From contig NZ_CP087724.1 of NCBI RefSeq assembly GCF_024972755.1, positions 1,302,001-1,366,000 on the forward strand: DNA of 64,000 nt, given 5' to 3'. The DNA is from Halanaeroarchaeum sp. HSR-CO (lineage in GTDB: Archaea; Halobacteriota; Halobacteria; Halobacteriales; Halobacteriaceae). The notes beneath the pieces are model-generated. The model worked only from the letters and a program-made list of their open reading frames with translations, was not told the origin of the DNA and did not search any database. Of this stretch, positions 1 to 64,000 are shown piece after piece. The number at the start of each line of letters is the position of its first letter. Within the stretch, counting starts at the first letter, position 1. A program made the translations under genes and the position numbers.

Positions 1-1178
1 ACGATCTGCTGGATGGCGGTCTCGGCGCCGACCTTCGTGGCCTGGACGGTCAGCATACCGTTTTCGTTGATGGTGGACCCGACCACCTCGTCGCCCTCGG
101 ATTTCTCGACGGGGACCGACTCGCCGGTCACCATCGATTCGTCCACGGCGCTCTGACCGTCGATGACCTCGCCGTCCGTGGGAATCTTCTCGCCGGGTCT
201 GACCTTCAGAATGTCGCCGACCTGGACCTCCTCCAGGGGGACTTCGCGTTCCGTTCCGTCCGGGCCGATGACGGTCGCCGTCTCGGCTTCCATCTCCAGG
301 AGTTGCTGGATGGCCTCGCCGGCCTGGCCCTTCGAGCGGGCTTCGAGGAAATTACCGAGGGTGATGAACACCAGGATGAGGGCTGCGGTATCGAAGTAGA
401 GCCCGCCCGCGATGAGCCCGGCCAGTACGGCCACGCTGTAGGTGTACGCAGTCGTGGACCCGAGCGCGATGAGCACGTCCATGTTGGCGGTCCGGTTGTG
501 GACGAGTGCGTTCCAGGAGTTGCGGTAGAACTCGCGGCCGAGGACCACCTGGACGGGGGTCGCGAAGAGGAACGCGAACCATCCGACGCCAACCGGTCCG
601 ATGGCATCCGGCAACAGCGATGGGAAAAACAGATGCTCGACCATCAGCCCGAGGAGCGGAAGCGATAGTGCGGCCCCGAAGAGCACCAGTCGTCGCTGTT
701 TCGCTATCTCCTCGTTCCGGGCGGCCTGTCGTCTATCCGAATCGCTCTGTTCGTCGCCCTCAGTCTCTCGGACGGGGGAGTAGCCCGCCGCCTCGACGGC
801 GTCGTAGAGGTCTTCGAGTGCGACGTCGGCCGGATTGTACGTCACGGCGGCCTCGTCGGTCGCGTAGTTCACACTCGCCGTGATGACCCCCGCCGTATCG
901 TGGAGGCGGTCGGCGATGGTCTCCGCACAGTTCGCACAGGACATATCGGAGACGCCGATGGAGACCGTCTCAGTGGCGGCGCTGTAGCCGGCCTGCTCGA
1001 TGGCATCGAAGATCGTTTCGAGGCGCACTTCCTCGGGGTCGTACTCTACCGAGCCCTCGTCGGTCGCGAAGTTGGCCGTCGCCTCGTCGACGCCCTCGAG
1101 GTCACCGACGGCGTCCTCGATGGCGGCCGAGCAGTTCGCACAGCTCATACCGGTTATCTCCAGGCGGGCGTGGCGCAT
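1..1178 (-). CDS. copA: Copper-translocating P-type ATPase, N-terminal part (runs off left edge)
   Basis: The ATG is at 1178 and the frame is open to base 1, so about 392 N-terminal residues are visible. Two heavy-metal-associated domains come first, each with the metal site MSCANC (cysteines near residues 13/16 and 81/84). Hydrophobic membrane segments follow, then the actuator domain with the phosphatase motif VTGES. The CPC membrane motif and the DKTGT phosphorylation loop lie beyond the window. Two MxCxxC domains point to monovalent copper (or silver) export across the cytoplasmic membrane, driven by ATP. An Lrp/TRASH regulator lies 106 bp upstream on the same strand, the usual partner of haloarchaeal copper ATPases. 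The family is secure; copper specificity is inferred from the CxxC domains and the neighbour. Confidence 0.93.
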
Positions 1179-1284
1179 CGAATTCACTATCTGTAGAAAG
1201 GCTCTCCAGGTTGATGCCGATTGCCCCTAACGAACCAAAGTGAGCTGGGCCTTCAACCGAAGGATCTGAAATGAACGGACGGTT

Positions 1285-1872
1285 TCAGACATCGCTCGCG
1301 AGGTTTTCGTATGCTTCACGGTACCGTGCTTCACAGGACCCACAGCAGAACTGTTTCACCTCGCCGCCGATCCGTGCGGTCACACCCTCGGCGGTCACCG
1401 TGTTCCCGCACTCGTCGCAGGTGAGAGCGAACTCCGTCGCGCCGACTGCAGGGGTCCACTCCGAACTGCTGAGGAGATCGACCGCCATCTCCTCGACGTG
1501 TTCGGGTTCGACGATCGACAGTAGCCACTGTCTGACGTCCGCCGGTGCGTTCGCCTGCACGACCAGCCGGGAGTCGACGGTCACGAAGCAGTGTTCGACG
1601 GCCTCCGCCTCGCGAATGGACGCTCGAACGGTGTCGAGTTTCGCCGGGTCGACCTCGAGGGTGACGAGCACTGGCGTCCCCTCTCTGAGCTGCTCCCTGT
1701 CGAGCGCGACGGTGAACCGCCGAATGACGCCCTGATCGCGGAGCCGCTGGACCCGATCGGAGACGGCCGGTGGCGAGAGTCCGACCTCGTCTGCGATCTC
1801 TCGATAGGGCCGCCGCCCATCCTCGACCAGCAACCCGAGGATCTCGATGTCGATGTCGTCGAGGTCGCGCAT
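1285..1872 (-). CDS. Lrp/AsnC-family regulator with C-terminal TRASH metal-sensing domain
   Basis: 195 residues. An AsnC-type winged helix occupies about residues 5-60 (helix-turn-helix REIADEVGLSPPAVSDRVQR). A central RAM-like alpha/beta region follows, then a C-terminal TRASH domain with cysteines at 152, 155, 176, 177 and 180. TRASH domains bind soft metals, and in haloarchaea such Lrp-TRASH proteins control copper ATPase genes. The gene sits directly upstream of and co-oriented with copA, so it probably controls copA, perhaps as a two-gene unit, in response to cytoplasmic copper. The ATG at 1872 begins MRDLDDIDIEIL, the normal start of an AsnC helix. The role is inferred from domains and context. 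Confidence 0.9.
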   Translation of the reverse strand: MRDLDDIDIEILGLLVEDGRRPYREIADEVGLSPPAVSDRVQRLRDQGVIRRFTVALDREQLREGTPVLVTLEVDPAKLDTVRASIREAEAVEHCFVTVDSRLVVQANAPADVRQWLLSIVEPEHVEEMAVDLLSSSEWTPAVGATEFALTCDECGNTVTAEGVTARIGGEVKQFCCGSCEARYREAYENLASDV

Positions 1873-2012
1873 GTGAGTCGATTATCCTCCTGACAGATAC
1901 GTCTGACGAGCGGTCGGCTGCACCGACGCCCATCACAGCAGCGGAGTGGTCCGAGCGGATGCGGGCTGGCCGAATCGGTCGGAGCCATCCAGCATATACT
2001 TATGCAGTGTCG

Positions 2013-2019
2013 TTTAATA
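2013..2019 (+). promoter_or_regulatory. TATA-like box upstream of the RecA-fold ATPase
   Basis: TTTAATA is centred 35 bp before the ATG at 2051. That would place transcription start about 8 nt before the start codon, a short leader. Confidence 0.4.
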
Positions 2020-2050
2020 GGTCCATACGAACGGTTAGGCGGGGCCCGAT

Positions 2051-2728
2051 ATGTCGGCGAACTCCGAACGAATGATGTACGACCTCGATTCGATCCTCCC
2101 CCCGGCGCTGGTCAGCGAAGTCGCTCCCGGGACCAACCTCCTGGTCAGTGGTCCCTCGATGTCCGGGAAGCGACAGCTGATGCTGCGGATGATGGCCCAC
2201 GGCGCGTCACTGGGTGAGGGTGGTGTCGTGGTCACGACGAAGGACCCGGCGACTGACATCGTCGAAGATTACCGGGCACTCCGGGACGGCGACGACGAGT
2301 TTCTCCGGTTGATCGATTGTGTGAGCTCCCAGAGCGGGAGCGAAATCGGGAACGCGATGGTGCAGTCGGTCTCCTCTCCCGGGGACCTCACCGGTATCGG
2401 CATCGAGTTCTCGGAGATCGCAAAGGAAGCCGGCGGGAACGGTGTCGAACGGCTGCGTATCGGGTTCGACTCGATTACACCCCTGTTGATGTACGTCGAC
2501 CTCCAGCGGCTCTTCCGCTTCCTGCACGTGTTCACGAGCCAGATCCAGTCCAACGACTGGCTGGGCCTGTTCGCCATCGACCCGAGTTCTCACGAAGAAC
2601 AGACGGTCAGTACGATCAGTCAGCTCTTCGACGGCGTCGTCGACATCCGCGTTCCGGATGACGGTGGTCGTGAAGCTCGGGTACGAGGGGTCACCCCGTC
2701 GCCGACCGAGTGGGTCGCACTCGATTGA
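2051..2728 (+). CDS. RecA-superfamily (RAD55/KaiC-like, HTR-like) ATPase
   Basis: 225 residues with a single RecA-fold domain. The Walker A motif is SGPSMSGKRQL near residue 34, and a hydrophobic strand ending in a Walker-B-like aspartate region (RLRIGFDSITPLL) lies near 137. This is the short single-domain RAD55/HTR-like type found in several copies in haloarchaea. Members are thought to be signalling or regulatory ATPases rather than recombinases, and no substrate is known. No helicase or DNA-binding domain is fused. The last codons fall inside an imperfect 30-bp tandem repeat (2719-2778). It may be cotranscribed with the small DMT gene at 2813. Family confident, function unknown. Confidence 0.8.
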   Translation: MSANSERMMYDLDSILPPALVSEVAPGTNLLVSGPSMSGKRQLMLRMMAHGASLGEGGVVVTTKDPATDIVEDYRALRDGDDEFLRLIDCVSSQSGSEIGNAMVQSVSSPGDLTGIGIEFSEIAKEAGGNGVERLRIGFDSITPLLMYVDLQRLFRFLHVFTSQIQSNDWLGLFAIDPSSHEEQTVSTISQLFDGVVDIRVPDDGGREARVRGVTPSPTEWVALD

Positions 2729-2778
2729 ACGGGTTGGCTCCGGTTCGTGTTCGATCGACCGCTCTGGCTCCGGTTCGT
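2719..2778 (+). repeat. Imperfect 30-bp tandem direct repeat, two units
   Basis: Units 2719-2748 and 2749-2778 share an identical final block TGGCTCCGGTTCGT (2735-2748 and 2765-2778) and most of the preceding bases. The repeat begins in the last codons of the ATPase gene and ends 34 bp before the next start codon. Confidence 0.7.
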
Positions 2779-2812
2779 AACTGATTACCGCGAGCGGTCG
2801 ACACACCGTCCT

Positions 2813-3229
2813 ATGGCATATCTGCGCTGGTCCTTGCTCGCCCTTATCGCGTACAGTCTCGTGGCGCCGTTGATGAAGGTCGCTACCGAGGAGATTCCGA
2901 CGAACGTGGCGGTGATGGTCTCCAATACGATGCTGGTGGTCGCGGCGGCTGCACTGGTCCTGGTGACGAACGATTCCACGATCGAGTATCTGAGCCACCC
3001 CCGTGCCCCCTATCTCTACGCTGCCGGCATCGCGCTCGCTGTTGGCATCCTCGCCTACTACAAGGCGCTCTCCCTCGGTCCGGTGAGCGTCGTCACGCCG
3101 ATATTCGGGATGTTCCTCGTGCTCAGCTCACTCGTTGGCTTCGTCGTTCTGGGCGAGTCGGTCACCGCCCGGAAGGGACTCGGCATCGTCTTCGCGGTCA
3201 TCGCAGTCTATCTGACGGCCGGCTACTGA
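2813..3229 (+). CDS. Small EamA/DMT-family membrane protein
   Basis: 138 residues from the ATG at 2813 (MAYLRWSLLALIAYS). The in-frame start upstream at 2747 would put the tandem repeat inside the protein and gives no extra hydrophobic segment. Four to five membrane helices are visible. The C-terminal half (GPVSVVTPIFGMFLVLSSLVG, then a helix ending AVYLTAGY) matches the second half of one EamA domain. At this length it resembles half-size DMT permeases that work as dimers. The substrate is unknown. It follows the ATPase gene by 84 bp. Confidence 0.8.
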   Translation: MAYLRWSLLALIAYSLVAPLMKVATEEIPTNVAVMVSNTMLVVAAAALVLVTNDSTIEYLSHPRAPYLYAAGIALAVGILAYYKALSLGPVSVVTPIFGMFLVLSSLVGFVVLGESVTARKGLGIVFAVIAVYLTAGY

Positions 3230-3252
3230 GCGGGCGCTGGCGGATCGACTCT

Positions 3253-4227
3253 TCAGTCGTGGCCGGAGACGCGGACCGGTTCGTACGGCTCTTCGAGGTA
3301 TTCGATCTGACTCGATGAGAGGTCGATATCGAGGGCCTCGACGGCCTGCTCGAGGTGTTCGATACTCGTCGTCCCCACGATGGGTGCGTCGACCCAGTCT
3401 TTGTGGAACAACCAGGCGAGCGCTATCTGGGCCATCGTGACGTCCTTCTCCGCGGCGAGTTCCTGCACACGTTCGTTTATTTCCGGACCGCCGCCCTCGC
3501 GGTAGGGGTGCTCGTAGAGATGCTCTTCGGCTTCGCCACGATCCGTCGCGTCTACGTCTTCGTGTGGCCGGGTGAGATACCCCCTGGCGAGGGGTGACCA
3601 GGGAATGACCCCGACGTTCCGTTCCTGAGTATACGGGAGCATCTCCCGTTCTTCCTCGCGGTAGACGAGGTTGTAGTGGTTCTGCATCGTCTGGAACCGG
3701 GGCCGGTCGAGCCGATCCGACGCCGCAAGCGACCCCGCGAACTGGTAGGTCCACATCGAACTCGCGCCGATGTAGCGCACCTTTCCGCGGTCGACGGCGT
3801 CGCCGAGCGCCCGGAGCGTCGTCTCGATCGGCGTATCCTCGTCCCACCGATGGATCTGGTAGAGGTCGATGGTGTCCATCCCGAGTCGTTCCAGGCTGTT
3901 CTCGAGTTCCTGCTCGATGGCTTTCCGGGAGAGACCGCCGGAGTGGGGATTCTCGTCGTCCATCTGGAAGTAGCTCTTCGTCGCTACCACGCTCTCCTCG
4001 CGGTGGCCTTCGAGTGCCTTCCCGAGGATCCGCTCCGATTCGCCACGGGAGTACATATTGGCGGTGTCGAAGAAGTTCACGCCGAGGTCGATGGCGCGCT
4101 CGATGAGTGGGAGCGCCTCATCCTCCTCGAGGACCCACGGCCGCCAGTCGCTAGACCCGAAACTCATACAGCCGAGTGCGATCTTGCTGACGGTCATCCC
4201 GGTGTCGCCGAGGGTGGTGTACTCCAT
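3253..4227 (-). CDS. Aldo/keto reductase
   Basis: 324 residues from the ATG at 4227 (MEYTTLGDTGMTVSKIALG), the classic AKR beginning. An upstream TTG at 4254 is in frame but unlikely. The catalytic tetrad is visible: D54 and Y59 (FFDTANMYS), K84 (VVATKSY) and H126 (YQIHRWD). It should be a soluble NAD(P)H-dependent (beta/alpha)8-barrel reductase acting on an aldehyde or ketone. The sequence resembles the YajO/Tas-like AKR group. The substrate cannot be told from sequence. It converges with the DMT gene, 23 bp apart. Confidence 0.9.
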   Translation of the reverse strand: MEYTTLGDTGMTVSKIALGCMSFGSSDWRPWVLEEDEALPLIERAIDLGVNFFDTANMYSRGESERILGKALEGHREESVVATKSYFQMDDENPHSGGLSRKAIEQELENSLERLGMDTIDLYQIHRWDEDTPIETTLRALGDAVDRGKVRYIGASSMWTYQFAGSLAASDRLDRPRFQTMQNHYNLVYREEEREMLPYTQERNVGVIPWSPLARGYLTRPHEDVDATDRGEAEEHLYEHPYREGGGPEINERVQELAAEKDVTMAQIALAWLFHKDWVDAPIVGTTSIEHLEQAVEALDIDLSSSQIEYLEEPYEPVRVSGHD

Positions 4228-4271
4228 GGACCCGACCACATCATCGGCCTCCAAAAACCTTCGTGAGCCGA

Positions 4272-5321
4272 TTACTCGAGAGACACTGTCCGGTCGAGCA
4301 CCGTTCTGAGCCCCCAGTAGGCGCCGACGGCGACGACGAACGAGGCGATTACCGTCGCGTCTGTGATGGGCGTAGCCGTTCCCACGGCGAGTTTCGCGAT
4401 GGCGGCCGGCGGTCCCTCCGGGGCGAACAGGGCGAGGCCGAACAGCGCCAACGCGGTAAGCGAGTAGAGTAGCTGTGCCTCCGCTCGTCGACGGATGAGC
4501 AGGGCCAGCCCCGCACCCAGCGTGACGAGTATGGTCGTGGTAGCGAGGACCAAGAGCAGTATCGCGCCCGGACGAGCGATGGACGTTCCGTCGAACGCCA
4601 ACAGTCCCAACCAGAGTGCCGCCTGTGCCGGTGCGATCGCCACCATCGCGAGTGCCTTTCCATCGACGATCTGTGCCGGAGTGACCGGTGCTACACGCAG
4701 GAGTTCGAGCGTCCCGCGTTCGATCTCTTCGGCGAGCGAGTCGGCAGTGATGCTGCCACTGATGAACGCCGGGAGGAACGCGAGGACGGGGATCAAGACG
4801 GTGTACGTGAACTCGAAGTATGGGTTCGACTGTGGCGGTTCCGGAACGGCGAGTGGCTGCCTCGTGAGTCGGTGAGACATCGCGATCCGCTTTTGGCGTT
4901 CGAACTCCCCGAGTGCGTCCTTCATCTCGACGACGACCAGGGTCGTCTCGAAGTCGCCCTCCGGTGCCACGGCGTCGACGTGGATCCTCCCCCGTTCGAT
5001 GTACTCGGCGTGCAGGACGCCATCGACCCGGCCATTAGAGAGGGCGATCACGGCCGACTCCCTGGATTCGAACTCCATCGCGTCTCTGGACTCGCCCGAA
5101 TCCACGGCAGCCAGGAGGTCGTCGCTCGCGTTCCCGCTGACGGCCATGTCCACCTCGTACCCGCCCTCGGTCGCGCCCGGATCGGTCAGGGAGACGAGAC
5201 CGACCACCATGAACGAGGAGAACGCTGCCACGAACAGCTGGATGGCGATGGCGAGCAGGATGGTCTTCTCCGACCTGAGTGACCCGATGGTCCGCCGCGC
5301 GATGCGAAGACGTCTACGCAA
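4272..5321 (-). CDS. ABC-2 type transporter permease (second permease of the exporter)
   Basis: 349 residues. One N-terminal helix (about 20-40) is followed by an extracytoplasmic domain of about 120 residues, then five to six C-terminal helices. This is the ABC2_membrane_3/NatB layout. The start at 5321 overlaps the end of the larger permease gene by 8 nt, which suggests translational coupling. With the ATPase (7191-8063) and the permease-PrsW protein it should form one exporter. The substrate is unknown; NatAB homologues export Na+, but related systems move drugs or lipids. Confidence 0.85.
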   Translation of the reverse strand: MRRRLRIARRTIGSLRSEKTILLAIAIQLFVAAFSSFMVVGLVSLTDPGATEGGYEVDMAVSGNASDDLLAAVDSGESRDAMEFESRESAVIALSNGRVDGVLHAEYIERGRIHVDAVAPEGDFETTLVVVEMKDALGEFERQKRIAMSHRLTRQPLAVPEPPQSNPYFEFTYTVLIPVLAFLPAFISGSITADSLAEEIERGTLELLRVAPVTPAQIVDGKALAMVAIAPAQAALWLGLLAFDGTSIARPGAILLLVLATTTILVTLGAGLALLIRRRAEAQLLYSLTALALFGLALFAPEGPPAAIAKLAVGTATPITDATVIASFVVAVGAYWGLRTVLDRTVSLE

Positions 5322-7194
5322 GGACGCTCACCACCGCGAGGTTGTATCCCAGGTGGACGAGGATGGCGACGCTCAGGCCGAGAAGGTAGGCCAGCCGCGA
5401 ACGTGCCGCGCCGACTGCGGAGATAGTCGCCGTCGTGACGTGCAAGAAAAGCGGCGCGACGAGGAGCAGGCCAGGGGAAAAACCGCCGATAGCCGGGCCG
5501 AAGGCGACCTGACCGACGTCGAGTTGCGGGAGGCCCACGAGCTGGGTGATCGCCATCAGTTTCTCGGCGAGGAAGAAGCCGATGCCTGAGACCGTGCCGA
5601 GGACGACTGCCGTGCGACTACCTCTCGGGAATCGGCCGCGCTCGAACCCGGCGTAGACGTGCAGACTCTTGGCGACCTCCTCGATGACGGCGATGGCAGC
5701 GAGGAGCACCGGGATGGACGTCGCCGCGGGAAGCACGAAGAGGGCGGACACGACGAACAACTCCGCGACGAAGACGAACGGCACGAACAGCGCCGTCCAG
5801 AGTCCGACCGTCCACCGCGCACCGAGTGGCGCGGCGAGCGCGTCCAGCGTTCTTGCCGGTAACGGTCGCCGGGTGAACATGTGTTCTTCTCGCACCATCC
5901 CCGTTCCGAGGACGAACAGGACCACGGCGGCGAGAGTCACCGGGACGGTGGAGAGGACGAACGCTCCCGGCGAGAACGGCGCCGATTGCAGGTCGCTCAC
6001 CACCACCGATAGCGGGGAGATGGCGGCGATGGGATGCACCTGCGTGAACACGGCTGGCACGAACGCGTATCCCGTCACCACCACGGAGATGGTGACCGTC
6101 ACGAAGGTGAGTTCCTTGTAGGAGCGGGAGAGCAAGCCCGCTACGAAACTGGCACCGAGGAAGAGAGCGGCGAGCGGGACGATGGCAGCCACGCTGCGGA
6201 TTCCGGCACCGATACCGAACGCGATGACGGCGGTGATCACGACGGAACCGACGAGATACGGGAGCGTCTTCCCCAGGACGATGTCGGCCCGCGAGGCAGG
6301 CGAGACCAGCAGTGGCTCTGCTCGACGGTTGATTCGCTCCGCGAAGATGGAGCTGCCGTACGCCTGTATGACAACGTTGAACGGCAAGAGGAAGACGAAG
6401 GCCAGGAGTAGCGACCGAAGCGGAAACGGCGGTGAGATCGATGATGGGGTGCCCGTTTGCGTCGTGCCGAGGATTCCATCGAGCGGCCCGCTATCGCTTC
6501 GAACGCCGTCGGCGCCTCCGGCCTGGATTCCGTCACTGGTGCGTTCGGCCTCCGTACCGCGGTCATCGTCGTTCGCATCCGACGTGTCTTCGTCGGCCGT
6601 CGGTGATGGGTCTTCGTCAGCAGAACCAGCCACGTCCTCGGACTGATCGGACTGCTGGGTGGCGGTGGCATCGCCGCCGTCAGCATCGTCCGCACCACCG
6701 TCGTCGACCGAACCGCTACCGGCTGCATCGAGTAGCGAGGTTGCAGCCCCGTCTCGTGACGTATAACTGAGACTCACCACGACCGGAAACGCGGCCGCCT
6801 CGTCCGACTCACTCCGCATCGCTCGGTCGTTGTAGCTGATCACGGCCTCACGAAAAGCCGCTCCGGCGGCTTGACCTGACGCCGAATCCCGTACCTTGAC
6901 CATCTTCCCGTCGATCAGGACCTCGATGTCGCCGCTGTGGAGGTCATCGTCGGACCCCGATACGACGCGCAATTCGGACGACGCCCGAACTGGTTCGTAG
7001 TACGGGTTCGAGGGCTCGACTCCGACCCGATAGAGGTCCTCGCCCGGAGATGGGCTCGATGCGACGAGCATGGGTGCCATCCCACCCAGGGACACCAGGA
7101 CGACGAGGATGGCAACTGCGGCACGTCTGTCGGTGCCACCGACGGATTTCGCGATCTCCCACCGCGCGATCCGGAAGATTCGACGCGGCGTCAT
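5314..7194 (-). CDS. ABC-2 permease fused to a PrsW-like intramembrane peptidase domain
   Basis: 626 residues. One helix (about 25-45) leads into an extracellular domain that ends in a highly acidic Asp/Ser/Thr/Gly-rich stretch (about 155-245). Six ABC-2 helices follow (about 258-450), then a second membrane domain (about 465-626). That domain carries all four PrsW/CPBP-superfamily signatures: EEVAK (E505, E506, K509), FFLAE (E544), a conserved His (H585) and HLGYN (H614, N618). PrsW proteins are intramembrane proteases. Fusions of ABC-2 permeases to CPBP proteases are known in bacterial NatB-like proteins; here the protease part looks PrsW-like. ATGA overlap (7191-7194) with the ATPase gene and an 8-nt overlap with the next permease make this a tight operon. 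Protease activity is inferred from motifs. Confidence 0.82.
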   Translation of the reverse strand: MTPRRIFRIARWEIAKSVGGTDRRAAVAILVVLVSLGGMAPMLVASSPSPGEDLYRVGVEPSNPYYEPVRASSELRVVSGSDDDLHSGDIEVLIDGKMVKVRDSASGQAAGAAFREAVISYNDRAMRSESDEAAAFPVVVSLSYTSRDGAATSLLDAAGSGSVDDGGADDADGGDATATQQSDQSEDVAGSADEDPSPTADEDTSDANDDDRGTEAERTSDGIQAGGADGVRSDSGPLDGILGTTQTGTPSSISPPFPLRSLLLAFVFLLPFNVVIQAYGSSIFAERINRRAEPLLVSPASRADIVLGKTLPYLVGSVVITAVIAFGIGAGIRSVAAIVPLAALFLGASFVAGLLSRSYKELTFVTVTISVVVTGYAFVPAVFTQVHPIAAISPLSVVVSDLQSAPFSPGAFVLSTVPVTLAAVVLFVLGTGMVREEHMFTRRPLPARTLDALAAPLGARWTVGLWTALFVPFVFVAELFVVSALFVLPAATSIPVLLAAIAVIEEVAKSLHVYAGFERGRFPRGSRTAVVLGTVSGIGFFLAEKLMAITQLVGLPQLDVGQVAFGPAIGGFSPGLLLVAPLFLHVTTATISAVGAARSRLAYLLGLSVAILVHLGYNLAVVSVLA

Positions 7195-8063
7195 CGTGGA
7201 CCGTGTCCGGTGACCTCCAGGAAGAGGTCCTCGAGTGTCGATTCATCCGTTCGGATGTCGGTTACCTCTCCACCGGCGGCGTTCGCTCGCTTGCGGACGG
7301 TCTCCACGGCGTCCATCGATTCGACCCGCGATTGCCAGCGGTCGCCCACCGCCTCCGCCCCGTCCAGGGGGACGTCGGTGAAGACGCGGTACTCGATGGT
7401 TCCGTGCCGGTCTCGAATCTCCGCGAGCGTTCCACCAGCCGCAATCCGGCCGTCCCGCATGATCGCCACGCGGTCACAGACGCTCTCGACGTGATAGAGG
7501 TCGTGCGCACTGAACACGACGGTCTTCCCCTCGCCGGCGAGTTCCCTGGTGAACTCGACGACCGTGTGTGTCGTCGCGGGGTCGAGCCCACTCGCTGGTT
7601 CGTCGTAGACGAGGACGTCCGGGTCGTTGACCAGTGAACGGGCAATGGCGACCTTGCGTTTCATCCCTTTCGAGAAGTCCCCGACCGGGCGGTCGCGGGC
7701 CTCGAGGTCGAGTCTGTCCAGCGCTCGTTCGATCCGTTCTGCGGCGATCGACCGGGGGACGTCGTAGAGGTCGGCGAAGAAGTGCAGATACCCGAGTGGC
7801 GTCATCTCCTCGTAGAGCGGGGATTCCTCGGGGAGATAGCCCAGCGTCTCCCGCATGGCGGGGTCGGCTGCGTCGAAACCATTGACCGTGACGGTCCCCG
7901 CCGTCGGCTCGACGAGACCGGCGATCGTCTTCAGGGTCGAGGTCTTCCCTGCTCCGTTCGGTCCCACGAGGCCGAACACCTCACCAGTGTCCACGGCGAA
8001 ATCGATGCCATCCACGGCCTGGACGTCGCCGTACCGTTTCTCCAACCCCTCGACCGTAATCAT
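7191..8063 (-). CDS. ABC transporter ATP-binding protein
   Basis: 290 residues from the ATG at 8063 (MITVEGLEKRYGDVQAVDGI). A longer in-frame reading from 8294 adds sequence unlike any ABC protein and is rejected. Walker A is GPNGAGKTS (about residue 35), the signature is FSKGMKRK, Walker B is VLVYDEPASGLD, and the H-loop is FSAHDLYHVE. The FSKGMKRK signature and the C-terminal extension after about 220 are typical of ABC-2 exporter ATPases such as CcmA/NatA. It is the first gene of the operon and powers the two permeases that follow. Confidence 0.93.
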   Translation of the reverse strand: MITVEGLEKRYGDVQAVDGIDFAVDTGEVFGLVGPNGAGKTSTLKTIAGLVEPTAGTVTVNGFDAADPAMRETLGYLPEESPLYEEMTPLGYLHFFADLYDVPRSIAAERIERALDRLDLEARDRPVGDFSKGMKRKVAIARSLVNDPDVLVYDEPASGLDPATTHTVVEFTRELAGEGKTVVFSAHDLYHVESVCDRVAIMRDGRIAAGGTLAEIRDRHGTIEYRVFTDVPLDGAEAVGDRWQSRVESMDAVETVRKRANAAGGEVTDIRTDESTLEDLFLEVTGHGPR

Positions 8064-8508
8064 CGTCGAACCATCTCGGGGCGACGCTATTGATACTTTG
8101 GCTATCGGCCAGCCCAGTACTGGAAGACCGTTCCTGCGCACCATCGAATCATCCTTCTCGCAGGATCTGGTGGAGAGAAGCGACATACGGTCGTCGGATA
8201 GCTGTGGTACCGTCCGGTCCGTCGTAGCGGTCGTGCATCCGCTCGGGCTGACTGTACTGATCGAATTCGACAGCTCCGGTTCTCGATGTGCCACTTGCTA
8301 TCGAGGATCACTTGCAGAGGGTGCAGACCGGGACTGATCTCCGCTATCGGGACACGTTTCGCGGTTCGACCTGTCGGGGAGCGGTGGGAGACGGGGGAGG
8401 AATCTGGCCCAGGAGCGCAAATCGCCACCGGCTAGTTGGACAACGGATTCGGAACACTCACCGCTGAAATATACCACTTCGCGGACGTCCTCGTGTCTGT
8501 GATCCGGT
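8064..8508. other. Intergenic region, 445 bp, no gene recognised
   Basis: This lies between the ABC operon start and the histidine-kinase stop. Open frames here lack a family signature and look like chance ORFs of GC-rich DNA. The right part is the kinase 3' flank and the left part must hold the ABC operon promoter. A weak AT-rich stretch at about 8088-8098 (TATTGATACTTT on the plus strand) lies 25-35 bp before the ATPase ATG. No strong repeat or hairpin was found. Confidence 0.5.
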
Positions 8509-10116
8509 TCATGAATGGTTCGCGGCAATCTCCATACCGGTCAACGATGTCCTCCGTTGCCCGGTTTCGGGGAGTTCGAGACGGATCGTCGCGCGAGTTC
8601 CCGACGACGTTTCGTCGATCGCGATGGTACCATCCGCGTTTTCGACGAGTAATTTGACCAGCCACAGACCCGTCCCACTGAGATGTGCGAGGGGTGCTTC
8701 TTCGTCGGATTCGAGTGATTGTAATTCGTTGTCGGGGATGCCGGGACCGTTGTCTTCGACGATCAAGGTGGGTTCCTCCGTGCACGTCACACGAACGGAC
8801 AGCCACGGGTCAGCAGCGTCGTTGTGTTCGACTGCGTTTTCCAGGAGATTGTCGACGGCCAGTGAGAACCCATCAGAGACCCGGGCCCGGCACGGTGACA
8901 CGACGTCCAGTTCGACGTCGACACTGGGATATCGTTCGAGGAGAGACGCTACCGACTCATCGACGACTGTAGCCAGGTCCCGCACCTCGGTTTCCGATGT
9001 TCCCGTGTATTGGCTGATGAGGTGTGTGTTGGTGCTCGTCTTGAGGAGACTTTCCGCCGAATCGATGATGGTCCGAGCGTGTTGGGCTCGATTGTCCGAC
9101 AGTTCGTCTTCGAGTATCTCTCCGTATCCGGTGATCGTGGTCAGGCTGTTCCGTATGTTGTGACGGAGGACGCGCGAAACGATCTGCTGGGTGCGTTCGC
9201 GTCGCTCCAACTGCTGTTCGTACTCGATTCGATCGAGGGCCGACTTCGCATTCGCCGCGAGAACGGACGCCATGCCGACGTCCGATCTATCGAACGCATT
9301 CACCTCCGTTTCGATGACGCTGAGCACGCCGTACTCGCCGATTGGGATGTACATTCCCGACGCGGCCGATTGCCGGTCGTAGCCGTCGTCGAGTCGATCG
9401 AAATCCGGATACACAATCGGTTCCCTCTGACCGAAGGCCCGAGCGACGGGATTATCGTCCGGATCCAGGGGATAGTTCTGGCGGGATCCCATAAGGGTAG
9501 ACGCCGTCTGGGAGACGACCTTCGGGACGAAAACGTCACTTTCGAGGAGCCGAATGACGGTATTCGAAAAACCGAGAATGTCCTTCGTGACGTCGGCGGT
9601 AAATTGCATGACGTCCTCTCGATCGTTGGTGTTCATGATCGAGCGTGTGGCCTCGAGGAGGTCTTTGATGCGTTGTTCGCGGGTCCGATTCTGGACCGAC
9701 TGCCTCCGCCGTCCGAGCAGCGAATAGACACACCGAACGAGGACTCGTTTGGTGACTGGCCTCTCGAGTTCGACGTTGACGAGGAGGGGTTCGTTCGACG
9801 GGACTGGCTCAGACAGGTCGACGGACAGGGATGCTCCAGGCTGTCGAATGACCACCACCGGAACGAAGACCGGGTGAGCCGCCTCGACATGCCCTCTGAG
9901 CGGCTGAATATACGTCGGCAGCGCCCGATTATCCACGATAAATAGGTCTGCGTCCCGAACGTGGTCGGTGGTGAGAATCTGGAAGTCGTTTGCGAGTAGC
10001 TCGGATACCGTCCGGGCGAACGTGTCTTCGAGTGTCAGGATTTGTACAGTCTTCTGCCCGGTGGTCTGTCGTCGATCCAAATTCGAGAGTTCGTCGACCA
10101 GTTTCGCTTCGTCCAT
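8509..10116 (-). CDS. Sensor histidine kinase: degenerate receiver-like domain, GAF, HisKA, HATPase
   Basis: 535 residues. The ATG at 10116 is preceded by GAGG seven bases upstream and is preferred over 10140. Residues about 23-135 alternate like a receiver (QILTLEDTF, DADLFIVDNRAL, FVPVVVI) but lack the usual acidic pair and a clear conserved Lys. A GAF-like domain follows (about 150-300). The kinase core has H319 (VLRHNIRNSLT), the N box NLLENAVEHND, and the G motifs EDNGPGIP and GTGLWLVKLL. There is no transmembrane segment, so it is cytoplasmic. It lies downstream of and co-oriented with the cheW and htr genes, 236 bp away, so it may belong to the same signalling unit. The signal is unknown. 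Confidence 0.85.
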   Translation of the reverse strand: MDEAKLVDELSNLDRRQTTGQKTVQILTLEDTFARTVSELLANDFQILTTDHVRDADLFIVDNRALPTYIQPLRGHVEAAHPVFVPVVVIRQPGASLSVDLSEPVPSNEPLLVNVELERPVTKRVLVRCVYSLLGRRRQSVQNRTREQRIKDLLEATRSIMNTNDREDVMQFTADVTKDILGFSNTVIRLLESDVFVPKVVSQTASTLMGSRQNYPLDPDDNPVARAFGQREPIVYPDFDRLDDGYDRQSAASGMYIPIGEYGVLSVIETEVNAFDRSDVGMASVLAANAKSALDRIEYEQQLERRERTQQIVSRVLRHNIRNSLTTITGYGEILEDELSDNRAQHARTIIDSAESLLKTSTNTHLISQYTGTSETEVRDLATVVDESVASLLERYPSVDVELDVVSPCRARVSDGFSLAVDNLLENAVEHNDAADPWLSVRVTCTEEPTLIVEDNGPGIPDNELQSLESDEEAPLAHLSGTGLWLVKLLVENADGTIAIDETSSGTRATIRLELPETGQRRTSLTGMEIAANHS

Positions 10117-10254
10117 TCTCAGTCCTCTGAATGCTCGCAATCACCGACGCGCCCACACTCCAGCACGTCGGTACGGTTGGTAACGGTTCGTCGAGGTCGA
10201 GTTCGGGCTCCGCGCAGTTCGTGGTACATCGACCCGAATGTTTCACCATGGATT

Positions 10255-10283
10255 GAACCAGCCGGGTCGTCGGTTGCTGGTTC
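10255..10283 (-). terminator. Inverted repeat downstream of cheW
   Basis: An 8-bp perfect inverted repeat, GAACCAGC (10255-10262) and GCTGGTTC (10276-10283), with a 13-nt loop, lies about 70 nt past the cheW stop. No T-run follows on the minus strand, so a terminator role is only possible. Confidence 0.3.
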
Positions 10284-10352
10284 GGCCCGACCGAATTCGT
10301 GCAACTGTTTCGTCCATCTGATACGCCGCTGCCGTGGTGTTCGTATCCGCAG

Positions 10353-10766
10353 TCAGGCGTTGATGGCGTCGGGATCGACCCAGATGGAAAACTCGTCGTC
10401 GCGTTTGAAGACGCCGTTGACGGCGCCCTCGCCGACCGTCTCGTCGAGGTGGTCGCCGTCGACGGTGGTCACCTGGTAGACGTCCTGGATGAGCCACCCG
10501 ACGGGTCGGTCTTCGGACTCGAAGACGACGACGTATTTTGGTCGTGAGCCGGTCTTTCGGCCGAGTGAGACGCGCGGATCGACGATCGTGGTCGTCTCGC
10601 CACGGAGGTCCATGACGCCCACTACCTCGGGTGACGTGTTCGGTATCTCGGTGATCGCGCCGTCGTTGGTGACGATCTCGTCGACGGTATCGAGGGTGAC
10701 GCAGTATCGCTTGCCTTCGAGGTCGAACTCCAGGACTTCGTATCCGGATTCGGTGGCGACGGCCAT
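10353..10766 (-). CDS. cheW: CheW-family chemotaxis coupling protein
   Basis: 137 residues spanning one CheW domain: LEFDLEGKRYCVTLDTVDEI at the N-terminus, GVMDLRGETTTIVDPRVSLG in the middle and GWLIQDVYQV near 90. CheW links chemoreceptors to the kinase CheA. The gene lies 6 bp after the htr gene, so the two are almost certainly cotranscribed. No cheA, cheY or archaellum gene is in the window, so this looks like an accessory CheW dedicated to one transducer, acting with a CheA encoded elsewhere. Confidence 0.92.
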   Translation of the reverse strand: MAVATESGYEVLEFDLEGKRYCVTLDTVDEIVTNDGAITEIPNTSPEVVGVMDLRGETTTIVDPRVSLGRKTGSRPKYVVVFESEDRPVGWLIQDVYQVTTVDGDHLDETVGEGAVNGVFKRDDEFSIWVDPDAINA

Positions 10767-10772
10767 CGACGA

Positions 10773-11693
10773 TCACTGCTCCTCGACGACTTCGTCGAGT
10801 CCCTGGTTCACATCATTCACCATGGCGGTCTGTTCCTCGATGGCCGACCCGATCTCGTCGATCTCGTCAGTGATCCGATCGGCGTTTTCGCGAGTCTGTT
10901 CGACCATGCTGGCTACTTCTTCGGAGGACGCGGCCTGTTGGTCGGTCGCACTGGCGACCTGTTCGATGGCGGCGGAGACCTCCTGGACTGAGGAGGTAAT
11001 ATCGCCGAGATTCGAGATGGCGCGGTCGACTTCGCTGACGCCGTCGTCGACGTTCTCGTTGGTCTTCTGGAGACTCGTATTGGCGGCTTCGACGCTCTGG
11101 TGTATCTCGTCGACCATCGCTTCGATGTCCTCGGCTTCTTGTTTGGACTGTTCGGCGAGGTCTTTGATCTCCTCGGCAACAACCGAGAAACCCTGTCCGG
11201 CTTCGCCGGCCCGTGCGGCCTCGATAGAGGCGTTGAGCGCGAGGAGATTCGTCTGGTCGGCAATGTCGTTGATAACCTCGACGATGTCGTCGATTTCGCC
11301 GACGCGGTTTTGAATCTCCTCGAATCGTTCGGTGAGGTCGTCGGAGGAATCCTCGATTTCGTTCATCGCGTCGAGGGCGGACTCGGCCGACTCCTGGGAT
11401 TCGGTCGCGAGTTGGCTGACGCTCTCGCTTTCGCTGGCGACTTCCTCGGCCGAGGATGCGATCTCTTCGACGGAGGCGCTCAGATCGGAGATTTCGTCGA
11501 CGACCTCGTCCATGCCGGATCGCTGTTCGCGGGCTAGCTCGACGACCTCGCCGGAGCGATTCGCTATCTCCTGGGTCGCCTTCTCCAACTCGGCGATGGC
11601 CGTCTGTACCTCACTGGCCGTATCGTCGTCGTAGTTCGCGTCTTTGTCGATGTCCGCTTCCACGTCGGCGACCGCCTGCTCTTTCGATGACAT
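10773..11693 (-). CDS. Soluble methyl-accepting transducer (Htr)
   Basis: 306 residues from the ATG at 11693 (MSSKEQAVADVEADIDK). An extended frame to 11900 would run across the divergent promoter and is rejected. It has no transmembrane helix or HAMP domain. An acidic N-terminal stretch leads into a long coiled coil. The conserved hairpin tip (IADQTNLLALNASIEAARAG, about residues 155-175) is the CheA/CheW contact site. Glu/Gln-rich heptads on either side could be methylation sites. It is a cytoplasmic receptor that reports an internal signal or works through a partner protein, perhaps the neighbouring kinase. It forms an operon with cheW. Confidence 0.9.
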   Translation of the reverse strand: MSSKEQAVADVEADIDKDANYDDDTASEVQTAIAELEKATQEIANRSGEVVELAREQRSGMDEVVDEISDLSASVEEIASSAEEVASESESVSQLATESQESAESALDAMNEIEDSSDDLTERFEEIQNRVGEIDDIVEVINDIADQTNLLALNASIEAARAGEAGQGFSVVAEEIKDLAEQSKQEAEDIEAMVDEIHQSVEAANTSLQKTNENVDDGVSEVDRAISNLGDITSSVQEVSAAIEQVASATDQQAASSEEVASMVEQTRENADRITDEIDEIGSAIEEQTAMVNDVNQGLDEVVEEQ

Positions 11694-11834
11694 CTTCGAA
11701 TAGTATGTCAAACCATTGGTGAATAAGGATAATGGGCAATTGATGGGGTACGACTGAGGCAATTCGTCTGGTCCCCAAACATCGTTCGAGAGTACCGACA
11801 CCGCAGGGATACCGTAGTGCGTCCCAAATGTAAA

Positions 11835-11842
11835 TTTAAATA
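11835..11842 (+). promoter_or_regulatory. TATA box of the Bat-like regulator
   Basis: TTTAAATA is centred 28 bp before the ATG at 11866, the spacing of a leaderless haloarchaeal promoter. It lies in the 172-bp divergent region shared with the htr-cheW operon. Confidence 0.65.
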
Positions 11843-11865
11843 GATACAACGCGGATATCAATACA

Positions 11866-13449
11866 ATGAGTTCGACAGCTACGGAGATACCAGAGCTCAT
11901 TCAGTCGGCAGTCGACTCCCTCCCCTTGAACCTGGCAATTCTCGACGAATGCGGCGAGATACGGTGGACCAATAGTGCGTGGCGGGAATTCGCCACACAG
12001 AACGATGTCGGGATGGCTACAGATATGGTCGGTGTCAACTATCTCGATGTCACAGCGAACGCCGAGACCACGTACAGCCGTGAGGCTGAAGCATATCTCG
12101 ATGCCCTCCTGTCGGGAGAAATCAAAGAATTCGAACATGAATATCCCTGTCATGGCCCGAACGAATTTCGCTGGTTCTTGATGCGGGCCGTCGCATTCAC
12201 GGCGAACGAGCGACGCTATGCTGCCGTCGCACACGTCAATATCACCGAGCGAAAACTGCGCGAGCGGGAACTGAAGACGTTCCAGGAGTCCCTCGACCGG
12301 CTGCTACAGCGAATCGAGGGGCTGGTCGAAGACATCATGGAGGCGCTGGTGCGTGCCAATAGCCGCGAGGAGATAGAGGCGTTGACCGCCGAACGGTTCG
12401 CCAGCGGGAACGAGTACGGGGCGGTCTGGTTGGGTCGCTACGACGAGGTCGACGACCGCCTGACGGTGGTCCAGGCGTCTGGGGACCAGGTAAACGCCCA
12501 CGAACCGATCGACCTCGGGGAGAACACGAACGCCGTCCAGGCGCTCCGTGATGCCATCGAGAACCAGACTGCGCGTGTCGTCGAGAAAAATAGCGGATTG
12601 CCCGACGTGTCGCGGGCGGACGAGCGGGCCGTCGTCGTCCCGCTATCCTATCGATCGACGACCTACGGCGTTTTAGTGGTCTCTATCGACGAGAACGATC
12701 TCGTGGACCGTGAGCGGCGCCTGCTGCAGCAGCTAGGTTGTTATATCGGCGCCGTCATCAATGGCGTGTTGACAAAACAGACGATGGCGACGGACACCGT
12801 CCTCAACGTCGCCGCTGGAATCCACGACGAGGGTCTTTCCCTGATCGACCTGTCCGCAGAACTGGATTGCGTCTTCAAACACAGGGCGACGACGGTCGAT
12901 GGGGGAGACATGCTCACACTTGCGCGTACCGATTACCAGGACGCCGAGAAACTCGTCGAGACCGCCGAAAGATACGACGACGTCGTCGCCGCCAAGACGA
13001 TAGTTGCGGACGATCGCGGCTGCGTCGTGCAGTTCCAGCTGACGGACTCGCCGCTGTGCTCGGTGCTCGTGGAGACGGGGGCGCGGGAGATGTCGATGGA
13101 CGCCCATCGCACATCGCTCGACATCGAGTTCCAAGTGGGCACCGAACGAATGGCCCGGCAGGCAATTACCGCCCTCCGGGAGACCTACGAACGAGTCGAA
13201 CTGCTGGCCTTCCACGAGGTTGACGACCCAGTACAGACGGATCGGGGGTTCCGCGAGAAGTTGCGCGCCCGACTCACCGAACGCCAGCTAACTGCGCTCC
13301 GCCGGGCCTACGTTAGCGGCTTCTTCGAGTGGCCCCGCCGCGCGGATGGTGAACAACTCGCAGATTCGATGGGCATCGTTCCGTCCACCTATCACCAGCA
13401 CCTCCAGGCTGCAAAGCGAAAGCTGGTGGATGAGTTCTTCGAGGAGTAG
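11866..13449 (+). CDS. Bacterio-opsin-activator-like regulator (PAS-GAF-Bat-HTH_10)
   Basis: 527 residues. A PAS domain (about 8-130) opens with LAILDECGEIRWTNSAWREF and ends at NITERK. A GAF domain (about 150-300) follows, then the Bat-specific domain (about 310-460). The C-terminal HTH_10 helix-turn-helix spans about 465-520 (LTERQLTALRRAY, FFEWPRRADGEQLADSMGI). Bat-type proteins are haloarchaeal transcription regulators that sense redox, light or small ligands through PAS/GAF. There is no membrane segment. It is divergent from the htr-cheW operon, from which it is separated by 172 bp, so it may control that operon and itself. Ligand unknown. Confidence 0.9.
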   Translation: MSSTATEIPELIQSAVDSLPLNLAILDECGEIRWTNSAWREFATQNDVGMATDMVGVNYLDVTANAETTYSREAEAYLDALLSGEIKEFEHEYPCHGPNEFRWFLMRAVAFTANERRYAAVAHVNITERKLRERELKTFQESLDRLLQRIEGLVEDIMEALVRANSREEIEALTAERFASGNEYGAVWLGRYDEVDDRLTVVQASGDQVNAHEPIDLGENTNAVQALRDAIENQTARVVEKNSGLPDVSRADERAVVVPLSYRSTTYGVLVVSIDENDLVDRERRLLQQLGCYIGAVINGVLTKQTMATDTVLNVAAGIHDEGLSLIDLSAELDCVFKHRATTVDGGDMLTLARTDYQDAEKLVETAERYDDVVAAKTIVADDRGCVVQFQLTDSPLCSVLVETGAREMSMDAHRTSLDIEFQVGTERMARQAITALRETYERVELLAFHEVDDPVQTDRGFREKLRARLTERQLTALRRAYVSGFFEWPRRADGEQLADSMGIVPSTYHQHLQAAKRKLVDEFFEE

Positions 13450-13516
13450 CTATCGATCCCCGGCTGAGAGCCGTCAGGATTCGAGATGGCTCGAGACGTC
13501 ACAACCGACCGGCTCG

Positions 13517-13526
13517 CCCCCCCCCC
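13517..13526 (+). repeat. C10 homopolymer tract
   Basis: Ten consecutive cytosines lie in the 179-bp gap between the Bat-like gene and mobA, about 100 bp before the mobA ATG. It is the longest mononucleotide run noticed in the window and is slippage-prone. Confidence 0.85.
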
Positions 13527-13628
13527 TCCTTGGTGGCGGACATGGTTTACAGTGTGACAAAGTCCGTGACTCGCCACGCGATGGGAACGAGCGAATGGCT
13601 TTTCGGCACGTACACCATCGGCTACAGT

Positions 13629-14270
13629 ATGAAGGGGGCCGTGGTCCTCGCCGGCGGATACTCCACCCGGTTCGGCGATGCCGACAAGGCCGTCGCCGAC
13701 GTCGCCGGTGAGCCGATGATACGACGCATCGTCTCGACGGTCGCCCCCGTCGTGGACGAAGTGGTCGTCAACGCGAGGGAGGAACAGCGATCGGTCATCG
13801 ACGGAGCCCTCGTCGACACCGGGTTCTCCTATCGATTCGCATTCGATGCGGTCGCCGATCGTGGGCCCCTGTCCGGGATGGTGCGTGGATTCGAGGCCGC
13901 GGCTGCCGACTACACACTCGTCGTCGCGTGCGACATGCCCTTCGTGGAGCAGGGATTCGTCGAAACGTTGTTCGATCGGGCTGCAGGGGCGGATGCTGCG
14001 GTCCCCATCGAGCAGTGCGGTGACGAGCAGTGGCTACAGCCGTTACAGGCAGTCTACGACACCGAGCGAACGCTATCAGTGGCGCGGCGGGCCCTCGAGG
14101 AGGGGATCACCAGTCCCGCGACGGCAATCGGTCGGCTCGATATCGAGACGATATCCGTTGCCGATGCGTCCGCGGCGGACGATCGGTGGACGCTGAAGAA
14201 TGTCAACTCCCCGCACGACCTTCGAGAGGCCGAGCGATACTTCTCGGGGACCCCCGTCACGGACGTCTAA
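13629..14270 (+). CDS. mobA: Molybdenum cofactor guanylyltransferase
   Basis: 213 residues from the ATG at 13629 (MKGAVVLAGGYSTRFGDADK). The earlier in-frame start at 13530 gives unrelated N-terminal sequence. The nucleotidyltransferase signature LAGGYSTRFG...K is at residues 6-20, the Mg-binding DMP of VVACDMPF is near 97, and a conserved PL(Q)AVYD segment follows near 137. MobA transfers GMP from GTP to Mo-molybdopterin for DMSO-reductase-family enzymes, in the cytoplasm. The partner mobB lies 7.4 kb away at 21717. A T-rich stretch 27 bp upstream may be its promoter. Confidence 0.9.
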   Translation: MKGAVVLAGGYSTRFGDADKAVADVAGEPMIRRIVSTVAPVVDEVVVNAREEQRSVIDGALVDTGFSYRFAFDAVADRGPLSGMVRGFEAAAADYTLVVACDMPFVEQGFVETLFDRAAGADAAVPIEQCGDEQWLQPLQAVYDTERTLSVARRALEEGITSPATAIGRLDIETISVADASAADDRWTLKNVNSPHDLREAERYFSGTPVTDV

Positions 14271-14303
14271 CGGTCGGCGGCCTTGCAGGACGTCCGGGGA
14301 CGC

Positions 14304-15686
14304 CTATCTGACGCTGTACTCGGCCTCTCGAATCTGTGCACATCTGTCGCCACGGAGGCCGAATCGACGCCATTGATAGCGAACGAAGAGTTTGAACGCG
14401 TCGTATCCGGTCGTCGCACTCGAAAATCCGATCAGCGATCCGTCGTCCCGATACGAGAGGATGTCGCCCGTCGTGCGGATGATCTCGTCCCAGTCGTCCG
14501 GGGAAAATCCGGTGACCATCGACGCCATCGCGACGTTTCGGCGCACCTCCTCGCCGATCGCCGACTTCCAGGACCGGTTATACCGGTCGAGGGAATCGGT
14601 CGCGGCGAGGCGACCGGCGATCTTGCCGGTTCGCATGGCGACGTGGTCGCCGCCCTCGTGGAACGCCGAGGTCGCACCCATCGCACCACCGACCACGGCG
14701 ACGTTCGCGTCCGTCGGTGAATCGACTGGCTGGGTCGAGGAGATCGGATAGGTCTCCGTCCCCCTGGTCTTGCCGTGGCCCGATTCCACGACGGGAAAAT
14801 CGGTCTCGATGTCGTACTCGTCTCCGTAGAGTTCCTCGAGGAGTCGGCGCACGTACACGCGACCGTTCGGTATCCGCTCGTCGTCGGCGTGCAACAATTT
14901 GTACGATTCCCGGTCGTCAAGCGCGTCGATGTCCATTCCGATCGGCATCGTCAGACCGACACGGGCGACGGTGTCTTCGTTCGGGAATACCCAGGGGTAG
15001 GCCGTCTCTCCCGGCATCCACCCCCACCAGAAGACGATACTCGCAGGGTCGAACAGTTCCTCGGGGAACTCCCGGTACTCCTGATAGGCGATGTGATTGG
15101 CGGTCCGGGGGTTCAACACGGTCGATGCCTTCCGGTGCGCGGGAAGGAACTGGTCGAGGACCGGCATCGTGACCTGTCGCTGTGGTCCGTCGGCGAGGAT
15201 CAACTGTGAGGCGACGATCTCGGACCCGTCGGCCAGACGGAGGGTATGTTCCGGCGTGCCGGTCAGGTCGGTGTCCACGGATTTGACACCCGTTCCCACT
15301 CGGTATTCCGCCCCCGACGCGACGGCTCGATCACGCAGGTAATCATCGAGTCGAGCTCGGTGGAAGGTGAACCCGAACTCGTCGTACGAAGAAGGGATAC
15401 CGGTTCGTTCGATCGACACGCGCTCGTTCGGTCCCACGAACTCGGCACTGTCGAGCACCCTGAGGATGACGTCGTCGGGCAATGCCTCGACGTCGAGGTC
15501 TGCGATGTCGACCCAGTAATCGAGGAAACCAGCCGCATCGGTCGAGTCCGGTCCCAGCCGGTCTCGGTCAGCGCGCGGGACCCCCTTTTCGATGACGACC
15601 GCATCGGCGCCTTTGTCAGCGGCCGTGTGGGCCGCGGACGACCCTGCGGGTCCCCCGCCGACGATGGCTACGTCCACCCGTTGCAT
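14304..15686 (-). CDS. Geranylgeranyl-reductase-family FAD-dependent oxidoreductase
   Basis: 460 residues from the ATG at 15686 (MQRVDVAIVGGGPAGSSAAH). That start is 28 bp from a TATA box, the leaderless spacing; an ATG at 15704 is also in frame. The dinucleotide-binding GGGPAGSS motif is at 10-17, and a second FAD contact (VAVVGGAMGATSAFHEGG) lies near 330. Family members reduce isoprenoid double bonds (archaeol lipids, quinones) or hydroxylate aromatics. It differs from the main digeranylgeranylglycerophospholipid reductase in lacking the usual PXXYxWxFP context, having instead AYPWVFP near 228. The exact substrate is uncertain. It converges with mobA, 33 bp apart. Confidence 0.75.
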   Translation of the reverse strand: MQRVDVAIVGGGPAGSSAAHTAADKGADAVVIEKGVPRADRDRLGPDSTDAAGFLDYWVDIADLDVEALPDDVILRVLDSAEFVGPNERVSIERTGIPSSYDEFGFTFHRARLDDYLRDRAVASGAEYRVGTGVKSVDTDLTGTPEHTLRLADGSEIVASQLILADGPQRQVTMPVLDQFLPAHRKASTVLNPRTANHIAYQEYREFPEELFDPASIVFWWGWMPGETAYPWVFPNEDTVARVGLTMPIGMDIDALDDRESYKLLHADDERIPNGRVYVRRLLEELYGDEYDIETDFPVVESGHGKTRGTETYPISSTQPVDSPTDANVAVVGGAMGATSAFHEGGDHVAMRTGKIAGRLAATDSLDRYNRSWKSAIGEEVRRNVAMASMVTGFSPDDWDEIIRTTGDILSYRDDGSLIGFSSATTGYDAFKLFVRYQWRRFGLRGDRCAQIREAEYSVR

Positions 15687-15710
15687 ATCCTCACGGTGGC
15701 CCATTCACCG

Positions 15711-15717
15711 TATAAAT
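15711..15717. promoter_or_regulatory. TATA box between divergent genes, readable in both directions
   Basis: TATAAAT on the plus strand (ATTTATA on the minus) is centred 28 bp from the reductase ATG at 15686 and 30 bp from the channel ATG at 15744. It could serve either or both genes. Confidence 0.55.
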
Positions 15718-15743
15718 CGTTCGCCACGGGACTGCAAACCCAA

Positions 15744-16958
15744 ATGCCTACGTGTTTCGGGGGAGAACAGCCGTCGATGAGTGCCCCGTCGTCGTTCGGA
15801 AGTCTCACCGTCTTCGACGGTATCACGTCCACCGACGGCAGATTGGCGGTGAGTGTCGGCATCATCGTCGCTGCGGTCGTCTTCTCCCAACTGGCCCTCC
15901 CAGGGCTGGTGTCGCTGGGCAGACGTCTCGTCGCGGCCACTATCGTTCGAGGGCCCGTTCGGAACCGCGTCGACCGACTCGCGAAATGGGCCCCCTGGTG
16001 GGCGACCGAACGCCTCCTCGTTCAGTTCTTTCAGGCAGTCCTCACCGTCGGTACGGCAATCGGCGTCCTCCTGGTCTGGGGCCAATACGACCTCGTGCTC
16101 GGCGCGGTGACGGCCCTCTCACTTTCGGTACCGGTCCTCGGTCAGATCGGTATCACCATCCTGTTGTTCATCCTCGCGTGGATCGCGGTCGATTTCCTGG
16201 ACTCGTGGCTCGATCACGTCACCGAGCGATCCGAGCAGTTCAGCAAACACCAGGAGGAGATCGCATTCAGAGTCATCCAGATCGTCCTTTTCACCGGGGT
16301 CTCTCTCGGTGCGCTCACGATGTGGGGAATCGACCTCGGCGGTCTCCTCGTCGGGGCCGGGTTCCTCGGTATCGTCGTCGGTATCGCTGCACAGCAGACG
16401 CTCGGGTCGTTGCTCGCCGGGTTCGTGTTGATGTTCTCGCGCCCCTTCGAGATCGGCGACTGGGTCCAGATCGGTGAAGAGGAGGGTATCGTGACGGACA
16501 TCACCATCGTCAACACGCGCATGGAGAACTTCGACGGAGAAATGGTCGTCCTCCCGAACGACACGGTCAGTAATTCGACTCTCATCAACCGGTCGATGAA
16601 GGGACGCCTCCGGCTTCGAGTGGAGGTCGGCATCGATTACGACGCCGATCCCGAACACGCACAGGACGTCGCCGTCGATGCACTCTCGGACGTCAATCAA
16701 CTCCTCTCGGTACCGCGCCCCGTCGCCGTGACGAGTCGGCTCGGCGATTCGGCGGTGGTTCTCGAACTACGGTTCTGGATCGATAAACCGAGTGCCCGCC
16801 GTCGGGCGAAGGCGACGAGCGCCGCCGTCAGGGCCGTAAAATCCGCGTTCGAGGCGGAGAACATCAAGATCCCGTATCCCCAGCGAGAACTCACCGGTCG
16901 CCGCGAGGCAGGTGGATTCCGCGTCATCGACAAATCGTCCGGCGCCGACGATCGGTGA
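15744..16958 (+). CDS. Small-conductance mechanosensitive channel (MscS family)
   Basis: 404 residues from the ATG at 15744; an ATG at 15777 preceded by GGGGAGA is an alternative giving 393. Four membrane helices are predicted (about 35-60, 100-150, 175-200, 205-240). The last is the pore helix, with the Gly/Ala-rich GAGFLGIVVGIAAQQTLGSL pattern of MscS TM3, followed by the beta-domain GDWVQIGEEEGIVTDITIVN. A cytoplasmic alpha/beta domain completes it. Such channels open on hypo-osmotic shock to release solutes. In a salt-in halophile this would protect against dilution. It shares a 57-bp divergent region with the reductase gene. Confidence 0.9.
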   Translation: MPTCFGGEQPSMSAPSSFGSLTVFDGITSTDGRLAVSVGIIVAAVVFSQLALPGLVSLGRRLVAATIVRGPVRNRVDRLAKWAPWWATERLLVQFFQAVLTVGTAIGVLLVWGQYDLVLGAVTALSLSVPVLGQIGITILLFILAWIAVDFLDSWLDHVTERSEQFSKHQEEIAFRVIQIVLFTGVSLGALTMWGIDLGGLLVGAGFLGIVVGIAAQQTLGSLLAGFVLMFSRPFEIGDWVQIGEEEGIVTDITIVNTRMENFDGEMVVLPNDTVSNSTLINRSMKGRLRLRVEVGIDYDADPEHAQDVAVDALSDVNQLLSVPRPVAVTSRLGDSAVVLELRFWIDKPSARRRAKATSAAVRAVKSAFEAENIKIPYPQRELTGRREAGGFRVIDKSSGADDR

Positions 16959-16997
16959 TCCATCTCGACAGACGAGTGTTCGGTCCGTCTCGCCCCG

Positions 16998-17447
16998 TCA
17001 GTCCATCTCGACGGTCGTCTCGACGTATTGCACCGCCTCCTCGGGGGTCTCGACGTGTTCGATCCCCGGAAGGTCGTGCGTGTTCAGACCCGCGATGGGT
17101 TTCCCGAAATCCAGTGCGTGACCAATTTCGGAGAGCGTTCCCGGGCCGCCGTCGACGGCGACCACGGCGTCGCCGTTGAGCGCGATCAGGACGTTTCGTG
17201 CATTTCCCAGTCCCGTCGCGATGACGGTATCGACGTAGGGGTTCGCTGCTTCCCTATCCGCTCCGGGGAGGATGCCGATCGTCGAGCCGCCCCGTTCGGC
17301 GACCCCACGTGCGGTCGCCTCCATCACACCCGTGAGACCGCCACAGAGGACGGTGTGACCACGATCCGCGAGTCGGTTGCCGAGTGTTCGAGCGGACTCG
17401 TACGTTTCCTCGTCGACCGTCGAACCGCCGATAACGCTGACGCGCAT
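16998..17447 (-). CDS. TIGR00725-family (LOG/SLOG Rossmann-like) protein
   Basis: 149 residues. A Rossmann-like fold opens with MRVSVIGGSTVDEETY. Glycine-rich loops CGGLTGVMEA (about residue 35) and AVDGGPGTLSEIGHAL (about residue 97) match the PGGxGTxxE nucleotide-binding motif of the LOG/lysine-decarboxylase-like superfamily. Cytokinin-activating LOG enzymes cleave ribose from nucleoside monophosphates; the TIGR00725 branch is uncharacterised. It converges with the MscS gene, 39 bp apart. Function is not assignable beyond likely nucleotide binding. Confidence 0.82.
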   Translation of the reverse strand: MRVSVIGGSTVDEETYESARTLGNRLADRGHTVLCGGLTGVMEATARGVAERGGSTIGILPGADREAANPYVDTVIATGLGNARNVLIALNGDAVVAVDGGPGTLSEIGHALDFGKPIAGLNTHDLPGIEHVETPEEAVQYVETTVEMD

Positions 17448-17652
17448 AGTCGAGACGACACACCGCTCCTACTCGGTCGTTTCGGGCACGGACCGTCGTC
17501 GTGCCCCAACCGTACGGTGGTCGATCAAACGGGTATGAACGTGGGCCGTCTCGTGGTGTCGCTCTCGTGGATATACGTCATCCCGCTGGTCCTCGTCATC
17601 GTGGCGGTAGTGGAAACATCGCGACGACGAGCATCGGCGGTCGAACGGGTAG

Positions 17653-18747
17653 CTATCCGAAGAATCCGAGAACGATTTCGACGGCCGACAAATTACCGAA
17701 GACGGGGTGGTCGTTCCCGTTGGAACTGGCCGGACTGCCCTGGTGCCCGTTCTGCCCACGCGTCTCGTTATCGGTAGAGCCCGCGCCCTGTCCGAAATGT
17801 TCCGTGTTGGCTCGCTCGTTCGAACGGTTCGCAGTGTCACCGCCTGGTGACGAGGATGAATCGTCGGACGGCTGACTAGACGTCGCGTTCGTCGCATTCG
17901 GAGGGCCGGACCCCTCCGTGGATTCGTTCTGTCCCGGTGTCTGTCCCGGGCCGTCGCCCCGTTCGGCACTCGACTGCGGTCCGTTACCGTTTCCAGGGCC
18001 GTCCTCGGCGTGGCCGGGGACGGTCTTCGGCGGTCCTGTCGGTTGGCCCGCTCTCGGCCCTACAACGTGTGCTGCGATGTCGGCTGCTCGCGGACTCGTG
18101 GCGTTGCGAGTCCGATTCTCGAGTTCGGTGAGGTCGCTCCGGTTCAGCCCTCGGGCTTCCAGTGCGGCCGGTGGGAGGGTTCGACTCTTGACGGTGGTCC
18201 GGTTCGCCAAATGCTCTAGCGACTGGATCCGGGCCGTAAGCGACGTCATCTTCCCCTGATAAGTGTCATCCGAGATAGTGTCGTTCCGGTACGCCGCCTC
18301 CAGGGTCTCGGTTTCGGTCTCCAGCGTCTGGAGACGGTCCTGGATCCGTTCACTCGACCGGGCGACGACTGTCGCCTTCGATTCGTTCGAGGCTGCCGTG
18401 TCGAAGGACTTCTCGAACGTCTTCGATTCGACCGTCGCGGCGTGTTCGGCCTGTTGCGCACCGATGACGCCGGCCAGTCTGGCCCCGGGCGCGATATTGC
18501 CAGCCGATTCACCGTCCGTCTCCGTGGTCGGGTCGCTCGTCGTCACGTTCGGCGAATCGTTCGTCGTTCCGTTCGGTTCACCTGTGGTCGTCACATTCGA
18601 CGCTTCGGTCGGCGTCTCGTCTTCGGCGAACAGTGGCCCCGGTGTCGGCGACCCCGAGATGGCTGTCGCGGCCGAGACGGCACCGACTCCCCCAACCATC
18701 GCTGCAACGATCAACATGGCCGTCGACAGCACAACCACTCGGTTCAT
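17653..18747 (-). CDS. Secreted low-complexity haloarchaeal protein
   Basis: 364 residues from the ATG at 18747 (MNRVVVLSTAMLIVAAMVGG), which is 29 bp from a TATA box. It has an N-terminal signal-like helix (about 5-27), then a Thr/Asn-rich segment with several N-x-S/T sequons. A predicted helical region follows (about 85-200; RLQTLETETETLEAAYR). The long tail is rich in Gly, Pro, Asn, Ser and acidic residues and ends in a hydrophobic patch (AVEIVLGFFG). The middle helical region recalls DUF7096-type haloarchaeal proteins. It is probably exported and perhaps glycosylated. It lies 104 bp downstream of the membrane HTH gene but has its own promoter. Function unknown. Confidence 0.7.
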   Translation of the reverse strand: MNRVVVLSTAMLIVAAMVGGVGAVSAATAISGSPTPGPLFAEDETPTEASNVTTTGEPNGTTNDSPNVTTSDPTTETDGESAGNIAPGARLAGVIGAQQAEHAATVESKTFEKSFDTAASNESKATVVARSSERIQDRLQTLETETETLEAAYRNDTISDDTYQGKMTSLTARIQSLEHLANRTTVKSRTLPPAALEARGLNRSDLTELENRTRNATSPRAADIAAHVVGPRAGQPTGPPKTVPGHAEDGPGNGNGPQSSAERGDGPGQTPGQNESTEGSGPPNATNATSSQPSDDSSSSPGGDTANRSNERANTEHFGQGAGSTDNETRGQNGHQGSPASSNGNDHPVFGNLSAVEIVLGFFG

Positions 18748-18772
18748 GGAAGTTGCTTTGTCCCCTCCCCTC

Positions 18773-18780
18773 TTATATAT
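18773..18780 (-). promoter_or_regulatory. TATA box of the secreted protein gene
   Basis: ATATATAA on the minus strand is centred 29 bp before the ATG at 18747. It gives this gene a promoter separate from the HTH gene upstream. Confidence 0.65.
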
Positions 18781-18851
18781 CAACGTCCGTACGCGCGAAT
18801 TTCGGCCGATTAAGCCGAGTTTGGCCACGACGGTCCGGGCGACGCCTTCGC

Positions 18852-19934
18852 TCATGAGTCCTCATCCTCCGGGAGTTTCACCACGTTCTCCCGACCGATC
18901 CGGAACTTCTCGATCGATTCCGCGTCGGCCATCGAGGAGAGGACCTGACTGGTCTTGGCCTCGGTCCAGCCGAGACCGTCGACGATCTCCTGCTGTTTCG
19001 CGCGGCCACCGTGCTCGACGAGGAAGCGCGTCACACGCTCCTCGTTGCTCAGCAGCTCCTCCGGCGTATCCTCCGTATCCTCCGCTGGGGGCGGTGTCAC
19101 GCCGTCGTCTGGACCGGGTGCTGTCGCAGTCGGTGTGGATGGTCCCTCTCCATCGGTCTCCTGTGATCGGTAGTACCAGACCACGATGAAGACCAGCGCG
19201 AGGAGGACACCGAAGACCATCGCGAGGAGCAACATCGCGTCCGTCGAGCCGTCCGTCACACCGGGTGCCTCCGTCGTCACAGTCGTCGTGACGGCGCTAC
19301 TCGGTTCCACGACGACCAGTGGTTCTGGGTCGTCACTCGAGAACTCGATTGGCCCCTCCCACGTTGCCGATTGGGCACGTTGATCGGTGGGTGTCGGCGA
19401 GACGGTCGTCGCCGTATACGACTCGGGCCACGTTATCGTCATCGTCGTCTCTTCGTCGAGAAAGAGCCCACGCAGGGCATCGCCAGCACGGATCGTCTCA
19501 CCCTCGGTGGCCGCGAACCCGTTCCACACGAACGTATACGTCATGATGCCGTATGTCTGGGGCAATTCCTGAATGCTGGCCGTGACCTCGAAATCCCTGG
19601 CGTCCATCGACCGGCCCGTCTCCGATTCGGCGTTCGCTACCGTCGAGTTCATCCGCGTTGCGAATCTGTCCACGTACGCCGAGGAGTTGTTCTCCACGTC
19701 GGTGACGATGTCCTCGTACGCTGCGGTCTCGTTCTCGTCGGTTAACCGCACGCGATACTCGATCGTCCACTGTGCGCTCCCGTCAGACTGGAGGTCAATG
19801 CCGATATGGACGTAGTCGGGATCGACATCGGCCTGTTGAACAACTGCACCCTGACTGGCGCCTCCGACGGGGGCGACCGTCGCTGCGAGGACGACGAACA
19901 CGACGAGGACCCCAAGTACCTTCCCCCGTTTCAT
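18852..19934 (-). CDS. Membrane-anchored protein with extracellular domain and cytoplasmic winged helix
   Basis: 360 residues. It has a signal peptide (about 1-26) and an exported beta-rich domain (about 38-205; YVHIGIDLQSDGSAQWTIEY, as in haloarchaeal DUF7345). One transmembrane helix follows (about 232-254), then an acidic Pro/Thr linker and a C-terminal winged helix (about 292-355; VTRFLVEHGGRAKQQEIVDG, like DUF7343/MarR). This layout suggests a one-component regulator that senses something outside the membrane and binds DNA inside. The secreted low-complexity protein encoded next to it is a plausible target or partner. TATA-like CTTATC lies 28 bp upstream. Confidence 0.78.
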   Translation of the reverse strand: MKRGKVLGVLVVFVVLAATVAPVGGASQGAVVQQADVDPDYVHIGIDLQSDGSAQWTIEYRVRLTDENETAAYEDIVTDVENNSSAYVDRFATRMNSTVANAESETGRSMDARDFEVTASIQELPQTYGIMTYTFVWNGFAATEGETIRAGDALRGLFLDEETTMTITWPESYTATTVSPTPTDQRAQSATWEGPIEFSSDDPEPLVVVEPSSAVTTTVTTEAPGVTDGSTDAMLLLAMVFGVLLALVFIVVWYYRSQETDGEGPSTPTATAPGPDDGVTPPPAEDTEDTPEELLSNEERVTRFLVEHGGRAKQQEIVDGLGWTEAKTSQVLSSMADAESIEKFRIGRENVVKLPEDEDS

Positions 19935-19959
19935 GGAACTACGTGCGTACGGAATGGTT

Positions 19960-19965
19960 GATAAG
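19960..19965 (-). promoter_or_regulatory. TATA-like box of the membrane HTH gene
   Basis: CTTATC on the minus strand is centred about 28 bp before the ATG at 19934. The match is modest but the spacing is right. Confidence 0.4.
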
Positions 19966-20015
19966 ATTTTGCTGTTGCCGGTGTTTGTCAGACGACCGCA
20001 TGCTCTGGATGGTGG

Positions 20016-20780
20016 TCACTTGAGTCCCCATCGCTCGACGAACGCCTGAACCGATTCAGCGTGCTCTACGGTGTCCCGTGCCTGAGCCTGGATCTGGTTC
20101 TCGTGCTCCAGTGCGCTCCGCCAGTCACGGCCGATCCCGCCGTGAATAGCCTCTCTGATGAGTCCCACGATCCTCGTGGGCTGGTCCGCAAGCGTATCGA
20201 GCATGTCATCGACGATATCGTCGAGTTGGTCCGCGGGAACGGCGTCGGTGACGAGACCGAGGTCTGCGGCCTCGGTACCGTCGAAGAACTCGCCGGTCAA
20301 CGCCAGCCGTTTCGTCTCACGCAATCCGATGAGATGGGGCAGGAGGACCGATCCACCGGTGTCGGGGACGAGTCCGACCCGGACGAAGGCCACGCTGAAT
20401 CGGGCATCGGTACTCGCGTACGCGAGGTCACTGACGGCGACCAGTGAGAGTCCAGCCCCGATGGCGTCGCCCTGCACCTTCGCCACGATGGGGACGTCTG
20501 CCGTCATAGCTGCTTCGACTACTCGCCCGAAGGTGTCGGCGATCCGCTCGAACTCCGCTCTGACATCGGTCCCTCTGTTCTGCATCGCCACGACGTCACC
20601 ACCGGCGGAGAAGGACTCGCCGACGCCTTCGAGGAGGATCGCGTAGTGGTCTGCTGGCTCGGCCGTCTCGATAGCATCGGCGATGTCGGCGGCCATCCCG
20701 AGCGTAAGGGCGTTCCGGGCTTCGGGCCGGTCGATCGTGATACGACGGAGTCCGTCGTCGTCGGAGACGGTGATCGGCAT
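20016..20780 (-). CDS. Enoyl-CoA hydratase/isomerase family protein (PaaG-like)
   Basis: 254 residues with the crotonase fold. The oxyanion-hole region is SFSAGGDVVAMQ (about 56-68) and the second conserved segment is GDAIGAGLSLVAVSDLAYAS (about 106-126). The position that carries a catalytic Glu in true hydratases is not Glu in the second segment, and the next reads VGLVPDTGGSVLLP with Asp. That pattern is typical of PaaG-type isomerases and related enzymes. It is probably a cytoplasmic acyl-CoA isomerase or hydratase in fatty-acid or aromatic catabolism. No pathway gene is adjacent; an acyl-CoA dehydrogenase lies 28 kb away. Confidence 0.85.
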   Translation of the reverse strand: MPITVSDDDGLRRITIDRPEARNALTLGMAADIADAIETAEPADHYAILLEGVGESFSAGGDVVAMQNRGTDVRAEFERIADTFGRVVEAAMTADVPIVAKVQGDAIGAGLSLVAVSDLAYASTDARFSVAFVRVGLVPDTGGSVLLPHLIGLRETKRLALTGEFFDGTEAADLGLVTDAVPADQLDDIVDDMLDTLADQPTRIVGLIREAIHGGIGRDWRSALEHENQIQAQARDTVEHAESVQAFVERWGLK

Positions 20781-20847
20781 GTCCCGGGTTTCGACGGGGG
20801 CCGTGATAACGACCGGGGGTGGCGAGCTATCGGAGCATCGACGCCGG

Positions 20848-21405
20848 TTACACGAGTAACTGGACGTCCGATTTGGCCATGTTACGGAGGGCGTGGGCGG
20901 CCCCGACGCCGGTTGTCACGCCCTCGATGAAGTCGTCGTCCTCGTAGTCCATGAGATCCATCGTCATCTGGCAGGCCTGGAACTCCACGCCGACGGCCAT
21001 CGCCCGCTCGATGAGTTCCGGAACGGTGTCGGTGCCGACCTCGTCGATCTGCTTTCGCATCATCCAGGTCGTCGCGGCGTCCATTCCCGGGAGGACGGCC
21101 AGCAGGTTCGGGATAGGCATCGCCGGATTGCCGACCGAGGACATCTTGAGATCCTCGTGTTTGTCCTCGTGGAGCATGTCGAGCGCCCAGAAGGAGGCGA
21201 AGACCGTCACGTCCCAGTCGAAGGCACCGGCAATACTGCTCAATATGAGCGTCGGATACGCCATATCGAGGGTCCCGCTGACGGCGACGATTGTCATCTT
21301 CGTCGTCCCATCCTCCTCGTTTTCGATCGCCAGTCCATCGACCTTGGCTTCGAGGGCCTCGATCTGTGCTTCGAGTTCCTCGACAGACGGTTCGTCGTCG
21401 GTCAT
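20848..21405 (-). CDS. DsrE/DsrF/DrsH-like family protein
   Basis: 185 residues. An acidic N-terminal coiled coil (about 5-35; SVEELEAQIEALEAKVDGLA) leads into a DsrE-fold domain: TIVAVSGTLDMAYPTLILSS at about 43, then DVTVFASFWALDML. The single Cys in FQACQMTMDLM (about 143) fits the sulfur-carrying Cys of this family. Related proteins handle persulfide sulfur or act as peroxiredoxin-like partners. Start evidence: the bases AAGGTGA lie just before the ATG at 21405, a good match to the haloarchaeal anti-Shine-Dalgarno. The exact role is unknown. Confidence 0.83.
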   Translation of the reverse strand: MTDDEPSVEELEAQIEALEAKVDGLAIENEEDGTTKMTIVAVSGTLDMAYPTLILSSIAGAFDWDVTVFASFWALDMLHEDKHEDLKMSSVGNPAMPIPNLLAVLPGMDAATTWMMRKQIDEVGTDTVPELIERAMAVGVEFQACQMTMDLMDYEDDDFIEGVTTGVGAAHALRNMAKSDVQLLV

Positions 21406-21716
21406 CGTCTGTCACCTTCACAGCACGGCGGCCGGCCCGGAATCTCGGAGTTCGCGAGTGATCCATCCACGACTGCGGCGGTGGTATACATGTATGGTCT
21501 CACCTGTTGTGAACGCTACGTACACGTACGGGGTGGTGTCGGTAAAAATGTGCAACCAGATTATACACACCTGAGACTGGCCGAAATGCGCTTTAAACGG
21601 TATCTGGCAAACACCGTGGTTTTGGACGATAGTGGACGTCATGTGGGAAAATTCGCCCCGTCTCGGCAGACGGGAGTCCGACCCAGCTAAGGGCATTCGG
21701 GCCCTACGTCGAGCTG
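21406..21716. other. Intergenic region, 311 bp, between dsrE-like gene and mobB
   Basis: Divergent promoter region. It contains a perfect 10-bp palindrome ATACATGTAT (21486-21495). AT-rich boxes GATTATAC (about 21560) and TTTAAA (about 21593) could start plus-strand transcription 90-125 nt before mobB. A GC-rich inverted stretch (CGTCTC GGCA GACGGGAG, about 21658-21675) lies in the putative mobB leader. No protein gene was recognised. Confidence 0.4.
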
Positions 21717-22181
21717 ATGGCCGCCGTCGCGATAACCGGGTACCAGAACAGCGGGAAGACAACGTTAATGGAACGACTCGTCGCTACCCTGACCGACCGA
21801 GGCACCGTCGCAACGGTGAAATCCATCCATCACGACGTCGAGGTGGACACGCCAGGCAAGGACACGTATCGCCACCGCGCAGCCGGGGCCGACGCCGTGG
21901 TCGGATTGACTCCGTCACTATCCTTTCAGGTACGGGTCGAGGGGACCGATGACGACCGCGACCCAGACGACAGCCTGGACCGTGGACTCGACCTCCTCGG
22001 CGACGAGTACGATTACGTCCTTGCCGAAGGATTCAAATCGGTAGACGTCCCGAAGGTCCTGGTAGGTGACATCGAAGAATCGGCCGTGAGGGGACGGATC
22101 CTCGCGAGGGTTTGTGATCCGGAAACCGCCGATCTCGACGTGATACTGACCGCCATCGACGAATTACTCAACGCCCAGTAA
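21717..22181 (+). CDS. mobB: Molybdopterin-guanine dinucleotide biosynthesis protein B
   Basis: 154 residues. The P-loop is GYQNSGKTTLMERL (about 9-22). Family-typical segments follow: VATVKSIHHDVEVDTPGKDT (about 34-53), then YDYVLAEGFKSVDVPKVLV with the conserved AEGFK. MobB is a GTP-binding adaptor that aids MobA in attaching GMP to molybdopterin. Archaeal members of this length carry only the MobB domain. mobA is at 13629, so the two genes are unlinked. The next gene, an HTH regulator, is 153 bp downstream. Confidence 0.9.
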   Translation: MAAVAITGYQNSGKTTLMERLVATLTDRGTVATVKSIHHDVEVDTPGKDTYRHRAAGADAVVGLTPSLSFQVRVEGTDDDRDPDDSLDRGLDLLGDEYDYVLAEGFKSVDVPKVLVGDIEESAVRGRILARVCDPETADLDVILTAIDELLNAQ

Positions 22182-22334
22182 GAGACGGATCGGTCGCATC
22201 GAGGGAGACGAGCGTCCGAATATACAATCGACACGTCCCGGTACGTTGCCGGTCTTCGACCCGTTGTAAACGATGTGCAAGATAGTGAACTGACCACACA
22301 ACCCTTTTTGGTATCCCCCCCGTAGAGAGCGTAT

Positions 22335-22733
22335 ATGCCCGAATCGATGAGCGAATATCTCTCGCGGGATATGCAGTGTGAGGGATTACTTGAGTGTATG
22401 CACGGTCTGAAGACACTCGATAAGGAGGTCTTCAAGTCACTGACGAACGCCGAGGAACCCCTCACCGTCGACGAAATTGCAGACCGTGTCGACCGCGAGC
22501 GTTCGACGGCCTATCGCGCGGTCCAGCGACTCCTTTCTGCAGGGTTCATCACCAAAGAACAGGTCAACTACGAACAGGGCGGCTACTATCACGTCTACAA
22601 ACCGACCGACCCGGACGCCATCGCCGAAGACATGCAACGACTGCTCAACGACTGGTACGCGAAGATGGGCCAACTCATCTCGGAGTTCCGCACGAAGTAC
22701 GACGGCGAAACGCCGCCACCCATCGAACGGTGA
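22335..22733 (+). CDS. TrmB/IclR-like winged-helix regulator
   Basis: 132 residues. A winged helix spans about 25-90: LDKEVFKSLTNAEEPLTVDE, then IADRVDRERSTAYRAVQRLL as the recognition region and a wing ending GGYYHVYKPTD. A helical C-terminus (about 92-125) probably dimerises. It has no ligand domain, and two cysteines near the N-terminus (QCEGLLECMHG) could sense redox or metal. Upstream, CCTTTTTGGTAT at about 22303-22314 is T-rich at promoter spacing, followed by a C7 run. The target is unknown. Confidence 0.82.
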   Translation: MPESMSEYLSRDMQCEGLLECMHGLKTLDKEVFKSLTNAEEPLTVDEIADRVDRERSTAYRAVQRLLSAGFITKEQVNYEQGGYYHVYKPTDPDAIAEDMQRLLNDWYAKMGQLISEFRTKYDGETPPPIER

Positions 22734-22773
22734 ACCCGCGGGAATTTTGTAAGCGGAGCCTCCAGCGGAAACC

Positions 22774-23097
22774 ATGGCAGCCGTACCGCCGTCGAACGAC
22801 GATGGAGAGGACCCCGAGGCCATCGCGTTTGGGATCCCCGCCGTCGACGACCGGATTCGTGGTGCCGACGTCGACTTTCCACTCAGTGCCGACGAGCTCG
22901 TCGAGACACTGGACGACCCCGAGATACCCTACGACCCTGGCGGTCGGTCCATTCGGCTCTCCGAGGCCATCGAACGGGCCGATCAATCCCGATTCGAGTC
23001 GCGTCGCGAACTGTTGAACGCGCTCCATCCGGTTTTCGAGGAGGCTCGAGAACGCGGCGGGTTCCGGGTCTGGCTCAGACGACTGCTTCCCCTGTAG
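22774..23097 (+). CDS. Small haloarchaeal protein, DUF5789-like
   Basis: 107 acidic residues, no signal or membrane helix. The core VDFPLSADELVETLDDPEIPY and a later segment RSIRLSEAIERADQSRFESR resemble the DUF5789 pattern of haloarchaeal proteins (a short beta segment, then LxxVLxR...F.S..E). The C-terminus is basic and hydrophobic (GGFRVWLRRLLPL). It is 40 bp after the HTH gene and 41 bp before yjbQ, so all three may be cotranscribed. Function unknown. The DUF assignment is from memory of the pattern and is tentative. Confidence 0.65.
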   Translation: MAAVPPSNDDGEDPEAIAFGIPAVDDRIRGADVDFPLSADELVETLDDPEIPYDPGGRSIRLSEAIERADQSRFESRRELLNALHPVFEEARERGGFRVWLRRLLPL

Positions 23098-23138
23098 TAC
23101 GATCAACACTTTTGCCCGCGTGTGCACAGAGAGAACGC

Positions 23139-23540
23139 ATGACCGAGACGTTTACCGTCGAGACCGAGGGCACTGTATCGGTGACCGACGTCACCGACCC
23201 CGTGAAAAAGCAGATTCCCCTCGAGGTCGAAGCGGGACTCTGTACAATTCACGTTCCCCACACCACCGCCGGAGTCACCGTCAACGAAGCGGAGTCACGC
23301 CTGATGACCGACATCGAGACCGCAGTGTCCGCGTTGTTCGCTGACGAGCGAGACTACTGTCACGACGAGATAGACGACAACGCCGTCGCACACTTGCAGA
23401 GCATGCTCCTCGGGTCGAACGTGACGGTCCCGATCACCGCTGGGGACCTCGCCCTCGGAACCTGGCAGTCGATACTCCTCTTCGATGGCGACGGACCGCG
23501 GACCCGGACCGTCTCCGTCACGGTCGTCGACCGCACCTAG
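23139..23540 (+). CDS. YjbQ/UPF0047 family protein
   Basis: 133 residues from the ATG at 23139. The family signature appears in order: CTIHVPHTTAGVTVNEAE (about 38-55) and HDEIDDNAVAHLQSMLLG (about 72-90), then GTWQSILLFDGDGPRTR near the C-terminus. The conserved His residues form a metal site in known structures. YjbQ proteins have weak secondary thiamine-phosphate-synthase activity in complementation tests, but their true role is unsettled. Full length for the family. Confidence 0.92.
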   Translation: MTETFTVETEGTVSVTDVTDPVKKQIPLEVEAGLCTIHVPHTTAGVTVNEAESRLMTDIETAVSALFADERDYCHDEIDDNAVAHLQSMLLGSNVTVPITAGDLALGTWQSILLFDGDGPRTRTVSVTVVDRT

Positions 23541-23561
23541 CCGCCAGCCGAGTCTGGTCCG

Positions 23562-24575
23562 TTACCCGAGTCCGTACTCGATGTTCATCGATCGGAGATC
23601 CTCGCGATCCCCACTCCGGCCGTGGATGAGGTAATGCGTCGCACAGGCGTTCCCGAGGGTGAGCGTCTCGTCCCAGCCCCAATCGAGTGCCACTCCGTAG
23701 GCGACGGCCCCACTGAACCTATCTCCCGCGCCCGCGTGTCGGGTCGGTTCGACGTCTTTCACGGTCGGTACCTCGACGAAGTCACTGCTGGTTGCGACGG
23801 TGGCCGTCGTCTGCGCGTGGATGGCGACGGCATCGATGTCGGCGTAGTCTCGCAGTGCAATGGCGGTCTCGTCCGGATCGCTTATCCTCTCTCCCAACGC
23901 GTCCACCAACAGATTTGCTTCCCGCTGGTTGGGACTCAACACGACGTCACCCTCGAACGGAACCGAACCGAGGGTGTCGAGGAATTCCACCATATCACGT
24001 TCTGGCCGGGTCGACACGGCCCCAGGATCGATGACCAGATGGCCATCGTCGGGTAGTTCCTTCGCGAGACGCGTTATCGCGGCCGTTCCATGGGGAAACG
24101 CCGCCCAGTTCGTCCATAGCACCGCGTCCGCAGCGAAGAGTGAGTCCGCGTCCGGCCCGACGGTACTGGTGAACCGCTCGAAGGTCCACGTGGAGATGTC
24201 CGTCGACTCCGCTGCAAACATCGTTACCCCGTCCGAGAGTTCGTACACGTGGATCTCGGCCGGTTCGCCCATCGAGTAAGTCCGAAAGGATAACGCATCG
24301 AAGATCGGATGGTCCAGGTGACCCACCAGTGTTGTCGATGCTCCGAGTTCGTGGACCTGTCTGGCGGCATTGACCGATTGACCACCCGCTTCGACGCCGT
24401 GCCACTCGGTCAGGAAGGTCTTCGCGTCGCCGGCTATCTCCGTACCGACGGTCTCACGGGAGAGTGAATTCCCCTCGACGTCGACCACCGCCGACCGTCG
24501 GTCGACGCTCCCGTCCGGGAGGACCGTTATCGTCGGGGTCGGTGCTTCCCGGAGTCGGTCTCGGATATCTCGCAT
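23562..24575 (-). CDS. PfkB-family carbohydrate kinase
   Basis: 337 residues. The first PfkB signature is GGQSVNAARQVHELGAST (about 64-81). The second is HAGAGDRFSGAVAYGVAL (about 282-299), with the catalytic Asp in GAGD. Family members phosphorylate sugars or nucleosides; the acceptor cannot be read from sequence. It is the last gene of a probable operon: peptidase (25312-26433), HAD phosphatase (24617-25294) and this kinase, with gaps of 17 and 41 bp. The extended N-terminus (about 45 residues before the kinase fold) is unusual for ribokinase-like members. Confidence 0.85.
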   Translation of the reverse strand: MRDIRDRLREAPTPTITVLPDGSVDRRSAVVDVEGNSLSRETVGTEIAGDAKTFLTEWHGVEAGGQSVNAARQVHELGASTTLVGHLDHPIFDALSFRTYSMGEPAEIHVYELSDGVTMFAAESTDISTWTFERFTSTVGPDADSLFAADAVLWTNWAAFPHGTAAITRLAKELPDDGHLVIDPGAVSTRPERDMVEFLDTLGSVPFEGDVVLSPNQREANLLVDALGERISDPDETAIALRDYADIDAVAIHAQTTATVATSSDFVEVPTVKDVEPTRHAGAGDRFSGAVAYGVALDWGWDETLTLGNACATHYLIHGRSGDREDLRSMNIEYGLG

Positions 24576-24616
24576 ACGTCACATGATAACTCCACGTGAA
24601 GAAAAACCATCGGCAG

Positions 24617-25294
24617 TCAGCGGCTGGCCTTCTCGAGTGCCTCGAGGAACCCATCGGCGTACGAGCCGTCTGTCACGGCGTCGGCCGTACGTTTCGCCGA
24701 TTCGTCTGCGTTCCCGACGGCGTACGAAACCCCGGCGGTCTCGAACATCCCGACGTCGTTTTCGGAGTCACCGATGGCCAGGAACGACGCGGGGTCGACG
24801 TCGAGTCGGTCGGCGACTTCGACGAGCGCCCGACCCTTGCTCACGGTTGGGGACTTGACGTGGTAGGCGAATCCCGTGTCGACGACCTCGAGACCGTGGG
24901 CTTCGGCGATGGTAGTGAGCGGATCGAGCGGCGAATCGAGGCTGACGGCGATCTCGGTCTCGCGCCATCGGTTCGCGAGGTCCAGGCTCCCCCAGCCCAG
25001 GTCGTATCCCGCGGCTTCGTACTCCTGGACCACGGCGTCCGCGGCCGCCCGGTCGCCGTGGACGAGCAGTTCGTCGTCGACGATGGAGATGCCGCCGTTC
25101 TCGGCGATGACCCGCGCTTGGATCCCGATGAACTGGCTCAACGCGACGGGGAACGGGAGCGCCTTCCCGGTGGCGATGACGACCGGACCGGGCCACTCTC
25201 TGAGCGCATCGAGGGCCCGTGGGTCGATAGAACGATCTGCTCGACTCAGCGTGCCGTCGATGTCGACGGCCAGCGGGGGAACCATGGTCGTCAC
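24617..25294 (-). CDS. Phosphoglycolate phosphatase-like HAD hydrolase, archaeal type
   Basis: 225 residues. HAD motif I is AVDIDGTLS (Asp 11 and 13), motif II is VIATGKA, motif III Lys is in SKGRALVEV, and motif IV is AIGDSENDVGMFE. A C2B cap lies between motifs II and III. This matches the archaeal phosphoglycolate/sucrose-phosphate-phosphatase subfamily (Cof-like). It would dephosphorylate 2-phosphoglycolate or another small phosphate ester in the cytoplasm. The middle gene of a peptidase-phosphatase-kinase operon. A second ATG three codons in (25285) is an alternative start. Confidence 0.87.
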   Translation of the reverse strand: MTTMVPPLAVDIDGTLSRADRSIDPRALDALREWPGPVVIATGKALPFPVALSQFIGIQARVIAENGGISIVDDELLVHGDRAAADAVVQEYEAAGYDLGWGSLDLANRWRETEIAVSLDSPLDPLTTIAEAHGLEVVDTGFAYHVKSPTVSKGRALVEVADRLDVDPASFLAIGDSENDVGMFETAGVSYAVGNADESAKRTADAVTDGSYADGFLEALEKASR

Positions 25295-25311
25295 TGGGTG
25301 GGCGTCCTTTT

Positions 25312-26433
25312 TTACGACTGCGTTGTCGTCCGGTACCCACGGTCAGTCGTGTTCAATCGCTCACTGCCCGTCCCGGTGACGGCCACCAGGTCCTCGATGC
25401 GGATACCGTACTCGCCGTCGAGATAGACGCCCGGCTCGACGCTAAACACCATCCCCTTTTCCAGGATCAGGTCGTTCCCCCCGACGATGTACGGCTGCTC
25501 GTGGACGTCGAGGCCCACCCCGTGGCCGGTCCGATGGATGAATCGGTCGCCGTACCCGTGTTCCTCGATGATCGACCTGGCGACGTCGTCGACGTCTCCG
25601 GCAGTGATGCCGGGCTGGATGGCTCGAATCGCGGCTTCTTGGGCCTCGCGGACGGCTTCGAAGGCGTCGTCGAATCCGTCTGGCGGCGTTCCACCGAACA
25701 TCAGGGTACGGGTCTGGTCGCTCGGATAGTGGTCGACGCGGGTGCCGAAGTCGAGGACGACCGGGTCGCCGGGCTGGATCACTCGGTCGCTGTGGTGATG
25801 GTGTGGACTGGCGCCATTGGGGCCGGCACCGACGATGATGTCGAATGCTGGTTCGGTGCCCCCTCCCTCAGAGAGCATCGTCTCGATGGTCGTCGCCAGT
25901 TCGGATTCCGTCGTACCGAGGATCGACTCGCCCATCCGACGCAGGTCCTCGATCACGCCGTCTGCGATGGTGCTCGCCCGTCGAATCGCGTCCAGTTCGG
26001 TGGCGTCTTTCGTGATCCGCAGTGAGGCAAACGCGTCCTCGGCGAGGCCGAACGTGGCATCGGGGAGTGTCGAACGAAGGTCGTGAGTAAAGCGGGCCCA
26101 CATCGTCGGGTCGAGCAAGAGGTGACCATCCGTCAACCCGAGGTCGGCGGCCACATCCCGAATCTCGCTGGTGGGGTCGTCCTCGTCTCCGTAGGTTCTG
26201 ACGTCCGTTATCCAGGTCTCTTCCGCGAGTTGGCCGCTGTAGATGGAGGGGGCCACCAGCACCGGATCGCCGGACTCCGCGACGAAACCGAGGAGGTGTC
26301 GTTCCATCTGCGTCTCCCAGAATCCGGTGCAATAGAAGAGGTTCGGGCTCGCCGTCAGAACGACTCCATCCGCGTCGTGCGACGCGAGACGGTCCTGGAG
26401 CCGTCTTGTCCTGTCGACGTAGGGCTGTGTCAT
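25312..26433 (-). CDS. M24-family Xaa-Pro peptidase-like metallopeptidase
   Basis: 373 residues. The creatinase-like N-terminal domain (about 1-135) precedes the pita-bread catalytic domain. The five metal ligands are visible: two Asp in VVLDFGTRVDHYPSDQTR, His in THRTGHGVGLDVHEQPYI-type context (IHRTGHGVGLD), Glu in VFSVEPGVYL and Glu in GIRIEDLVAV. Such enzymes remove N-terminal residues before proline or hydrolyse related bonds in the cytoplasm. It is the first gene of the operon with the HAD phosphatase and PfkB kinase. Confidence 0.9.
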   Translation of the reverse strand: MTQPYVDRTRRLQDRLASHDADGVVLTASPNLFYCTGFWETQMERHLLGFVAESGDPVLVAPSIYSGQLAEETWITDVRTYGDEDDPTSEIRDVAADLGLTDGHLLLDPTMWARFTHDLRSTLPDATFGLAEDAFASLRITKDATELDAIRRASTIADGVIEDLRRMGESILGTTESELATTIETMLSEGGGTEPAFDIIVGAGPNGASPHHHHSDRVIQPGDPVVLDFGTRVDHYPSDQTRTLMFGGTPPDGFDDAFEAVREAQEAAIRAIQPGITAGDVDDVARSIIEEHGYGDRFIHRTGHGVGLDVHEQPYIVGGNDLILEKGMVFSVEPGVYLDGEYGIRIEDLVAVTGTGSERLNTTDRGYRTTTQS

Positions 26434-26658
26434 GTGGTCGTGTTCCAGCCGCGAGACAATAGTACGTCCGTCTGGTGATAGCTCGACCAGTCGACCATCG
26501 TCCGTCCATGCGACCTTCCTGTCGAAATTGCCTCGATGCGGTCGACCGTTCTGCCGGAACCGCCCCGTTTTTCCGCGGGGCCCGCACTGAGTAGCGTATG
26601 AGCAGCCGCCAGTACGGATCGACCGAACGTGCCCACCGAGAACGCTCGGTGAGCTGAC

Positions 26659-27834
26659 GTGTCGGTCGAACGGTCCTGGATGGGTGTCGGCGCCGTCGGC
26701 GGTTGGCAGGTCGTCGCCAGTGCAACCTATTATTCCGTGTTCGCCGCGACGGCGGCCGTCTCGGCGGAGTTCCAGGCCTCGCAGTACCAGATCGGCATCT
26801 TGCTGGCCGTGATGACGCTGGGCTATACGCTGATGTTGTTCCCTGCCGGCGCCATCGTCGACGGTTACGGTGATCGGATCACGATGGTTCTGGGCCTGGG
26901 ATTGCTCTCGCTGGGTGCGCTGACCATCGCCTTGGCGCCCTCGTACGAGATCCTCCTCGTCGCGGTCTTCGTGCTCGGTGCCTCGTATGCAAGTGCGATG
27001 CCCGCAACCAATCAGGCCATCGCGGCCCGTGCACCGAAGGGCCGGTACAATCTGGCCATCGGCGTGAAACAGGTCGGTGTTACTGGCGGGAGTGCCATCG
27101 CGTCGATCTCCGTGACGAACGCCACCCGCGTCGGTGGAACCTGGCGAACGGCCTTTTTCACCGTCTCGCTGGTCGCGGGTATCGTCGCCGTCGGCTACCT
27201 GTTCCGGTACCGAGGCATCGGCGGGACCGGTTCGATGGATTTCCCGGATATCCGTGGCCTCCGGGCGAATAGAACGTTCGTCCTGTTGACCGCTGCCGGC
27301 TTCTTCGTCGGCGCCGGGGTGTTCACGACGACCGGATACATGGTCCCGTACCTGGAGGACGCCGGGTCGAGCGTCGAACTCGCGGGACTCGCGCTGGCGA
27401 CCATGCAGATATCGGGGAGCGCCGGCCGCATCGGCGTTGGGGAACTCGCCGACCGACTGCCCGGATCGCCCGAGAAAGGAGCGTTTCGGATGATGCTCGC
27501 CCAGATGGGAACCGCGGGAGCGCTGTTCATCGCGCTTCCGATGGCAGGGGTGTCAACCCAGTTCCTGCTCGTCGCCATCCTCGGCGTTTCGATGCTCGGG
27601 GTTACCGGTCTGTATCACGGGACGCTGGTCCGACTGGTCCCCGACGACGAGACCGGTGCCGCGACGGCTGGGGGGCAGACGATGATCAACCTCGGTGGAC
27701 TCGTCGCCCCGCCCGCGTTCGGTCTCGTTGTCGACTCGACCGGGTTTCAAATCGGATGGCGAGTGCTCGCCGCCGGGAGTTTTCTGGCAGTGCTGTTTCT
27801 GGCGCTCGCTATCCGGAGTGCCGACGACGTCTGA
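26659..27834 (+). CDS. Major facilitator superfamily transporter
   Basis: 391 residues from the GTG at 26659; the ATG at 26680 (MGVGAVGGWQ) is an alternative. Twelve membrane helices are expected. The loop 2-3 region is GAIVDGYGDRITMVLGLGLL, the MFS motif-A variant DGYGDR. The loop after helix 8 has GELADRLPGSPEKGAFR. The sequence looks like the NNP/CynX-type solute permeases, but the substrate is unknown. It is divergent from the peptidase operon (225 bp between) and converges with the LhgO-like gene. Confidence 0.87.
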   Translation: MSVERSWMGVGAVGGWQVVASATYYSVFAATAAVSAEFQASQYQIGILLAVMTLGYTLMLFPAGAIVDGYGDRITMVLGLGLLSLGALTIALAPSYEILLVAVFVLGASYASAMPATNQAIAARAPKGRYNLAIGVKQVGVTGGSAIASISVTNATRVGGTWRTAFFTVSLVAGIVAVGYLFRYRGIGGTGSMDFPDIRGLRANRTFVLLTAAGFFVGAGVFTTTGYMVPYLEDAGSSVELAGLALATMQISGSAGRIGVGELADRLPGSPEKGAFRMMLAQMGTAGALFIALPMAGVSTQFLLVAILGVSMLGVTGLYHGTLVRLVPDDETGAATAGGQTMINLGGLVAPPAFGLVVDSTGFQIGWRVLAAGSFLAVLFLALAIRSADDV

Positions 27835-27858
27835 AACGCCGAACCGATAGAGCGATGT

Positions 27859-29055
27859 TCAGTAGGCCGACTCGATGCGTTCTGCCAGGTGGTCGCCGAA
27901 CGGGAGCGACGCTGTTAGTCCGGGTGAGACCGCATTCAGGACGTGGATTGCGTCCGCTTCTTCGACGAACAGTGGGTCCTTGACGAGTTCGCCGTCGTTA
28001 CTCACGATCTGGGCTCTGATACCGGCGAACGACTTGACGAGGTCGTCGGCCGTGACGGAGGGAACCAGTCGCTTCGCTGCTCTGGCGAACCGATCCTTCC
28101 GGTAGGACTTGTGGAGCTCCGATCCGGCGACCTGGAGCATCTTCGGGGACGCGAGAAGTTTCCAGACGCCTTCGTACTGCGCGGTATCGCCCAGATCACC
28201 GAGGTCGAAGTCGGTGTTGTCGTAGGCTTCGCGCCCGAAGGCCGGGACAGCGTTGGGGCCGATGATGACCTTGTCGTCGGTCCGGCGGGTGTAGTGGACA
28301 CCCAGGAAGGGCAATTCGGGGTCCGGCGTCGGATAGATCATCGTGTTGACGAGCGACCGCTTGTCCGGCACCAGTTCGTAATACTCGCCGCGGAACGGAA
28401 CGATTTGATAGTCCTCGCCGACGCCGACCTGCTGGGCCAGTCTGTCGGCGTACAGTCCTGCCGCATTGACGAGGAACCGGGTGTCGAGGGGGCCGTGGGT
28501 CGTTCCGAGCCGGTAGCCACTACCACGATCGGTGATCCGTTCTACCTCGGTACCGAGATAGAGCGCAACGCCTGCAGCCTGTGCGTCGCGTGCGAGCTGG
28601 TAGACGTACTGCTGGGAGTCGACGGAGGCGGCCTCCGGGGCATAGAGGGCGGAGCGGCCGCGAGCGTTCGGTTCGCGTTCGGTTAACTCTTTGCGGTCGA
28701 TGATCCTCGCCTCCGCGCCGTTTTCGTCCGCCTGTTCTTTCAGTTCCTCGAGTCGCGTTTCCTCCCTGGTGTCGAGGGCACTGACGACCACCCCGAACTC
28801 CTCGATGGGAATGCCGTTCTCGTGGCAGTACTCTTTCATCCGACTGGTTCCCTCGGTCGCGAACTGCGCCTTCAGCGACCCAGGTTCGTAGTTGAATCCG
28901 GGGTGGAGCACCCCCGAGTTGCGCCCGCTCTGATGGCTCGCCAGGTGATGTTCCTTCTCGACGATGGCGACGTCGAGGTCGGTCCGACGAGCGACGTGGA
29001 GGCCAGTCGAGAGGCCAACCACCCCGCCGCCGACGATGAGTACGTCGTGGTCCAT
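27859..29055 (-). CDS. lhgO: L-2-hydroxyglutarate oxidase-like FAD-dependent oxidoreductase
   Basis: 398 residues from the ATG at 29055 (MDHDVLIVGGGVVGLSTGLH). The longer frame adds unrelated residues. GxGxxG for FAD is at 9-14, followed by the DAO fold with SHQSGRNSGVLHPGFNY (about 45-61), a hallmark of LhgO. C-terminal FAD contacts lie near VLNAVSPGLTASLPFGD. LhgO oxidises L-2-hydroxyglutarate to 2-oxoglutarate and passes electrons to the membrane. It is 34 bp downstream of the PanE-like gene on the same strand, so the pair is probably cotranscribed. The specific substrate is inferred. Confidence 0.85.
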   Translation of the reverse strand: MDHDVLIVGGGVVGLSTGLHVARRTDLDVAIVEKEHHLASHQSGRNSGVLHPGFNYEPGSLKAQFATEGTSRMKEYCHENGIPIEEFGVVVSALDTREETRLEELKEQADENGAEARIIDRKELTEREPNARGRSALYAPEAASVDSQQYVYQLARDAQAAGVALYLGTEVERITDRGSGYRLGTTHGPLDTRFLVNAAGLYADRLAQQVGVGEDYQIVPFRGEYYELVPDKRSLVNTMIYPTPDPELPFLGVHYTRRTDDKVIIGPNAVPAFGREAYDNTDFDLGDLGDTAQYEGVWKLLASPKMLQVAGSELHKSYRKDRFARAAKRLVPSVTADDLVKSFAGIRAQIVSNDGELVKDPLFVEEADAIHVLNAVSPGLTASLPFGDHLAERIESAY

Positions 29056-29089
29056 GGATTCTTTCAGAACCCGGGGGCCCTTAGCAGTG

Positions 29090-30007
29090 TCAGTCTTCGG
29101 CAAGCGTTTCGGCGAGGCGGACCAGATCGGCGAGCGTCCGATTGACCGGCGTTTCGATGCCCATTGCCTCGCCACGATCGACGATGGCCCCGTTCAGCGA
29201 TTCTATCTCCGTCTGTGATCCTGCTTCGACGTCCTGTAGCATCGACGACCGGTTGGGTGCGGTCTCGCGGGCGACCGTCTTCGCGGTCTCGAGTACCTCG
29301 TCGCCGACCGACCGACCGTCGGCCCGGGCCACCGCGAGCGCCTCCTCGATGGCTCGCTCGACGAGACGTTCGCCTGCGGGATAGCCGACGAGATGACCGT
29401 TCGGGACACGGGCGAGAGCCGTCGCAGCGTTGATGGCCACGTTGACGAGGACCTTCTCCCAGAGGGCGTCCCGAGGGGTGTCTGTAACGACTGTCTCGAT
29501 ACCGGCCTCGGTAAGGGTCGATGCGATGTCGTCGACTTCCGGGCCGTTGTCGCCGTCGTAGCGACCGATCACCGTCTCACCGGCTCCGGCATGATGGACG
29601 TGGCCCGCCCTGAGGATGGACGCACCGTGGGCGGTGGTTCCGACGAGCACACGCTCTGGTGGAACGAATTCGGCGATGGTTTCGGCGTTGCCGAGGCCGT
29701 TCTGGACGGTGAGCACCGTGGTCCCGTCGAGATGGTCCGCGACGTCCGACATGGCTGACGCGGTGTCGTAACTCTTTACGGCGAGCAGCAGCCAGTCCGC
29801 GTCGACAACCGCGGTGTGGTCCGCGGTGACCTCGACTGCAACGGTCTCGACGGTTTCGTCGGTCTGGTGGATTCGTATCCCCTCGCGTTCAATGGCTTGG
29901 AGATGGCCACCCGGGCGTCCGATGAGAGTCACTGGGACGCCGGCAGCCCGGAGCTTGGCTGCGAAGAGCGTCCCGAGAGAACCCGCTCCGAGGACCGCGA
30001 CGTGCAT
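29090..30007 (-). CDS. panE: Ketopantoate reductase family protein
   Basis: 305 residues. An NADPH-binding N-terminus carries VLGAGSLGTLFAAKL (GxGxxG at 7-12). The catalytic Lys lies in DALWEKVLVNVAINAATAL (about 173-191), followed by the helical C-terminal domain. PanE reduces 2-dehydropantoate to pantoate for coenzyme A synthesis; several paralogues occur in archaea and act on other 2-oxo acids. Pairing with LhgO, which makes a 2-oxo acid, leaves open a dehydrogenase role on another substrate. Confidence 0.85.
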   Translation of the reverse strand: MHVAVLGAGSLGTLFAAKLRAAGVPVTLIGRPGGHLQAIEREGIRIHQTDETVETVAVEVTADHTAVVDADWLLLAVKSYDTASAMSDVADHLDGTTVLTVQNGLGNAETIAEFVPPERVLVGTTAHGASILRAGHVHHAGAGETVIGRYDGDNGPEVDDIASTLTEAGIETVVTDTPRDALWEKVLVNVAINAATALARVPNGHLVGYPAGERLVERAIEEALAVARADGRSVGDEVLETAKTVARETAPNRSSMLQDVEAGSQTEIESLNGAIVDRGEAMGIETPVNRTLADLVRLAETLAED

Positions 30008-30097
30008 ACGTCCATCTCAGTCGGGAGGGAAGATGAAGGGCGGGGACTCTGGACCGTTTCGGTAGACTCAGGAAGACCGAACTGAAATGTGGGGGTG

Positions 30098-30994
30098 ATG
30101 TCACGACGAGGTGCGGTGTTGGCCCCCCTCGCTGCCGCGTCCCTGTGGGGTGGGATGTACGTGGTGAGCAAGTGGGGGTTCGCGTCGATACCCCCAGCGA
30201 CCTTGGCCTTTCTCCGCGTGGCGCTCGGTGCAGCTACGCTCGTCCTCGTCGTCCGATTGCAGGGCCAGTCTCGGACCTTCTCATTCGCCGAACACCGACG
30301 ATTCGCGCTCCTCGGGATCTGGGTCGCGATCACCCTCCTCACGCAGTTCGTGGGAACGGACCTCACGAATGCCAGCCAGGGGTCGCTGTTGACGGTGCTC
30401 ACCCCGGTGTTCACGTTGCTTCTCGGTATCCTCGTCCTCGAGGAGGGAGTGACCGTCCGGAAGGTCGGCGGGATGGCCATCGCGACGGTGGGGACCGTCG
30501 TCGTCCTGGCTGGCCAGTACGACCTCACACGACTGGGGGAGGGGAGTGCAATCGGCATCTCGGCCCTCCTTCTGGCCAGTTTCGGGTGGGCCGCGTACAC
30601 CGTCTGGGGGACGCCGCTGGTTCGTCGGTACTCGGCGCTCGAGACGGCCACGTACTCGACCGTCTGGGCGGTCCCGCTGTTGTTCGTCGTCGCGGTGGCC
30701 GAACTCTGGACACTCGGGCGCTCACCACTCACCTTGCCGACGACCGCCCCCGTCCTCGCCGCGGTCTTCTATCTCGGCGTGCTCAGCACCGCGGCGGCGT
30801 GGTATCTCTGGTATCGGGGCGTCGAGTCCCTCGAGGCCGGGGTCGTTGCGGTGTTCTTCTTCGCGCAACCTGTCGTCGGTGTCCTCCTGGGTACCGTCAT
30901 CCTGGAAGAATCGCTCGGTCCGACCTTCATCGCCGGGGGCCTCGTTATGGCAGTGGGTATCTACGTGGTGAGTACCGCTGGACGGGCCACGTAG
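30098..30994 (+). CDS. EamA/DMT-family transporter
   Basis: 298 residues from the ATG at 30098 (MSRRGAVLAPLAAASLWGGM). Two tandem EamA domains give ten helices: the first spans about 5-135 and the second about 150-290. Short loops and the pattern ASLWGGMYVVSKWGF at the N-terminus are typical of DMT exporters of amino acids or metabolites. It is divergent from panE with 90 bp between. The substrate is unknown. Confidence 0.88.
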   Translation: MSRRGAVLAPLAAASLWGGMYVVSKWGFASIPPATLAFLRVALGAATLVLVVRLQGQSRTFSFAEHRRFALLGIWVAITLLTQFVGTDLTNASQGSLLTVLTPVFTLLLGILVLEEGVTVRKVGGMAIATVGTVVVLAGQYDLTRLGEGSAIGISALLLASFGWAAYTVWGTPLVRRYSALETATYSTVWAVPLLFVVAVAELWTLGRSPLTLPTTAPVLAAVFYLGVLSTAAAWYLWYRGVESLEAGVVAVFFFAQPVVGVLLGTVILEESLGPTFIAGGLVMAVGIYVVSTAGRAT

Positions 30995-31031
30995 GGAACG
31001 TTTTTCCCCGGTGCCGACCAACCGAGAGTCG

Positions 31032-31940
31032 ATGGCCCGATCACGGGGGCAGGTCATTCTCGTCGCTGCACTCGGCATCGCCGTTACCCTGGTCGCTCTG
31101 GCGTTGATCACGAACACGGCTATCTACACCGAGAACCTGGCGACGCGCTCGACCGTGAGCGGTCAGGACGCCATCGCATTCGAACAGTCGATGGAGGAGG
31201 GGGCGGGAGGGCTGCTCGCACTCGCCAATCGGTACAACGCGACGAACTACACCACTATCCAAACGCAGTTCGAGTCCGACGTCGGGAACCTGAGTACGGC
31301 GACCGAACTCGAATCGGTTCGTCACGGTGACCTGGCCACCGTATCGGTGAGTAACACGACCGAGGGAGCCCAGATTTCGCAGAACGAAAAGCGAAATTTC
31401 ACGGATGCGAATACGAACACGGCGTGGACACTCGCGACTAACGTGTCGCAGACGAGACGGTTCGAGATGAACGTGACGAGAGCGGAACTCAACGCGTCCG
31501 ATCCCTTCACCGTGAACGTCTCGAACGGATCGGCCCACTGGACGGCCGAAATCGGGACGGATGGGACGAACATTACCGTCGCGAACGATACGGAGACCGT
31601 GTGTTCCGTCGACGCCGCATCGGCTGTCATCGACCTTACCGAGGGGACCGTCGACGGCGAGCAATGTGACGGATTGGCCTTCGCTTCGACCGTCGATGGG
31701 CCTTACGACATCGCGTTCGAGAACGCCGACAATGGGTACGGCAGGTACGTGCTGTTCGTCGATAGGCCCGCAGACGAAATCGATCCTGGACACTATGGGA
31801 GTGTGCCGGCAATCGACGCCGCGATATTCGACGCGACGGTCCACGTCTCCGTCGACCAACCGGACCTGCTGTACGAGACGAACGTCACGGTTGCACCGGA
31901 AGCCTCGCCTGAGGGCGAGGTCTACGGCATCGTCCCCTGA
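31032..31940 (+). CDS. Secreted or membrane-anchored haloarchaeal protein of unknown function
   Basis: 302 residues from the ATG at 31032 (MARSRGQVILVAALGIAVTL). One N-terminal helix (about 7-30) follows basic residues and is followed by NTAIYTENLATRSTVSGQDA. This N-terminal pattern recurs in haloarchaeal pilin-cluster and DUF726x-like proteins. The rest is beta-rich and carries many N-x-S/T sequons and acidic residues, so it is probably exported. Only 37 bp separate it from the EamA stop. Its 3' end overlaps the convergent rtcA gene by 19 nt. Function unknown. Confidence 0.7.
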   Translation: MARSRGQVILVAALGIAVTLVALALITNTAIYTENLATRSTVSGQDAIAFEQSMEEGAGGLLALANRYNATNYTTIQTQFESDVGNLSTATELESVRHGDLATVSVSNTTEGAQISQNEKRNFTDANTNTAWTLATNVSQTRRFEMNVTRAELNASDPFTVNVSNGSAHWTAEIGTDGTNITVANDTETVCSVDAASAVIDLTEGTVDGEQCDGLAFASTVDGPYDIAFENADNGYGRYVLFVDRPADEIDPGHYGSVPAIDAAIFDATVHVSVDQPDLLYETNVTVAPEASPEGEVYGIVP

Positions 31941-32962
31941 TCGCCTGGCACCTCGGCAACGAGACGGGCTTCGCCACCATCCAGTCGTTCTATTCGGACC
32001 GGAAAGCCGAACGCTCTGACGAGCGATAGATGGGTCTCGACGTGGTTCGTCACTCGGGGGATCCGAATGCGACCGCCCGCGAGCGCGAGGAGTGGGACGA
32101 GCTGGTCGGCGAGGTGCGCGTCGACCGCGGCATCTGTCGACAGGAACGTCTGGAAGCGGTTCGTTGCAGTTTTCGCGACCGCCTCGGATGGCTTTCCGGG
32201 CTCTCCGAGGGCGGTGAACCCGCCGATCGACGATTCGAAACGGGACGCGATCACGATGGCCGAACCCTTGTCTGCAGCCTCGACGTACGAGATATCGGTC
32301 GTAATCGGTACCGCTGTCAGTGCATCGAGCGATTCCACTGCGGCGTCGGCCTGTCGATCGGCGACCGAGGCTGATTCCAGTGTCGTCGAGGCGACCGAGT
32401 GGACGACGATGGATTCGAGGTCGCTCCGGTCGTCGAACTCGAGAGGCGTCATCGAAGCGGGTTCCACGGCAAGGGTGGCCTCGCCACCACCTGCTGGATA
32501 GAAGCCCCGGCGATGCAGAGTGACCGTCGCTCCGATCCCCAGCGAGTCTACGGTCGGCAATTTTACCGACCGGAAGTAGTCGAATGGGGGTGCCCACTTG
32601 ACGTCGGTTCCCCCAGCCACCGTTACTGTCGCCGTTTCGTCGAGACGCGTCGCGAGTGGGAGCACGGCGTCGAAGACGAGCGTCACACTCCCTGCAGTTC
32701 CGATGGACTGCTCGACCTCTCCACCGGTGACGCCTCCAGGATCGAATCGGAACTCCTCGGAGCCAATCTCGACACCCGCTGTCGTCGCATCGGCGAGCGA
32801 AGCCACGGTTTCGACGGCGGCGACGTGCTGGGCCCGGAGCCCTGGCTGATCGCGTGCGCCACGGACGTTCTCCATCAGGATGGGGTCACCCGTCACCGCG
32901 CTCATGGCGACGGCCGTCCGGACCAGTTGCCCACCCCCCGTTCGACCGTCCACCGTTCGCAT
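31922..32962 (-). CDS. rtcA: RNA 3'-terminal phosphate cyclase
   Basis: 346 residues from the ATG at 32962. The canonical opening is MRTVDGRTGGGQLVRTAVAM; earlier in-frame starts (33013, 33052) add non-family sequence. Other RtcA blocks are NVRGARDQPGLRAQHVAAVE (about 30-49) and GFYPAGGGEATL (about 165). The C-terminal RVTNHVETHLSLV has the His expected to be adenylylated. The enzyme converts RNA 3'-phosphate to a 2',3'-cyclic phosphate with ATP, in RNA repair or processing. No rtcB is nearby. Confidence 0.92.
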   Translation of the reverse strand: MRTVDGRTGGGQLVRTAVAMSAVTGDPILMENVRGARDQPGLRAQHVAAVETVASLADATTAGVEIGSEEFRFDPGGVTGGEVEQSIGTAGSVTLVFDAVLPLATRLDETATVTVAGGTDVKWAPPFDYFRSVKLPTVDSLGIGATVTLHRRGFYPAGGGEATLAVEPASMTPLEFDDRSDLESIVVHSVASTTLESASVADRQADAAVESLDALTAVPITTDISYVEAADKGSAIVIASRFESSIGGFTALGEPGKPSEAVAKTATNRFQTFLSTDAAVDAHLADQLVPLLALAGGRIRIPRVTNHVETHLSLVRAFGFPVRIERLDGGEARLVAEVPGDQGTMP

Positions 32963-33050
32963 GGGTAGACGTGGGTCGGCCTGCCTGATAAACCCGGAGT
33001 CCACACTGGTCATCGGAACGGTTACCACGCCGTGTCCGATAGCCCCTGCC

Positions 33051-33596
33051 ATGCCGGAGTCCGAACTCGACGAGGACGCGTGGCAAAACCGTCTCCAGGA
33101 GTATCGGTCACAGAAGGATGCCTATCTGTCGACCGATGAGGAATCGCCGATCCCGGCAGACGAGCGGGATTCGTTCGACGGTCTCTCGTATTTTTCGCTC
33201 GACCCCGCGGCCCGCGTCATCGCTCGACTCCAGTGGGTTCGCGATCCCGAGACCGTCGAACTACCCGCAAATCGGGGACCCGATATCGAGTACGAGCGGG
33301 TCGCGACGCTGGGATTCACGTACGAGGGCGATCACCACGTGCTCGCCGCGTTCAGGGCGCCTAACGTCGACGATCTGCTCGTCCCGTTTCACGACAGGAC
33401 GAACGGCGAGGAAACCGCACGCCAGGGGCGGTACGTCACCCTATCCCTCGAAGACGTGGAGACGGGCGACGACGTCGTCCTGGACTTCAATCTCGCGTAC
33501 CACCCCTTTTGTGTGTACGACGACGAGTACCTGGTGGCGCTACCGCCCGAAGAGAACGAACTGGATGTCGCCGTACGGGCCGGCGAACGGCTCTAG
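33051..33596 (+). CDS. DUF1684 domain-containing protein
   Basis: 181 residues from the ATG at 33051; the longer open frame lies opposite rtcA and is rejected. DUF1684 hallmarks are present: DGLSYFSLDPAARVIARL (about 44-61), TYEGDHHVLAAFR, GRYVTLSLEDVETGDDVVLD, and DFNLAYHPFCVYDDEYLVAL with PPEENELDVAVRAGERL at the C-terminus. The conserved YHPFC-type segment is thought to form a metal or ligand site, but no activity is established. It is divergent from rtcA (88 bp) and shares a CTAG stop motif with the convergent tfb gene. Confidence 0.88.
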   Translation: MPESELDEDAWQNRLQEYRSQKDAYLSTDEESPIPADERDSFDGLSYFSLDPAARVIARLQWVRDPETVELPANRGPDIEYERVATLGFTYEGDHHVLAAFRAPNVDDLLVPFHDRTNGEETARQGRYVTLSLEDVETGDDVVLDFNLAYHPFCVYDDEYLVALPPEENELDVAVRAGERL

Positions 33597-34570
33597 GCCG
33601 GAACTTCGGCGGCTTCGAGGAGTTCTTGGTACCGGTTCCGAATCGTCACTTCGCTCACATTCGTCACACCGGAGACCTGGCTCTGTGTCACCTTCTGGTT
33701 GGTGAGTAGCGATGCAGCGTAGATGGCGGCTGCCGCGAGGCCGACTGGACTCTTGCCGCTGGTGACGCCGTGGTCCTGGGCGGTCGTCAGGAGCTCGCGG
33801 GCCCGACGTTCGACCTCCTCGTTGAGGTCGAGTTCGGAGGCGAACCGCGGCACGTAGCTGGCCGGGTCGGCCGGCTGGACCTCGAGGCTCAGTTCGCGGA
33901 CGATGTAGCGGTAGGTTCGTTTGAACTCCATCTCGCCGATCCGACTGACGGTGGCGACCTCGTCGAGGCTTCGGGGGGTCCCCATCTGGCGTGCGGACGC
34001 GTAGAGGGCCGCCGTGGCGACGCCTTCGATGGATCGGCCCGGAAGGAGGTCCTCTTCGAGGGCGCGTCGATAGATGACGGACGCCGTCTCGCGTACTTCC
34101 TTGGGGAGGCCGAGAGCGGAGGCCATCCGTTCGATCTCGCCGAGGGCCTGCTTGAGGTTCCGCTCCTTCGAGTTTCGGGTTCGGAAGCGCTCGTTCCAGG
34201 TTCGAAGTCGTTGCATCTTCTGGCGCTGCCGACTCGAGAGGGCACGACCGTAGGCGTCCTTGTTCTGCCACCCGATGTTCGTCGAGAGGCCCTTGTCGTG
34301 CATCATGTTGGTCGTCGGGGCACCGACCCGCGATTTCTTGTCCTTCTCCTTGGAGTCGAACGCTCGCCACTCGGGCCCATGGTCGATCTCGTCTTCCTCG
34401 ACGACGAGTCCGCACTCACCACAGACGGTCTCGCCGCGCTCTTCGTCGAGGATGAGGTGGCCGCTGCACTCCGGGCAGGTGGATTCGTCTTCCCGTGCCG
34501 ATTCTTCTTCCGCGCGTGTGTCCGTTCGTTGGCTTTCGCTGTTGAACGTCCTGATTTTGGTATCGCTCAT
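33593..34570 (-). CDS. tfb: Transcription initiation factor IIB
   Basis: 325 residues. An acidic N-terminal tail precedes the zinc ribbon (C32, C35, C50, C53; CPECSGHLILDEERGETVCG). The B-reader/linker is DHGPEWRAFDSKEKDKKSR. Two cyclin folds follow (about 130-215 and 225-315), the second ending in a recognition helix (TQSQVSGVTNVSEVTIRNRY). TFB recruits RNA polymerase to TBP-bound promoters and reads the BRE. Haloarchaea carry several TFBs; which paralogue this is cannot be told. The start lies 33 bp from a TATAAA box, with a 418-bp upstream region. Confidence 0.96.
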   Translation of the reverse strand: MSDTKIRTFNSESQRTDTRAEEESAREDESTCPECSGHLILDEERGETVCGECGLVVEEDEIDHGPEWRAFDSKEKDKKSRVGAPTTNMMHDKGLSTNIGWQNKDAYGRALSSRQRQKMQRLRTWNERFRTRNSKERNLKQALGEIERMASALGLPKEVRETASVIYRRALEEDLLPGRSIEGVATAALYASARQMGTPRSLDEVATVSRIGEMEFKRTYRYIVRELSLEVQPADPASYVPRFASELDLNEEVERRARELLTTAQDHGVTSGKSPVGLAAAAIYAASLLTNQKVTQSQVSGVTNVSEVTIRNRYQELLEAAEVPA

Positions 34571-34600
34571 GATGGGGCTGGGCGGAATCGGGGAGGAAAC

Positions 34601-34606
34601 TATAAA
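34601..34606 (-). promoter_or_regulatory. TATA box of tfb
   Basis: TTTATA on the minus strand is centred 33 bp from the tfb ATG at 34570, implying a leader of about six bases. Confidence 0.6.
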
Positions 34607-34690
34607 CGCCCTCCCGTTGGTTCCTTAGCAACAGTAATACCGTAAACCACATAAGGCTTTCGGTAATATCCAACCCGAACGTTCACTAGA

Positions 34691-34741
34691 GACACCACTA
34701 TTGGGACGTGAAAGCGGCGATTAGCGCCACTTTTGGGTGTC
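34691..34741. repeat. Two-part inverted repeat upstream of tfb
   Basis: The outer arms are GACACC (34691-34696) and GGTGTC (34736-34741). The inner arms are AAAG-C-GGCG (34711-34719) and CGCC-A-CTTT (34725-34733) around a 5-nt loop. It could be an operator pair or, if transcribed, a hairpin with an asymmetric bulge. Confidence 0.5.
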
Positions 34742-34988
34742 CTAAGATTATGCGTACCTTTACCATGGCACAACGATATCCATAAAAACGTACCGGTGGT
34801 CTTCGGTGAGCTACCGACCGCCGCTCCCGGCAGCTCGGTGATCCGGGATACTCCCTCCATATAATTGGTAGTATCAGCCCCGGTCAGTGGGTCCTCGGTG
34901 TGCTGGAAAAAATCACGAGTCCCCGGGCCGGTACTGGTCCAGGTGTGCTATCTCGAAAGCTGGCACTGTCGTATCGTTGCAGCTCTGT

Positions 34989-35423
34989 TCAGTCTTCTTC
35001 GAGATCTTTTGCGATGGCTGCGAGACTGTCCTTCGGCGGTTCAACGACGGTGTACGTGGCGGATTCGCCAGGGGCCCGGAGACCCACTTTGTGACCCGCG
35101 TCCACGACATCGACGTGGACGGTCCGTCCGAACGCCAGATCACGGTCCTCGACCCAGGGGTCGAGATGGTCGGTCGCGGCGCCGGGATTGCGAGCCTGTC
35201 GCGGCGTCTCGTACGCACCCCGGATCACTGGGTCGCCGTTCGACCGGGCCGCGATCTCGGCGCGATATTCGACACCGTCGAGCACGACTCTGAGGACCTC
35301 ATCGACCGGGATGGCGTCGTTCGAGGGAAGACGTATCTCAGAGCGGTGGGTCGCGCCATACCGTGCCAGCGTCCCGTCGAGAGTCTCGACGGTCGGGTGA
35401 TCGTGGGCCACTCGGTCGGGCAT
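34989..35423 (-). CDS. Haloarchaeal DUF7112-like protein
   Basis: 144 residues, acidic, no signal or membrane helix. It is beta-rich, with segments RSEIRLPSNDAIPVDEVLRV, VLDGVEYRAEIAARSNGDP and FGRTVHVDVVDAGHKVGLRA that suggest a small barrel. It fits a haloarchaea-restricted family I recall as DUF7112; that assignment is tentative. It lies upstream of tfb on the same strand, 418 bp away, and is divergent from the cation-transporter gene. Function unknown. Confidence 0.7.
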   Translation of the reverse strand: MPDRVAHDHPTVETLDGTLARYGATHRSEIRLPSNDAIPVDEVLRVVLDGVEYRAEIAARSNGDPVIRGAYETPRQARNPGAATDHLDPWVEDRDLAFGRTVHVDVVDAGHKVGLRAPGESATYTVVEPPKDSLAAIAKDLEED

Positions 35424-35678
35424 GGCCCAGTGTTCGTCCTGGGTCGGTCTACACCTTGCGATGTCGGATCAGGTGACGACGCTCGCAACCATGGGGTCTG
35501 CTGTTCGGCAGCGGTGTCCGTCGCACGCAGTGGCTCCATCGTTCGGTCGTCCAGCTCGACCGATCCCGACCGACCTCGAGTGTAATGAATAGTGACACGA
35601 ACAGGTGCGGGCCCGATTCGGTGTGCCGTCGCTGTTCCAACACAACGCTCAAATCGAAGCGGCCCCCAGTCACGGTCG

Positions 35679-36581
35679 ATGGACGAGGACCTATCGACGT
35701 TTCTTCGCACGTCGTGGGTGAACGTCGTCGGGAACCTCGCGAAGATCGTCGTCGAAGGGTCCATCGGTCTCGCGTTCGGAAGTCTCGCCCTTATCGCCGA
35801 CGCGGCGCATTCGGTCGCCGATCTCCTGGCCAGTCTCATCGTCCTCGTCTGGGGTCGACTCGCGTTCGAGGGCCCCGACCCCGGCCATCCGCACGGGCAC
35901 GAACGGGTCGAACCGTTGACTGCGCTGTTCGTCGGCGCGACGCTCGTCCTCCTCGCCCTTAAACTGTTATGGGACTCCACGACGGGAATCCTCGAGGGGC
36001 CCTCGGTCGTGTACAGTCCGTTTCTCGTGTTCGGACTGACCTTCGCCATCGTCGACATGGTCCTCGTGTACTGGTACACCCAGCGGTCGAATCGGACTCT
36101 CGGGTCGCCCGCACTCGACGCCCTCAGCAAGGATGCGCTTAACGACGTCTACACCTCGCTCGCGGCAGTCGTCGGGGTCTTCGGTGCCGCAGTCGGCTAC
36201 CCCATCCTGGACCCCATCGCGGGTGGCCTCGTCAGCACCCTCGTTCTCCGCGAGGGGATCTCCATCTCCCGACAAAACGTGGACTACCTGGTCGGTAGTG
36301 CCCCACCGGCAGACGAACTCGAACGCATCCGGTCGGAGATCTACGCCCATCCGGCCGTGGAGGGCGTCCACGACCTCCGATGTCACTACGTCGGGCCGAC
36401 GATCGAAGTGGAGTTCCACGCCGAGATAGACGGCGAATTCTCACTCTACGACGCCCATGCGGTCGAAACGGAGATTCGCAACCGGGTGATGGAGCTCCCG
36501 GCCGTCGGCGACGTGCACGTCCATCTAGACCCGTCCGGAATCGGCGAGTGGAAGGACGCCCCGGAGAGCCCACCGGAGTGA
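35679..36581 (+). CDS. Cation diffusion facilitator family transporter
   Basis: 300 residues from the ATG at 35679. Six helices (about 15-210) precede a cytoplasmic metal-binding domain (about 212-290). The TM2 metal site reads H44-SVA-D48 and the TM5 site D152-ALN-D156. A His-rich loop HPHGHERVEP (about 71-80) lies after TM2. CDF proteins export divalent metals by proton antiport. A His at the first TM5 position is usual for zinc transporters and Asp for manganese types, so the ion is uncertain here. No metal regulator is adjacent. Upstream 255 bp contain no recognised gene. Confidence 0.9.
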   Translation: MDEDLSTFLRTSWVNVVGNLAKIVVEGSIGLAFGSLALIADAAHSVADLLASLIVLVWGRLAFEGPDPGHPHGHERVEPLTALFVGATLVLLALKLLWDSTTGILEGPSVVYSPFLVFGLTFAIVDMVLVYWYTQRSNRTLGSPALDALSKDALNDVYTSLAAVVGVFGAAVGYPILDPIAGGLVSTLVLREGISISRQNVDYLVGSAPPADELERIRSEIYAHPAVEGVHDLRCHYVGPTIEVEFHAEIDGEFSLYDAHAVETEIRNRVMELPAVGDVHVHLDPSGIGEWKDAPESPPE

Positions 36582-36675
36582 GCGCCCACCCGGAGGCTCC
36601 GTCGTTTCGTCGTCGAATGTGCGGGAAGTTCCCGCTTCAGAAGTCATTTCCCGGTCGCTATCGTGAGCGACCACG

Positions 36676-37239
36676 ATGGACGAACAGCACACATTCGACG
36701 CCGATGCTGCCGAATCCCTGGAAGAGGTCGTTCGCTATCGATATCTCTCGCGGGACGAACTCGTCGGCGCGCTCAACCCAACTGGTGACGAGGACGTGGT
36801 GGACCTCGGGAGCGGGACCGGGTTCTACACGCGAGACGTGGCTCCCTACGTCGGGACCGTTCGCGCCGTCGACCTGCAACCGGAGATGCACGAGCACTTC
36901 CGCGCCGAAGGGGTCCCAGACAACGTCGAGGTGGTCTCGGCCGGCATCGCGGAGATGCCCTTCGGGGACTCGACGTTCGACGCTGCCTACTCCACGATGA
37001 CGTTTCACGAGATCGTCAGTGAGGCGTCACTGGCGGCGGTCAGACGGGTCCTTCGACCGGGGGCACGATTCGTCGTCGTGGACTGGTCGGCCGAGGGGGA
37101 GGGCGAACGCGGCCCACCACTGACTGCCCGGTACGGTCCCGAGCAGGCCGCCCAGCGCATCGAAGATGCGGGATTCGAGGTGAAAAACTGGAGTGGCCGA
37201 CCGGAAACCTTCCTCGTCGTCGCGGCCGTTCCGACCTGA
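36676..37239 (+). CDS. Class I SAM-dependent methyltransferase
   Basis: 187 residues. The SAM-binding motif I is VVDLGSGTGFYTRDVAPYV (about 36-54), motif II is RAVDLQPEMHEHF, and the post-motif segment is AEMPFGDSTFDAAYSTMTF. The family is Methyltransf_11-like, as in small-molecule or arsenite methyltransferases; there is no Cys pattern for arsenite. The substrate is unknown. It abuts the convergent bifunctional-nuclease gene, with stop codons forming TGATCA. Confidence 0.87.
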   Translation: MDEQHTFDADAAESLEEVVRYRYLSRDELVGALNPTGDEDVVDLGSGTGFYTRDVAPYVGTVRAVDLQPEMHEHFRAEGVPDNVEVVSAGIAEMPFGDSTFDAAYSTMTFHEIVSEASLAAVRRVLRPGARFVVVDWSAEGEGERGPPLTARYGPEQAAQRIEDAGFEVKNWSGRPETFLVVAAVPT

Positions 37240-37674
37240 TCACTCCTCTTCGAAGCGGACCGAATCGGGCTCCTGACCGGCAGCGTCGACGACCTCGTCG
37301 GAGACGAAGATGGGAGCGTCGACCCGCACCGCGATAGCGATCGCGTCGCTCGGTCTGACGTCGAAGGTCATCTCCGTTCGATTGCCGTCGTCGTACTGTT
37401 CGACGTCGAGTTTCCCGTAGAACGTACCCTCCCGCAACTCGTCGATGCGGACGCGGTCGATGGCCGCACCGAACTCGGTGAGCATCTCGACGAACAGGTC
37501 GTGGGTGAGTGGCCGCTCGAAGGTCTCCGGAGAGAGTGCGATCTGGATCGATTGTGCCTGGTCCCCCGTCACGAACACCGGTAGTATCTCGTCACGGACG
37601 TCGAGGAGCACGGCCGGCACTCGCTCGTCCTCGTCCGTCACGGCGACCCCCCGCACCGTGGCTTCGTGGTCCAT
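37240..37674 (-). CDS. Bifunctional nuclease family protein (BFN/DUF151)
   Basis: 144 residues from the ATG at 37674 (MDHEATVRGVAVTDEDERV). Hallmarks of the domain are VLLDVRDEILPVFVTGDQAQ (about 24-43), LTHDLFVEMLTEFGAAIDRV (about 58-77) and FDVRPSDAIAIAVRVDAPIF (about 105-124). The RPSDAIAIAVR block is diagnostic. Plant and bacterial homologues show RNase/DNase activity; archaeal members are untested to my knowledge. It is cytoplasmic. A single gene. Confidence 0.9.
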   Translation of the reverse strand: MDHEATVRGVAVTDEDERVPAVLLDVRDEILPVFVTGDQAQSIQIALSPETFERPLTHDLFVEMLTEFGAAIDRVRIDELREGTFYGKLDVEQYDDGNRTEMTFDVRPSDAIAIAVRVDAPIFVSDEVVDAAGQEPDSVRFEEE

Positions 37675-37741
37675 ACCTAGATTCCGGCGAGTACGACCAA
37701 AAAGGCTTGCTAGATGTCGGCTCGTCGATATAGTGGGACGG

Positions 37742-38692
37742 TCACTGATTTCGGTCCCGTTCAGCACGGAGTTCAGCTACCAACTGTTCCGTGGCTCGTC
37801 TCACGGCGTCGTCGCTCGTTTCGGTCGGCTCCCAGCCCAGGTTGGAGAGTTTCTCGGTCGCGAGTCGCATCTTCGGGACGTCGCCGGTCCACCCGCGGTC
37901 ACCGCCGGTGAACTCGTACTCCGGGTCCACGCCGAGTTCGTCTGCGACGATGTCGGCGATGTCGGTGACCGACGTGGTCGTCTTCGTTCCGAGATTGACG
38001 ATGGTGCAATCGTCGGTCGCGTGTTCGACGACGTGTCGCATGGCGTCGACACACTGTTCTACGTGCATGTACGATTTCTCCTGGCGGCCGTTCCCGAGGA
38101 TTTCGAGTCTCGCTGGGTCGTCGAGGAGTTTCTCGATGAAATCGGGGATGACGTTGCCGCGCTGGTGGGGACCGACGATGTTGGCGAATCTGAAGATCCA
38201 GGCGTCGATGTCGTAGGAATGTGCGTACGTCGAGACGAGTCCCTCGTCGGCCAGTTTGGCCGCACCGTAGATGCTGATCGGTTCGAGCGGACCGAAATCC
38301 TCCGGGGTGGGCATCGGTGCCTCGCCGTAGACGGTCGACGACGACGTGAACACGACGTTCGAGACGCCGACCTCGTCCATCCGTTCGAGGACGGTGTAGG
38401 TCATCTCGGTGTTCTCTTCGAACAGGGTGCGCGGGTCGTCGAAGTTGGTGTCCGTATATGCGGCGAAGTGGAAGACGATGTCCACGTCCTCGGTGATGAC
38501 GTCGGCGACGTCGGCCGAGACGCTAACGTCGCGTTTCGCGAACTCGACGGTGTCTGGGACCTGCTCGCGTGACCCCTTCGAGAGGTCGTCGACCGCCAGC
38601 ACGTCGTTCTCGTCGGCGAGCGCCGCAGCGAGATGCGAGCCGACGAGACCTGCCCCACCGGTCACGACGATTCGCTTGCCGGAGAGTTCCAT
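37742..38692 (-). CDS. NAD-dependent sugar-nucleotide epimerase/dehydratase
   Basis: 316 residues, extended SDR. The NAD motif is VVTGGAGLVGSHLAAAL (about 9-25). The catalytic Ser region is VVFTSSSTVYGEA and the YxxxK is SIYGAAKLADEG (about 142-153). The substrate-binding segment is FRFANIVGPHQRGNVIPDF. It is most like UDP-glucose 4-epimerase/dTDP-glucose dehydratase enzymes that feed S-layer N-glycosylation or exopolysaccharide in haloarchaea. No glycosyltransferase is in the window, so the sugar is unknown. Confidence 0.9.
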   Translation of the reverse strand: MELSGKRIVVTGGAGLVGSHLAAALADENDVLAVDDLSKGSREQVPDTVEFAKRDVSVSADVADVITEDVDIVFHFAAYTDTNFDDPRTLFEENTEMTYTVLERMDEVGVSNVVFTSSSTVYGEAPMPTPEDFGPLEPISIYGAAKLADEGLVSTYAHSYDIDAWIFRFANIVGPHQRGNVIPDFIEKLLDDPARLEILGNGRQEKSYMHVEQCVDAMRHVVEHATDDCTIVNLGTKTTTSVTDIADIVADELGVDPEYEFTGGDRGWTGDVPKMRLATEKLSNLGWEPTETSDDAVRRATEQLVAELRAERDRNQ

Positions 38693-38731
38693 GGGAGAGC
38701 ATACGGTGGGCCGAGCAAGTGCATTCCGATA

Positions 38732-39634
38732 TCAGACATCGGCGACGACCGATTCACTCCACTCCCATAACCGCTGTTGGAGGGCTTCGTCGTACGTTTT
38801 TGGTGCCGACTCCGCTGACTCGGTCCCATCGAAGTACTGCCCCGTGACGTCGGCGACCTCCCCAGAAGTCGCGAGGTACACTGCGGTCTCGGCGCCCGCT
38901 TCGGCCGAAGCCGTGAACCGATCGGTGAGTACACTGGGAAGTGCGGACAGCACGGCCATGAACAGCCGAACCGGGAGCGAGGCGTTCCGATACAGGCCGC
39001 TCGACGGGATGAATCCCGGGTGAAAGCAGTTCGCCGTCGCCCGGTCGAGCCGTTCGGCGAGTTGGTAGGTAAAGAGGACGTTCGCGAACTTCGACCTGGC
39101 ATAGGCGTCCATCCCGTCGTAATCGGTCGTCGTTTCGAGGTCCGCGATGGCGAACTCGGCGCGGTGGTGGATGGCCGAGGCGGTCGTGACGACGCGTCCG
39201 TTAGCGGCCTCGATACGGTCTCGCAAGCGATCGGTCAGGACGAACGGAGCGAGATGGTTGACGGCGATGGTTCGCTCGACGCCCTCGGCCGTGAGTTCGC
39301 CACTCTCGAAGAACGCGCCGGCGTTGTTGACGAGGGCATCAAGCCGATCGTACCGGAACGCGACGTGGTCGGCGAGTTCCCGGACATCGTCCAGCTCCGT
39401 GAAATCCGCGATGACGGTCTCGTAATCGGCCGTCCCGGTGGCTGCAAGCGCTGATTCGAGCGATTGAGCTTTTGCATCGGATCGCCCGTGGGCGATCACG
39501 GTTGCGCCGCGTCGTGCCAGTTCCAGAGCGGTCGCTCGTCCGACGCCATCGGTCGCTCCAGTAACGAGGACGGTCGACGCCGAGCGGTTTTCGTCTGGGG
39601 AGTTCGACTGTTCTCTTGGAGGGCGACTGCTCAT
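38732..39634 (-). CDS. Short-chain dehydrogenase/reductase
   Basis: 300 residues with a 20-residue Ser-rich N-terminal extension. The NAD(P) motif is TGATDGVGRATALELARRGA (about 25-44). NNAGAF is near 105. The catalytic triad is Ser in TTASAIHH and YARSK (about 176-180). It resembles the retinol-dehydrogenase/protochlorophyllide-reductase-like SDR group. The substrate is unknown. It lies 39 bp upstream of the epimerase gene on the same strand, so the two may be cotranscribed. Confidence 0.88.
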   Translation of the reverse strand: MSSRPPREQSNSPDENRSASTVLVTGATDGVGRATALELARRGATVIAHGRSDAKAQSLESALAATGTADYETVIADFTELDDVRELADHVAFRYDRLDALVNNAGAFFESGELTAEGVERTIAVNHLAPFVLTDRLRDRIEAANGRVVTTASAIHHRAEFAIADLETTTDYDGMDAYARSKFANVLFTYQLAERLDRATANCFHPGFIPSSGLYRNASLPVRLFMAVLSALPSVLTDRFTASAEAGAETAVYLATSGEVADVTGQYFDGTESAESAPKTYDEALQQRLWEWSESVVADV

Positions 39635-39726
39635 ATCTCGTCATCTGCATGGACGGTCATAGTGTTGGCTCGGGCCGTCCGTCGGCGGAACGAAACCCCT
39701 AACGGGGTCTCCCCGTAGTGTCCGGT

Positions 39727-40263
39727 ATGCAGGGAGAATCCGACGTCGTGGTCCTGCGCCTGGGGCACCGTCCGGGTCGCGACGACAGGATGACGACACA
39801 CGTGGGGCTGACTGCACGCGCGCTGGGGGCGAACCGCGTCATCTATCCCGAGAACGCCACTGACGCCGTCGAGACGGTGACCGACATCACCGACCGATTC
39901 GGCGGGCCGTTCGCGGTCGAGACGACCGAGGAACCACACGCGACCATCCGAAACTGGCCGGGAAGCGTCGTCCACCTCACGATGTACGGAGAGCAGGTTC
40001 AGGACGTCGAGGCGGACATCCGGGAGGCGCACGCCGAAACGGCGCTCCTCGTCGTGGTCGGTTCGGAGAAGGTCCCCTTCTCGGTCTACGAGGCCGCCGA
40101 CTGGAACGTCGGCGTGACTAATCAGCCCCACTCGGAGGTCGCGGGGCTCGCCGTCTTCCTGGACCACCTCTTCGAAGGGCGGGAACTCGACCGGGAGTGG
40201 GAGGGGGCTGAGAGCCGTGTCGTGCCGAAGGCGACGGGAAAGAAGGTCGTCGACGCCGAGTAA
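39727..40263 (+). CDS. trm56: tRNA (cytidine(56)-2'-O)-methyltransferase
   Basis: 178 residues from the ATG at 39727; a GTG three codons earlier is possible. The opening VVLRLGHRPGRDDRMTTHVG is diagnostic of aTrm56, a SPOUT methyltransferase. The knot region is ETALLVVVGSEKVPFSVYEA and NVGVTNQPHSEVAGLAVFL. It methylates the 2'-OH of C56 in the T-loop of archaeal tRNAs. The enzyme is archaea-specific. It lies 44 bp upstream of tfe in the same direction. Confidence 0.94.
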   Translation: MQGESDVVVLRLGHRPGRDDRMTTHVGLTARALGANRVIYPENATDAVETVTDITDRFGGPFAVETTEEPHATIRNWPGSVVHLTMYGEQVQDVEADIREAHAETALLVVVGSEKVPFSVYEAADWNVGVTNQPHSEVAGLAVFLDHLFEGRELDREWEGAESRVVPKATGKKVVDAE

Positions 40264-40307
40264 CCGTCTCACAAGGTTAATGTTCGTCCGACTGGGAGTT
40301 ACTCGTA

Positions 40308-40826
40308 ATGGCTTTTGAGGACTTGCTGGAGGACCCCGTGGTCCAAAAATATCTCAACGAACTGGTGGGGCCGAAGGGCATGCCCGTAGCGGCGGCCCCC
40401 CCGGACGGTGAGGTGACCGACGAGGAACTGGCCGAGAGGCTGGGTCTGGAGCTGAACGACGTACGACGGGCGTTGTTCATCCTCTACGAGAACGACCTGG
40501 CGACATACCGGCGCGTCCGGGACGAGGACTCCGGGTGGCTCACGTATCTCTGGACGTTCGAATACGACAACATCCCCGGCAATCTCCACGACGAGATGGT
40601 GCGGTTGCTGGAGGCACTGGAGGAGCGCCGCGAGTACGAGGCGATGAACGAGTTCTACCTCTGTGACGTCTGTTCGATCCGCTTCGAGTTCGGCGAGGCG
40701 ATGGACCTCGGGTTCGAGTGCCCGGAGTGTGGCTCACAGGTCGAAGCGATGGAGAACGAAGCGATCATCCACTCCATCGACGAACGCATCGAAGCACTCC
40801 GTTCGGACCTGGGGATCACCGCATAG
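40308..40826 (+). CDS. tfe: Transcription initiation factor E alpha subunit
   Basis: 172 residues. An extended winged helix (about 1-100) is followed by a zinc ribbon with C119, C122, C138 and C141 (YLCDVCSIRFEFGEAM and FECPECG). TFE stabilises the open complex with TBP and TFB. The stop TAG is followed directly by the ATG of the DUF2110 gene (40827), so translation is probably coupled. Head of the conserved run tfe-DUF2110-DUF5803-cinA. Confidence 0.96.
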   Translation: MAFEDLLEDPVVQKYLNELVGPKGMPVAAAPPDGEVTDEELAERLGLELNDVRRALFILYENDLATYRRVRDEDSGWLTYLWTFEYDNIPGNLHDEMVRLLEALEERREYEAMNEFYLCDVCSIRFEFGEAMDLGFECPECGSQVEAMENEAIIHSIDERIEALRSDLGITA

Positions 40827-41495
40827 ATGGTCGTCCTCGCCACCAAGGTCTACGTCTCCGGTGATGCTCGCGACCGGACCCTCGATTCGCTCGATTCGCT
40901 GGTGCGAAACGACATCGGGGATCTCGACGTCGAGTGGTCCGTCGGTCTTCGACACGACGGGTTTCCTTCGGTGACCGTCCAGGGAGCGGACGCGACCGTT
41001 GCCCGAAACGTCCTCCGCGAGACGTGGGGCGAGATAACCGAATCATTCGAGGCGGGTGAGACGTACGTCGGCACACTGGAACAGTGGGACGACGACGGCT
41101 TCGTCCTGGACGCTGGCACCGAGATTCGGATTCCGTCGAGCGAACTCGGCCTGGGAGCGGGGACACCGGGGCAGATCCGAACTCGATTCGGCCTCGTCCA
41201 GCACATGCCGTTGCGATTCACCTACGGAGAAACCCCGCGACTCGCCGACGAGGAGCGGGACCGCCTGTACGACTGGACACGGGAGGATGTCGGCCGGGTG
41301 AACGTGAACAGTGCGACCCGCGCTGAGGTCAGGTCGACGGTGAACCGTGCCGGTCACGCACAGGACATCGTCACCGTCGAACGCCTGGGGCTGCTCGAAC
41401 AGAGTATCATCTGTGGAGAAGGAACAGACCCGCCCGGGTTGCTCTCGAGTATCGGCTCACATCTGCAAGCAGAACTGCTCGCCGTCGTTCCATGA
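40827..41495 (+). CDS. DUF2110 family protein
   Basis: 222 residues, full length for the family. The first half (about 1-70) is an alpha/beta domain. A central OB-like segment (about 72-130; YVGTLEQWDDDGFVLDAGTE, IRIPSSELGLGAGTPGQIRT) resembles S1/OB folds. The C-terminal helical part (VNVNSATRAEVRSTVNRAGH) recalls helix-hairpin-helix. DUF2110 is archaeal and regularly sits next to tfe, which suggests a part in transcription or RNA metabolism, but nothing is proven. It abuts tfe and overlaps the next gene by ATGA. Confidence 0.88.
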   Translation: MVVLATKVYVSGDARDRTLDSLDSLVRNDIGDLDVEWSVGLRHDGFPSVTVQGADATVARNVLRETWGEITESFEAGETYVGTLEQWDDDGFVLDAGTEIRIPSSELGLGAGTPGQIRTRFGLVQHMPLRFTYGETPRLADEERDRLYDWTREDVGRVNVNSATRAEVRSTVNRAGHAQDIVTVERLGLLEQSIICGEGTDPPGLLSSIGSHLQAELLAVVP

Positions 41496-42199
41496 GACGA
41501 CTCCTCGCCATCCTCGCGCTCGGGTTCCTCGTCCTGCTGGCCGGGTGTGGCGGGACGGCTGTCGACGACGCCGCCCTGAACGAATCCGCCGAGTACGACT
41601 GGAACACGACCGCAGCGGTCACGGTAACGGCCGAAGGATCGGAGTACAGGACGGTGTACACGCTCGACGAGGAGAGCGAGGTGCAACTGTCGATCCGCGA
41701 CGAGCTGTTGGGACGGCAGCCCGTGCCGATTTCGGCCGTCCAATTCCGGTACGAGAACGGAACCGTGGCGAACGCCAGCGCGCTCACCGTCGAGGAGCGA
41801 AACAAGCGCACCGTGGTCGAGTTCCCGGTCGAGGCGGGCCAGTTCGCGTACACGGCCCGGAGCAGTTCTCGGTCGTTGATGATACCCGTGATGACGAACC
41901 GGACGCACGAGGTGATCCTCCCGGAAGGCATGCGGATATCCGTGCCGGTGTTCGGTGGGGCCGACCCGGGCGACTACGAGACGGAGATCCGAGACGACCG
42001 TGTCCACCTGACCTGGTCGTCGGTGGAGGCCGAGCGCATCTCCATCGATTACTACCAGGAACGCGACCTCCTGCTCTTCGCGGGATTGCTCGGGCTCCTG
42101 GTCCTGGTCTCCGGTGGGGGAATCGCGTACTATCGGTCCCAGATCCAGCGCCTGGAGGAAGAGCGAACCGCGGCGGGACTCGACTTCGACGAAGAGTAA
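41492..42199 (+). CDS. DUF5803-family membrane lipoprotein
   Basis: 235 residues. It has an N-terminal signal with a lipobox (LLAGC, Cys at about 20), an exported beta-rich domain (about 25-190) with N-x-S/T sequons, a C-terminal transmembrane helix (about 192-214; LLLFAGLLGLLVLVSGGGIA) and a short cytoplasmic coiled tail. It is therefore anchored at both ends. The family assignment is from overall pattern. It starts within the DUF2110 stop (ATGA at 41492) and so is translationally coupled. Function unknown. Confidence 0.8.
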   Translation: MRRLLAILALGFLVLLAGCGGTAVDDAALNESAEYDWNTTAAVTVTAEGSEYRTVYTLDEESEVQLSIRDELLGRQPVPISAVQFRYENGTVANASALTVEERNKRTVVEFPVEAGQFAYTARSSSRSLMIPVMTNRTHEVILPEGMRISVPVFGGADPGDYETEIRDDRVHLTWSSVEAERISIDYYQERDLLLFAGLLGLLVLVSGGGIAYYRSQIQRLEEERTAAGLDFDEE

Positions 42200-42237
42200 C
42201 CGGCGGGAATTAAGCGGCCCGGGTACCACGTTCGACC

Positions 42238-42915
42238 ATGGACGTAGCCGTGGTCACCGTCGGCGACGAGTTACTCGCCGGCGAGACGGAGAACACGAAC
42301 GCCTCGTGGTTGGGACGTCGATTGACTGCACGTGGCGCCACGGTCCGGCGCATGCTGGTCCTCCCAGACGACACTCAGGCCATCGCCGAGGCCGTTTCGG
42401 CATATGCGAACGACTTCGATGCAGTCGTCGTCACGGGTGGCGTCGGGCCGACCCACGATGACGTGACCCTCGACGGCGTCGCCGCCGCGTTCGACCTCGC
42501 GATGGTCGAACACCAGGACGTCGTGGTCTGGTTCGACGAACACGCCGAGTACTCCCGGCAGGACCTGGTCTCCGGCACGATGGACCTCCCCGAGGGAGCA
42601 CGGATGATACCGAACGACGAGGGCGTTGCCCCCGGTGCGATCGTCGAGAACGTCTACGTGCTTCCGGGCGTCCCTGACGAGATGCGTGCGATGTTCGACC
42701 GAGTCGCCGACGATTTCGAAGGAACCCGCTTGACGACCGAGGTGGTCCACTCCGACGCACCGGAGAGTTCGCTCATCGAGATCATCGCGGAGGTGAACGA
42801 CCGATTCGACGTTCGGGTGGGAAGTTACCCGAACGACGGGGTCCGGCTCAAACTGACGGCCGCAGATCCGGAGGAAGTCAATGCCGCAGCAGACTGGCTC
42901 CGCCAGCGCGTCTAG
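42238..42915 (+). CDS. CinA N-terminal (molybdopterin-binding-like) domain protein
   Basis: 225 residues with a MoCF/MogA-like fold. The opening is VAVVTVGDELLAGETENTNA (about 3-22), and VVVTGGVGPTHDDVTLDGVA (about 63-82) is the competence/damage-inducible CinA signature. The C-terminal deamidase domain of full CinA is absent. In bacteria this N-terminal domain (COG1058) has ADP-ribose pyrophosphatase activity; molybdopterin binding is less likely. The stop codon shares CTAG with the convergent small gene at 42912. Confidence 0.87.
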   Translation: MDVAVVTVGDELLAGETENTNASWLGRRLTARGATVRRMLVLPDDTQAIAEAVSAYANDFDAVVVTGGVGPTHDDVTLDGVAAAFDLAMVEHQDVVVWFDEHAEYSRQDLVSGTMDLPEGARMIPNDEGVAPGAIVENVYVLPGVPDEMRAMFDRVADDFEGTRLTTEVVHSDAPESSLIEIIAEVNDRFDVRVGSYPNDGVRLKLTAADPEEVNAAADWLRQRV

Positions 42916-43025
42916 CGGTACAGGTACCGGACCCAGATGGCAGTGACCAGGATACTGAGCAACAGGACGGTCCACCCGACGGCGTCGACGGGAAGGTCAG
43001 ATGCGGCACTGAGTATTTCGAACAT
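42912..43025 (-). CDS. Very small membrane protein
   Basis: 37 residues (M at 43025, TAG at 42912-42914). One hydrophobic helix spans about residues 15-33 (VDAVGWTVLLLSILVTAIWV) with the basic end YLYR. Its stop overlaps the convergent cinA stop in CTAG, the same arrangement as three other confident convergent pairs in this window, which supports it being real. Small single-helix proteins are common in haloarchaea. Function unknown. Confidence 0.6.
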   Translation of the reverse strand: MFEILSAASDLPVDAVGWTVLLLSILVTAIWVRYLYR

Positions 43026-43109
43026 ACCTGCGAATTCCCGGTCAGTTCCCTTAACTCTTGACGAACGTCGAGCGGTCGCTTTTTTCGTGCCCGCCGCGAA
43101 CCCGACGGT

Positions 43110-44177
43110 ATGCGACGCATCGGGCTGGTGGTGAATCCGATCGCCGGCATGGGCGGACGAGTGGGGCTCAAAGGCACCGATGGCATGGTGGAACGGGCCC
43201 GGGAACTGGGCGCCGAACCCCGGGCTCCGGACCGTGCGGTTCGGGCCCTCGAATCGCTCCGGAACCGTGCATCCGAGATCACCGTGGTTACCTGGGGGTC
43301 CCCGATGGGGGAGGACGAAGCCACCGCTGCGGGGTTCGAACCCACGATCCTGGGTCGGCCCGATGGCGACCGAACGACTGCCGCCGACACTCACCGGGCG
43401 GTCGAAGCGTTCGTCGCCGAGGACGTCGATCTCATCCTCTTCGTGGGTGGCGATGGCACCGCGGTCGACGTCGCGACCACGCTCGACGACGGTGGCGGCA
43501 CGATCCCGATCCTCGGCGTACCGGCTGGTGTGAAGGTCTTCTCGTCGGTCTTTGCCGTCAGCCCCGAGGCCGCGGGGCGACTCGCCGCGACCTTCGAAGA
43601 CTGGGAGCGACGCGAGGTCAACGATATCGACGAGGAAGCCTACCGGGCTGGGACGGTTCGTGCCGCTCCGAAGGGTGTTGCGAGAGTACCCGTCGATGGC
43701 GAGCTCCAGTCATCGAAGCAGGTCATGGGGGGTGACGTCGAATCCCTCGCGCGCGGCGTGGCGGACGCCGTCGAACCCGGCGTCACGTACGTCCTCGGCC
43801 CCGGTGGGACGTTGCAGACGGTAAAAGACGCACTTGGATTCGAGGGCAGCCCCCTCGGTGTGGACGTCTACCGTAATGGAGCGGTCGTCGTCCGCGATGC
43901 GAACGAAGCGGAGATACTCGACGAACTTGGGCCCGAGAACGTGATCGTCGTCTCACCGATCGGCGGGCAGGGGTTCGTCTTCGGGCGGGGGAACGATCAA
44001 CTATCGCCGGCGGTGATACGGGACTGCGATCTCGAGATCGTGGCCTCGCGTGAGAAACTGGAATCCACCGGTGTCCTCCGTGTCGATACGGGTGACGAAT
44101 CGCTCGACGATGCTCTCAGGGGATGGGTCAGGGTCCGAACCGGTCGATTCGAACAACGGATGATCAAGATCGTCTGA
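43110..44177 (+). CDS. ATP-NAD kinase family protein
   Basis: 355 residues. The opening is RIGLVVNPIAGMGGRVGLKG. The NAD-kinase/diacylglycerol-kinase GGDGT motif is at 113-117 (FVGGDGTAVD), followed by GVPAGVKVFSSVFAVSP. The C-terminal beta domain holds GPGGTLQTVKD and SPIGGQGFVFGRGNDQLSP. This is the long COG3199 type found in archaea, distinct from the short canonical NAD kinase; some members sit in acetoin clusters. It may phosphorylate NAD or another small substrate. T6 at 43080-43085 lies at promoter distance. Confidence 0.86.
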   Translation: MRRIGLVVNPIAGMGGRVGLKGTDGMVERARELGAEPRAPDRAVRALESLRNRASEITVVTWGSPMGEDEATAAGFEPTILGRPDGDRTTAADTHRAVEAFVAEDVDLILFVGGDGTAVDVATTLDDGGGTIPILGVPAGVKVFSSVFAVSPEAAGRLAATFEDWERREVNDIDEEAYRAGTVRAAPKGVARVPVDGELQSSKQVMGGDVESLARGVADAVEPGVTYVLGPGGTLQTVKDALGFEGSPLGVDVYRNGAVVVRDANEAEILDELGPENVIVVSPIGGQGFVFGRGNDQLSPAVIRDCDLEIVASREKLESTGVLRVDTGDESLDDALRGWVRVRTGRFEQRMIKIV

Positions 44178-44214
44178 GTACGTCTCGTCGACAGGATGTG
44201 GTGTGTGGCTACCA

Positions 44215-44226
44215 GCCACTAGTGGC
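44215..44226. repeat. 12-bp perfect palindrome upstream of the PhoU-like gene
   Basis: GCCACTAGTGGC lies 54 bp before the ATG at 44280 and 38 bp after the NAD-kinase-like stop. It could be an operator or part of a weak terminator. Confidence 0.45.
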
Positions 44227-44279
44227 CAATGTTTGACGTAGAGATAAGATTAAGGCCCCTAATGTATTAAAGAGCCTAT

Positions 44280-45308
44280 ATGGATACGAGGAAGGTACAG
44301 CGGTTGGGTCCATCGACCCTGGCGATGACGCTGCCCGCCGAGTGGGCCCGGCAACAGGACGTCGAGAAGGGCGATTCGGTCACCGTTCGTGAGAGTAGCA
44401 AGGGGACGCTCACGATTACCCCGGAATCGGCACACGGCGAGGAGAGCGAGGCGACCATCCACGTCGAGAAGTTCGACGTCGACGCCGTCGAACGCGCGAT
44501 CATCGGACAGTACGTGCTCGGGCGACGCATCATCCACGTCACCGCCGACGGGACGCTGGGGAGCGATCACATCAACGCGGTGTACAACGCAGAGACCCAA
44601 CTGATGGGACTGGGTGTCATCGAGGAGACGCCGGACCGAATCACGATTCGTTGTTCGGTCGACCCCGAGGACTTCACGCTCGACAATCTATTGAAACGGC
44701 TCGAAAGCACCGGGCGGACGATGCGCGGTGAGGCGATCAAGGCCCTCGCCCACGGCAACCGGGACCTGGCCCAGCGCGCCAAGAACCGCGAGCGGCAGGC
44801 CAACAAAATCTTCGTGTTGCTGTTGCGATTGATCTTCACCGCCTATCAGAATCCGAGCCTGGCGCGCGCGGTCGGGCTCTCCGACGGCTTTCCCCTTATT
44901 GCCTACCGTTCGGTCGCGAAGAGCCTCGAGTTGACGGCGGACAACGCCGAGGACATCGCGGACATCGTCACGGAGAGCGAGGAGGGGACACTCGCCGTGG
45001 ATTCGGCCACGTTACGCCGCATCCGTGAATTCAACGACCAGGTCGACGAGATCTCACAGCTCGCCGTGGAGGCGGTGGTCGAGCGCGATTACGACAAGAC
45101 GATCGAGGCCCGGTCGCTGTTCCGGGAGATCGGCGATCGCGAGGTAGACATTCTGGAGGACCTCCCCGAGATGGAAAATTGCGAATTACTCATGGTCAGA
45201 GACGTCCTCGTCGCCCTCCAGCAGACCGCCGAATACGCCATGCGGAACGTCGAGATCGCGTCGAACCTGGCCCTGAACGAGCAATCCGATTACACGACCA
45301 TCTCGTAA
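44280..45308 (+). CDS. AbrB-PhoU fusion, phosphate uptake regulator
   Basis: 342 residues. A SpoVT/AbrB swapped-hairpin DNA-binding domain (about 1-50; RKVQRLGPSTLAMTLPAEWA, QDVEKGDSVTVRESSKGTLT) is followed by helical PhoU-type repeats (about 120-335). PhoU domains monitor the phosphate-transport system. The AbrB fusion is the archaeal form and lets the protein act as a transcription regulator. No pst genes are in the window, so it may be an orphan. The 102-bp upstream region is AT-rich and has a 12-bp palindrome. Confidence 0.9.
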   Translation: MDTRKVQRLGPSTLAMTLPAEWARQQDVEKGDSVTVRESSKGTLTITPESAHGEESEATIHVEKFDVDAVERAIIGQYVLGRRIIHVTADGTLGSDHINAVYNAETQLMGLGVIEETPDRITIRCSVDPEDFTLDNLLKRLESTGRTMRGEAIKALAHGNRDLAQRAKNRERQANKIFVLLLRLIFTAYQNPSLARAVGLSDGFPLIAYRSVAKSLELTADNAEDIADIVTESEEGTLAVDSATLRRIREFNDQVDEISQLAVEAVVERDYDKTIEARSLFREIGDREVDILEDLPEMENCELLMVRDVLVALQQTAEYAMRNVEIASNLALNEQSDYTTIS

Positions 45309-45365
45309 GCGGCTCCGCTTCCCGTCCGAAAGACCGTCGAGCATCGAAGCAGTCGTTCGTGTACA

Positions 45366-45371
45366 TTTATA
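45366..45371 (+). promoter_or_regulatory. TATA box of the small DUF7525-like gene
   Basis: TTTATA is centred 27 bp before the ATG at 45396, leaderless spacing. Confidence 0.65.
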
Positions 45372-45395
45372 GGGATACGCTGGAAAGAATCGATC

Positions 45396-45581
45396 ATGGC
45401 GACTACGACGAGTGATACGGAAACTGATATCGATACCGGGTTCGGGATACTGTTCGGGCTCCTCGCCGCTGCATCGGCGGGCGTCGCCCTGTTCGTCGAG
45501 GGACTCCCCAGGAGTCTCGGCTTCGGGGCGGCCGTCGTCTTCGGCATCCTCCTCGTCGTCTCCCTACACGTATACCGCTGA
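45396..45581 (+). CDS. Small membrane protein, DUF7525-like
   Basis: 61 residues: an acidic Thr-rich N-terminus (about 1-15), then two hydrophobic helices (about 16-33 and 42-58; FGILFGLLAAASAGVALFVE, FGAAVVFGILLVVSLHVYR). The pattern fits a haloarchaeal small-protein family I recall as DUF7525. A TATA box at leaderless distance supports expression. Function unknown. Confidence 0.75.
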   Translation: MATTTSDTETDIDTGFGILFGLLAAASAGVALFVEGLPRSLGFGAAVVFGILLVVSLHVYR

Positions 45582-45649
45582 ACTGTGTCGATGGTACGGT
45601 ATTCGAACCAGCTGAAACAGTTAACCGTGTCCAGAGCTAATGATGAGTG

Positions 45650-45874
45650 ATGCCCGAATACACCGAAGAGGAACGCCAGATCCTCGCATACCTTCGGGAC
45701 AGCGTGTCCGGTGGCGAGCGCTATTTCCGTGCGAAGAACATCGCCGAAGCCCTGGGCCTCTCCGCGAAACAGGTCGGCGTCAGACTCGCTGGCCTGTCGG
45801 AGAAATCCGACGACGTCGACATCCAGAAGTGGGGCCGGTCGCGCTCTACGACCTGGCGCGTCGAACCGGCGTGA
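45650..45874 (+). CDS. Small winged-helix-like protein, DUF7123 family
   Basis: 74 residues from the ATG at 45650. The segments YTEEERQILAYLRDSVSGG, YFRAKNIAEALGLSAKQVGV and a short wing ending STTWRVEPA match the haloarchaeal DUF7123 pattern (ERxLxxYL...F.SK.IA.E.GLS.K.IG...TTWRV). It may be a small DNA- or RNA-binding regulator. It lies 37 bp before the SRPBCC gene in the same direction. Confidence 0.78.
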   Translation: MPEYTEEERQILAYLRDSVSGGERYFRAKNIAEALGLSAKQVGVRLAGLSEKSDDVDIQKWGRSRSTTWRVEPA

Positions 45875-45911
45875 CCGGCGACTTTTTGACGGGCCCGGGG
45901 GAAGGTCTTCC

Positions 45912-46334
45912 ATGAGCGTTCGGGTCGAACGGAGCTTCGATGTCGACGCTACGCCCGAGGATATCTGGGAGTTCATCGCCGATCCCGCCCACCGAGCCAG
46001 GGCCATCAGCGTCGTGGATCGTTTCGACCAGCACGGCGAGACGACGGTCTGGCATATCGCCCTTCCAATCCCGTTCGTCCGCACCACTATCCGCGTCAGG
46101 ACCAGAGACGTCGTGCGAGAACCGCCGGAATACGTCAAGTTCGAGGGTCGTTCGACGGCTTTCGACGTTACCGGAGAACACACGATCTCCGTGGAGGGAC
46201 AGGCCTCGCGAGTCAGGAACGTATTCGTCGTCGATGGCAGGGCTCCAGGTGTCGAGCGATTCTTCGAGCGAAACTTCGAATCGGAGATTCGCAATCTCGA
46301 GCGAGCTCTTCGACGCTACTTGGCAGAGCAATGA
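45912..46334 (+). CDS. SRPBCC (CoxG/START-like) family protein
   Basis: 140 residues from the ATG at 45912. The helix-grip fold opens with RVERSFDVDATPEDIWEFIA and DPAHRARAISVVDRF. Beta-strands follow, ending in a long C-terminal helix (ESEIRNLERALRRYLAEQ). Such proteins bind hydrophobic ligands in a cavity; the CoxG-like group helps hydrogenase or CO-dehydrogenase membrane attachment in bacteria, but no such genes are here. ATGA overlap with the nitrilase gene at 46331 indicates coupling. Confidence 0.83.
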   Translation: MSVRVERSFDVDATPEDIWEFIADPAHRARAISVVDRFDQHGETTVWHIALPIPFVRTTIRVRTRDVVREPPEYVKFEGRSTAFDVTGEHTISVEGQASRVRNVFVVDGRAPGVERFFERNFESEIRNLERALRRYLAEQ

Positions 46335-47131
46335 AACTCGCACTCGCACAGCTGGACGTCGCGGAAGCCGCCCCCGAGACCAACCGCACTCTCGCGGTCC
46401 AGGCCATCGAATCGGCTGCGGCCAGTGGTGCAGACCTGGTGGCCCTCCCCGAGCTGTGGAACGTCGGGTTCTTCGCGTTCGACAGCTACGAGACCCTCGC
46501 AGAACCACTCGATGGGCCGTCGCTCTCGCTCGTCCGCGAGACCGCGGCAGCGAACGACGTCGGTCTCCTCGCGGGGAGCATCGTCGAGAACCTGGCCGAG
46601 AGTGACGCCGATGGCCCCGCAGAGACGGGCCTGTCGAACACGACCGTCCTCTACGACCGGGACGGGAGCCGACTCGCCACGTACCGTAAACAGCACCTCT
46701 TCGGCTACGAATCGGCGGAGAACCAGCTCCTCGTCCCCGGCGACTCGCTGGGCGTCGCGTCCTTCGAGGGATTCACCGTCGGAATGACGACGTGCTACGA
46801 TCTTCGCTTTCCCGAACTGTATCGTGCACTCCTCGAGCAAGGCGTCACGCTGGTACTCGTCCCGAGCGCCTGGCCGTACCCGCGGGTCGAACACTGGAAG
46901 ACCCTTCCCCGGGCACGAGCCGTCGAGAATCTCTTCTACGTGGCGACGGTCAACGGTGCAGCGACGTTCGACGCAGCGACGCTCCTCGGCCGGTCGACCA
47001 TCTACGACCCCTGGGGAACCGAACTCGCGAGTTCCGGGGACGAACCGACGCTCGTCTTCGCGGACATCGACCCGGAACGCGTGACGGCGGTCCGAGAGGA
47101 GTTCCCCGCTATCGACGACCGGCGGGAATGA
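46331..47131 (+). CDS. Carbon-nitrogen hydrolase (nitrilase superfamily)
   Basis: 266 residues. The catalytic triad is E41 (LPELWNVGF), K120 (YRKQHLFGYE) and C155 (MTTCYDLRFPELYR). This places it with the Nit2/omega-amidase-like branch, which hydrolyses 2-oxoglutaramate-type omega-amides; other amides are possible. It is cytoplasmic. It begins inside the stop codon of the SRPBCC gene. Confidence 0.9.
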   Translation: MKLALAQLDVAEAAPETNRTLAVQAIESAAASGADLVALPELWNVGFFAFDSYETLAEPLDGPSLSLVRETAAANDVGLLAGSIVENLAESDADGPAETGLSNTTVLYDRDGSRLATYRKQHLFGYESAENQLLVPGDSLGVASFEGFTVGMTTCYDLRFPELYRALLEQGVTLVLVPSAWPYPRVEHWKTLPRARAVENLFYVATVNGAATFDAATLLGRSTIYDPWGTELASSGDEPTLVFADIDPERVTAVREEFPAIDDRRE

Positions 47132-47142
47132 ATGCGGACAGG

Positions 47143-47148
47143 TTTATA
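47143..47148 (+). promoter_or_regulatory. TATA-like box in a convergent intergenic region
   Basis: TTTATA lies 12 bp after the nitrilase stop, pointing into a 192-bp gap with no good protein gene. Transcription would start near 47173, just before a GC-rich inverted repeat. Confidence 0.3.
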
Positions 47149-47246
47149 CGTGAGAAGGAACAACCGGTAAGTGCCGGCAACTGACGCTTTTCTCGTCATA
47201 CGCTGGCAACAAAACCTACACGCGGCGCCCGACGGCCCGACTCCGG

Positions 47247-47279
47247 GTGTCCAAGCGACACGGGGCACCGCCTGGACAC
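47247..47279. terminator. Inverted repeat between convergent genes (possible two-way terminator or sRNA stem)
   Basis: A perfect 7-bp inverted repeat, GTGTCCA (47247-47253) and TGGACAC (47273-47279), encloses a 19-nt loop. A smaller stem CCCG/CGGG (47236-47247) overlaps it. It lies between the nitrilase and rio1 3' ends. No T-run follows. Confidence 0.35.
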
Positions 47280-47323
47280 TCCGCCCGGTCCGCTCCTCGT
47301 TCACAACTCGTGCAGTGAATCGG

Positions 47324-48145
47324 CTATTCCTGATCCTCGCCCGTTTCGACCCTCGTCAGCGTTGCGACCGCGTTTTCCACGGCCTCGGCGTCGAAATCGT
47401 GGTCGGGACGAAGATTGACGAATGCCAGAAAACTCGTCGCCTCCTCGAGTGCCGATGGCGAATAGTACGTGTCCGCAGCGGTGACTGCGGCTTCGGCGCC
47501 GATATGCGGTTCCAGTGCGGCCAGTGCACACGCCAGATCGTAGGCCCTCGCGTCGTCGATCCCGTCCTCGTCGACGTTCGTCGCATCGATGAAAAACAGG
47601 TCTCCGTCGTGGACGAGGACGTTCTCCTCTCGGAGGTCTCCATGTGCCAGGTCGTTCGCGTGCATCGTCGAGAGCGCCTGAAAGACGTCGCTGGCGTATT
47701 CCTCGACGTCTTCGGCGGGGAGTTGATCCAGCGTCACGAAGTCATCCAGGTACTCCATCACCACGACCCCTAGACCGCCGACTGCGAACGCCTCGACGGG
47801 ATCGGGCGCGTTCACTCCGATATCCGCCATTCGACGGGTCGCCTCGAGTTCGTGGCGAGCCATCTCGACCGGCCCATCGGAGCGTTCGAAGAAACCCTCA
47901 CCACCCGCCGTGAACGCGCCGAGGTTCCGTGCACCAGTGAACAGCGCGTGGACGAAGGCGTTCTGTGGGGTGATGACTTTGACGAACCACGTCTCGTCGA
48001 CGACCAGTGGTGTCGAGAGCCAGTTGTCCGCCTCCAGGAACGTGACGCGAACGACCGGCCGATCGTACCTGTCGGCGATATCGTGGGCGACCTCCTCGAT
48101 CTGCTCCCAGGAGAGTGTTCCACGAATCAACTGACGAAGGTCCAT
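47324..48145 (-). CDS. rio1: RIO1-family serine/threonine kinase
   Basis: 273 residues from the ATG at 48145 (MDLRQLIRGTLSWEQIEEVA). The catalytic loop is AHGDLREENVLVHDGDLFFI (about 175-194), and the metal-binding aspartate follows in FFIDATNVD. Hinge-region VVVMEYLDDFVTL lies near 128. RIO1 proteins are atypical kinases/ATPases that mature the small ribosomal subunit. Archaeal RIO1 is commonly linked to KH-domain and eIF1A genes, which are not adjacent here. It is divergent from the acyl-CoA dehydrogenase gene (84 bp). Confidence 0.88.
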   Translation of the reverse strand: MDLRQLIRGTLSWEQIEEVAHDIADRYDRPVVRVTFLEADNWLSTPLVVDETWFVKVITPQNAFVHALFTGARNLGAFTAGGEGFFERSDGPVEMARHELEATRRMADIGVNAPDPVEAFAVGGLGVVVMEYLDDFVTLDQLPAEDVEEYASDVFQALSTMHANDLAHGDLREENVLVHDGDLFFIDATNVDEDGIDDARAYDLACALAALEPHIGAEAAVTAADTYYSPSALEEATSFLAFVNLRPDHDFDAEAVENAVATLTRVETGEDQE

Positions 48146-48200
48146 CGATTGACGGGAGGGCGCGAACCCCGAAAGACCCTTCGCAGAATTAGTCGACAAA

Positions 48201-48207
48201 TTTATGA
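48201..48207 (+). promoter_or_regulatory. TATA-like box of the acyl-CoA dehydrogenase gene
   Basis: TTTATGA is centred 26 bp before the ATG at 48230, leaderless spacing, in the divergent region with rio1. Confidence 0.5.
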
Positions 48208-48229
48208 TAGTTAGACGCTACCACATACC

Positions 48230-49372
48230 ATGGATTTCAGCCTGCCGGACGACCATCGCATGACTCGCGACGCCGTCCGAGCGTTCGCGGAGGCGGAAAT
48301 CGAACCGATCGCCCAGGAGATAGAAGACGAGAAGCGGTTTCCAGCGGAGATCTTCGATCAGTTGGCCGATATCGACGTGATGGGTGTCCCGATCGACGAG
48401 GACTTCGGTGGTCTCGGTGGCGGTCAGTTACTGTACGCACTCGTCGTGGAGGAACTGGGTCGTGTGTCGGGATCGGTCGGCCTTTCGTATGCGGCCCACG
48501 TCTCACTGGGGTCGAAACCACTCGATATGTTCGGGACCGCCGAGCAGAAGCGACGGTGGCTTCGCCCACTCGCGACGGGCGAACACATGGGTGCGTGGGC
48601 CCTGACCGAACCGGAGAGCGGCAGTGACGCGAGTGATATGGACACGACGGCCGAACGGGACGGCGACGAGTGGGTGCTCGACGGGACGAAGCAGTTCATC
48701 ACCAACGCCAACGTCGCCGGCTCGGTCCTCGTCAAGGCGGTAACTGACCCGACGGCCGGGTACGGCGGTATCACGACGTTCATCGTCGACCCTGCGGAGG
48801 ACGACGGGTTCGAGATAGCGAACGTCTGGGACAAGATGGGACTGAACGCCTCGCCGACATGTGAGATCCACCTGGACGACGTACGGCTCGCCGACGACCG
48901 AGTTCTCGGCGAACCAGGTGATGGCTGGAAGCAGACGATGAAAACACTGACTGGCGGTCGCATCTCCATCGCCGCCCTCTCGGTCGGCATCGCCCAGGGG
49001 TCGTTCGACGTCGCGACGGAGTACGCCCAGGAACGCGAGCAGTTCGGGCAACCGATATCGGAGTTCGACGCCATCCGCGACAAACTCGTCGGAATGGACC
49101 GGAAAATAGAGCGCGCCCGCCTGCTCACCCACAAGGCGGCGTCGACCTACGATAACGGCGAGGAGGCGGTCCGAATAAGCTCGATGGCGAAGTGGGACGC
49201 CAGCGAGGCCGCCCGCGAGGTGTCGAACGAAGCGGTCCAGACGCTCGGCGGCTACGGCTACACGACGGAGTTCGCCCCCCAACGCCACCTCGCGGACGCG
49301 AAGTTGATGGAGATCGGCGAGGGGACCAGCGAGATCCAGCAACTCGTCATCGGGCGCCAACTGGGCCTATAA
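48230..49372 (+). CDS. Acyl-CoA dehydrogenase
   Basis: 380 residues, full length. The FAD/substrate segment is GAWALTEPESGSDASDMDT (about 122-140), the middle domain has KQFITNANVAGSVLVKAV, and the catalytic Glu is in EIGEGTSEIQQLVIGRQLG near the C-terminus. The GYGYTTEFAPQRHLADAK block is also standard. It should oxidise a short- or branched-chain acyl-CoA to the enoyl-CoA, passing electrons to ETF. No ETF or thiolase is adjacent. Chain-length preference is unknown. Confidence 0.93.
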   Translation: MDFSLPDDHRMTRDAVRAFAEAEIEPIAQEIEDEKRFPAEIFDQLADIDVMGVPIDEDFGGLGGGQLLYALVVEELGRVSGSVGLSYAAHVSLGSKPLDMFGTAEQKRRWLRPLATGEHMGAWALTEPESGSDASDMDTTAERDGDEWVLDGTKQFITNANVAGSVLVKAVTDPTAGYGGITTFIVDPAEDDGFEIANVWDKMGLNASPTCEIHLDDVRLADDRVLGEPGDGWKQTMKTLTGGRISIAALSVGIAQGSFDVATEYAQEREQFGQPISEFDAIRDKLVGMDRKIERARLLTHKAASTYDNGEEAVRISSMAKWDASEAAREVSNEAVQTLGGYGYTTEFAPQRHLADAKLMEIGEGTSEIQQLVIGRQLGL

Positions 49373-49392
49373 AGCGCCCGGTAGACCGCCGC

Positions 49393-49821
49393 TCAGGACC
49401 GGTCGTCGAGGATGCGGCCGATTATCTTCCGTGTGGAGAGGAGTTCTCCATCGTAGCGCGGGTCTCGACCGGAGGCACGGCGGACCATACAGTCGAGACC
49501 ACGGGAGGCGAGTTCGGATTCGATCGCGTCGACGTCGTGGTGCTGGTCGTAACCGAGGGCGATCACGTCCGGGTCGATATCCTCGATCGGGACGAAAATG
49601 TCGTCCTCGTCTCCGATGTGGGCCTCGTCGACGACCTCCAGGGCTGCGACGACGTCTCTTCGTTGTCGATTCGGCAGTATCGGTGGTTCCTTGTGCGTCA
49701 CGTTCTCTCGTCTGGCGACGATGACGTGGAGTTCGTCTCCCATCTCGGCGGCGTCACTGAGATAGTGGACGTGACCGGGATGGATGATGTCAAAGGTACC
49801 CTGGGCTACGACGCGTGTCAT
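49393..49821 (-). CDS. ribL: FAD synthase, archaeal cytidylyltransferase-like type
   Basis: 142 residues. The nucleotidyltransferase motif [15 protein letters not shown] has HPGH at 14-17, and the C-terminal motif is [10 protein letters not shown] (ISSTxI-like). The segment [20 protein letters not shown] is shared with archaeal RibL, which adenylylates FMN to FAD. A cysteine-bearing segment ([15 protein letters not shown]) lies near 110. The ATG at 49821 follows the stop codon of the JAMM gene without any spacer, so the two form an operon. Confidence 0.87.
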
Positions 49822-50307
49822 TCACAACTCTCTGTCTATGTCTTCCTGGGTGAAGTCGAAAAACGATTCTGGGTCGGGGAGATCGACGTCCAACACGGAC
49901 AGCGACCGCCGTTCTCCCTCGCTGTCGAAGGAACGCCAGTCGTCGGGGCCGTACGGTGCTCCGAGGATAACGTGGACGACGCCGGCACCGAAGGTGCTCC
50001 TGTCCTCGTCGCTCGGCCGCAGGACGCCGTTCGGATGGGAGTGAACCGACCCCACCGTTCGGTTGTCGTTCGGGACGAGGTGTCGTTTCATCGTCGCGCT
50101 GGTCGGCCCGGATTTCGTCCCGGGGATAACCAGGATATCGGTGATGACGACTCCCTCCCGTCCCGAGAATCCATCGAGATCCCCGGCCGGCGTCGCCTGG
50201 AGGATCCCGAGGTACTCGTTTGGATGTGCATCTCTCGCGGCCTCACGGGCGAAATCCAGCGTCTCGGCGGCGATACCGAGGACGGGCGGTCGCGAGCCGA
50301 TACGCAT
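49822..50307 (-). CDS. JAMM/MPN+ metalloprotease (desampylase-like)
   Basis: 161 residues from the ATG at 50307. The complete JAMM zinc site is present: E31, H89, H91 and S99-x-x-D102 (GSVHSHPNGVLRPSDEDRST). In haloarchaea stand-alone JAMM proteins of this size remove ubiquitin-like SAMP modifiers from proteins and release SAMP for sulfur transfer. Longer open frames start upstream in the divergent gene and are rejected. Its stop directly abuts the ribL ATG. Desampylase activity is inferred from the family. Confidence 0.87.
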   Translation of the reverse strand: MRIGSRPPVLGIAAETLDFAREAARDAHPNEYLGILQATPAGDLDGFSGREGVVITDILVIPGTKSGPTSATMKRHLVPNDNRTVGSVHSHPNGVLRPSDEDRSTFGAGVVHVILGAPYGPDDWRSFDSEGERRSLSVLDVDLPDPESFFDFTQEDIDREL

Positions 50308-50410
50308 ACTCCTTGTTGACCGCTGGGCCGTTCTAAGGGTTCCGGAACGACGGTCCGTTGGACCGAACCCGTAAAGAGTTAACCGGACCGACGGATACCA
50401 TCCACCAGCA

Positions 50411-52303
50411 ATGAATAACGTCTCTTCGGTCGACGACACCGGTGATGGGCCGGCCGTCGTTCGCCTCGATCCTGGGTGTACCCGGGACGACGTCGCGGAG
50501 GGGGAACGATACGTCGCCCGGGTCAACGGCGTCGTCGACTACGGCATCTTCGTCGATCTATCGAAGCACGTCTCGGGTCTCGTTCACGAATCCACGCTCT
50601 CTGGGCAGTACGATGTGGGCGACGAACTCGTCGTCGAACTCGTGGAGATCAGGGAGAACGGCGACCTGAGCTTCGAACCGGTCGCCGTCGAGCCTACCGA
50701 TCCAGTCGAACGACACCCGAGCTACGACCGGACCGCTGCCGGTGTTCTCTCCCAGAAGGTCGGCGAGACGGTTCATCTCGAGGGCGAAGTCGTCCAGGCC
50801 AAGCAGACCGGCGGCCCGACGATATTCCGCGTGCGAGACGAGACGGCGATCGTCCCCTGTACCGCCTTCGAGGAGGCGGGGGTCAGGGCCCACCCGTCTG
50901 TCGCGGTGGGCGATCTGGTCCACGTCAGTGGGACCGTCGAGACCCGGGATGACAGCGTCCAGGTCGAGATCGAGGACCTCGAGCGTTTGGCGAAGGACCG
51001 CGGGAGGTCGGTCGAACAGCGACTCGAGGCCGCCGTCAGTGAACAGGCAGAACCCCCCGAACTCGACCCGCTCGTCGAATGGCCGGCACTCGAGGGGATG
51101 ATTCCCGACCTCCGACGGGTCGCCCGCCGACTCCGTCGAACCGTCCTCGAGAGCAGACCGATTCGGATCCGACATCACGCAGATGGTGACGGGATGTGCG
51201 CCGCGGTTCCCGTTCAGCTCGCCCTCGAACGCCTCATCGAGAAGACCCACGCCGAACCGGCGGCGAAACGTCACCTCCTCAAGCGGTTGCCCAGCAAGGC
51301 ACCGTACTACGAGATGGAGGACGCCACACGCGATCTGAACTACTCGCTGGGTGACCGTGACCGACATGGCCAGAAACTCCCGCTGTTGCTCATGCTCGAC
51401 AATGGGAGCACCGAAGAGGACCGACCGGCGTATCGGACCCTCGATCATTACGACATCCCCATCCTCGTGGTCGACCACCACCATCCCGACCACGAGGCCG
51501 TGGAGCCCTTCGTCGAGGAGCACGTCAACCCGTACCTGCACGGCGAGGACTACCGGATCACGGCCGGGATGTTGAGCGTCGAACTGGCCCGCATGATCGA
51601 CCCCGAAATGACCGAGGAACTCCGACACGTGCCAGCAGTCGCCGGGCTCTCGGACCGGTCGAAGGCCGACGAGATGGACGATTATCTGGCGCTGGCCGAG
51701 GACGCGGGGTATGAACGCGACGCCCTCGAGGAGATCGGCGAGGCCCTCGACTACGAGGCGTACATGCTTCGATACAACGACGGTCGGAGTCTCATCTACG
51801 ACGTCCTCGGCATCGACGACGCGGACGAACCACGACACCGCGAATTGATCGAATTCCTCGCCGATCGGGCGGCACGCGACGTCGATTCCCAACTCGGCGA
51901 CGCGATGGACCACGTGGAACACGAGCGGGTCGCGAACGGCGCCCACCTCTACCGTATCGACCTCGACGACCACGCCCATCGATTTACCTATCCCGCACCG
52001 GGGAAGACGACCGGCGAGATTCACGATCGGAAGGTCGTCGAGACGGGCGAACCCGTGATTACCATCGGCTACGGTCCCGACTTCGCGGTGCTTCGGAGCG
52101 ACGGGGTCCGCCTCGACATCCCCCAGATGGTGACCGATCTGAACGACGAGTTGCCCGGCGCAGGCGTGAGCGGTGGCGGCCACCTCGTGGTTGGAAGCAT
52201 CCGGTTCGTTCCCGGGATGCGCGAAGCGGTTCTCGACGCGCTCATCGAGAAGATGGCGAGTGCCGAGATCGACGAGGCACTGTCCAGCACCCTCGACCGT
52301 TAA
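50411..52303 (+). CDS. DHH-family phosphoesterase with S1 and OB domains (RecJ-like nuclease)
   Basis: 630 residues. An S1 domain (about 28-92; VARVNGVVDYGIFVDLSKHV) is followed by an OB/tRNA-anti-like domain (about 115-195), the DHH domain (about 245-470) and DHHA1 (about 520-625; GVSGGGHLVVGS). The catalytic motifs are intact: H256, D258 and D260 (RHHADGDG), D330 (LMLDNGS) and D355-H356-H357 (VVDHHHPD). It should be a Mn2+/Mg2+-dependent single-strand exonuclease or phosphodiesterase acting on DNA or RNA. This architecture (COG1107) is archaeal. It is divergent from the JAMM-ribL pair and shares its TTAA stop motif with the PLD gene. Confidence 0.9.
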   Translation: MNNVSSVDDTGDGPAVVRLDPGCTRDDVAEGERYVARVNGVVDYGIFVDLSKHVSGLVHESTLSGQYDVGDELVVELVEIRENGDLSFEPVAVEPTDPVERHPSYDRTAAGVLSQKVGETVHLEGEVVQAKQTGGPTIFRVRDETAIVPCTAFEEAGVRAHPSVAVGDLVHVSGTVETRDDSVQVEIEDLERLAKDRGRSVEQRLEAAVSEQAEPPELDPLVEWPALEGMIPDLRRVARRLRRTVLESRPIRIRHHADGDGMCAAVPVQLALERLIEKTHAEPAAKRHLLKRLPSKAPYYEMEDATRDLNYSLGDRDRHGQKLPLLLMLDNGSTEEDRPAYRTLDHYDIPILVVDHHHPDHEAVEPFVEEHVNPYLHGEDYRITAGMLSVELARMIDPEMTEELRHVPAVAGLSDRSKADEMDDYLALAEDAGYERDALEEIGEALDYEAYMLRYNDGRSLIYDVLGIDDADEPRHRELIEFLADRAARDVDSQLGDAMDHVEHERVANGAHLYRIDLDDHAHRFTYPAPGKTTGEIHDRKVVETGEPVITIGYGPDFAVLRSDGVRLDIPQMVTDLNDELPGAGVSGGGHLVVGSIRFVPGMREAVLDALIEKMASAEIDEALSSTLDR

Positions 52304-53853
52304 TCCCCGGTCGCCGGGTCGAAATCGAACGTTTTCGCGAACCCGACTGCCCCGATCACGGCTGTCGCTAGCCCGGCCAGCATCGACCAGTGGATTCGCC
52401 AGGCCGCACCCCGCCAGTCTGCCCGAAAGAGTCGCGTGTAATACCGTCCGACTGCCGGGTCGCTGACCACGACCGCAACCTCCCGGTTCTCGCGGAGGGC
52501 GGTGGGATTCCAGTTGAGACTCCCCACGGCGGCGTGGTGTTCGTCGACGACCATCCCCTTTACGTGGAGGTGGTCGTACCGCGACCGTGGTTCGACGAGT
52601 CTGACTGTCAATGGGAGGTCCTCCGTGTCGGCCTGGCGGGAGAGGTTCTCCGCGAGCGCCGTGTTGTCCTCGTCGACGTACCAGGCACCGCCGAGGAGGA
52701 TCCGAACCGAGACGCCACGGCGCGCGGCGTCGACGGCCGCGTTGAGGAGTGGCCCGTCCTCGTCGATGGATACCTGCTGGATCCGGATCGATTCGTCCGC
52801 GTCGTCGATGCGATCTAACATGGCCGACTCGGCATTGTCCGGGGCCACCAGGACCTGCGCGGACGCCGCAGTGGACTCCACAGGCGCGAATCGAGTAGGG
52901 TATCGTCCGTCTGCGACTGCGTCGGGTTGTCCGTCCGGTGAGAGACTATCCCAGTGCCGACCGTCTACCCACTCGGAGTCCTCGGCGAACACGGTCGCCA
53001 GGTGATCGGCGAGTTGCCTCTCCTCGAGGACGACACCCCACCCACGACTGGCCTTGCCGCCGACGCCAGCGGGTTTCCAGTTCTCCGAGGTCACCAGTAC
53101 CGTGTCGTCGACGACCGCGTATTTCGCGTGGTGGTATCGGTATCTGCCGCGTGGGCCTCCCGAAGCGGTGACTTCGATCCCGCGGGCGCTCAGCCGATCG
53201 AGCGTGCGTATCTGCGCCGCCGACGTCCCACCGACTGGCGATTCATCGACGAGAACCGCCACATCGACACCTCGCCGATGGGCGGCGAGGAGCGCGTCGG
53301 CTACGGCCGACGAGGACATGGTGTATCCCGCGAGGAGGATGCGTCGGTCCGCGGCCTCGATGCGGTCGAGGGGAACGGTGGGCGTGTCTGGGAGCGCGAA
53401 CGCCGTCACCGGGACGTTCGTCGACGATACCACCGGGAGGTCGGTCGATCCGAGCGGAGTCCAGGACTCTCCATCCCACACTTCCGCGGTCGGGGCACGG
53501 TCGTACGTGAGTGTCGATACCGGCTCCCCCTCCCGGAGGAGGGTCACGGTCTCACCACCGTTAGATAAGGCGAGTCCATCATCGACGACGACGGTCTCGT
53601 GATCGGTCAACCGAGAAGCGACCCGCGGGTCGTCGGTGACGGCGACCGCGCCATCGACCGATCTGTCCGGGAGGTCGATCGTATTTTCGCCGTCGGAGAG
53701 AGAATACTCGTCGAGAGCCGCGTTCTCCTTTATCTCGAGAACGACGAACTCTCCCTCGTCACCGTCTGTCGCTGGATTCGGATAGACCCCAACGAGCGAT
53801 ACCGAACCGCTCGAAGCGACGAGAGCGAGTGCGAGCGCAAGACGCCAGATCAC
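52300..53853 (-). CDS. Phospholipase D-family membrane protein with lamin-tail-like domain
   Basis: 517 residues from the GTG at 53853, chosen because a TATA box lies 27 bp upstream. It has a signal-like helix (about 3-22), then a beta-rich domain (about 23-140; EGEFVVLEIKENAALDEYSL) resembling a lamin-tail domain. Two PLD-like phosphodiesterase domains follow, with HxK motifs HHAKYAVVDDTVLVTSENW (about 245) and HLHVKGMVVDEHHAAVGSLN (about 445). A C-terminal transmembrane helix (WSMLAGLATAVIGAVGFAKT) ends the protein. It is probably displayed outside the cell. The substrate (lipid or nucleic acid) is unknown. Confidence 0.85.
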   Translation of the reverse strand: MIWRLALALALVASSGSVSLVGVYPNPATDGDEGEFVVLEIKENAALDEYSLSDGENTIDLPDRSVDGAVAVTDDPRVASRLTDHETVVVDDGLALSNGGETVTLLREGEPVSTLTYDRAPTAEVWDGESWTPLGSTDLPVVSSTNVPVTAFALPDTPTVPLDRIEAADRRILLAGYTMSSSAVADALLAAHRRGVDVAVLVDESPVGGTSAAQIRTLDRLSARGIEVTASGGPRGRYRYHHAKYAVVDDTVLVTSENWKPAGVGGKASRGWGVVLEERQLADHLATVFAEDSEWVDGRHWDSLSPDGQPDAVADGRYPTRFAPVESTAASAQVLVAPDNAESAMLDRIDDADESIRIQQVSIDEDGPLLNAAVDAARRGVSVRILLGGAWYVDEDNTALAENLSRQADTEDLPLTVRLVEPRSRYDHLHVKGMVVDEHHAAVGSLNWNPTALRENREVAVVVSDPAVGRYYTRLFRADWRGAAWRIHWSMLAGLATAVIGAVGFAKTFDFDPATGD

Positions 53854-53876
53854 GTGCCGGGTTGGTCGGATCCTCG

Positions 53877-53884
53877 TATATAAA
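53877..53884 (-). promoter_or_regulatory. TATA box of the PLD-family gene
   Basis: TTTATATA on the minus strand is centred 27 bp before the GTG at 53853. It decides the start and implies a leaderless GTG transcript. On the plus strand TATATAAA could also serve the small gene at 53934, with a leader of about 27 nt. Confidence 0.65.
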
Positions 53885-53933
53885 CGGTCGGCAGTCGCGT
53901 GGGTTTTTGGTGTTCGCCCGTTCGAACTGTGGT

Positions 53934-54176
53934 ATGAACGGTATCGCAGCAACCCTCCGACTGGCCGGGGCCGCAATCGGCGCGGTCGGAGCCATCCTCC
54001 TGTTCATCGAGTTCTTCCAGGTGCCGAGTTACGTCCGCTACGACACGGACTTCGAGAGCTACAACCTGGAGATATCACCGGCGACAGCGAGCGAATACAC
54101 GTGGTTCGGCCGTATTGGCGCACTCGCGCTGGCGGTCGCCTTCAGCCTTCAGTTGTTGGCAGGATTTCTGGGTTAG
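53934..54176 (+). CDS. Small two-helix membrane protein
   Basis: 80 residues from the ATG at 53934. Two hydrophobic helices (about 5-27, LRLAGAAIGAVGAILLFIEF, and 58-79, IGALALAVAFSLQLLAGFLG) flank an extracytoplasmic Tyr-rich loop (PSYVRYDTDFESYNLEIS). The DNA has coding-like codon use and a clean stop that shares TTAG with the convergent HEAT-repeat gene. No family recognised. Confidence 0.7.
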   Translation: MNGIAATLRLAGAAIGAVGAILLFIEFFQVPSYVRYDTDFESYNLEISPATASEYTWFGRIGALALAVAFSLQLLAGFLG

Positions 54177-55468
54177 GCCGGTACTTCCCCATCGAGGGCT
54201 TTGACCGCCTTCGATGCCTCGACCGAGACGATGTAGGGCTGGTCGTCGGCGTACTCCGCAGCGGTCTCCAGCGCACGTTCGGTGCCGATCTGGACGAGCG
54301 CCCAGGCCGCACTCGCTCTGACCAGGTTGTCTTCGTCAACGTCGTCGAGGACGTCGGCAAGCGGTTCGATGGCCCGCGTATCGCCGATCAGGCCGAGCGA
54401 GCGGGCTGCCTGGCTTCGGACGCTTTCGTCGTCGACGACGAGCTGCTGAGCGACCGACTCGGTCGTCTCTTCGCTCCCGATCGCCCCGAGGGCCTTGAGC
54501 GCGACCGTCTGCAACGACGGATTCCCTTCGGATTCGGCGTGTTTCTTGACCGCCGACACTCCGTCCTCGGCACCGATCTTGCCGATGGCTTCGATGGCCA
54601 GTTCGTTCCGGCGGTTGGCGAGTCCGGTCAGTTCCTCGAGGCCGGCGGGGTCGCCCATCCGAAGGAGGGACTCGACGCAGTGGCGCTGGATGAAGTCGGA
54701 ATCGCCCATCTTCTCCAACAGCAAAAGGACCATCTCGACGTTGCCACGCTTCTCCCAGGTTTTCAGCGCGCTCCACTCCGGTGGGAAGTCCTTGAACTTC
54801 CGGCCTTCGATCGGTTCGTAGAAGCCCTCGCGTCTGAGTTGCTCGCGAATCTCGAGGTCCAACCAGGCGGTAGACGCGTCGACGTCGTCAGCGAGTTCGT
54901 CCGTGAGATCGAGGAGGGAGGCGATCGTCGCTGCGTCGTCGTCGGCGTCGAGGTCCGCGGCTTCGACTGCCTGCATTGCAATCTCCAGTTCGTTTGCCAG
55001 TTCCGACGGATCGGGAACCGGTTCGCCGAAGTCGGCGTCGACGTGCTGAGTGAACCCATCCGTATACGTTTCAACGACCGGAAGGAGTTCGTCAGTCCCC
55101 TCCTTTGCCCAGCGCGTGTCGGCGATGGTCGATCGAACGTCGTCGATGGCGTCGACCACGTCCGAACCGTAGGGACCACGCTGATCCTCGGCGTCGTCAC
55201 GAAGGTCCTCGAGTCGTGATTCGAGGTCGTCTTTCGGATCTTCGGGATCTTCGTCTTCGTCTTCCGGCTCGATCAATGGGATGTCCGCGTCTTCGAGGTC
55301 GGCTTCGATCTCCTCGAGTATTTCATCGACCTCGTCGAGATCCGGCTCCGTTGTTGCATCCTGGAGTGTTGCTTCGGCCTCATCGAGTCTCGATTCGAAC
55401 TCCGCAACCTGCGGATCTACGTCGTTCTCGTCTGGAGTCGCGTCGGACTCCTCGTCCCCGTCGCTCAT
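54173..55468 (-). CDS. HEAT-repeat protein with acidic N-terminus
   Basis: 431 residues. A very acidic N-terminal third (about 1-110, nearly half Asp/Glu) is followed by helical repeats. PBS-lyase/HEAT-like repeats become clear from about 245: GDPAGLEELTGLANRRNELA, GNPSLQTVALKALGAIGSEE, and DDESVRSQAARSLGLIGDTR with AIEPLADVLDDVDEDNLVRA. HEAT repeats act as protein-binding scaffolds, and the phycobilin-lyase name of the repeat does not imply lyase activity. It is cytoplasmic. The partner is unknown. Confidence 0.85.
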   Translation of the reverse strand: MSDGDEESDATPDENDVDPQVAEFESRLDEAEATLQDATTEPDLDEVDEILEEIEADLEDADIPLIEPEDEDEDPEDPKDDLESRLEDLRDDAEDQRGPYGSDVVDAIDDVRSTIADTRWAKEGTDELLPVVETYTDGFTQHVDADFGEPVPDPSELANELEIAMQAVEAADLDADDDAATIASLLDLTDELADDVDASTAWLDLEIREQLRREGFYEPIEGRKFKDFPPEWSALKTWEKRGNVEMVLLLLEKMGDSDFIQRHCVESLLRMGDPAGLEELTGLANRRNELAIEAIGKIGAEDGVSAVKKHAESEGNPSLQTVALKALGAIGSEETTESVAQQLVVDDESVRSQAARSLGLIGDTRAIEPLADVLDDVDEDNLVRASAAWALVQIGTERALETAAEYADDQPYIVSVEASKAVKALDGEVPA

Positions 55469-55492
55469 ACCTTCGATGTTCCGCGAGAAATC

Positions 55493-56185
55493 CTATGAGC
55501 GTTTCCCTTCGTCGCGCGGGTAGTACCGTGGTGACAGAAGGAGGTAGCCGAGCGCCCACGCGAACAGGACGGTCGGGAAGACCCTATCTAGCGCGCTGGG
55601 GAACAGGACGGCCAGTCCCTGAACGACACCCATGACCAGTGCGTCCCGTGTCCAGAGATCGGGGTAGGTGACCGGCGCCAGCATCGCGAGCGAGAGGAGT
55701 GCCGTCCCAGTGAGGATCGAAACCGGACCGAGCCCGGCGAGGATTCCGGTTGCGATGAGCGTTGCCGCGAGCGTCGTCTGCGCACCCTCTGTCGACGAGT
55801 TTCCGACGTCGAGGGCGGTGTACAGTCCGAGGCGGACGACAGCTGTCGCGACAAAAACGGCCGGGATACCGATCCACGCGGTTTGCTCCCACCACGGCAT
55901 CGACGACGACCCGATCGTTCCGCCGAGAGCGACGACGGTGAACGCCGGTGCGACGCCGAAGGTGGCTACGTCGGCGAGCGAATCGAGATGGGGGCCGTAC
56001 TGTGTCCCCCCGCGCCACCGGGCCACGATTCCATCGATCGCATCGAGGATGGCGCCCAGGAGGATGACCCTGGCGGCGAGAGACGGATCGACCGCCGCCG
56101 CGACGACGGCCACGAACCCGACGGCAGCATTCGTGACGGTGACGTGGTCGGCGAGTCCGAGTCGTCCGGCGAACCGTGGCCGCAT
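55493..56185 (-). CDS. CDP-alcohol phosphatidyltransferase, archaetidylserine synthase-like
   Basis: 230 residues. The CDP-alcohol phosphotransferase motif is visible as DAIDGIVARWRGGTQYGPHLDSLAD (about 49-73; pattern D-x2-D-G-x2-A-R-x8-G-x3-D-x3-D). Six membrane helices are expected. It matches the haloarchaeal branch called protein-sorting-system archaetidylserine synthase (PssA), which supplies archaetidylserine and is needed for archaeosortase-dependent lipid anchoring of the S-layer protein. The decarboxylase PssD and archaeosortase are not in the window, so this role is inferred by similarity. Confidence 0.83.
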   Translation of the reverse strand: MRPRFAGRLGLADHVTVTNAAVGFVAVVAAAVDPSLAARVILLGAILDAIDGIVARWRGGTQYGPHLDSLADVATFGVAPAFTVVALGGTIGSSSMPWWEQTAWIGIPAVFVATAVVRLGLYTALDVGNSSTEGAQTTLAATLIATGILAGLGPVSILTGTALLSLAMLAPVTYPDLWTRDALVMGVVQGLAVLFPSALDRVFPTVLFAWALGYLLLSPRYYPRDEGKRS

Positions 56186-56287
56186 ACGCCGAGGAAAGCG
56201 GAACGGCTCCTTACGTGTTTATACTTCGCGGCACCGTCGGTGGGTGGATTCGACAGTGAAAAAGACGTCTCGGTTGGTTCCTCGGGA

Positions 56288-56908
56288 CTACTCGTCGACG
56301 TCCGCTGCCGCTTCCTCTTCCGCGTGGACTTCCTCGGGGTGTGCCTCGAGGGTCGTCTTCTCGACCTCGACGCGGCGGAGGGGGTAGATCGTTTTCGCTT
56401 CGTTGTAGATCGCACTGGAGAGTCGCCCCTGGACGATGCTGTCCAGGAGTCCTTCGAAGGTCCGTTCGGCTGCGGCCTCTTCGACGAGGTCCAGCATGGT
56501 CCGACGGATGGCCTCTTTCTGGCTGCGGTCCGCGACTTTCGTGGTGAAGGCCACCGGTTGCACCTGGACGCGGTAATCGTCCGCGGTGCGGACGGTCAGG
56601 ATGGCCTTGACCTTCGAGGAGCCACGACGGACGAGACTCCGATTGTAATCGCGGGTCAGTTCCTGCTTGATGAGCTCGGTGTACGCGGCGTCGCTGCCGA
56701 CGTCGGTCACCCTGAAGGTGAGCTTGATGTTGTTCTCGCCACCGTCGTCGGTGACGTCACCCAGGGTCGTTTCGATGGTTCGGTCCAGTACCTTTTCCGG
56801 TTCGTCAGCGGGGGTCTCGCCGATCTCCGCCCGGTCGAACTGCTCCGGGGCGAGGACGGTGTACCACCGCTTCTCTTGACTCCGTTTGGAGACTGATCGT
56901 TCACTCAT
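56288..56908 (-). CDS. rps3ae: 30S ribosomal protein S3ae (eS1)
   Basis: 206 residues from the ATG at 56908 (MSERSVSKRSQEKRWYTVLA). Family blocks include KRWYTVLAPEQFDRAEIGET, LTRDYNRSLVRRGSSKVKAI and KDLVEEAAAERTF-like LDLVEEAAAERTFEGLLDSI, with an acidic C-terminal tail. It is the archaeal/eukaryotic small-subunit protein eS1. The start overlaps the Pcc1 stop by 8 nt, so it is the last gene of the rps15 operon. Confidence 0.95.
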   Translation of the reverse strand: MSERSVSKRSQEKRWYTVLAPEQFDRAEIGETPADEPEKVLDRTIETTLGDVTDDGGENNIKLTFRVTDVGSDAAYTELIKQELTRDYNRSLVRRGSSKVKAILTVRTADDYRVQVQPVAFTTKVADRSQKEAIRRTMLDLVEEAAAERTFEGLLDSIVQGRLSSAIYNEAKTIYPLRRVEVEKTTLEAHPEEVHAEEEAAADVDE

Positions 56909-57158
56909 GTGTTGATGTGGTGTGTCGTTCGGCGAGCTGTACGAGTTCGTCAGCGACGGCGCAGTTGACGACGTAATCGTCGAGTGTCGATCGCAGACCA
57001 CTGGTCGAATCGCGTTCGATGGTCGTGACCACCTGGTCGGGACCGTTCTCCGGTCGGTCGACGGTGGTGGTGATGGAGGCCGTGTTGTCCGGGCGAATCG
57101 AGGCGGCGACCGCCTCGGGGTCCGACACGTCGGTTCTGATGATCGCCGTCCGCGTCAT
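56901..57158 (-). CDS. pcc1: KEOPS complex subunit Pcc1
   Basis: 85 residues from the ATG at 57158. The small alpha/beta fold shows AAIIRTDVSDPEAVAASIRP-like opening (MTRTAIIRTDVSDPEAVAAS), a central beta-rich TTTVDRPENGPDQVVTTIER, and the helix LRSTLDDYVVNCAVADELVQ typical of Pcc1. Pcc1 dimerises the KEOPS complex, which makes t6A37 in tRNA. The gene overlaps the upstream DHH gene (57155-57158, ATGA) and the downstream rps3ae gene (56901-56908). Confidence 0.88.
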   Translation of the reverse strand: MTRTAIIRTDVSDPEAVAASIRPDNTASITTTVDRPENGPDQVVTTIERDSTSGLRSTLDDYVVNCAVADELVQLAERHTTSTHE

Positions 57159-58270
57159 TCTCGCCCCTCCAGACTCGTGACGAGCGCATCCGTCTCCGTT
57201 TCGGCCCACGCACTCGCGAGCCCCGCGTGGCCGCCGACGGAATCGATGCCGTCGAGCGACGCGAGTCGGTCCCTCGCATCGTGGTCCGACGTGGCCAGCG
57301 CGACCTCGTCCGCATCGACGACCAGCACGGTCGGTTCCGCCGAGCGGAAATCTCGAACGAGTCGAGCCGTCGTCCACGGGTCCGCACCGTCCGTCTCGAG
57401 GACGACGAACCCAGAATGGCGGGTTCTATCGCCGAGTCGGACGGCGTCGTGCACGGCACTCGCGTGCTCGCGCCAGGCCTCCAGAACGTCAGTTCGGTCG
57501 GCGTGGTCGAGTGCGAGTGCGGTGGCAAGACCCGGTTCGGTACGCGCGAGGACGGCGAGGACGTCCGCGTACCCCTCTACGGTTTCGAAGGGGCCTTCCG
57601 AGAGGACGTGTGGGCGCAGGACCCGCTCGATGGCCGTGACGGCGCTCTCCGGTGCCGGTGGCTCGGTCGCGGCGAGCGCGACGGCAGAGGCGACGCGTCG
57701 GTGGGCAGCCTCGTCCATGGCCGCCGGCAGATCGAGTTCGGCGAGCAGCGCTCCTCCACGTTGTTCGTCGCCGGAGATATCGGCGTGGAACAGCGTCGAG
57801 TGGGCGAGACCATCACCGAGGTCGGCCGTCGGTATGCCGACTCCCGGGCGGCGGTGGACGCCGGATTCGGTGGCTGCATCGAGGGCCTCACCGTGCGGGA
57901 CCGTCCCCGCCGCAAGAGCCCCCGCAATGGCCAGGATGGCGTCGGGGTCACCGAATTCGCTCGCCACCTCGAACGCTGCGATGGCGTTGGATTCGGCGAA
58001 GAGGACCGAGTCGGCGTCCTCGCCCTCGATACCGACAGAGACGGTCGTCTCGGTCGACGATTCGATCCGTCGGTCGGCCGCCGCGCGCGTTCGGACCGTC
58101 GAAACCTGGTAGGGCGTCGCCGGTTCGAGCGCGTTCGCGAGAATCCCCGCCGCGGCGACCGAGTCGCCGTCGGCGTGGCTCACGACGTGGACGAAGTCGG
58201 CCTCGCGCAGCGTGGCGGTGAGCGCCGAGACGTCCGGGTCGGTTGCGGCGGTTCGACCGGTGGTCGCCAT
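57155..58270 (-). CDS. RecJ/Cdc45-like DHH-superfamily protein, catalytic motifs degenerate
   Basis: 371 residues. Motif I is kept in part (SHADGDS; H32, D34, D36, but Ser for Gly). Motif II, normally VxxDxG, reads VSVGIEG around residue 80 with no Asp. The DHH triad expected near 93-97 is replaced (AESNAIAAF). The C-terminal DHHA1 Gly/His signature persists as GIDSVGGHAGLA. This fits the archaeal RecJ homologues (GAN/Cdc45-like) that partner GINS in the replicative helicase and are inactivated in some lineages. It sits between rps15 and pcc1/rps3ae, a known neighbourhood for archaeal RecJ. A structural role is inferred; exonuclease activity looks unlikely. Confidence 0.8.
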   Translation of the reverse strand: MATTGRTAATDPDVSALTATLREADFVHVVSHADGDSVAAAGILANALEPATPYQVSTVRTRAAADRRIESSTETTVSVGIEGEDADSVLFAESNAIAAFEVASEFGDPDAILAIAGALAAGTVPHGEALDAATESGVHRRPGVGIPTADLGDGLAHSTLFHADISGDEQRGGALLAELDLPAAMDEAAHRRVASAVALAATEPPAPESAVTAIERVLRPHVLSEGPFETVEGYADVLAVLARTEPGLATALALDHADRTDVLEAWREHASAVHDAVRLGDRTRHSGFVVLETDGADPWTTARLVRDFRSAEPTVLVVDADEVALATSDHDARDRLASLDGIDSVGGHAGLASAWAETETDALVTSLEGRE

Positions 58271-58276
58271 CTGGGG

Positions 58277-58741
58277 TTACTCCACGAGCTCCTTCGCGTT
58301 CTCGTAGGTGTACTCGAAGTCCTGGTCGATGGCGTCGCCGCGGTAGTAGTTGGCGAGCCGACGGATCTTGGACTCGGTGTTCTGCAGGGCACGCTTGTTC
58401 GAATGGTCCTGCTGATTCTCGTCCATGTGCTGGCGGAGGTTGACCGCCTTCTCGAGGAGGTTGTACAGATCCTCGGGAAGTTCAGGGGCTGCGTCGTTGT
58501 CCTCGAGGATTTCGGTGATCTTCTTCCCGGTGGCAGCCTTCACGTTCGGGACGGGCGTGCCCTGTACGCCTTCGTCACGAAGCTTGAGCCCGATCTGGCT
58601 CGGGTCGTGGCCTTCGTCGGCAAGTTCGACGACGCGCGCTTCGATAGCGTCCGCGTCGACGTCGCTCCACTCCGGTGGCTCGTCTGTCGCCGGTTTGTCC
58701 GAACCGGACGTTCCCCGGCGACGGGTATGCATTCGTGCCAT
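58277..58741 (-). CDS. rps15: 30S ribosomal protein S15
   Basis: 154 residues from the ATG at 58741 (MARMHTRRRGTSGSDKPATD), the standard archaeal S15 start. The N-terminal extension (about 1-70) is typical of archaeal/eukaryotic uS15. The rRNA-binding helices include LYNLLEKAVNLRQHMDENQQ (about 93-112) and DHSNKRALQNTESKIRRLAN. It is the first gene of the operon rps15-DHH-pcc1-rps3ae; the DHH gene begins 6 bp after its stop. Several inverted repeats lie in its 5' region. Confidence 0.96.
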   Translation of the reverse strand: MARMHTRRRGTSGSDKPATDEPPEWSDVDADAIEARVVELADEGHDPSQIGLKLRDEGVQGTPVPNVKAATGKKITEILEDNDAAPELPEDLYNLLEKAVNLRQHMDENQQDHSNKRALQNTESKIRRLANYYRGDAIDQDFEYTYENAKELVE

Positions 58742-58766
58742 AGCTGTCGGATTGGAACTGCACGTA

Positions 58767-58849
58767 CCGCAGGATAGCGGGCCGGCGTCGTGCCGGCGAG
58801 CACTACCGCAATCCCGAGTCCACGTGGGTGGACGAGTCAGATTTGCGGT
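58767..58849 (-). promoter_or_regulatory. Cluster of inverted repeats upstream of rps15 (possible structured mRNA leader)
   Basis: There are three successive inverted repeats. CCGC/GCGG lies at 58767-58770 and 58777-58780 (6-nt loop). GCCGGC/GCCGGC lies at 58781-58786 and 58792-58797 (5-nt loop). A two-part stem has ACCGCAA (58805-58811) pairing TTGCGGT (58843-58849) around GTCCAC (58818-58823) and GTGGAC (58828-58833). They end 25 nt before the rps15 ATG. A CTTTAG box at about 58888-58893 could start a transcript that includes all of them. A further pair GGCTCC/GGAGCC is at 58907-58912 and 58939-58944. Confidence 0.5.
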
Positions 58850-58969
58850 CGTGCGGTTCCCTATGGAAAGCCACTGGCGGCGACCGCTAAAGGGTTTCGT
58901 TCCCCTGGCTCCCGTCGGGGTCTGATCGTCGAGCGCGAGGAGCCCCGCGCCCTGGGTCGAATCGAGGGG

Positions 58970-58975
58970 TTTATC
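58970..58975 (+). promoter_or_regulatory. TATA-like box of the tRNA-Ala gene
   Basis: TTTATC is centred 36 bp before the mature tRNA 5' end. This would leave a leader of about nine bases for RNase P to remove. Confidence 0.45.
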
Positions 58976-59007
58976 ACTCGACCTGTGCAAAGGATGGATG
59001 CGTTCGA

Positions 59008-59079
59008 GGGCTCGTAGATCAGTGGTAGATCACTCCCTTGGCATGGGAGAGGCCCCGGGTTCAAATCCCGGCGAGTCCA
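59008..59079 (+). tRNA. tRNA-Ala (anticodon GGC)
   Basis: 72 nt folding into a full cloverleaf. The acceptor stem GGGCTCG pairs CGAGTCC with discriminator A at 59079. The D stem is GATC/GATC. The anticodon stem CTCCC/GGGAG encloses TTGGCAT, giving anticodon GGC. The T stem CCGGG/CCCGG encloses TTCAAAT. No intron and no encoded CCA (TGC follows). The variable region is AGGCC. It is divergent from the rps15 operon. No direct repeat of its 3' end, as left by an integrated element, was noticed in the window. Confidence 0.97.
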
Positions 59080-59141
59080 TGCCGGAACCTTACTCGTGTT
59101 CATATGTTCTATTCCTCCGCGAGAAGCTTCTATTTATCCGA

Positions 59142-59180
59142 ATTTTCGACAGCAGGTAATTTCGGGCCCCCTTCGAAAAT
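59142..59180. terminator. AT-rich inverted repeat between tRNA-Ala and the kinase 3' end
   Basis: Perfect 8-bp arms ATTTTCGA (59142-59149) and TCGAAAAT (59173-59180) enclose a 23-nt loop. The T-rich stretch 59129-59146 lies 50-70 nt after the tRNA. It could end transcription from the tRNA side and from the kinase gene (stop at 59285). Confidence 0.35.
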
Positions 59181-59284
59181 CGAGTTCCACCCACTCCGAG
59201 TGGCGGGTCGGCGTCGACTGGCGTTGCAATCAGGGAGATGGTGTGTCACCGTTTCGATTGCCGTCCGCTTCGGTAGCGAACCAG

Positions 59285-60415
59285 TCAGTCTGCTATCGGG
59301 AGCGCGACGATAAAGATAGCACCCTGTGGATCGTTGTCTTCTACCCACACCTCGCCGCCGTATTCAGAGACGAGCGTGTCCACGAGATGGAGGCCCATTC
59401 CGGTTCCGTTGCTTTGCAATCCCTGCTCTCCCTTCCCGAATATCGCGTCCTTCCGCTCGTCGCTCACCCCCGGGCCATTATCCGATATGTGGACCTCGAC
59501 CATGTCATCCTGTACTGTCGTAGCGACGACGATTTCGGGCCTCTCCGCCTCGGTGTGCTGGATGGCGTTTTTCAATAGGTTCCGAAAAACGGCGTCCAGC
59601 ATCTGGTCGGCGAATACCGTTTGGTCGAATAGATCCCCCTCCACGTCGATGGTGGCGGTTTGATCCGAGGATCGAATCGCGTCGATCTCTCCGTGTAGAA
59701 CGGTCCTGATATTCATTTTCTGGCGCTCGACCCCCTGAGTGAGCATCACGTCTGCAATACGACCAGCAGTCATAGTCAATTCGATGGCATTTTTCGCACT
59801 TTCCTGGACGGTGTGGAGGTACGTTGCGCCATCGTCATCGATGTGGTCAGCGAGCATTTCCGAGTAGGCCGTAATGATCTGGAGGTCGTTACGAATGTCG
59901 TGACGCAAGACTTCGTTCAATATATCCAGGTTATCACGTTGTTCTTCGAGGAGTTCTTTGCGGTGGGACAGTTCGGTCAGTGCCTGTGCGTGTGAGACTG
60001 CCTTTTCGATACGGTTCAGTAGGAGGCTAAATTCACTCCCTTCGACGATGGTTTCCTTCGTCACGTAATCGGTCGCGCCCAGTCTGATCGCATCGATAGC
60101 GACCCCTTCACCACCCTGTCCAGTCAGAATGATGAATGGAAGCGCCCCTTGCGCTTCACGGACGTTTCCTAGCAGCTCGATTCCATTCATCGGCTGCATG
60201 TGATAGTCACTAACGATACAAGCGACGTCCTGGTGAGGGAGGTCCTCCAGGACAGTCTCTCCATCGTAGTAGGCTCTCGTTTCGAAGTCGGACTGCTCTT
60301 CGATCTCCCGAGCCATCATATTCGCAAAAAACTCACTGTCATCGACGATTATGACGGTCGACTGTTCGGGGGTACCGTCTCTCCACTGCACCGACTCGGA
60401 TGCGTCGCCGGTCAT
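59285..60415 (-). CDS. Hybrid response-regulator/histidine kinase (REC-HisKA-HATPase)
   Basis: 376 residues, no membrane segment. The N-terminal receiver (about 18-140) is intact: D25/D26, phospho-acceptor D70 (VSDYHMQPMNGIELL), T98 and K120. The kinase part has H172 (EVLRHDIRNDLQIITAYSEM), N box FRNLLKNAIQHTEAERPEIV, G1 ISDNGPGV and G2 NGTGMGLHLVDTL. The receiver-first order is common in haloarchaea and suggests it receives phosphate from, or is gated by, another kinase. A T-rich stretch lies 30 bp upstream. The target is unknown. Confidence 0.92.
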   Translation of the reverse strand: MTGDASESVQWRDGTPEQSTVIIVDDSEFFANMMAREIEEQSDFETRAYYDGETVLEDLPHQDVACIVSDYHMQPMNGIELLGNVREAQGALPFIILTGQGGEGVAIDAIRLGATDYVTKETIVEGSEFSLLLNRIEKAVSHAQALTELSHRKELLEEQRDNLDILNEVLRHDIRNDLQIITAYSEMLADHIDDDGATYLHTVQESAKNAIELTMTAGRIADVMLTQGVERQKMNIRTVLHGEIDAIRSSDQTATIDVEGDLFDQTVFADQMLDAVFRNLLKNAIQHTEAERPEIVVATTVQDDMVEVHISDNGPGVSDERKDAIFGKGEQGLQSNGTGMGLHLVDTLVSEYGGEVWVEDNDPQGAIFIVALPIAD

Positions 60416-60627
60416 TGGGAGTAACTACACCCGAACGCGGTCAAAAAGGTTCGCTGTCATCAACGAACAGGTCTCCCCCGAAGATCGAAAGAAGGGTGTT
60501 CGTCCCGAGTACGCCGGTCGCTCCGGAAGAAATGGCCCAAGGTGTCCGCCCAATCGTTGTCGGGTAGGCCCGAGGCGGCAAGCGCACCCGGATTCAGCTG
60601 GGGAATGGGGGGCCAATAGCTGACCCA

Positions 60628-62616
60628 TCAATCCGTCAGTGTCGCACCGATCACCTTTCGCTCGGCTTTTCGCAGGTGTTGATGGAAGGTCGATGAATCG
60701 ACCCCCATCGACGCGGCTAGATCCTGGCCGCTCGTGCTGCGGGGCCACTCGTAGAACCCCGCGTGATAGGCTGCCTGGATGGTGGCCCGCTGGCGGTCGG
60801 TTAACTCCTCGAGGACGACTCCCCGACGCGTGTGCTCCGAGTGGTGATTGCGTTTCAGGTTTCGCTGGGTGACCATCTCCATCCCGGGATACGCATCGGT
60901 GATGGCTTCGACGACCTGTCGAATGTCGACGGTGGTCGGAAGGTGGACCTGCATGTAGTAATCGCCGTTTTCGATGAGAGACCGGCGGATGTCGCCACCC
61001 TGTGATGCGATAGTGGCGAGGACCGGTGGATCGGTAAATACGACCTCGAAGCGGCTCTCGTCGTCTGTCGTCTCGAGGATGGACACCGAGTCCCACTGCG
61101 GATATTTCTCCGAAGTGGTCAGCGCTTCGATGACTGCCAGGCCGTTACCGGTCGCAGTCCCATATCCGAGATACTCTGAATTATCGAGGGGGACCGTCTG
61201 ATGGAAATCGACCGTTCCCGTCGAATCACCCTCGATCCCGAGTGCGTCCGCCAGGTGCTGGAGTCGAAACTCCAGTTCGACGACCTCGTTGGAGAGCAAC
61301 GCACGCTTGCGCTCGACGGCGGCGATGGCGTGACCGATGATCTCGCCGAGCTGGCTGATCACCGTCCGTTCCTGGGATGTGAAGGCGTTGAGTCGCTCGG
61401 CATACACGTTCAATACCCCATAGAGGGTTTCGTCGTGAATGATGGGAATCGCTGCCGAAGACCGGAAGCCGTATTTGGAAACGTCGTCGCGCCAGGGATC
61501 GTGACGGTGCTCGGTATCGAAGTCATTCGTGACCTGAATCTCGCGTTGCAAGATGGCCCGTCCCGTCGGTCCCGCACTGCGCTCGTCGTCAGGATCGACC
61601 GAGATGGTGATTCCATCGAGGTATCCCTCGACTCCCGCCTCCGCTCTGAGCGACACCGTCTGGGAGTGCATGTCAACGTCCCCGATCCAGGCGAACAGGT
61701 AGGAGTCGGAGGCAGCGAGACGATCGCAGACGATGGTCTCGATCTCCTCTCTCGTCGATTGATAGATGACTGCATCGGTGATCTCCCTGACGATCGTGTT
61801 CAAATTGTCTAGGGCGGTGAGCTGTTCGCGCTGGTGGAGCAACTCCTGTTCGAAACGCCGACGGTCGATCGCGTTTGCGAGGATGTTCGCAACCGACTGC
61901 ACGAAGGCGATATCTCGCTCGGAGTACTCCTTCGGGCTCGTGTCGTGCGTCCCGAGGACGCCCCACGGGTCGTCAGGGGAGCCGATGATGGTGCTGATGC
62001 CGCTCTCTACATCGTGGTCCGCCAGTAGCTCTGGAAGACAGAATCTGGATTCGTCCTGCTGATTTTCGACGACGACGGGCTGTTCGGTCGACAGGGTATA
62101 GGCCGCCTGTGTATCATCCGAGACGGCCGAAACAGTGGCGGAGCCCACTGCACCGTCCTCCCATCCAGTTCCCTGTCGTAAAACGAGTTCCGTCCCCGTT
62201 GCGTCGAGTTCGAGCACCTTGCAGTACTCCAGATCCAGGACCGCCGCGACGTGCTCGACAGCCGTATCCAGTAGCGCGTCGAGATTGCGATCTTCCAGTG
62301 CCCGTTGACCGAGCGATGCGATCACCTCCTCCTGGCGAACGTATCGCTCGCGTTCTGATTCGGTGAACGGCCAGTCATTCGGTGGCGAATCGCGGGCTTC
62401 GAAGGCTGTCCCAGGTGGCCACCAGACGCGTGCGCTGGCACCGACTTTCTTGGTTTCGAGCATCCCTTCGTCGACGAGTCTGGTGAGTCGGTCGTAGGTG
62501 CTTCGTCGCCCCAAGTCGAGTCGTTCGGCGACTTCGTTCGTCCCGAGCGGTTCGAAAGCCTCGTCGAAGACCGCGAGTGTTTCCAGGAGCGGTTCGGTCA
62601 ACGAACTGTCACTCAT
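60628..62616 (-). CDS. Bat-like regulator with N-terminal winged helix and two GAF domains
   Basis: 662 residues. An N-terminal TrmB/IclR-like winged helix (about 5-66; LGTNEVAERLDLGRRSTYDR) is followed by GAF 1 (about 95-255), GAF 2 (about 275-430), the Bat domain (about 450-590) and a C-terminal HTH_10 (about 605-658; LTDRQRATIQAAYHAGFYEW, SGQDLAASMGVDSSTFHQHL). It thus has DNA-binding domains at both ends. The GAF pair would sense a small ligand or redox state. It lies upstream of and co-oriented with the hybrid kinase gene, 212 bp away, so the two may form a signalling pair. Confidence 0.9.
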   Translation of the reverse strand: MSDSSLTEPLLETLAVFDEAFEPLGTNEVAERLDLGRRSTYDRLTRLVDEGMLETKKVGASARVWWPPGTAFEARDSPPNDWPFTESERERYVRQEEVIASLGQRALEDRNLDALLDTAVEHVAAVLDLEYCKVLELDATGTELVLRQGTGWEDGAVGSATVSAVSDDTQAAYTLSTEQPVVVENQQDESRFCLPELLADHDVESGISTIIGSPDDPWGVLGTHDTSPKEYSERDIAFVQSVANILANAIDRRRFEQELLHQREQLTALDNLNTIVREITDAVIYQSTREEIETIVCDRLAASDSYLFAWIGDVDMHSQTVSLRAEAGVEGYLDGITISVDPDDERSAGPTGRAILQREIQVTNDFDTEHRHDPWRDDVSKYGFRSSAAIPIIHDETLYGVLNVYAERLNAFTSQERTVISQLGEIIGHAIAAVERKRALLSNEVVELEFRLQHLADALGIEGDSTGTVDFHQTVPLDNSEYLGYGTATGNGLAVIEALTTSEKYPQWDSVSILETTDDESRFEVVFTDPPVLATIASQGGDIRRSLIENGDYYMQVHLPTTVDIRQVVEAITDAYPGMEMVTQRNLKRNHHSEHTRRGVVLEELTDRQRATIQAAYHAGFYEWPRSTSGQDLAASMGVDSSTFHQHLRKAERKVIGATLTD

Positions 62617-62853
62617 TGCCGTCTACTGGAGACCGACAGCCTTCAACCCTCCGCTGGCGGAGGTCCGGTCGGAAGTGATTCCGGCACTGGATGGCTATCA
62701 TCGGTCGATAAACAGTATCGTACGCCGTTTCCATCTGGTTATGAGGGATCGTGGGAATCTCCGTGTAGAACCCAATGGGTTGGGGCTTCATCTTATCGGG
62801 ATACGGCGCATAGGAGGAGGTGTCCACCGATCGATGTCGGTGGGGGGAAGACA

Positions 62854-63183
62854 ATGGTTACTGAATTAAACAGCGTGGACTCGGGTGACGATGCCCGTAT
62901 CGCTGAAGGAGACCGGCATCGGATACTGGCCAACGATCGCCGTCGGACCGTCATTGCGGTCCTGCGAGCGTCCTCGACGCCGATTTCGCTCGACGCCCTC
63001 GCGGCTCGAGTCGACCACCGGACCGAGGAACTGGCCCAGCGAGAGACCGATCACATCGCGAACGTCGCGATCGGGCTCCATCACAATCATCTGCCGAGGC
63101 TGGCCGAAATGGGCGTTATCTCGTACGACCCTGAGACGACGTACGTGGATACGTGCGTGGACCTCGGTCAGCTCACAGATTGA
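62854..63183 (+). CDS. DUF7344-like small HTH protein
   Basis: 109 residues. A winged helix begins LANDRRRTVIAVLRASSTPI, with SLDALAARVDHRTEELAQRE and the helix IANVAIGLHHNHLPRLAEMG. It ends VISYDPETTYVDTC, the pattern of haloarchaeal DUF7344 (RR..L..L....LA..V......HH.HLP.L...G.I.YD). These are presumed DNA-binding regulators. GGGGGGAAG lies just before the ATG. It is divergent from the Bat-like gene (237 bp). The target is unknown. Confidence 0.8.
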   Translation: MVTELNSVDSGDDARIAEGDRHRILANDRRRTVIAVLRASSTPISLDALAARVDHRTEELAQRETDHIANVAIGLHHNHLPRLAEMGVISYDPETTYVDTCVDLGQLTD

Positions 63184-63300
63184 ATCGGTGGACACTTTCA
63201 ACTACGGTGCCGTCGCCTTGACAGGAGCGGACCGTTCAACCGTCTTCGATTTATCTCGTCGACATCGCCCGGGCGAGATGGCCGCGACCGCTCGACACCC

Positions 63301-63723
63301 TCAATGGACGACGACGACGGGTATCTCCGAGCGTCTGACGACCTGTTCGGCCACGCTTCCGAACATGACACGGCCGACACCGGATAAGCCCCGGTTCCCG
63401 ATCACGATCTCGTCGATGTCGTTCTCTTCTGCATACGTCAGGATTTGGTTACTCGGTTTCCCCGTTACGTATGCCGTATCGATGGTGGCTCCCAGCTCCT
63501 CCGCGGTGGCTCGAATGGTATCGAGTATCTCTCGTGCCTCCGCTTTCTCGTCCTCGACCTGTGGAAGGTCCTCGAGATCTTCCATGAACGCCGAGAAGTA
63601 CCCCTCCGGGAGTTCAACGACGTGGAGAGCGGTGATATCGCCGTCCGGGAAGTGATTGACTGCGTACTCCACTGCTCGCTCGGAGTGTTCCGAACCGTCG
63701 ACAGGAACGAGTATATTACTCAT
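63301..63723 (-). CDS. Universal stress protein (UspA family)
   Basis: 140 residues. The alpha/beta fold opens with NILVPVDGSEHSERAVEYAV. The ATP-binding glycine motif is VIGNRGLSGVGRVMFGSVAE (about 111-130; G-2x-G-9x-G-S), followed by RRSEIPVVVVH. Members with this motif bind ATP and respond to stress. It is a stand-alone gene with its own TATA box. Confidence 0.93.
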   Translation of the reverse strand: MSNILVPVDGSEHSERAVEYAVNHFPDGDITALHVVELPEGYFSAFMEDLEDLPQVEDEKAEAREILDTIRATAEELGATIDTAYVTGKPSNQILTYAEENDIDEIVIGNRGLSGVGRVMFGSVAEQVVRRSEIPVVVVH

Positions 63724-63748
63724 AGATGAACATACGAGGTAGCCAACT

Positions 63749-63754
63749 ATTAAA
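63749..63754 (-). promoter_or_regulatory. TATA box of the uspA-like gene
   Basis: TTTAAT on the minus strand is centred 28 bp before the ATG at 63723, leaderless spacing. Confidence 0.6.
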
Positions 63755-63791
63755 CTATAGGGTGGTTCCCGTGGAGTAATTCCACAGGTCC

Positions 63792-64000
63792 CTATTCCCG
63801 CGGGGCCAGCGCCCGCATCGTCTCTCGGCGTTCAGCCTCGTCCATCGGTCCGAAGAAGCTCACCTGGACGGCGTCAACGCCGTCCACTGCTTCGAATCGC
63901 TCCAGTTGTTCACGAGCTTCGTTGGGCGTTCCTGCTGCGACGAGGTCGTCGAGTAGTTCGTCTGGAATCGACGCGAGGGCCACGTCGCGGTCACCATCGT
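63792..64000 (-). CDS. Luciferase-like (LLM-class) flavin/F420 oxidoreductase, C-terminal fragment
   Basis: About 69 C-terminal residues are visible; the gene continues past the right edge. An apparent internal GTG at 63983 is not a start, because the frame is open upstream to base 64000. The text IPDELLDDLVAAGTPNEARE, then EAVDGVDAVQVSFFGPMDEA, matches the last helix-strand unit of the luciferase-like barrel (GTP-E-A...L..F...G.D.v....). It resembles haloarchaeal proteins annotated as 5,10-methylenetetrahydromethanopterin reductase, but the cofactor and substrate cannot be told from this piece. Confidence 0.65.
   Translation of the reverse strand, partial: DGDRDVALASIPDELLDDLVAAGTPNEAREQLERFEAVDGVDAVQVSFFGPMDEAERRETMRALAPRE

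Follow-up and report, generated by a model that had tools for sequence, protein, structure and literature searches.

A known S15 leader upstream of rps15 in Halanaeroarchaeum sp. HSR-CO and a possible switch arm ahead of its start codon

The window analysed here is a stretch of 64,000 nt from Halanaeroarchaeum sp. HSR-CO (NZ_CP087724.1, positions 1,302,001-1,366,000, forward strand), and all coordinates below are positions within it. The minus strand carries rps15 for the archaeal ribosomal protein S15 (58277..58741 including the stop; NF006331 at 204 bits, PF08069 and PF00312), with its ATG at 58741, as a sequence-only reading of this DNA had assumed. On the same strand follow a RecJ/DHH-like protein at 57155..58270, a weak label (NF053576 at 21 bits versus a cut-off of 360; no Pfam match), pcc1 for a KEOPS subunit at 56901..57158 (NF011470 at 60 bits, cut-off 27, searched with a translation that started one codon ahead of the listed ATG), and rps3ae at 56288..56908 including the stop (PF01015 at 200 bits, NF003142 at 268 bits). 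In the main text of PMC7247131, recJ and rps3ae are listed as operon members for the Halobacteria S15 leader. Divergent from the region upstream of rps15 lies a tRNA gene at 59008-59079 on the plus strand (Rfam tRNA, 69.2 bits; anticodon GGC, alanine, by eye), and a minus-strand frame at 59285-60415 resembles, by eye, a response-regulator plus histidine-kinase protein.

In a cmscan search, the minus strand at 58800..58863 matched RF03143, the "S15-Halobacteria ribosomal protein leader", over the whole model (1-66 of 66) at 73.6 bits (gathering cut-off 49, E=1e-15). The motif, comprising the S15-site aptamer with stems P1-P3, precedes rps15 and is read in the same direction, with 58 nt between the motif end and the ATG. 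RF03143 was described by Eckert & Weinberg 2020 (PMC7247131, main text). The aptamer upstream of rps15 is thus already known and not new, as the stretch is a member of a published curated family. The inverted repeats that the sequence-only reading had placed upstream of rps15 are present at that position on the minus strand and are this known RNA element rather than an unknown one; the two-part stem ACCGCAA...GTCCAC/GTGGAC...TTGCGGT is RF03143 stems P2 and P3. The RF03143 match and the main text of PMC7247131 also support the suggestion that this is an S15 leader of the rps15-RecJ-like-pcc1-rps3ae operon. The region is very probably the autoregulatory leader of rps15, on which S15 would act, and this part of the interpretation is much safer than the leader-switch arm beyond the RF03143 model that is described below.

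Within the motif, segment 1 (GGGAAC-C-GCACG, the 5' strand, 58850..58861 in the minimum-energy fold) has two possible partners for its GCAC, namely 58803-58800 in the Rfam fold (P1) or segment 3 in an alternative fold (P0+P1'). Segment 2 is GUGC, the 3' strand of P1 (58800..58803 in the cmscan alignment, minus strand), at which the Rfam model stops, at 58800, and GGGAAC is left unpaired. Stems P2 and P3 occupy 58805..58848 on the minus strand (cmscan alignment), and their internal loop UCUGAC/CUCGGGA is the proposed S15 site. The main text of PMC7247131 claims that the S15 leader imitates the three-way junction of 16S rRNA. The 16S of the same genome contains GGCTTGGGG and GACCCGAC, which resemble the RF03143 consensus CUUGGGA and UCCGAC, and the window loop is a variant of this consensus UCCGAC/CUUGGGA, the 16S likeness being judged by eye and without a statistic. 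The Rfam stems are conserved among relatives and covary by a permutation test: only 3/5000 permutations were as good as the P1/P2 strands with their own partners, relatedness being ignored. Pairs were counted for P1 and P2 in 69 distinct rows. At each of the four P1 positions, 66 to 69 rows have a standard pair; for P2, 68-69 rows do so at six of eight positions, and 43 and 54 at the remaining two. The fold of 58742-58880 on the minus strand reached -63.8 kcal/mol, whereas shuffled sequences averaged -47.8 (z -4.0) and none of 200 did as well. With z -3.6 the complementary strand is well folded too, which is normal for inverted repeats. Two further hairpins follow the motif, both on the minus strand. 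The GC-rich one, GCCGGC-ACGAC-GCCGGC at 58781..58797, was seen in the fold, belongs to the spacer and is not conserved, being missing from six leaders of one genus (L059, L064, L065, L070, L083, L089), in which merely 33-34 nt follow the RF03143 motif. The small one is CCGC/GCGG at 58780-58767, and its GCGG is part of the conserved 3' element. The hairpins suggested an H/ACA guide RNA, a candidate that was dropped after no such Rfam match appeared at E up to 5.

Of 98 haloarchaeal genomes searched, 90 carry RF03143, the window's own counted, and 89 of these exceed the cut-off; Haloferax volcanii is among the carriers. All 90 loci were read, and one (L018), cut by a contig end, was left out, giving 89 in the coding and folding counts. 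The eight genomes without RF03143 include three that also have no rps15 match, one (G042) whose rps15 lies at the edge of a contig, and four (G034, G036, G049, G060) with readable DNA upstream of rps15 and no leader of the RF03143 type. The rps15 genes of these four genomes (L093, L094, L095, L097) belong to two families (f10, f12) and stand close behind another reading frame, which resembles a Ham1/RdgB-type pyrophosphatase.

A promoter-like (BRE/TATA) box, GAAACCCTTTA, lies at 58888..58898 on the minus strand, with its TTTA starting 30 nt upstream of the first G in GGGAAC. The loci were searched 20-45 nt upstream of GGGAAC for a T-rich box (TTTA, TTTT, CTTA or ATAA), with the candidate nearest 31 chosen, and a box was present 28-32 nt upstream of the first G in 90/90 loci. 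Independently of the choice of box, every one of the 90 loci has A or T at position -28 (T in 92%), within otherwise mostly G+C sequence. Such spacing is the usual distance from an archaeal TATA box to the transcription start. It predicts a start near 58861-58866, with the mRNA 5' end at or just before GGGAAC and a leader of about 120 nt, in line with the leader of more than 100 nt proposed in the sequence-only reading and away from 58741. A leaderless start near 58741 was considered, and the upstream promoter-like box argues against it. Section 6 of PMC7247131 states that published start-site data agree with its leader predictions as a set. According to the main text of Babski et al. 2016 (PMC4983044), 72% of the protein-coding transcripts of H. 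volcanii are leaderless; transcripts with a leader are thus the smaller share, as the sequence-only reading had remarked. A text search of that main text gave no occurrence of 'S15'.

Comparison of the 90 loci revealed a conserved 3' element, segment 3 (GCGGUACGUGCAGUUCC, 58754..58770, minus strand), which is outside the Rfam model and complementary to segment 1. Segment 3 was located by looking for [TC]TCC in the 48 nt ahead of the ATG, with preference for one preceded by TG; the conservation of its final letters is therefore in part built in. The consensus GCGGUnnGUGCnGUUCC is present in some form in 90/90 loci, in full in 54, and its core GUGnnGUUCC is kept in 78. Being reverse-complementary to the 5' end of the motif, GGGAACnGCACG, it competes with Rfam P1: pairing with GGGAAC alone (P0) is compatible with P1, and pairing that also takes in GCACG opens it. 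Ten pairs between segments 1 and 3 were scored; the count is ten in 64/90 loci, nine in 15, eight in 10 and seven in 1, so that 79/90 loci form 9 or 10 pairs (10/10 in the window) against 0.3% of shuffled partners. The base between GGGAAC and GCAC (58855 in the window) does not pair with its partner in 53 of 63 distinct rows, a mismatch that seems to be kept; 974/1000 shuffles reach the same pair count or more. Two ideas on the alternative stem were set aside: P2' (CCGC:GCGG) is weak as a switch part, its first pair being broken in 12/69 rows, and a bulge-helix-bulge processing site was judged by eye, the loops being two-sided. Neither the 3' element nor its pairings with the 5' end and with codons 2-3 (described below) were found in the main text of PMC7247131, in which a word search gave no wording for competing or sequestered structures, and in the literature collection searched no paper contained the names or accessions of RF03143 and RF03137. 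Segment 3 and its two partners are likely an addition to the published RF03143 motif, although the supplement of PMC7247131 may hold them.

The second partner of segment 3 lies in the coding sequence. Segment 4 consists of the rps15 start codon and codons 2-3 (AUG GCA CGA, 58733..58741, minus strand; from the comparison of 89 genes and the folds), whose GCACG is complementary to the CGUGC of segment 3. In the model considered here, free S15 would bind the internal loop of P2/P3 as a mimic of the 16S site and stabilise P1-P3. Segment 1 would then stay with segment 2, and segment 3 (CGUGCnGUUCC), left free, would pair with GCACG of codons 2-3 and hinder initiation (off). Once ribosome assembly has left no spare S15, segment 1 would pair with segment 3, which would open P1 and release codons 2-3 (on). 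We infer S15 binding, the direction of the switch and the action on translation; the sign of the proposed switch fits negative feedback. That the leader is an S15-controlled conformational switch using segments 1-4 is given about an even chance. The main competitor, held to be rather unlikely, is an S15 leader without a conformational switch, in which S15 on the aptamer blocks or traps the ribosome, GGGAAC:GUUCC is a permanent closing stem P0, and the similarity to GUGC is incidental. Such a stem is compatible with the Rfam fold, but GUG and GCGG of segment 3 are then unexplained.

Folding bears on both readings. In the minimum-energy fold of the window leader, segment 3 is paired with GGGAAC and GCACG and P1 is open, and when 30 coding nucleotides are included, the P1 state lies 2.5 kcal/mol above the alternative state. 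Over the 89 leaders, the alternative state is lower in 45 (mean difference 0.05 kcal/mol, sd 2.6). Forcing P1 gives a mean probability of 0.44 for the pairing of segment 3 with codons 2-3 (0 with the alternative forced), and in only 43/89 leaders does this probability exceed 0.3. In the window leader with P1 forced, P0 (0.51) outweighs the pairing with codons 2-3 (0.26), as a permanent closing stem would have it, but P0 averages only 0.14 over the 89 leaders under the same constraint. Covariation of the haloarchaeal alternative pairing was not significant, either for the 17-mers (1317/5000 permutations as good, 51 distinct rows) or for the P0+P1' part (1069/5000, 39 distinct rows); both strands vary too little, so the haloarchaeal data neither prove nor exclude this pairing. 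At the variable core position 12, 8 of the 11 rows with A have U opposite, and 49 of the 58 with G have C or U (Fisher p 0.047 for A with U, relatedness ignored), and the pair is broken in 12/69 rows. At core position 8, the P1' pair is broken in 7/69 rows and the P1 pair in 3/69, and the better keeping of P1 (66/69 rows, against 62/69 for P1') and the lack of covariation in P1' favour a leader without a switch.

AUGGCACGA stands at the start of 85/89 haloarchaeal rps15 genes with a leader, GCA being used in 88/89 and CGA in 85/89, compared with GCA for 173 of 974 Ala codons and CGA for 78 of 907 Arg codons from codon 11 onward in the same genes. For Arg at codons 2-3 in this genome, CGA accounts for 17/58 (258 long open frames, unverified as genes). 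The four readable rps15 genes without the leader use CGT, CGT, CGG and AGA, never CGA (Fisher p 2e-5 for CGA with versus without the leader, relatedness ignored); the rps15 of L096, where the upstream DNA is missing, has CGA. In only 64/89 leaders does the alternative state make the region from -3 to +9 more open (0.52 vs 0.42, mean gain 0.09), a modest predicted effect on the start site. When 16 synonymous codon pairs were placed on 30 leaders, GCA CGA gave the largest difference, equalled at two decimals by GCA CGC. GCA CGA is also found at codons 2-3 in 44/78 Methanomicrobia rps15 genes, where the anti-site sequence described below differs; the codons are therefore perhaps kept for another reason, which suits a leader without a switch. 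Selection on open start regions or on initiation itself could fix GCA CGA.

The sister leader RF03137 (S15-Methanomicrobia) was found in 117/119 genomes searched, and 81 loci were read (30 best-scoring among the loci returned, 46 picked for diversity and 5 others). It shares with the window leader the Rfam clan CL00121, the rps15 gene and an anti-site ahead of the ribosome site. After the S15 site stands an anti-site block complementary to the 5' strand of the site helix, GUAAGUCC; it is exactly GGACUUAC in 38/81 loci and fits GGA[CU]UUA in 61/81, and 5/81 blocks were positioned manually on the basis of complementarity. The pairing covaries, with 0/5000 permutations as good (70 distinct pairs from the 81 loci, relatedness ignored) and a score of -15.48 for own partners vs -13.75 (sd 0.25) for permuted ones. 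For the core alone, 0/5000 were as good (56 distinct), and outside the core the signal is weak (279/5000). The 51/81 loci with a recognised start codon and a spacer of at most 110 nt were folded; the anti-site state is lower in energy in 43 of them, and the ribosome-site window is more open in that state in 45 (0.53 vs 0.43). RF03137 differs from RF03143 in its stem order and in its anti-site, GGACUUAC or near it against GUAAGUCC, and also, unlike RF03143, in a T run before the anti-site and in a Shine-Dalgarno-like GGAGG that is often visible by eye. The two related leaders thus have the same kind of anti-site before the start codon in different sequences. In Methanomicrobia, this anti-site is incompatible with the site helix and its pairing covaries, which counts against a leader without a switch. 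That Halobacteria and Methanomicrobia S15 leaders share the complete switch, an aptamer with an anti-site arm that rebinds its 5' strand, and that the switch has fixed the synonymous codons 2-3 in haloarchaea, is a tentative proposal, put somewhat below even chances.

It is improbable that the conserved RNA binds another factor, for instance S3Ae, or is a separate small RNA from the same promoter. The rps3ae gene does belong to the operon, but the main text of PMC7247131 assigns the leader to S15 with the support of junction mimicry, at E up to 5 the matches that overlap the leader include neither an H/ACA nor any other small-RNA family, and segment 3 is conserved near the rps15 start. Less probable still is transcriptional action, with S15 binding promoting termination in the leader: a T run of at least 4 lies within 14 nt before the anti-site in 76/81 Methanomicrobia loci and poly-U in that form is noticed in the main text of PMC7247131, but T runs between the motif and the start element of the window do not exceed 2, and a T run of 4 occurs in only 4/90 haloarchaeal leaders. 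The Methanomicrobia T run often follows a GAGUC/GACUC hairpin, by eye, and looks like a terminator between the aptamer and the anti-site.

The window leader shares its gene and lineage with the rest of the RF03143 family, and the 3' element and the codon 2-3 partner lie outside the family model. Four experimentally confirmed bacterial S15 leader forms are cited in the main text of PMC7247131; the bacterial S15 (rpsO) leaders would work alike if S15 represses its own mRNA here too. RF03143 concerns mRNAs without an obvious Shine-Dalgarno sequence in the leader. Should the S15-controlled switch be true, it would give a specific, mutable model for this family, which is present in Haloferax volcanii, a species with genetics.
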